Assembly (NCBI GenBank): GCA_017549085.1
Contig: JAFYVO010000094.1
Location: 1 to 20,040, forward strand
Reading direction: 5' to 3'
DNA length: 20,040 nucleotides
DNA from: Thermoguttaceae bacterium
GTDB taxonomy: Bacteria; Planctomycetota; Planctomycetia; Pirellulales; Thermoguttaceae
In this document: piece after piece, positions 1 to 20,040 of the stretch
Position numbering within the stretch: the first letter of the stretch is position 1
Layout of the letters: each line of letters opens with the position of its first letter
Program-made: the position numbers and the translations under genes
Notes under the pieces: model-generated
The model's database searches: none
Seen by the model: only the letters and a program-made list of their open reading frames with translations
What the model was told of the DNA's origin: nothing

Positions 1-519
1 ATGAAGGGGATGGGCGACTTTATGAAGAAACCGACGCCGGAAGAAACCGCCGTTTGGCAAGCGCTCGTCGACGAAAGTTACGAACAGTTCCTCGACGTCG
101 TTCGCGCCGGTCGCCCTTGGTATCGCGGCGAAAACGCGGAAAATAGCGAAAATGAAGAAACCGGCGAAAACAACGAAGACGGCGAAACGCTCGACGTCGC
201 GACCGCCGAAGAACGCGACGCCGAACTCCGCCGCGTCGCCGACGGTCGAATTTACACCGCTAAACAAGCGTTGGAACTCCGCCTGATCGACGAGATCGGC
301 TTCCTCGACGACGCGATCGACGCGGCGCTCGACGCGGCGGGCCTCACCTTGGAAACGGCGCAAGTCGTTCGTTACGAAGAGCTTGAAAGCTGGACGTCCG
401 CGCTCGGTCTCTCGGCGCTAACCAAACGAAGCGAACCGCTCGAAAAAGCGATGGACGCCGTCGCGACGCCGCGCGGTTACTATATGATTCCGCGAGCGCT
501 CCCGACGTCGGCTCGCTAA
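1..519 (+). CDS. sppA: Signal peptide peptidase SppA (S49 family), C-terminal part
   Basis: This is the last 172 residues of an S49-family serine peptidase, which degrades signal peptides left in the membrane after protein export. The segment MGDFMKKPTPEE matches the conserved stretch after the catalytic core (usually MGSPFRxMTPEE). It is followed by a helix ending YEQFLDVVRAGR and by the family block VADGRIYTAKQALELRLIDEIG (split here by nothing, about residues 79-100). The catalytic Ser and Lys lie upstream, outside the window, so the methionine at base 1 is internal and not the start. An acidic Glu/Asn-rich insertion at about residues 43-70 interrupts a normally compact region. The gene ends with TAA and is followed by a long hairpin rather than a close neighbour. 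The family call is firm; the choice of sppA over another S49 paralogue is less so. Confidence 0.84.
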   Translation: MKGMGDFMKKPTPEETAVWQALVDESYEQFLDVVRAGRPWYRGENAENSENEETGENNEDGETLDVATAEERDAELRRVADGRIYTAKQALELRLIDEIGFLDDAIDAALDAAGLTLETAQVVRYEELESWTSALGLSALTKRSEPLEKAMDAVATPRGYYMIPRALPTSAR

Positions 520-553
520 TTCCCCGGCTTGGCTATTCTCTCCATTTTAACGT

Positions 554-604
554 CTTCGACCGTTTGAACGTCTTACTTTTGCAGCGCGTTCAAACGGTTC
601 GAAG
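554..604 (+). terminator. Long stem-loop downstream of sppA
   Basis: Bases 554-570 (cttcgaccgtttgaacg) pair with 587-604 (cgttcaaacggttcgaag). This gives 17 base pairs with a single bulged T and a 16-base loop. It starts 35 bases after the sppA stop, so it probably ends or stabilises that transcript. There is no T-run after the stem, so it is not a standard intrinsic terminator. Confidence 0.45.
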
Positions 605-783
605 CCGGCGAACTCCTATTCCCTTCAATCGCTCCAACCGGCAAAAACTTTTTTATCGCCGTCTTTGCGGAAAAACGCCGGTTAAACTTGAGGAAATCGG
701 CGGGAAAAATAGCAAAATCGCGCTTTCCCTTTTCCAAAATACCGATTATACTTGCAAAAAAACTCGGTAAAAAAGCGCGTCGC

Positions 784-824
784 GTCAAACCGCGGTTTGA
801 CTTTTGGGCGCGATTTTGTAAAAT
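784..824 (+). promoter_or_regulatory. Candidate dnaA promoter with palindromic operator
   Basis: TTGACT (797-802) and TAAAAT (819-824) each match the sigma-70 consensus at five of six bases, with a 16-base spacer. The perfect 18-base palindrome gtcaaaccgcggtttgac (784-801) covers most of the -35 element, which is where a repressor would sit. Transcription would start near 831 and leave a leader of about 345 bases before dnaA. The rest of the 520-1176 gap is AT-rich in places (820-870, 1010-1090). A weaker pair, TGGACA (1022-1027) and TAAACA (1044-1049), could be a second start. I see no coding sequence in this gap. Confidence 0.42.
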
Positions 825-1176
825 TTATTTGTCGAGGGCAAATAATTCGGCTTTTTTTTCGCGCCGACGCCGATAAGGAAGATAGGCGTTTGCGCGCGGC
901 GTCCTTTTACCGCCGCCGACTTGTCTTCGCCCGCTTCAACTTGCCGACGTCCGCCGTCGCGCCGCCGACGTTGAAACGCGTTCGTTTTTCGTTTTATTCC
1001 GCCCGAATAAACGAGACAATTTGGACAAATTAAACCAATTGGATAAACAACGCAACCTTTCAACGCGCGGTCAAGTAAATAAACGTTAAATTTTGCGCGC
1101 CGTCGTCGACGGAACGCCGCCAACGCGCCCGACGCGAAACTTTTTTTCGATCGCCCGAATGCCAACAGAACGAGAA

Positions 1177-3201
1177 ATGAACGTCGACGAAATTTTTCGC
1201 CAAGCGTTGCTCAACCGAATTGGGGAACGTCGATTTTCCTATTGGTTCGCCGGGGCGCGTTTTTCCGCGTCGCCGTCCGGGCTGACCGTTCGCGTCGCCA
1301 ACGAATTCCTTTGCGCGTTCCTTCGTTCGTCTTTCCAACACGAGCTGCAAAAAACTTGCGTCGACGTCGCCGGGGTCGAGTTGCCGATCGAGATTTGTTG
1401 CAACGAAACGCCCGCGTCTCCTTTGCCGCCGTCCGGCCCCGCGCCGCAAGAGCCCGCGCCCGCTTTTTCCGTTCCGCCTTCGTCCCTTCCCGCGCTCGCG
1501 ACCGATTTTTCCGCTCCGAACGGCGCGGCGGCGCAACCGCAAATCGCGTCGCAACCGGCGAAAAGACGGGGCCGTCCGCGTAAAAATCCCCTTCCGCCAA
1601 CCGAAGATCGCCCGTTCGACGCCCCGGAGCCCTTTTTTGAACGTTCCAGTGAACCGAACGCTTACGTTGATTTTGCGTTCAACGACGGCGTTTTTCAAGC
1701 GGCGACGCCCCGACCGGAGCCGACGCCGGCGCGCGTCCCGGCTTCGTCCAACTTCGCGGCTTACCTAAACGGCGCGCCTTCCCAAGATTTCCTCGGCTCG
1801 CTCGTTCCCGCGACCGTTCCGGCTTCGCCGCGTTCCGCGTCTTCCTCGTCAAATCTTCCGGCGGCTCCGAAACGCGGCCGCGGTCGTCCGCGCAAAAATC
1901 CGCTCCCGCCGGAAGCGACCGCCGCGTCGCCGACGTCGCAAGCGCTCGTCCCAACGACGCCCGACGCTTGGAACCTTTCCGAGTCGGAACGCGCCGTTTG
2001 GGCGGCCGGCGCCGGCGACGAAGCGACGCGAGCTCCGCAAAATCGCCGACGCAAGCCGAACGCCGACGACGAAACGCGCGACGACGAAGTCTTGCGCGAC
2101 GCCAACGGCTTCAACATCGTTAAAGTCGCGAAACCGCAAGCGCGAACCGCGGTCGCTTCGTCCGTTCGGTTGGCTTCCCTCGACACGTTCGTCGAAGGTT
2201 TTTCCAATCAATTGGCGCGCAAAATCGCCGACGTCGCGATCCTTCAACCGGGCGCGATGAACCCGATTTTCATTGGCGGCCCGACCAGCGTCGGCAAAAC
2301 GCACCTGTTGGAGGGGATCTGCGAACGCTACGGACGCTACCCCAACCGCAAACCCGCGCTATATATGACGGCGGAACAGTTCACCACCGCGTTTATCCAA
2401 AGTTTGCACGGCGGCGTCGGCTCCTTCCGCGACCGCTTCCGCAACATTTCGCTCCTCGCGATCGACGACCTTCATTTCCTCGAAGGCAAAACGACGACGC
2501 AGGTCGAACTCCTTAGCGTCGTCGATATGTTGCGCCAACGCAACGTTCAACTTGTTTTTTCCGCGAACCGTCCGCTCGCCGAATTGACCAAATTGAGCGG
2601 CGAACTAACGACGCGCGTTCAAGGCGGTTTCGTTTGCCAAATTGGGCCTCCGGAACGGGAAATGTTGTCGCAAATTTTGCGTCAAATGGCGCTCAAACGC
2701 CGAATCGCGCTTTCGGACGAAGTTTGCCGCTTCGTTGTTTCGCGCTTTACGACGCACGCTCGCCAACTTTCCGGCGCGCTGAACCGACTTTATATCGCGC
2801 ACTTAACGACCGGCGCTCCAATCGACGTTCCGTTCGCCCAAGAAGCGCTCGCCGACTTGATCGCGTCGAACGTTCGCGCCGTCAAGCTGGAAGACGTTGA
2901 ACGCGTCGTCCAAGAGACCTTCGGCCTCGACGACGAGGAACTCAAATCGAAATCGCGTTCGAAGCGCTGCGCCGACCCGCGGGCGCTCGCGATGTGGTTG
3001 GCGCGCAAACACACCCGTTCCGCGTTGGCCGAAATCGGCGCCTATTTTGGCGGTCGTCGACACAGCGCGGTTCTCTCGGCGCAAAAAAAAGTCGATCATT
3101 TGCTTAAAACGAACGGCTCGATCGAAAACGGTTCCGCCGCGTTCGACGTCGCCGACGCGATCGAACGAATGGAACGCTCCTTAGCGCGTTCGTCAAGCTA
3201 A
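1177..3201 (+). CDS. dnaA: Chromosomal replication initiator DnaA, with long AT-hook-bearing linker
   Basis: DnaA binds the origin, opens it and loads the helicase. Numbered from the ATG at 1177, domain I is residues 1-80 (RIGERRFSYWF). Then comes a Pro/Ala/Ser-rich linker of about 250 residues, and an AAA+ domain from about 334 with Walker A GPTSVGKT (Lys374), Walker B LLAIDDLHFL (Asp430-Asp431), a box VII arginine in ELTTRVQGG and sensor 2 HARQLSGAL. Domain IV ends with LARKHTRSALAEIGAYFGG and RHSAVLSAQKKV (from 629). The C-terminal sequence has the planctomycete form. At 674 residues it is much longer than the usual 450 or so; the excess is linker holding two RGRPRKNPLPP copies (near 131-141 and 235-245). 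Starts at ATG 1159 or TTG 1093 are possible; 1177 fits domain I best and has weak purines upstream. dnaN, recF and gyrB are not adjacent. Confidence 0.93.
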   Translation: MNVDEIFRQALLNRIGERRFSYWFAGARFSASPSGLTVRVANEFLCAFLRSSFQHELQKTCVDVAGVELPIEICCNETPASPLPPSGPAPQEPAPAFSVPPSSLPALATDFSAPNGAAAQPQIASQPAKRRGRPRKNPLPPTEDRPFDAPEPFFERSSEPNAYVDFAFNDGVFQAATPRPEPTPARVPASSNFAAYLNGAPSQDFLGSLVPATVPASPRSASSSSNLPAAPKRGRGRPRKNPLPPEATAASPTSQALVPTTPDAWNLSESERAVWAAGAGDEATRAPQNRRRKPNADDETRDDEVLRDANGFNIVKVAKPQARTAVASSVRLASLDTFVEGFSNQLARKIADVAILQPGAMNPIFIGGPTSVGKTHLLEGICERYGRYPNRKPALYMTAEQFTTAFIQSLHGGVGSFRDRFRNISLLAIDDLHFLEGKTTTQVELLSVVDMLRQRNVQLVFSANRPLAELTKLSGELTTRVQGGFVCQIGPPEREMLSQILRQMALKRRIALSDEVCRFVVSRFTTHARQLSGALNRLYIAHLTTGAPIDVPFAQEALADLIASNVRAVKLEDVERVVQETFGLDDEELKSKSRSKRCADPRALAMWLARKHTRSALAEIGAYFGGRRHSAVLSAQKKVDHLLKTNGSIENGSAAFDVADAIERMERSLARSSS

Positions 3202-3295
3202 ACGCGCCGTTCTCGCCTTGCTTAGCCAGTCTTCCCTTTGATTCGCCGACGGCGACGGTCGCCGGTTCCGCCGAGCAAGCCTTCCCTTTAATTTT

Positions 3296-3327
3296 AGACG
3301 ATTCGCCGACGCGAGTCGTCTTTTTTT
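3296..3327 (+). terminator. Intrinsic terminator of dnaA
   Basis: Arms agacgattcgc (3296-3306) and gcgagtcgtct (3311-3321) form an 11-pair stem with one G-U pair and a four-base loop, followed directly by seven T's (3321-3327). It lies about 95 bases after the dnaA stop. Confidence 0.82.
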
Positions 3328-3462
3328 ATCGCGTCCTTCCGTCTTTAACGCGCCGCTCGACGCCTCGTCGGGTCTTTTTTCGCGATCATTTTTCACTTCC
3401 CTCCTCAACGCGCCGCCGACGCTTTTCCGCCGCTTTTGCCGCCTCGACCTCTTGCTTTTACC

Positions 3463-3502
3463 AATAAAAAAACGCGCCGACGTTAAAATCGTCGACGCGT
3501 TT
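3463..3502 (-). terminator. Intrinsic terminator of the minus-strand β-propeller gene
   Basis: Arms 3470-3482 and 3490-3502 pair over 13 positions around a seven-base loop. The one imperfect pair is C-A read on the plus strand but a G-U wobble on the minus strand, and the A-run at 3466-3472 becomes a T-run after the stem on the minus strand. Both point to termination of leftward transcription, 30 bases after the propeller gene's stop. Confidence 0.78.
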
Positions 3503-3531
3503 CTGCGTTTTATTCCGGAAATCGGCGCGAA

Positions 3532-5262
3532 TCAGAAAATTTCGTCGTCGCCGAACGGATCGTCTTCGTCGCTCGCTTCGCTATCGTCGCCGAACGGATC
3601 GTCGTCGGCGTCTTCTGCGTCGGCGGTTTTAGCGCGCGGTTCGTCGTCGGCGAACGGGTCGTCTTCGGCGACTTCGGAGTCTTCGTCGCTCGCTTCGTCA
3701 TCGTCGCCAAACGAATCGTCTTCGGCGCTCGGAACGGTCGCGTCGGCGTTAGAAACGGCGGGTTTCGCGGCGTCTTCGACCCCGGTTTCGATCGCGCGCG
3801 CCAAACGAGCGGCGACGTCGGCGCAAGTTTCGTCGCGATGACGCACCGGCTCGACCTGTTGGGTTTCGCGCAAGCATTGAACCAATCCGTCGGCGGAAAC
3901 CAAATAAACGCGGTCCGTTTCTTGGTTAAAAATTTGGAACTTCGTCGGCGAAAGGGCCAACGTCTTCAAACGAGCGCCGTTCGAGCGATCCAACACCGCC
4001 AAGCGGTCGAGTTGGTCGAAGACGTAAAGGCGCGTCTCGGACGCGGAAATGAAACGCTTAACGCCGGAAGCGCGCCAGTTTTCGAGCCCGGTTTTCAAGT
4101 CGAGCGCGAAGAAGTCGCCGGATTCGACCGGAACGTAAACGTTGTAAACGAGTTCTTTCGTCGCGGAAAAATCTTTAAAAGCCGAAACGCGTTCGCGCAC
4201 CGGGCTTTGCGTCAAGTAATTCCAACGCACCTTGCCGTTGGCGTCGTTAATCGCGAAAACGTTGCCGGATTCGACGCCGACGATCGCGAGCCCGCCCTTG
4301 CGGCGCGACGCTTCCAAGACCATATTTTGCGCGGAAACGTCTTGCGGCACATAGAACGGCGCGCTCGAAACGTCGTCGCGCGGCGCTAAAAAGCGATTTC
4401 CAAGACGCGACTCGTTCACGTAAGCGATCTGCGGCGTCGCTTGCAATTTATACAGGAGTTGCAACGGATTATTCACCGCGCTGCGTTGCAGTTCGCCAAT
4501 CATCAACCAACCTTGATCGGTCGTCCAAATCAAACGGTCGACGCCGTAAGCCTGCGCGCCTAAGATCGGCGCGGAGTACGCGACGCCCAACGTCGGGCAC
4601 TGCGCCGGACGCGCTTCGTCAAGGGGCGCGAGCAGATATTGCTTCGACCCGTTCGCCGCGTAATCCGCTTCAAGCTCCGCCTTCATTTCTCCGGCCATTT
4701 TGACGTCTTTGGTCGCTTCCATCATCGCTTCAAGCGTTTTTTGCGCTTCGAGGCGCGCCGTTTCGCGACGCTTGACGGGATAGGCGTAAATCCGTTGCGA
4801 ATAAACCGGAACGTAAACTTCGCGCTCGGTCGCGACCGGAGCCGCCGACGGTTGCCCGAAAACTTCCGTTTCATCGAGGAACTTGCCGCTAAAACGATCG
4901 TAAACGACCAAACGCGTTCCGCAAAGAACGGCGACAATTTTACTATTGATCGCCGGCGCGGTCAAATACTCGCGCCCGACGTTGACGGTCCAAAGGGTCG
5001 TTCCGTTCTCCGCGTCGATCGCTTGGAGGACGCCGCCGCTGGTCGTAATAAATACGACGCCGTCTTGAAGCGTCGCGCTGGTAACTTCCTCGCGGTCTTG
5101 ATCGAGCGTCGCTTGCGCGAACCAAGCGCGAGTCAGCCCGGCCGCTTGAGCGTCCCTCTCCGCGACAAGGCGGGATTTAGCGATCCCCGCCGCCGTCGCG
5201 TTCGCGGCGACGCAAACGCTCATAAGACAAAAAATCAAGCCAATCGCGAAATGTCGTTTCAT
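3532..5262 (-). CDS. Exported PQQ-like β-propeller protein with acidic DDPFGDD tail
   Basis: A 576-residue protein with a signal peptide (about residues 1-25, hydrophobic AIGLIFCLMSVCVAA), so it acts outside the cytoplasm. The body has repeated PQQ/Trp-docking-like blades, for example GGVLQAIDAENGTTLWTVN, SGNVFAINDANGKVRWNY and SGDFFALDLKTGLENWRA, as in BamB-like propellers. A charged helical insertion (about 165-205) interrupts the blades. The last 75 residues or so are almost all acidic with four copies of a DD-(S/P)-F-(G/A)-DD motif. The start is secure: AGAAGGA lies about six bases before the ATG. A possible promoter is TATAAT at 5425-5420 with TTGCGC at 5447-5442, on the minus strand. 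Propellers of this kind often serve as protein-interaction scaffolds in outer-membrane assembly, but no specific role can be assigned, and no PQQ-enzyme catalytic motifs were recognised. Confidence 0.88.
   Translation of the reverse strand: MKRHFAIGLIFCLMSVCVAANATAAGIAKSRLVAERDAQAAGLTRAWFAQATLDQDREEVTSATLQDGVVFITTSGGVLQAIDAENGTTLWTVNVGREYLTAPAINSKIVAVLCGTRLVVYDRFSGKFLDETEVFGQPSAAPVATEREVYVPVYSQRIYAYPVKRRETARLEAQKTLEAMMEATKDVKMAGEMKAELEADYAANGSKQYLLAPLDEARPAQCPTLGVAYSAPILGAQAYGVDRLIWTTDQGWLMIGELQRSAVNNPLQLLYKLQATPQIAYVNESRLGNRFLAPRDDVSSAPFYVPQDVSAQNMVLEASRRKGGLAIVGVESGNVFAINDANGKVRWNYLTQSPVRERVSAFKDFSATKELVYNVYVPVESGDFFALDLKTGLENWRASGVKRFISASETRLYVFDQLDRLAVLDRSNGARLKTLALSPTKFQIFNQETDRVYLVSADGLVQCLRETQQVEPVRHRDETCADVAARLARAIETGVEDAAKPAVSNADATVPSAEDDSFGDDDEASDEDSEVAEDDPFADDEPRAKTADAEDADDDPFGDDSEASDEDDPFGDDEIF
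3541..3720 (-). repeat. Intragenic repeats encoding the acidic DDPFGDD tail
   Basis: Four related units around 3545, 3587, 3644 and 3704 (on the plus strand cgtcgccgaacggatcgtc and variants) encode the DDPFGDD-type motifs. A longer block at 3561-3603 recurs with a few changes at 3678-3720, which suggests growth by internal duplication. Confidence 0.75.
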
Positions 5263-6154
5263 TCGAAATCCTTCTATTCAATCCGTTCGACGTTCTTCGA
5301 CGACGAAAACGCCCGACGCCGTTTCGAACGCGCTCGCCGCCGACGGCGGCCAACGGCCCCCAAAACGCGCCGCTCTCATCGCCGATTTTTCGTCGACGCC
5401 AACGCGGCGGTTCGTCTATATTATAATGATAATCCGAAGAGGCGCAATTTGGAACGCCCCCCCGCCCTTTTTTTGAAAAATTTTTCGCAATTTGGGCGAT
5501 TGAGCCGATTCTATCGTTTAAACAACCGCGTCCGCTCTTCCGCCCTCAAAGGTCGCCCCTCGCGCTCGCTTTCTCCGCCCTCCCAATCCGCGCGCCCGTT
5601 CCAATCCGTCTCTTAACGCCGGGTCTTCAAGGCTTGTCGCGTCGACTTTAGCGTCGGAGCGCGCCAATTCGCTTTTTTTTCCTCAAATAAACGCGTCGAG
5701 CGTTGCAACCGGAGCGACCGGAAAAACCTTGTCGAAATCGCTTTTGATTTTATTTTTTCCTCATTCGGACGATTTTAGCAAAGTGAAAAAAAGAAACGGA
5801 GCTAACGCGCCGCCGCGCGCGGTCTAAACTTCGTCGAACGCGGAAAGCCAATTTTGCAAACTCGCCGCTTCCCCGGCGCAATTTCCCAACTTTCGCCTCC
5901 TCCGCCCCGACGAAGCCGCCCTCGTTTCAACGGCGAACGGCTTGCCGACGCGACGCTCCCGCTCGACGTCGACCCGATTCGCGCGCTCGTTTTCGCGTTT
6001 TTGCCATTAATATTATATAGGCAAGCCGAAAACGCCGCTCGCGCCTTCGCCGATGTTTTTAGGACGTTTCCCTTTTGTTCGCGTCGCTCGACGGCGCCCA
6101 AACCGAAACGCGGACGCGCCGCGTCGACCTGCGGAACTGCAACGGACTTTGTTT
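5263..6154. other. Long intergenic region between divergent genes, no gene seen
   Basis: These 892 bases separate the leftward propeller gene from the rightward GAF gene. I see no frame with a convincing protein pattern. There are two AT-rich islands. The one at 5415-5430 contains TATAAT on both strands and is a plausible minus-strand promoter. The one at 6001-6018 contains TATTAT (6011-6016), a possible -10 for the GAF gene with no good -35. Tracts of T and C between 5455 and 5480 and of T/A between 5740 and 5800 are otherwise unexplained. Confidence 0.5.
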
Positions 6155-7105
6155 ATGAATCCCGAAAATTTTAGCGACCGATCTTTTCGCGATTTCCCCG
6201 TCAAAAAGAAATGGTGCGATCCTAACGACGTCCCGTTCGTCGGAAGCCTCCCGGAAACCTTGCGCGTCTTCCAGCAAGTCGCCGGGTACGATCTCCGCTT
6301 CTTCCGCGCCGGATCGTCCGAAAACGACGCGACCGACGGTCAATCGTTCGCAAACGCGCCGGAAACCGCCGAACAAACCGTCCGTATTCCGGTCGGCGAC
6401 CCGAACGTTAAAATTTTCGGCGCGCTCGTTCTCCGCTCCCTCCCCAACGTTGAACCGCTCGTTCCCCGGGCGACCGCCGTCGCGTTGGCCGAAACCTTAG
6501 CGACGATCCTCGGCGAAAACTATCGTTGGCGCGCCGAACTCGTCGCCCGCGAAGCCGAATTGGCCGTCGACGCGACGACGAACGTCGAATTAAACGACGA
6601 CGGCGCCCGTCTCGCCTCCCGACTTCGCGACGTCCTGAAAACCGGAGCGAAAGCCCTCGGCGGTTTCGACGCCGCCGCGCTCTATCTCCTCGACGACGAA
6701 ACGACTCGCCTCAAAATCCGCGCCCTGTGGGGACTCCCGACCGACCGCTTCCTCGACCCGCCGCGCCCCCTGAGAGGCGCCCGCGCCGACGTCGAAGCTC
6801 TCCTAGGCAGCGCCGTCGTCCTCAACGAAGCCTACTTGGCCGAAGCCTGGAAAGCCCCGGAAGACTTCGACTGCTCCCTTTGCGTCCCGGTCGCCTCGGA
6901 AACGACGATTCTCGGAACGCTTTGGTACTTCTCGAATCAAAAAAGGGAAATCGAAACGCGCGAACTTGAAACGCTCGAGTTGATCGCCGGTCGAATCGTC
7001 GCCGAACTCGAAAAAGAAAAAATTCGACAAGACGCCGAACGGTTCGCGACTTCGCGACGAAATTGGGAAAAAAGCGGCGAAGAAACGTCGCGCAAAGAAA
7101 ATTAG
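6155..7105 (+). CDS. GAF-domain protein, possible sensor
   Basis: A 316-residue cytoplasmic protein with no signal peptide or membrane segment. Residues 20-45 hold a conserved-looking segment (FVGSLPETLRVFQQVAGYDLR, shortened reading: LRVFQQVAGYDLRFF). Residues 150-290 form a GAF fold: FDAAALYLLD, then LKIRALWGLP, then a second half with CSLCVPVASETTILGTLWYF and the closing helix LETLELIAGRIVAELE. GAF domains bind small ligands or partners. I recall similar planctomycete proteins continuing into a SpoIIE/PP2C phosphatase; this one stops after a short charged tail, so it could be a stand-alone sensor. The methionine at 6155 is preferred because the frame upstream reads as low-complexity Arg/Pro sequence; the Shine-Dalgarno is weak (GGA about ten bases upstream). 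It ends TAG, just before an intrinsic terminator. The ligand is unknown. Confidence 0.8.
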   Translation: MNPENFSDRSFRDFPVKKKWCDPNDVPFVGSLPETLRVFQQVAGYDLRFFRAGSSENDATDGQSFANAPETAEQTVRIPVGDPNVKIFGALVLRSLPNVEPLVPRATAVALAETLATILGENYRWRAELVAREAELAVDATTNVELNDDGARLASRLRDVLKTGAKALGGFDAAALYLLDDETTRLKIRALWGLPTDRFLDPPRPLRGARADVEALLGSAVVLNEAYLAEAWKAPEDFDCSLCVPVASETTILGTLWYFSNQKREIETRELETLELIAGRIVAELEKEKIRQDAERFATSRRNWEKSGEETSRKEN

Positions 7106-7134
7106 GTTAAAAGCGCAAAATACGCAAAAGGCGC

Positions 7135-7168
7135 AAAACGGCGAACCTTAAAGGATCGCCGTTTTTTT
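7135..7168 (+). terminator. Intrinsic terminator of the GAF gene
   Basis: aaaacggcga (7135-7144) pairs with tcgccgttt (7156-7164), with cctt/aagg pairing further in, followed by a T-run to 7168. It is preceded by three near-copies of gcgcaaaa (7112-7139). Confidence 0.8.
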
Positions 7169-7262
7169 ACCTATTTTAACGCGTTATTTCCTCTAACGCG
7201 CTTTTTAAGAATCGTTCGGGCAAAAAAGGGAAAAAAGATGAAAAAAATTTTCGTCTCCCCCC

Positions 7263-7290
7263 TTGCGACGCGCGACTCTTTATGTATATT
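7263..7290 (+). promoter_or_regulatory. Candidate rpsR promoter
   Basis: TTGCGA (7263-7268) and TATATT (7285-7290) match consensus at four and five of six bases with a 16-base spacer. Transcription would start near 7297, leaving a leader of about 90 bases before rpsR. Confidence 0.5.
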
Positions 7291-7388
7291 GGGATATTAA
7301 ACGGTATTTCGAGCAAACGCCCAAGGCGTCGCCCCATTTTGGGCTCCGACTCCTCGGCGGAAGAAAACACACACGGTTGGTAAATAAT

Positions 7389-7670
7389 ATGTCTAAACCT
7401 CCTGCATTCAAAAAGAATCGTATCAATCGCAAACGTTCCAAGGCGAAGATCCGCAGCAAGAAACGCGACCCGTTGAGCGTCAACGGCGAACGCCCGCGTC
7501 CGATGTTCGTCGACTACAAAGACGTCGAACTCCTCAAAAAGCTGACGAGCCGTCAAGGCAAAATCATTAGCCGCCGCAAGACCGGTTGCTCCGCCGTCAG
7601 CCAACACGCCGTCGCCGCCGCCGTCAAACGCGCGCGCTTTATGGCGTTGATGCCGTACGTCGGCGACTGA
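7389..7670 (+). CDS. rpsR: 30S ribosomal protein bS18
   Basis: A 93-residue ribosomal protein of the small subunit platform, where bS18 pairs with bS6. The family core is clear: [18 protein letters not shown], then [32 protein letters not shown], shown here only in part as [12 protein letters not shown], matching the usual RAIKRARFLALLPYV end. The N-terminus is a long Lys/Arg-rich extension (about residues 1-38), longer than in the 75-residue E. coli protein. ATG 7389 is chosen because the upstream frame has no bS18 similarity; only a weak GGTAA precedes it. The usual partners rpsF, ssb and rplI are not adjacent, so it has its own promoter and is transcribed alone. Confidence 0.95.
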
Positions 7671-7847
7671 GTTTCGCCCTTTGATTTTCACGCCGGAGCT
7701 TCGCTCGAAAAGTCGACCGCGCGGTTTTAATCCGCGTCGCCGCTTCGTTCGCGGTTCGGTTGAGTGTTTCGCCAAACCGGCGACGCCGCGACGCGACGTT
7801 CCGCATTCCGTCGTCGAAAATCGTTTGAACGCTTTCCTAAGCGAAAC

Positions 7848-7910
7848 AGGTTTTGCGAATCGCGCGCTTTTGACGTTATCGCGTCGGCGCGCGGTTGGCA
7901 AAACCTTTTA
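7848..7910 (+). promoter_or_regulatory. Long inverted repeat between rpsR and argB
   Basis: Arm 7848-7867 (aggttttgcgaatcgcgcgc) pairs with 7887-7906 (gcgcgcggttggcaaaacct) over 20 positions with one mismatch and one G-U pair. A further gacg/cgtc pairing lies inside the loop, and a short T-run follows (7906-7909). It is 178 bases after rpsR and 156 before argB. It may be a late rpsR terminator or an attenuator-like element in the argB leader. The rest of the 7671-8065 gap shows no gene. Confidence 0.5.
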
Positions 7911-8065
7911 TTCATTTTAACCGCGCGACGGTTTCCGTTGCCGAGCCTGACCGCCGAGCCGGTTCGCGCCCCGTTTTGACGCTCGTCGTCTTTCGTCCTG
8001 TTTTCGCGAGTCGCCTTTTCCGCGCCTCGTCCCCCGCCTCTCGCCCTTGCGCAGGAGTCCGCGCT

Positions 8066-8995
8066 ATGTCCGATCAAACGAGCCCCAACGCCGTTTCTTT
8101 TAACTCGATCGAAGAGGTCAGCCGCAAAGTCGACGTTCTCATCGAAGCGATGAAATGGATTCGCGAATACCGCGACGCCACCGTCGTCGTCAAACTCGGC
8201 GGCAGCCTGTTGGAAGACGAAATCGCGATGATGCACCTCTTCACCGACCTCGTGTTTATGGAGTCGGTCGGCGTCAGACCGGTCGTCGTTCACGGAGGCG
8301 GCGCCGCGATCAGCCAAGCGATGAAAGCCGCCGGCGTCGAACCGCGCTTCGTTCAAGGGCGCCGTTACACCGACGACGCGACGCTGGCCGTCGTTCGCGA
8401 AGAATTAGCGCATAAAATCTCGAAAAGCCTCGTCGATTCGATCAAATTTTACAGCGGTTCCGCCGTCGCGCTTTCCGACTGTTTCGACACGAACGTCCTT
8501 TACGGTCGCAAAACGGCGCAATTTGACGCCGACGGCGCCGAAATCGACCTCGGTTGGGTCGGCGAAGTTACCCGCGTCGACGTCGACAAGATCCGCGAAT
8601 ACTGCGACCGCGGTATTATTCCGGTTATCCCGTCGTACACGATCGTCGACGACGGCGGCCGCAACGGCTTGAACGTCAACGCCGACGTCGCCGCGACCGA
8701 AGTCGCCAAACAACTCGGCGCCGACAAGCTCGTTTTCGTCAGCGAAGTCAACGGCGTCCGCACCGACCCGAACGACCCGGCCTCGATGATCAACTCCTTG
8801 ACCGCCGAAGAAGCGAAAAAGCTCCTCGCGTCCGGCGCCATCGTCGGCGGGATGATTCCGAAAATCCAATCCTGCTTGAAGACGCTCGAACGCGGCGTCA
8901 AAAAGATTCACATTATTAACGGTCGCATCCGCCACGCGCTCCTGCTGGAAATCTTCACCAGCCAAGGCGTCGGGACGGAAATCGTTCAAGACTAA
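8066..8995 (+). CDS. argB: Acetylglutamate kinase
   Basis: Phosphorylates N-acetylglutamate with ATP, the second step of arginine synthesis, in the cytoplasm. The 309 residues show the amino-acid-kinase fold: phosphate-binding VVVKLGGS (Lys43-Ser47), substrate-binding VVVHGGGAAI (His76-Gly79), the NVNADVAATEVAK block, and the C-terminal INGRIRHALLLEIFTSQGVGTEI, typical of NAGK. The start at 8066 has AGGAG at 8053-8057, eight bases upstream, so longer open-frame versions are not needed. About 40 residues precede the glycine loop, more than in the arginine-insensitive E. coli enzyme and similar to arginine-inhibited forms with an N-terminal helix, so feedback inhibition by arginine is likely (inference). 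argD and argF follow. Confidence 0.95.
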   Translation: MSDQTSPNAVSFNSIEEVSRKVDVLIEAMKWIREYRDATVVVKLGGSLLEDEIAMMHLFTDLVFMESVGVRPVVVHGGGAAISQAMKAAGVEPRFVQGRRYTDDATLAVVREELAHKISKSLVDSIKFYSGSAVALSDCFDTNVLYGRKTAQFDADGAEIDLGWVGEVTRVDVDKIREYCDRGIIPVIPSYTIVDDGGRNGLNVNADVAATEVAKQLGADKLVFVSEVNGVRTDPNDPASMINSLTAEEAKKLLASGAIVGGMIPKIQSCLKTLERGVKKIHIINGRIRHALLLEIFTSQGVGTEIVQD

Positions 8996-9286
8996 CCTTT
9001 CGCCGATCCGTTTTCGGCAAGCTCGGCGTTTTAGGCAAATTAGGCAAAGCCGTTTCGATAGTCGCCGCCGACCGTCGAAGCGTTTACCAACAAAGGATGC
9101 GTCGTCCCGTTGGACGTTCGTTCGCTCTCCTTATTCGCCGACGCCGTTCGCAACGCGTCCGCTTCCCGTTTGAACTTGACGCTCGAACGCCGGACGCGCC
9201 CCGTTTTAACCGCCCTTCCCGCGATCCAAGTTCGCGCTCGGACGGAGTTTTTGCGTTAAAATAGGCTATTTAAGAAACTTAATCCA
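8996..9286 (+). other. argB-argD intergenic region
   Basis: A 291-base gap. It starts with a weak hairpin (cgccga 9001-9006, tcggcg 9023-9028, then TTTT), which could partly terminate argB transcripts, and a tandem ttaggcaaa repeat (9031-9048). A TAAAAT (9257-9262) 25 bases before argD could be a -10, with no good -35. argD may therefore have its own promoter or be read through from argB. Confidence 0.4.
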
Positions 9287-10477
9287 ATGTCCAGAAGCTC
9301 GCAAGAAATCATTTCGCTCTTCGACGAATACGTCATCCCGAACTACACGCGTTACCCGGTCGCCCTCGTTCGCGGCGAAGGGCCGTACATTTGGGACGCC
9401 GAGGGCGTTCGTTACCTCGACCTTTTCCCGGGTTGGGGGTGCAACCTTTTCGGACACTGTCCGAAACCGGTCGTTGAAGCGGTGAAAAAACAAGTCGAGC
9501 GTCTTCTGCACGTTCCGAACAGCTGGCATCAAGAAGAGCAAGGCGTTTGGGCGAAACTCCTCTCCGAACGCAGCTTCAACGGCAAAGCGTTCTTCTGCAA
9601 CTCCGGCGCCGAAGCGAACGAAGCGGCGATTAAACTCGTTCGCCTCCACTCGACGCCGAAGGGCAAATACAAGATCATCACGTTCCAAGACTCTTTCCAC
9701 GGTCGCACGATGGGCGCGGCTTCCGCGACGGCGCAACCGAAGTACCAAAAGGGCTTGGAACCGATGCTCCCTGGTTTCGTTTACGTTCCTTACGGCGACT
9801 TGGCCGCGGTTGAAGCGGCGATCGACGACGAAACCGCCGCGATCATGATCGAACCGATTCAAGGCGAAGGGGGCGTCCGCGTCCCTCCGCCGGGTTTCCT
9901 CGAAGGTTTGCGCGCTCTTTGCGATAAAAACGATATGCTCCTCGTCTTCGACGAAGTGCAAACGGGGATGGCGCGCACCGGCAAATGGTTCGCGTATCAA
10001 TATTTCAACGTCGTTCCGGATATTATGACGTTGGCCAAGGCGCTCTGCAGCGGCGTCGCGGCGGGCGCGATGTTGACGACGAAAGAACTCGCGCCGAGTC
10101 TGCGTCGCGGGATGCACGCTTCGACGTTCGGCGGGAACTCCGTCGCCGCCGCGGCCGGTATCGCGACGATCGAAATGATCGAAAACGAGGGGCTCCTCGA
10201 AAAAGCGACGCTCCTCGAACAACGCGCCAAAGAACGGATGAACAAGTGGGCGACCGAACTCGACTTCATTCAAGAAGTCCGCGGCGTCGGCGCGATGCTC
10301 GGTCTCGAACTGAAAATCGACGGCGCTTGCTTCGTCGAACGCTGTATGAAAGAAAAACTGCTAATCAACTGCACGCACGGCTCGATTATTCGACTCCTTC
10401 CGGCGGTCAACACGCCGCTCGACGTTTTCGACGAAGGTCTCGATATCCTTGAAGCCGCTTTGAAGAAGGGAGCCTAA
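9287..10477 (+). CDS. argD: Acetylornithine aminotransferase
   Basis: A PLP-dependent class III aminotransferase converting N-acetylglutamate semialdehyde to N-acetylornithine. The 396 residues match the family length. Visible motifs are CNSGAEANEAAIKL (phosphate of PLP), FHGRTMGA, MIEPIQGEGG, FDEVQTGMARTG with the cofactor Asp222, and TLAKALCSG with the Schiff-base Lys251. The usual GGGxPIGAM after that lysine is CSGVAAGAM here. Related class III enzymes (ornithine or GABA aminotransferase) are possible on sequence alone, but the place between argB and argF settles the role. No clear Shine-Dalgarno precedes ATG 9287. Five bases separate it from argF, so the two are co-transcribed. Confidence 0.93.
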   Translation: MSRSSQEIISLFDEYVIPNYTRYPVALVRGEGPYIWDAEGVRYLDLFPGWGCNLFGHCPKPVVEAVKKQVERLLHVPNSWHQEEQGVWAKLLSERSFNGKAFFCNSGAEANEAAIKLVRLHSTPKGKYKIITFQDSFHGRTMGAASATAQPKYQKGLEPMLPGFVYVPYGDLAAVEAAIDDETAAIMIEPIQGEGGVRVPPPGFLEGLRALCDKNDMLLVFDEVQTGMARTGKWFAYQYFNVVPDIMTLAKALCSGVAAGAMLTTKELAPSLRRGMHASTFGGNSVAAAAGIATIEMIENEGLLEKATLLEQRAKERMNKWATELDFIQEVRGVGAMLGLELKIDGACFVERCMKEKLLINCTHGSIIRLLPAVNTPLDVFDEGLDILEAALKKGA

Positions 10478-10482
10478 TTCCG

Positions 10483-11406
10483 ATGAAACCGCGCCACATC
10501 CTTTCGCTCGCCGACGTTACGGTCGACGAACTGAAGTCGATTTTGCGAATCGCCGAAGAATTGAAGGCCGACTTCAAAAAAGGCGTTCGCCCGAAACGCC
10601 TCGACGGCAAAGTTTTGGGCCTCATTTTCGAGAAAATGTCGCTCCGCACCCGCGTCAGCTTTGAAGCCGGAATGACGCACCTCGGCGGCGGCTCGATGCT
10701 CCTCGAAGAGCAACACATCGGCCTCGGCAAGCGCGAATCGGTTCCGGACGTTTCCCGCGTCCTCAGCTCGATGGTCGACTGCATCGTTTTCCGCGCCAAG
10801 AAACATACGACGGTCGAAGAGTTCGCGAAATACTCGACCGTTCCGGTCATCAACGCGCTGACCGACAAGTCGCACCCGTGCCAAGCGCTGGCCGATATGC
10901 TGACGATTAAGGAAGAATTCGGCTCCTTCGACGACGTCAAAATCGCTTGGATTGGCGACTCGAACAACGTCGCGGCCAGCTTGGTCGAAGCGTCGGCGAT
11001 GCTCGGCGTTAAAATCGTCATTTCGTCGCCGGAAGGTTACCGCTTCAGCGACGCGGAAATCGCCGAAATGACCGCGCAAGCTCAACCCGGCTTCGAACTC
11101 GAACAAATCGCCGACCCGATGGAAGCGGTTCGCGGTTGCAACGTCCTTTACACCGACGTTTGGGTCAGTATGGGGCAAGAAAGCGAAGAAGCGAAGCGCA
11201 AGGCCGACTTCGCCGCGTACCAAGTCAACGGCGACCTGATGAAAGCCGCCCGTCCGGACGCGATCTTCCTCCACTGCCTCCCGGCGCGCCGCGGCCTCGA
11301 AGTTACCGACGAGGTGATGGATTCGCCGCAAAGCCGAATCGTCGAGGAAGCGTCGAACCGCATGCACGCGCAAAAGGGCCTCCTTGTTTGGCTCTTGGAA
11401 AACTAA
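10483..11406 (+). CDS. argF: Ornithine carbamoyltransferase
   Basis: Joins carbamoyl phosphate and ornithine to give citrulline, a cytoplasmic step of arginine synthesis. The 307 residues carry the carbamoyl-phosphate motif as SLRTR (Ser53-Arg57; STRTR in most bacteria), HPCQ (131-134), the ornithine loop VWVSMG (226-231) and HCLPARRG (264-271). The SMG loop and HPCQ identify ornithine rather than acetylornithine or aspartate as acceptor. AAGGGAG at the end of argD, about ten bases before ATG 10483, serves as ribosome site, so translation is probably coupled. A terminator follows. The catabolic enzyme (arcB) is an alternative by sequence, but the argBD context favours synthesis. Confidence 0.94.
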   Translation: MKPRHILSLADVTVDELKSILRIAEELKADFKKGVRPKRLDGKVLGLIFEKMSLRTRVSFEAGMTHLGGGSMLLEEQHIGLGKRESVPDVSRVLSSMVDCIVFRAKKHTTVEEFAKYSTVPVINALTDKSHPCQALADMLTIKEEFGSFDDVKIAWIGDSNNVAASLVEASAMLGVKIVISSPEGYRFSDAEIAEMTAQAQPGFELEQIADPMEAVRGCNVLYTDVWVSMGQESEEAKRKADFAAYQVNGDLMKAARPDAIFLHCLPARRGLEVTDEVMDSPQSRIVEEASNRMHAQKGLLVWLLEN

Positions 11407-11470
11407 GAGCCGCAACCGTTTCGAGTCGGTTTCGCGCCGAATAAAACGGTTTCGACCTTAAACTTAACCG

Positions 11471-11517
11471 AACGTCGCGGCGCCGCGTTTTTTGCGACGG
11501 CGCGACGTTTTCGTTTT
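11471..11517 (+). terminator. Intrinsic terminator of the arg cluster
   Basis: aacgtcgcg (11471-11479) pairs with cgcgacgtt (11501-11509), with a GC-rich loop that also contains T6, followed by T-runs (11508-11511 and 11513-11517). It ends the argDF transcript 65 bases after argF. Confidence 0.75.
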
Positions 11518-11600
11518 TAAAATCCGACTTTTTCCCGTTTTCATTCCATTTTTGTCGGCGGAACGTTCCCCGAACGCCCCCCTATTTTCCCGAGGCGCCC

Positions 11601-14039
11601 ATGTTTATCTCTCTTGACTGGATTTCCGATTTTGTCGACATTTCCGACGTCGAGCCGAAAGTCGTCGCCGACCGTTTGACGATGGCGACCGCCGAAGTCG
11701 AAGGTTGGTCGACGCTGACTCGTTACGTCGACGGCGTTTACGTCGGCGAAGTCGTTTCCGCCGAGCCGTTCGAGACGGAAGACGGCAAAAAGCGAACGTT
11801 CTGCAAGGTCGATTGCGGCGCCCAAGGCGTCTTCACGACCGTTTGCGGCGCGACGAACGCTCGCGTCGGTTTGAAAGCGCCGTTCGCTCCGGCCGGGACG
11901 ACGCTCGGCGAAAAGAAGATCGAAGCCGCCGAGGTTTACGGTCGCCCGAGCCAAGGGATTTTGTGCAGCGCCGCCGAACTCGGGATGAGTTCTTGGCACG
12001 AAATCGTTTTCGAATGCCCGGCCTCGACGCCCAGCGGCGCCGCGTTCGCCGATCTCGTTCCGGCGACCGACGTTCTCATCGAAGTCGACAACAAGAGCCT
12101 GACGCACCGCCCCGACCTTTGGGGCCACTACGGTTTCGCTCGCGAACTGGCGGCGATCTTCCACCGCGAACTGAAACCGCTCCCGCGCCACAGCGTCGAC
12201 CAATACGCCGACCTGCCGGCCTTCCCGGTCGAGATCGCGGACGAAAACTGCCCCTGTTACTCCGGGATCGTCTTCGGAATCGAAGCGGGCGCGGCGCAAG
12301 TCCCGTCGCCGATCAAGATGCAACGCCGCCTGCACGCGCTCGGCCAACGCACTTACGACCTCCTCGTCGACGTTACGAACTACGTTTCGCTCGAACTCGG
12401 CCAACCGACGCACGCTTTCGACGCCGACAAAGTCTCGAATATCCGCGTCGCGCCGATGGGTGCGCCGGGCGTCTTCACGACCCTCGACGGCGTCGAACGC
12501 AAGATGCAAGCGGACGATATGATGATCTGCGACGGCGAAAAACCGGTCGCGGTCGCCGGGATTATGGGCGGTCTCGAAACGGAAGTCACCGGCGGCACGA
12601 CCCGCGTTATGCTCGAATCGGCGAACTTCCGCGCCGCTCGCATTCGCCGCACCGCCGGACGTTTGAATCTCCGCACCGACGCGTCGCAACGTTACGAAAA
12701 AACGCAACCGCCGGCAAACGTTAAAGTTGGAACGGAACGCATTCTGAAGCTCGTCGAAGAGTCGGGCGTCGCTTACCGCGTCGAAACCCGCTTCTCGCTC
12801 GCGGGCGACCTCCAAGACGAAACGCGCTGGATCGAACTCCCGCCGGGTCGCTTGAACAAACTGGTCGGCGTCGATTTCCCGCAAGAAAAAGCGCTCGAAA
12901 TTCTCCGCTCCATCGAGTTCGAAGCGGACTACCTCGCCGACGGAACGCTCCGCGTCGGGGTTCCGGCCTTCCGCAGCGCGAAGGACATTTCGATCGAAGA
13001 GGATATCGTCGAAGAAGTTACGCGCATTTACGGCTTCGACAACATCGCGCCGATCTTGCCGGAAGCGCCGCTGAAACCGCTTTACGTCGAGGAATACATC
13101 CGCCTCGAACACCGCGCTCGCCGTTTGCTCGCGCTCGGTTACGGTTTCCTCGAAGTCCACAACTACGGTTGGACGAACGACAATTGGACGGCGGCGCTCG
13201 GTTTCGACGCGGGCGAAACGCTGACCCTTTTGAACCCGGTTTCCCCGGCGGAATCGCATCTGCGCACGACCCTTATGCCGAACCTCCTCGCGCTCGTCGC
13301 GAAGAACCGTCCGTTCCGCGACTCCTTCCGCTATTTCGAACTCGGTCGCGTCTACCGCTTGATCGGCGCCGTCGACGACCAACGCAAACCGAAGGACAGC
13401 GCGGAAAAATGCAGCGAAGTCCCGCGTTTGAGCGGCGTTAGCTTCGTTCAGTCGGGCGTTTCGATCGACGATCACTACCTCGAAATTAAGGCGGCGATCG
13501 AAGATTTGGGCTCGATTTTCCTCCAAAACAACGAAGAACTGAAATTCGTCGCGACGAAAGAAGATAAGGCGCCTTGGCAAACGGTCGATCATTCGGTCGA
13601 AATTTACCGCGGCGAAACGAAGATCGGCGCGCTCGGCGTCCTCGACAAGAAAGCGCTCTCCGTCGTCTCCCCCGAGGGCGGGCAAGTCGTTTGGTTTGAG
13701 TTGGAACTCGACCAATTCGCCGGGAACCTTTACCCGTCGCTCCGTTTCGTCGAACCGCCGAAGTTCCCCGGTTCTTGGCAAGACTTCTCGCTCGTTTGGC
13801 CGCTCGAATCCGGGTACGAAGGCCTTTCGGCGAAACTCGACGAGTTCGCGCACCCGCTCTTGCTGAAACGTTCGTTCCTGACGATGTACAAGGGCAAGGG
13901 GCTCGAAAAAGGAACCGCGAGCTACTCCTTCCGCTTTGAAATCGGCGCGTCCGACCACACGCTCAGCGGCGAAGAAATCGACGATTTCCACCAAAAATTC
14001 CTCGATTTCCTCAAAGCGAACGAAATTTCGCTCCGCTAA
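11601..14039 (+). CDS. pheT: Phenylalanine-tRNA ligase β subunit
   Basis: The β subunit of the α2β2 enzyme that charges tRNA-Phe. At 812 residues it has full bacterial length. Domains in order: N-terminal MFISLDWISDFVD; OB-fold tRNA-binding domain (about 41-150); B3/B4 editing domain (about 205-370), with THAFDADKV and VAVAGIMGG; B5 DNA-binding-like fold (about 400-475); catalytic-like core (about 480-690) with VEEVTRIYGFDNI and FRYFELGRVY; and the anticodon-binding FDX-ACB domain (about 715-811), ending with TLSGEEIDDFHQKF. GAGG at 11592-11595 is a usable ribosome site for ATG 11601. pheS, its usual upstream partner, is absent; the arg genes precede it and two hairpins follow. Confidence 0.96.
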   Translation: MFISLDWISDFVDISDVEPKVVADRLTMATAEVEGWSTLTRYVDGVYVGEVVSAEPFETEDGKKRTFCKVDCGAQGVFTTVCGATNARVGLKAPFAPAGTTLGEKKIEAAEVYGRPSQGILCSAAELGMSSWHEIVFECPASTPSGAAFADLVPATDVLIEVDNKSLTHRPDLWGHYGFARELAAIFHRELKPLPRHSVDQYADLPAFPVEIADENCPCYSGIVFGIEAGAAQVPSPIKMQRRLHALGQRTYDLLVDVTNYVSLELGQPTHAFDADKVSNIRVAPMGAPGVFTTLDGVERKMQADDMMICDGEKPVAVAGIMGGLETEVTGGTTRVMLESANFRAARIRRTAGRLNLRTDASQRYEKTQPPANVKVGTERILKLVEESGVAYRVETRFSLAGDLQDETRWIELPPGRLNKLVGVDFPQEKALEILRSIEFEADYLADGTLRVGVPAFRSAKDISIEEDIVEEVTRIYGFDNIAPILPEAPLKPLYVEEYIRLEHRARRLLALGYGFLEVHNYGWTNDNWTAALGFDAGETLTLLNPVSPAESHLRTTLMPNLLALVAKNRPFRDSFRYFELGRVYRLIGAVDDQRKPKDSAEKCSEVPRLSGVSFVQSGVSIDDHYLEIKAAIEDLGSIFLQNNEELKFVATKEDKAPWQTVDHSVEIYRGETKIGALGVLDKKALSVVSPEGGQVVWFELELDQFAGNLYPSLRFVEPPKFPGSWQDFSLVWPLESGYEGLSAKLDEFAHPLLLKRSFLTMYKGKGLEKGTASYSFRFEIGASDHTLSGEEIDDFHQKFLDFLKANEISLR

Positions 14040-14059
14040 TCGAATTTTAAGCCGTTAAA

Positions 14060-14107
14060 AACCGTTCCGCGACGCCGTTTTCTTCGCGATTTCAGCGTCG
14101 CGCGGTT
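14060..14107 (+). terminator. First hairpin after pheT
   Basis: aaccg plus cgcgacgc (14060-14075) pair with gcgtcgcg plus cggtt (14095-14107): 13 pairs with a three-base bulge and a 19-base loop. No T-run follows, so it is a helper hairpin more than a terminator in itself. Confidence 0.45.
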
Positions 14108-14120
14108 GGTCTTTGCTCTT

Positions 14121-14158
14121 GAAAAGACCGTTCGTTCGCCGGACGGTCTTTTCTATTT
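14121..14158 (+). terminator. Intrinsic terminator of pheT
   Basis: gaaaagaccgt (14121-14131) pairs perfectly with acggtcttttc (14143-14153), with an 11-base loop and T-rich sequence after. The A-run on the left arm would let it work in both directions. Confidence 0.8.
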
Positions 14159-14348
14159 TCTCCGTCTTCTCTATTCGCCGCGTTTCTCGCCTTTTTGTTT
14201 TTCTCCTTATTGCGAAGTTTCCGCCTCGTTCGCCGCGACGCGCCAAATATCCCAAACCGCCCGTCTTCCCCAACCGCTTCAACGCGTCAAGCCCCGACGG
14301 CAAAACGTTAACCTCGGGAAAAAAACGCTTTATTTTGCGCGACGTTCC

Positions 14349-14382
14349 TTGATTTTCGCCGATATTCTTCATAAAATGAAGA
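14349..14382 (+). promoter_or_regulatory. Candidate promoter with dyad over the -10, upstream of the coiled-coil gene
   Basis: TTGATT (14349-14354) and TAAAAT (14372-14377) have the ideal 17-base spacing. A perfect dyad, tcttcat-aaa-atgaaga (14366-14382), is centred on the -10. The leader to ATG 14490 would be about 105 bases. In the gap 14159-14489 I see nothing else apart from a ribosome site at 14479-14484. Confidence 0.52.
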
Positions 14383-14489
14383 TAGCGGGAGCGGTTCGCC
14401 CGTTCGCGTTTTCCGCAAATTCCCCCTAATCCCCGCAAATTTCCCCGGCGGTCGCCGCGCGCCCGTCGGCAACGAAACGAGGAAACGTT

Positions 14490-15809
14490 ATGTCGCATTG
14501 GAAAAAAATCGTTCTCTCCCCGTATTTTGCGGCGGCGACGGGCGCGACGGCGCTCGCGTTAACCTTAGGCGCCGCGAACGCTCAAAACACGCCGCTTCCG
14601 ACGGTTCCGTCGACGCCGGCGACGCCTCCGGTTCCCGTTTCGCTCGACGCGAAAAGCCCCGCGTTCGTCGCGCCGACGCCGTCTAATCCGGATCCGCTTG
14701 GCCTCGGAGCGTCGAGCGCCGCTTCCAACGCCGCTCCCGCCGCGACGCCGAACGTCGAAGCGTTGCGCGCGCAAGCGCAAGCGCTCGAGGCGCAACTTCG
14801 CGTCGCCCCGACAAACGCCGCCGAACAAGAAGCGCAACGGAAAATCGTCGCCGAACTTTCCGCGCTCCAATATCAAATTCAGCAAGCGGAAACGGCGTTG
14901 AGCGACTTCGCGTCGTACAAACGAAACCGCGCCGCGCAGGAAGGAACCGATCCGTTCGCCGCGTCGCCGAACGTCGCGAACGCGCCCAACGCCTCCGCCC
15001 TTCTCGGCTCCGCTCTTGGAACGCCCGCGACGGAACCGACCGCCGCGTTCCCGCTTTCCTTCGGGGAAGCCGAAACGCTCCGCGCTCAAAAAGAAGAGTT
15101 GACGCAACAATACCGCCAACTTTTGCAAACGATGCGCGCCCTTTCTCCGAACGACGAAGCGCTCGCGACGACGTTGCAAGCGGAGCAAGCGACGATTCTG
15201 AACCAACTTAAAGAAATCGACGAACGCTTGGCTAGCGCCCCCGCCGCGCCGACGACTCCGGCGGTTCCCAACGCGTTCCCGAATCCGAATCTTAACGACT
15301 TAAACGGCGCGATTCCGCCGGAAAATCGCCTTCCGTCGGCGACGACGATTGGTTTGATCGGCGGAAACGACGTCGCGGCCAAGATTCAAAAAGCGCAACA
15401 AGCGGCGGAAATCTTGCGCGAAGCCGGGCTCGTCCATCTCGCAAGTCTCGCGTCGGCGGAGATTCCGCGCTTGGCCGACCCGAATTTCGCCGAAACCCGT
15501 TACGTCCCGGGAACTTGGAGCGAAGGCGCCGGGCTCGCGGAAGAGCGTTACAATCCGTTCCAACAAATCTCGGCGGACGAAATCGACGCGATCAAAACGT
15601 CGATCGACGATTTGAAAGCCCGCGTCGACTCGCTGACCGAGATTATGTCGAACGTCGAAACGCAGTTGAAACTCTTGACGCGTCAAACGGTCGACGCCGC
15701 GCCGCCGGTCGCCCCGGTCGCCCCGGTCGTCGTTCCGACCGTTCCGACGACGCAAGACGCCCCCGCCGCCCCGAAAACGAATCTCAACGAGGAAATTTTG
15801 CCCCTTTGA
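14490..15809 (+). CDS. Exported coiled-coil protein, function unknown
   Basis: I do not recognise this 439-residue protein. It begins with a signal peptide (MSHWKKIVLSPY, then the hydrophobic FAAATGATALALTLGAANA), so it is exported. The mature part alternates Pro/Ala-rich low-complexity stretches with three likely coiled coils: about 88-150 (VEALRAQAQALEAQL), 192-250 (EAETLRAQKEELTQQYRQLL) and 359-402 (IDDLKARVDSLTEIMSNVETQL). A short folded-looking segment with YVPGTWSEGAGLAEERYNPF lies between the second and third. The C-terminus is again Pro/Val/Ala-rich. GAGGAA at 14479-14484 fixes the start. Its architecture suits a structural or adaptor role in the periplasm or cell envelope, but no function is claimed. 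It converges on the next gene. Confidence 0.8.
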   Translation: MSHWKKIVLSPYFAAATGATALALTLGAANAQNTPLPTVPSTPATPPVPVSLDAKSPAFVAPTPSNPDPLGLGASSAASNAAPAATPNVEALRAQAQALEAQLRVAPTNAAEQEAQRKIVAELSALQYQIQQAETALSDFASYKRNRAAQEGTDPFAASPNVANAPNASALLGSALGTPATEPTAAFPLSFGEAETLRAQKEELTQQYRQLLQTMRALSPNDEALATTLQAEQATILNQLKEIDERLASAPAAPTTPAVPNAFPNPNLNDLNGAIPPENRLPSATTIGLIGGNDVAAKIQKAQQAAEILREAGLVHLASLASAEIPRLADPNFAETRYVPGTWSEGAGLAEERYNPFQQISADEIDAIKTSIDDLKARVDSLTEIMSNVETQLKLLTRQTVDAAPPVAPVAPVVVPTVPTTQDAPAAPKTNLNEEILPL

Positions 15810-15835
15810 GCGCCGTCCGGTTCTAGGCTAAGCAA

Positions 15836-15891
15836 CAAAAACGCGAACTCTCGCGGAATCAAGAGTTAACTCGACTCCGCAAGAGTTCGCG
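15836..15891 (-). terminator. Terminator of the giant minus-strand gene
   Basis: 15842-15861 pair with 15875-15891 in a stem of about 17 positions. Its two imperfect pairs are C-A and A-C on the plus strand but G-U wobbles on the minus strand, and A15837-15841 becomes a T-run after the stem on the minus strand. It is thus built for leftward transcription, 31 bases after that gene's stop. A small gagttaactc palindrome forms the tip. Confidence 0.8.
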
Positions 15892-15921
15892 AACCGTCTC
15901 GGCGTTATTTCTCGCCGTTAT

Positions 15922-18900
15922 TTACTTCTCGGCGGTCTCCGACTCGGCGGCTTCCGGAATCTCGCAAACGACGCGGAAACCGACGTTAAACGCGCCTTGC
16001 CAAGGTCGTAACGACGTTCGGTATTCGCTTCGGGCGTTGATCGGGCGATCGTACCAAGAGCCGCCGCGGACGACGCGTTCCCCTTCGAGGTTCGCGGCGT
16101 CGCCGTCCGCCGTCGGGCGCGCTTTCGCCAAGCTCGCCGTCCACTCGGCGACGTTGCCGTGCATATCGAACAGCCCCCAAGCGTTCGGCTCGTACTTTCG
16201 CGGTTTTTCGGACAAAAATCCGCCGTCTTCGACGTCAGCGATCCTCGGAATCCAGTGGTCGAATTCGGTTCCCCGTTCGAGCTTGATCTCTTTGAAGTAC
16301 TGATGGCAAACGAAGTTGCGCAGCGTCGCGTCGGCAAGGTTCGCAAACCGCGAAAAGTCCGCGTCGACGGCGCCGTAATTCATCGACGTCGCCGTTCCCG
16401 CTCGACACGCGTATTCCCACTCCGCTTCGCTCGGAAGTCGGAACGTTCGCCCGCTCGCTTCGGAAATCTTTTGGCAAAAATCGTTTGCGTCGTTCCAGGA
16501 GACGCGAACGACCGGCAGTTCCGGCCCGTTGACGTAAAAGCCGCGAACGCCGAACTGGAACCCGTGCCGCGACTCGACGCCGGAGTCGTGCGACGGCTCG
16601 ACCAGCTCGTAAAGCGCGTTCGTCGTCTCGTCGACGCTCAACCAAAACGAACGCTTAATCTCGACGACGCAAGGCTTTTCGTCGTCGTAACGCGCCCCGT
16701 CCGGCGACTGCGCGCCCATAACGAACGTCCCCGCCGGAATCAAACGGAATTCCATTTTCATCCCAGGAATCGGTTCCAAAACGGTCGACGTTTTCGTTCG
16801 GTCGCCGAAAAGGCGCTCCGCTTCGTCCTCTTGTCGCTTCTTCGCTTCCGGCGCGTCGAAGGCCCAATCGAGGAGCGGCGCCGCGTCGGAAGTCGTTTTC
16901 TTCGCGAGTTTTGCGAGCGCGGCGGCGCGAACGGTTTCCCCGTCGGCGAAGGGGGCGACGGCGTTCGAATCCGCGGCGAACGGATTCGACGGAATAACGC
17001 TCCAGTTCGTTTGGGACGTTTCGGCGGCGACCTTCGGGTCCCAAGTCGTCGGGCGTTTGACCTCTTGGTCGACGCCGCCGCTCTTGTACAGCTCCATCAC
17101 GTCGCGACGCAACTTGTTCCAGCGCGCGGCGTTGGCGGAATCGCCCTGTTCGCCCCAATAACCGTGATACGGCGCGTTGAGGTCGATCCAGGTCAAGAGC
17201 CGATCCCAAGACTCCGCGTCGAGCCGAACGCCGTAATGCCCTTTGACGAGTAATTTATACAAGTCGGTCGTTTCCGCCGCAAACTCCGTCGGCATAAGGA
17301 GATGGTAATCGCTCTCCATCCCGGGTCGGCGGACGTAACGGTGCAGCGCGTCGTAGCTCGTCGACCAATTCCCGGGCCGAATTGAAACCGGAAAATACGT
17401 TCCGTACCCCTTAATATTCTCCAAACCGCGCAAGTCGAACGCCCCGAGCGGCGCGCTTTCGTCGCCGTTATGACAGGCGACGCAGTAACGGTCGAGAACC
17501 GGCTGCACCTCGGCGCGGAAGGAAAAACCGCGACTCGGGCCGCGCCAATATTCGATTTCGCTCGTTTTCATCCGTTGCACGACGGTCGGGTCGAGCGAAG
17601 TCGGCGAAACGCTGTTCTGATCTTCGTGGCAACCGACGCACGACAGGTTTTCGCCCGGCATCGCGGTGAACCAACTGCGCATAATTTGCAGCGCTTTCCC
17701 GTTTTCGTCGAGCGGCTGAATCGAAATCGGCGTGTTCGCCGGAACCTTAAAGAGCGCCGAACCGTTCGGCTCGACCGGCACGACGCCGAGCGTGTTGCGC
17801 ACGTCGCAGGGCCCCTCCGCGCCGACGCCGCCGATCGTCCCGCCCATATTCGGATAAAGGTAATTGTAAGTAAAGAGGCGCAACGACTTAACCGTTCCGC
17901 GCGGCACGTTCTTCAAACCGTCGCCGACGTAAATATCGGCGATGAAAACGGTCGCGTCGTCGCGACTTTCGTCGATTCGGTCGGCGATAACCGGCGGGCG
18001 TTCCGTCGGACGCAACGGGATCGGCTCGAAGTGCGCAAAGCCTTGCTCCTTCGAGAGTAAGATCATATTGTCGTCCGTGTCGACGAGGTAAATCCCCCAG
18101 CCGTCTTGCGGATTGAGGCACGCGGAAACGAGGTAATAATCGGCGTCGAGCGGGTACGGATGCAAAAATTTCGGCCAAGCCTCGTTCACGAGCGTGTCGA
18201 CAATCAGCGTGTCGTCGTATTTCGGGTCGGTTTTCGACGCGACGATCGGCGTTTTCGCGCAAATCCGACGAACGGCGCCGGACGCTTCTTTCCGCCCTTT
18301 GCGCGCGTCGAAAAGGACGAGTTCGCCCATTCGCGGAACGCCGTGGTGCCCGCCGACGATCGCGACGAACTTCGACGGTTCCCCCGGAATCGGGCGCGCG
18401 TAAAACATCGAGTTCGGCCAATAGGAATTCGTGCCGTAAAACGAGTTCTGGTTCGTGCCGTCCGGATTCATCAGGAAGAGAAGCCGCGAATGCGCGTGCG
18501 GAATGTCGGCGTATTCCCAACGTTGGTAAAGTATTCTGCCGTCTTCGGTTACCGTCGGATGCCAGTTGTGTTCTTGGTCGAACGTCAAGCGGCGAATCGT
18601 CTTCTTTTCGTCGGCGTACATTCGATACGTGTTCGTAACGCGGGTCGACCCGTTGACGCAAGGCACCGCGATGTAACAGGCGCTCGACGTGTAAACGATC
18701 GACTCGTCCGGCAGGTAACACGCGTCGTAAGAGTTAGCGTCGGGCAAGTTAGGGAGCATTTCCTTGGCGGGCGACGCGACGATTTTTTCGCCGTCGTTCG
18801 TCAATTTCGTTTCGAAAACGTTCCACTGCCCGTTTTCGCGCGTCGAGCTGAAGAGGACTTTTTCGCCGTCGAAGTGCAAGTCGACGTCGCCGACGAACGC

Positions 18901-20040
18901 CGGTTTTTCCGGACGATAAACTTCGCGCGGAACGGCCGGATAACGCGCCGAACCGTCGAGCGTCAAGCGGTAAAGACCGTCGTCGAACGCCTTAGGATTC
19001 AGCGCGCTATTGCTGACCCAGTTGTTGACGAGGCCGAGGTCGCGAGCGTTGCGCCGCACGAAGAGAATATCGTCGAAGTCGAAAAGCGGATTCGCGCGCC
19101 CCAAACGAGAATAGAGGCGAACGTCGGCGAGAAATTCGCGAACGAACGCTTCTTTTTCCGCGTCGGACGGTTCGTCGGAAAGCGTTTCGTTCCAAGCGTT
19201 TAAACCGTTCAAGCGCGCGTCGAACGTCTCGGAGAGCGTCGCGAAGTCGGGCCCGAATTTTTCCGCGACTTCCTCTTCGCCGAACCGCTCCGCCAGCGTC
19301 GCCAAGAGTTTTCGGCTCTTTTCGAGCAGAAGGCGACGCCGTTTAACGTCGACTTTAAATTCGACCGTAAAGTCCGCGGGCGCGTCGACTTCCGCCGAGC
19401 CGTCCGCTTTTTTCGACGCAACTCGCGCCGCAACCGCAACCGCCGCGCCGCTCTTTTCGTCTTCCGCCGCGAACATTTCCGGCGTATAGGTCAACTCGTT
19501 GTTCCAGTCGGGTTTAAACGTTTTTTGCGGAAGAATTTCGACGCTTAATTCGTCTTCCGGGACGAGCGCGGCGCTCGTTTCGAGCCCGAAATGGTCCTCG
19601 AACGTTTCGCCGGACTCCCCTTTGCGAGCGCGGTCGACCGCCGGGTCTCGCGTCTCAAAGGCTCCGTTGGCGCCGTACTCAAAATCGACCGCGGCGCGGG
19701 GCGTCGGCCAATCGACCGGGCCGTCGAATTGCGGCGACAACCGGAACGCGACGACGTGCGGAATGCAAGTTTCCCGCGAAAAGGCGATAACGCGTTCCCC
19801 CGCCTTCGTTTCGAAGTCGGCGACGTCGCGCCACGCGGCGGTTCCGACGTTCCAACTTCCGGTCGTCTCGGCGAGGCCGTTCGTCGTCAGCGTTTCGCCG
19901 TCGAGGTAAAACGTTACCGGACGGCTTTCTTGCGCGGCGAAGAGCGCCGAAAGTTTGTAAACGCCGTCTTTGGGGAACGTTAGCTTGTACTCGGCGCGAT
20001 TCGGATATTCTCCGTTGTTCCCGAGAATCGGCTCCGGGCC
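15922..20040 (-). CDS. Giant exported-type fusion: CBM-like, hydrazine-synthase-α-like propeller, dihaem, SUMF1 (N-terminus missing)
   Basis: The frame is open to the window's right edge, so the start lies beyond it; 1372 residues are visible. The TTG near 19740 is not a likely start because the sequence before it is protein-like. Counting from the edge: residues 1-105 resemble a carbohydrate-binding β-sandwich (DGVYKLSALFA, PVTFYLDGE, TTGSWNVG); 220-335 are helical; 380-690 form a PD40-type propeller of the hydrazine-synthase-α-like family, with SSACYIAVPCV and GRILYQRWEY. Two c-haem sites follow, CVGCH (801-805) and CVACH (853-857). Residues 1095-1358 are a SUMF1/formylglycine-generating-like domain (IPAGTFVMG, RLPSEAEWEYACRAG, GLFDMHGNVAEW, VVRGGSWYDRP, NVGFRVVCE). 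c-type haem implies action outside the cytoplasm. Its SUMF1 part lacks the catalytic cysteines of true formylglycine-generating enzymes. It is not evidence of anammox; related proteins occur in non-anammox planctomycetes. Substrate unknown. Confidence 0.88.
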   Translation of the reverse strand, partial: GPEPILGNNGEYPNRAEYKLTFPKDGVYKLSALFAAQESRPVTFYLDGETLTTNGLAETTGSWNVGTAAWRDVADFETKAGERVIAFSRETCIPHVVAFRLSPQFDGPVDWPTPRAAVDFEYGANGAFETRDPAVDRARKGESGETFEDHFGLETSAALVPEDELSVEILPQKTFKPDWNNELTYTPEMFAAEDEKSGAAVAVAARVASKKADGSAEVDAPADFTVEFKVDVKRRRLLLEKSRKLLATLAERFGEEEVAEKFGPDFATLSETFDARLNGLNAWNETLSDEPSDAEKEAFVREFLADVRLYSRLGRANPLFDFDDILFVRRNARDLGLVNNWVSNSALNPKAFDDGLYRLTLDGSARYPAVPREVYRPEKPAFVGDVDLHFDGEKVLFSSTRENGQWNVFETKLTNDGEKIVASPAKEMLPNLPDANSYDACYLPDESIVYTSSACYIAVPCVNGSTRVTNTYRMYADEKKTIRRLTFDQEHNWHPTVTEDGRILYQRWEYADIPHAHSRLLFLMNPDGTNQNSFYGTNSYWPNSMFYARPIPGEPSKFVAIVGGHHGVPRMGELVLFDARKGRKEASGAVRRICAKTPIVASKTDPKYDDTLIVDTLVNEAWPKFLHPYPLDADYYLVSACLNPQDGWGIYLVDTDDNMILLSKEQGFAHFEPIPLRPTERPPVIADRIDESRDDATVFIADIYVGDGLKNVPRGTVKSLRLFTYNYLYPNMGGTIGGVGAEGPCDVRNTLGVVPVEPNGSALFKVPANTPISIQPLDENGKALQIMRSWFTAMPGENLSCVGCHEDQNSVSPTSLDPTVVQRMKTSEIEYWRGPSRGFSFRAEVQPVLDRYCVACHNGDESAPLGAFDLRGLENIKGYGTYFPVSIRPGNWSTSYDALHRYVRRPGMESDYHLLMPTEFAAETTDLYKLLVKGHYGVRLDAESWDRLLTWIDLNAPYHGYWGEQGDSANAARWNKLRRDVMELYKSGGVDQEVKRPTTWDPKVAAETSQTNWSVIPSNPFAADSNAVAPFADGETVRAAALAKLAKKTTSDAAPLLDWAFDAPEAKKRQEDEAERLFGDRTKTSTVLEPIPGMKMEFRLIPAGTFVMGAQSPDGARYDDEKPCVVEIKRSFWLSVDETTNALYELVEPSHDSGVESRHGFQFGVRGFYVNGPELPVVRVSWNDANDFCQKISEASGRTFRLPSEAEWEYACRAGTATSMNYGAVDADFSRFANLADATLRNFVCHQYFKEIKLERGTEFDHWIPRIADVEDGGFLSEKPRKYEPNAWGLFDMHGNVAEWTASLAKARPTADGDAANLEGERVVRGGSWYDRPINARSEYRTSLRPWQGAFNVGFRVVCEIPEAAESETAEK

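Follow-up and report, generated by a model that had tools for sequence, protein, structure and literature searches.

Conserved AT-hooks in the linker of a planctomycete DnaA: a probable genus-specific elaboration of the replication initiator

The analysed stretch of DNA (20,040 nucleotides, hereafter the window) carries a dnaA gene on its forward strand, preceded by a promoter-like sequence and an AT-rich block, and the features discussed here are collected in Table 1. The open reading frame runs from 1093 to 3201 (+), with ATG 1177 or ATG 1159 as the likely start. Identification of the product as a DnaA appears sound. Against Pfam cut-offs of 23 and 31.5 bits, the protein scores 113.1 with Bac_DnaA and 75.7 with Bac_DnaA_C, which covers the C-terminal helix-turn-helix. 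Residues 334-646 align to solved DnaA structures (8btg, 2z4r), and the Walker A motif that marks DnaA as an AAA+ protein reads GGPTSVGKTH in alignment with 8btg. Domain I of the window protein lies under the DnaA_N cut-off (21.5 against 24.6 bits), which is exceeded in genus relatives L052 and L053 among the eight relatives scanned; in an AlphaFold model, blocks within residues 1-70 (domain I) are placed at a pLDDT of 83-87. From the relatives’ profile matches and this confidently predicted fold, we regard domain I as present in the window DnaA. The order of domains, the ATPase family and the DNA-binding family are the same as in a standard DnaA (8btg, Streptomyces), from which the window protein differs in having conserved AT-hooks in its linker and a recognition loop of the form [RK]HSA in place of the DHTT of 8btg. 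Elsewhere in the window, the reverse strand encodes what by eye is a PQQ-like repeat protein (3532-5262), which closes with near-repeats of an acidic DDDPFGDD unit, and a 1272-residue open reading frame (15922-19740). The last third of the latter resembles, by eye, a formylglycine-generating-enzyme domain and follows a cytochrome-like CxxCH region.

Table 1. Features of the dnaA locus in the window.
Feature	Position	Strand	Remark
AT-rich block, 51 bases, with CGATTAT at 743-749	729..779	+	Candidate DnaA or regulator target
Sigma-70-like promoter TTGACT-N16-TAAAAT	797..824	+	From sequence; downstream of block 729-779
dnaA-1	1177..3198	+	674 codons from ATG 1177; Bac_DnaA and Bac_DnaA_C above the Pfam cut-offs; alignable to 8btg and 2z4r
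DnaA domain I	1177..1404	+	DnaA_N profile, predicted fold
Linker (domain II)	1405..2175	+	About 257 residues, predicted disordered
AT-hook 1, RGRPRKNPLPP	1567..1599	+	R131-P141 counted from ATG 1177
AT-hook 2, RGRPRKNPLPP	1879..1911	+	R235-P245 counted from ATG 1177
Conserved linker motif LSESERAVWAAG	1975..2010	+	Helix 269-278 in model, low confidence
Third basic motif RRRKP, degenerate	2044..2058	+	Genus comparison
Conserved linker motif VLRDANGFNIV	2089..2121	+	Genus conservation
Domain IV recognition-loop motif GGRRHSAV	3049..3072	+	Replaces GGRDHTTV of solved 8btg

Domain II of DnaA is regarded as variable and flexible, with its length being of importance, and linkers of more than 200 residues are known from Streptomyces DnaA (PMC13270200). 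The linker of the window protein is rich in Pro, Ala, Ser and Arg, in a window of 59% GC. Residues 77-347 are modelled with a pLDDT below 50, mostly around 30 (from a six-row alignment, with a whole-model mean pLDDT of 47), and residues 101-324 gave no match among solved chains at E-values up to 10. The original prediction had placed two copies of RGRPRKNPLPP in this linker, about 103 residues apart, and had called their core a classic AT-hook. Both copies lie where it put them (Table 1), although their starts are 104 residues apart, and the core is a canonical one within a linker predicted to be disordered. An AT-hook is described as a GRP core with basic flanks and often prolines (PMC11354804), and these elements are found in KRRGRPRKNPLPP and KRGRGRPRKNPLPP. 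Hook 1 and hook 2 use different synonymous codons at six of their 11 positions, which rules out a recent duplication of the hook at the DNA level. As a side observation, the string GNFNIV in a sister-clade locus (L066) resembles the linker motif VLRDANGFNIV.

Taken alone, the Pfam AT_hook model (PF02178; just 13 positions, curated cut-off of 17.4 bits) is little proof of a hook. Hook 2 scores 12.4 and 15.8 bits in two scans, both under the cut-off. The latter is the best AT_hook match in the draft genome, but a weaker second place on contig C388 reaches 14.7 bits and matches under the cut-off also occur in 7 of 14 control genomes, which is why the model carries little weight by itself. The cut-off was reached by none of the nine genus proteins scanned, the best scoring 17.1 bits, and two of eight relatives scanned had no AT_hook listed at E-values up to 1.

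Comparison across Planctomycetota DnaA, which the hook survey covered, allowed us to place the motif taxonomically. The pattern [RK]GRP[RK] is present in the DnaA linker of all 20 sampled genomes of the genus, with two or three hooks per complete protein. The six genomes nearest to that of the window come from deer, goat and buffalo gut. The window clade comprises seven genomes and has two hooks; five of its seven loci have RGRKPK as the third basic motif, which in the window is degraded to RRRKP. In the other clade of the genus (13 genomes), a third RGRP copy is found in 12 loci, and this third hook reads RGRPKG in 11 loci; the thirteenth locus, L015, is without hook 1. Hook 1 is missing from two loci in all, L007, where the contig is cut, and L015, where the frame starts late, and these show one and two hooks respectively. 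Outside the genus we collected 130 DnaA sequences (89 family, 21 order, 20 phylum), drawn from 99 other family, 23 order and 149 phylum genomes, with several of the phylum picks made for long frames. None of these 130 linkers holds [RK]GRP[RK], four of them being cut at the 5′ end (L030, L141, L144, L217). When everything before Walker A is considered, one of the 130 has the pattern (L224), far upstream of domain I; for L208, which gave no Walker A match, the scan covered the entire frame. Looser single strings occur outside the genus, namely [RK]GRP in L027 and L028 and GRP[RK] in L022, L070 and L189. Among the sampled DnaA, the hooks are therefore confined to the genus, and the framing of the original prediction, which spoke of planctomycetes at large, was too broad. 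On a FastTree phylogeny of 130 DnaA (20 from the genus, 89 from the family and 21 from the order), a single change of state accounts for the hooks, and the hook group has a support of 100, some long branches of the tree lying away from this group. The hooks thus appear to have been gained once, at the base of the genus.

The aligned linkers also show how differently hooks and flanks evolve. The core RGRPRK, counted on aligned columns and not on cores picked by the string RGRP, is invariant for hook 1 in 18 rows and for hook 2 in 20, with no amino-acid mismatch in 2076 pairwise comparisons while codons vary. Within the window clade, the 12 core codons accumulate 51 synonymous and no nonsynonymous pairwise differences, and pN/pS is 0.62 for the linker outside the hooks and 0.059 for domains III-IV. 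For all 20 species the values are 0.05 for hook cores, 0.76 for the remainder of the linker and 0.35 for domains III-IV, all pN/pS values being uncorrected and taken over pairs that are not independent. Nonsynonymous core differences were computed at 73 for the other clade and 147 for all 20 species, yet amino-acid mismatch is zero; we attribute these counts to averaging over the paths that link arginine codons of the CGN and AGR types. Mean conservation is 0.93 in hook columns versus 0.54 in other linker columns (Mann-Whitney p 3e-11). Hook-to-hook spacing ranges from 53 to 144 residues across the genus, so that each hook looks like an independent bead. On these figures, the hooks are constrained at least as much as domains III-IV, and the linker outside them only weakly. 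The earlier argument that an exact repeat implies selection is borne out: the pattern is one of strong purifying selection on the hooks with drifting flanks, and aligning the linker with those of relatives revealed neither the absence of the motif from close relatives nor the lack of conservation that would have spoken against it.

The second departure from a standard DnaA concerns domain IV. The canonical DnaA-box loop GGRDHTTV is not the one found in the window DnaA, which has GGRRHSAV. Of the 19 genus rows that could be read, 18 have a loop of the form [RK]H[ST]A, whereas SHST is found in 11 of 11 rows of the nearest outgroup, the sister clade, and is the commonest state in the family. In E. 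coli these loop positions contact the 3′ half of the DnaA box. Parts of the change are seen singly elsewhere. In 89 other family DnaA, counted without genus row L024, R or K precedes the His in four and Ala stands two after the His in two, with both together in none; the 79-row set for the rest of the family, used for a loop count and for AT phasing, took in L024. R or K precedes the His in 3 of 21 order rows, and the residue before the His is D or N in 20 of 20 phylum rows. The full loop change and the AT-hooks thus appear to mark the same genus. The loop is a specificity feature that varies within DnaA, and is not decisive for membership of the protein family.

GC skew was used to ask where the gene lies relative to the origin, the genus genomes searched being drafts of 80 to 600 contigs. 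On a 329 kb contig of one relative (G005:C1), which has dnaA at 140 kb, 28 of the 33 10-kb windows show positive skew, to the left of the gene as well as to its right, with no switch; in this relative, the one tested, a location of dnaA at the origin is unsupported. A cluster of loose matches to the DnaA box at 83 kb of the same contig was dropped as a candidate, being an AT-rich stretch (40% GC) covered by open reading frames. In a closed genome of the family (G113), twenty 20-kb skew samples were too mixed to place an origin. The window genome also has a second DnaA (L165, on G000:C188, 3388-5283), apparently without domain I and linker, whose neighbours, named by eye, are an FxsA-like and a folD-like open reading frame. 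Its loop reads NRDHSTT. In an automated reading of eight copies of this second DnaA in the genus, four gave RDHST and one RNHST, two were left unmatched, the window genome's own copy among them, and one yielded no row. In the single-contig order genomes G042 and G059, the record opens with the DnaA that is more distant from the window's, the DnaA of the window type is megabases away, and their annotators seem to have taken the more distant copy as the start of the chromosome.

The explanation that best fits these observations, and which we consider probable, is that the linker carries genuine AT-hooks, gained once and kept by selection, that would give DnaA extra minor-groove contacts and avidity for AT-rich regions. 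In this picture, a disordered tether joins domain I to the ATPase domain and carries the hooks like beads. Each hook would place its RGR core in the minor groove of a short AT-rich tract, close to a site to which the helix-turn-helix of domain IV is bound. With two or three such weak additional contacts, DnaA would bind AT-rich regions, the origin and the dnaA promoter among them, with greater avidity. Confidence differs between the parts of this explanation: minor-groove binding of AT-rich DNA by the hooks is likely, a role at the origin falls just short of an even prospect, and a role in regulating the gene’s own promoter, which is compatible with other roles, is doubtful though possible. 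Counted against the explanation are the AT_hook scores under the cut-off, the lack of a skew switch at dnaA, the second DnaA in the genome, the AT phasing of promoters in hookless relatives (below) and the occurrence of parts of the loop change singly elsewhere. More speculatively, the initiator may, on one branch, have altered or loosened its reading of the DnaA box (SHST to [RK]HSA) and gained linker AT-hooks, with the choice of origin and promoter then made partly through AT-rich minor grooves, much as in fission yeast ORC; we offer this as a tentative idea.

Schizosaccharomyces pombe Orc4, a subunit of the eukaryotic ORC, has nine AT-hooks. They are N-terminal, and the likeness to the genus DnaA lies in the presence of several hooks in a replication initiator. 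The hooks of this subunit prefer AT-rich DNA (PMC6742236, PMC13144144); DNA binding is thus reported for Orc4, and is predicted for the hooks of the genus DnaA. We take the DnaA hooks to be convergent with those of Orc4 and not shared by descent. Bacterial AT-hook proteins are also on record, among them CarD of Myxococcus and the actinobacterial transcription factor WhiB7, neither of which is a replication initiator. Both bind DNA (CarD, PMC4374960; WhiB7, PMC11354804); the hooks of CarD lie in a terminal domain, in contrast to the internal linker of DnaA. HMGA1 and HMGA2 have three AT-hooks on a disordered chain (PMC11354804, PMC4482583), as in the genus DnaA, but are stand-alone architectural proteins and not initiators. 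We found no description of AT-hooks in a DnaA in literature naming both, in a search with thin coverage of subscription journals and none of preprints. Judging from the sequence comparisons, the linker AT-hooks are a real and selected elaboration of DnaA, specific to the genus among the DnaA sampled. A drifting linker that holds hooks constrained at least as much as domains III-IV suggests that a linker can turn into a DNA-binding module. With the genus DnaA, bacteria may provide a natural parallel to the way in which AT-hooks target fission yeast Orc4, and it becomes testable whether an initiator can give up box recognition in exchange for avidity for AT-rich DNA.

There are other possible explanations for the hooks. 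One is autoregulation, in which the dnaA promoter would be their main site of action and the phased AT tracts ahead of its -35 element their target. The block at 729-779 is identical in five genomes of the window clade and has six changes in the sixth, the seventh being cut. All 12 of the anchorable, non-redundant promoters of the genus have an element CGRTTR placed 53-55 bases upstream of TTGAC (shuffle mean 0.10, maximum 2); at the 130 other dnaA loci it is present in 1 of 111 promoter-like sites (L067, in the sister clade). A-tracts recur near -59, -37 and -27 in the genus dnaA promoters, whose AT profile has a 10-bp period that 0 of 2000 shuffles equalled in strength; such phasing would accommodate several contacts with the minor groove along the same helix face. 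CarD applies its hooks to AT-rich DNA that lies upstream of a promoter (PMC4374960). On the other side, weaker AT phasing is found without hooks in the sister clade (10 promoters) and in the other family members (74 promoters), where none of 1000 shuffles reached the observed strength in either set, and none was detected in 18 order promoters (205 of 1000 shuffles as strong). Phasing as a mark of hooked species is weakened by this, and may serve another regulator or RNA polymerase. The DnaA-box-like TTATNNCG[GA] is also not enriched upstream of dnaA, with six sites in 4 of 14 upstream regions against shuffled means of 3.3 sites and 2.9 regions. Autoregulation as the main function is therefore a reading that we hold to be possible and rather unlikely. 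Between promoter and start codon the window has a dnaA leader of about 350 bases (825-1176), and in 14 genus upstream regions the distance from the promoter-like site to domain I is 159-395 bases.

A second alternative is that the hooks are generic basic patches, whose positive charge would bind any DNA, RNA or acidic lipid with no preference for AT. The flanks are indeed rich in K and R, and the position just before the core exchanges K, R and G. However, R, G, R, P, R and K are fixed in the aligned hooks 1 and 2, and the core arginines are never replaced by lysine while the preceding position varies, which argues that an AT-hook core and not merely charge is selected. Several of the nearest relatives, moreover, have long linkers without the core, and we judge generic patches unlikely. 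Alternatively, the hooks might be short linear motifs that dock a protein partner, for example the clamp, a helicase loader or a nucleoid protein, and not DNA. The further conserved linker motifs (LSESER..W, RDANGFNIV) look docking-like, and the second AT-hook of HMGA proteins lies in a protein-interaction region (PMC11354804). Against this, the hooks fit the described DNA-binding core in a protein that already binds DNA, and our analysis gave no pointer to any partner, so that docking in place of DNA binding seems improbable.

That GC-rich codons for R, G and P merely yielded GRP strings in a low-complexity linker, as its Pro, Ala and Arg content and the base composition of the window could suggest, is a negligible prospect, ruled out by shuffling, by the count of the codon pattern, by the distribution in 20 of 20 genus versus 0 of 130 outside linkers and by amino acids that stay invariant while their codons vary. 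In 100,000 shuffles of the 257-residue linker, an exact repeated 8-mer arose in 17 and at least one GRPRK in 42. A search of the 2.30 Mb assembly (65% complete) for the codon pattern of GRPRKN gave exactly two hits, each of them in dnaA, and the reversed pattern, as a control, gave none. Across all 20 genus genomes the GRPRKN pattern occurs at 58 places, 36 of them in dnaA, with 11 for the control. Outside dnaA, the string GGACGCCCGCGTAAGAAT is found in three genus genomes (G010:C123:2740, G017:C57:54399, G015:C60:3266), where it possibly belongs to another conserved AT-hook gene.
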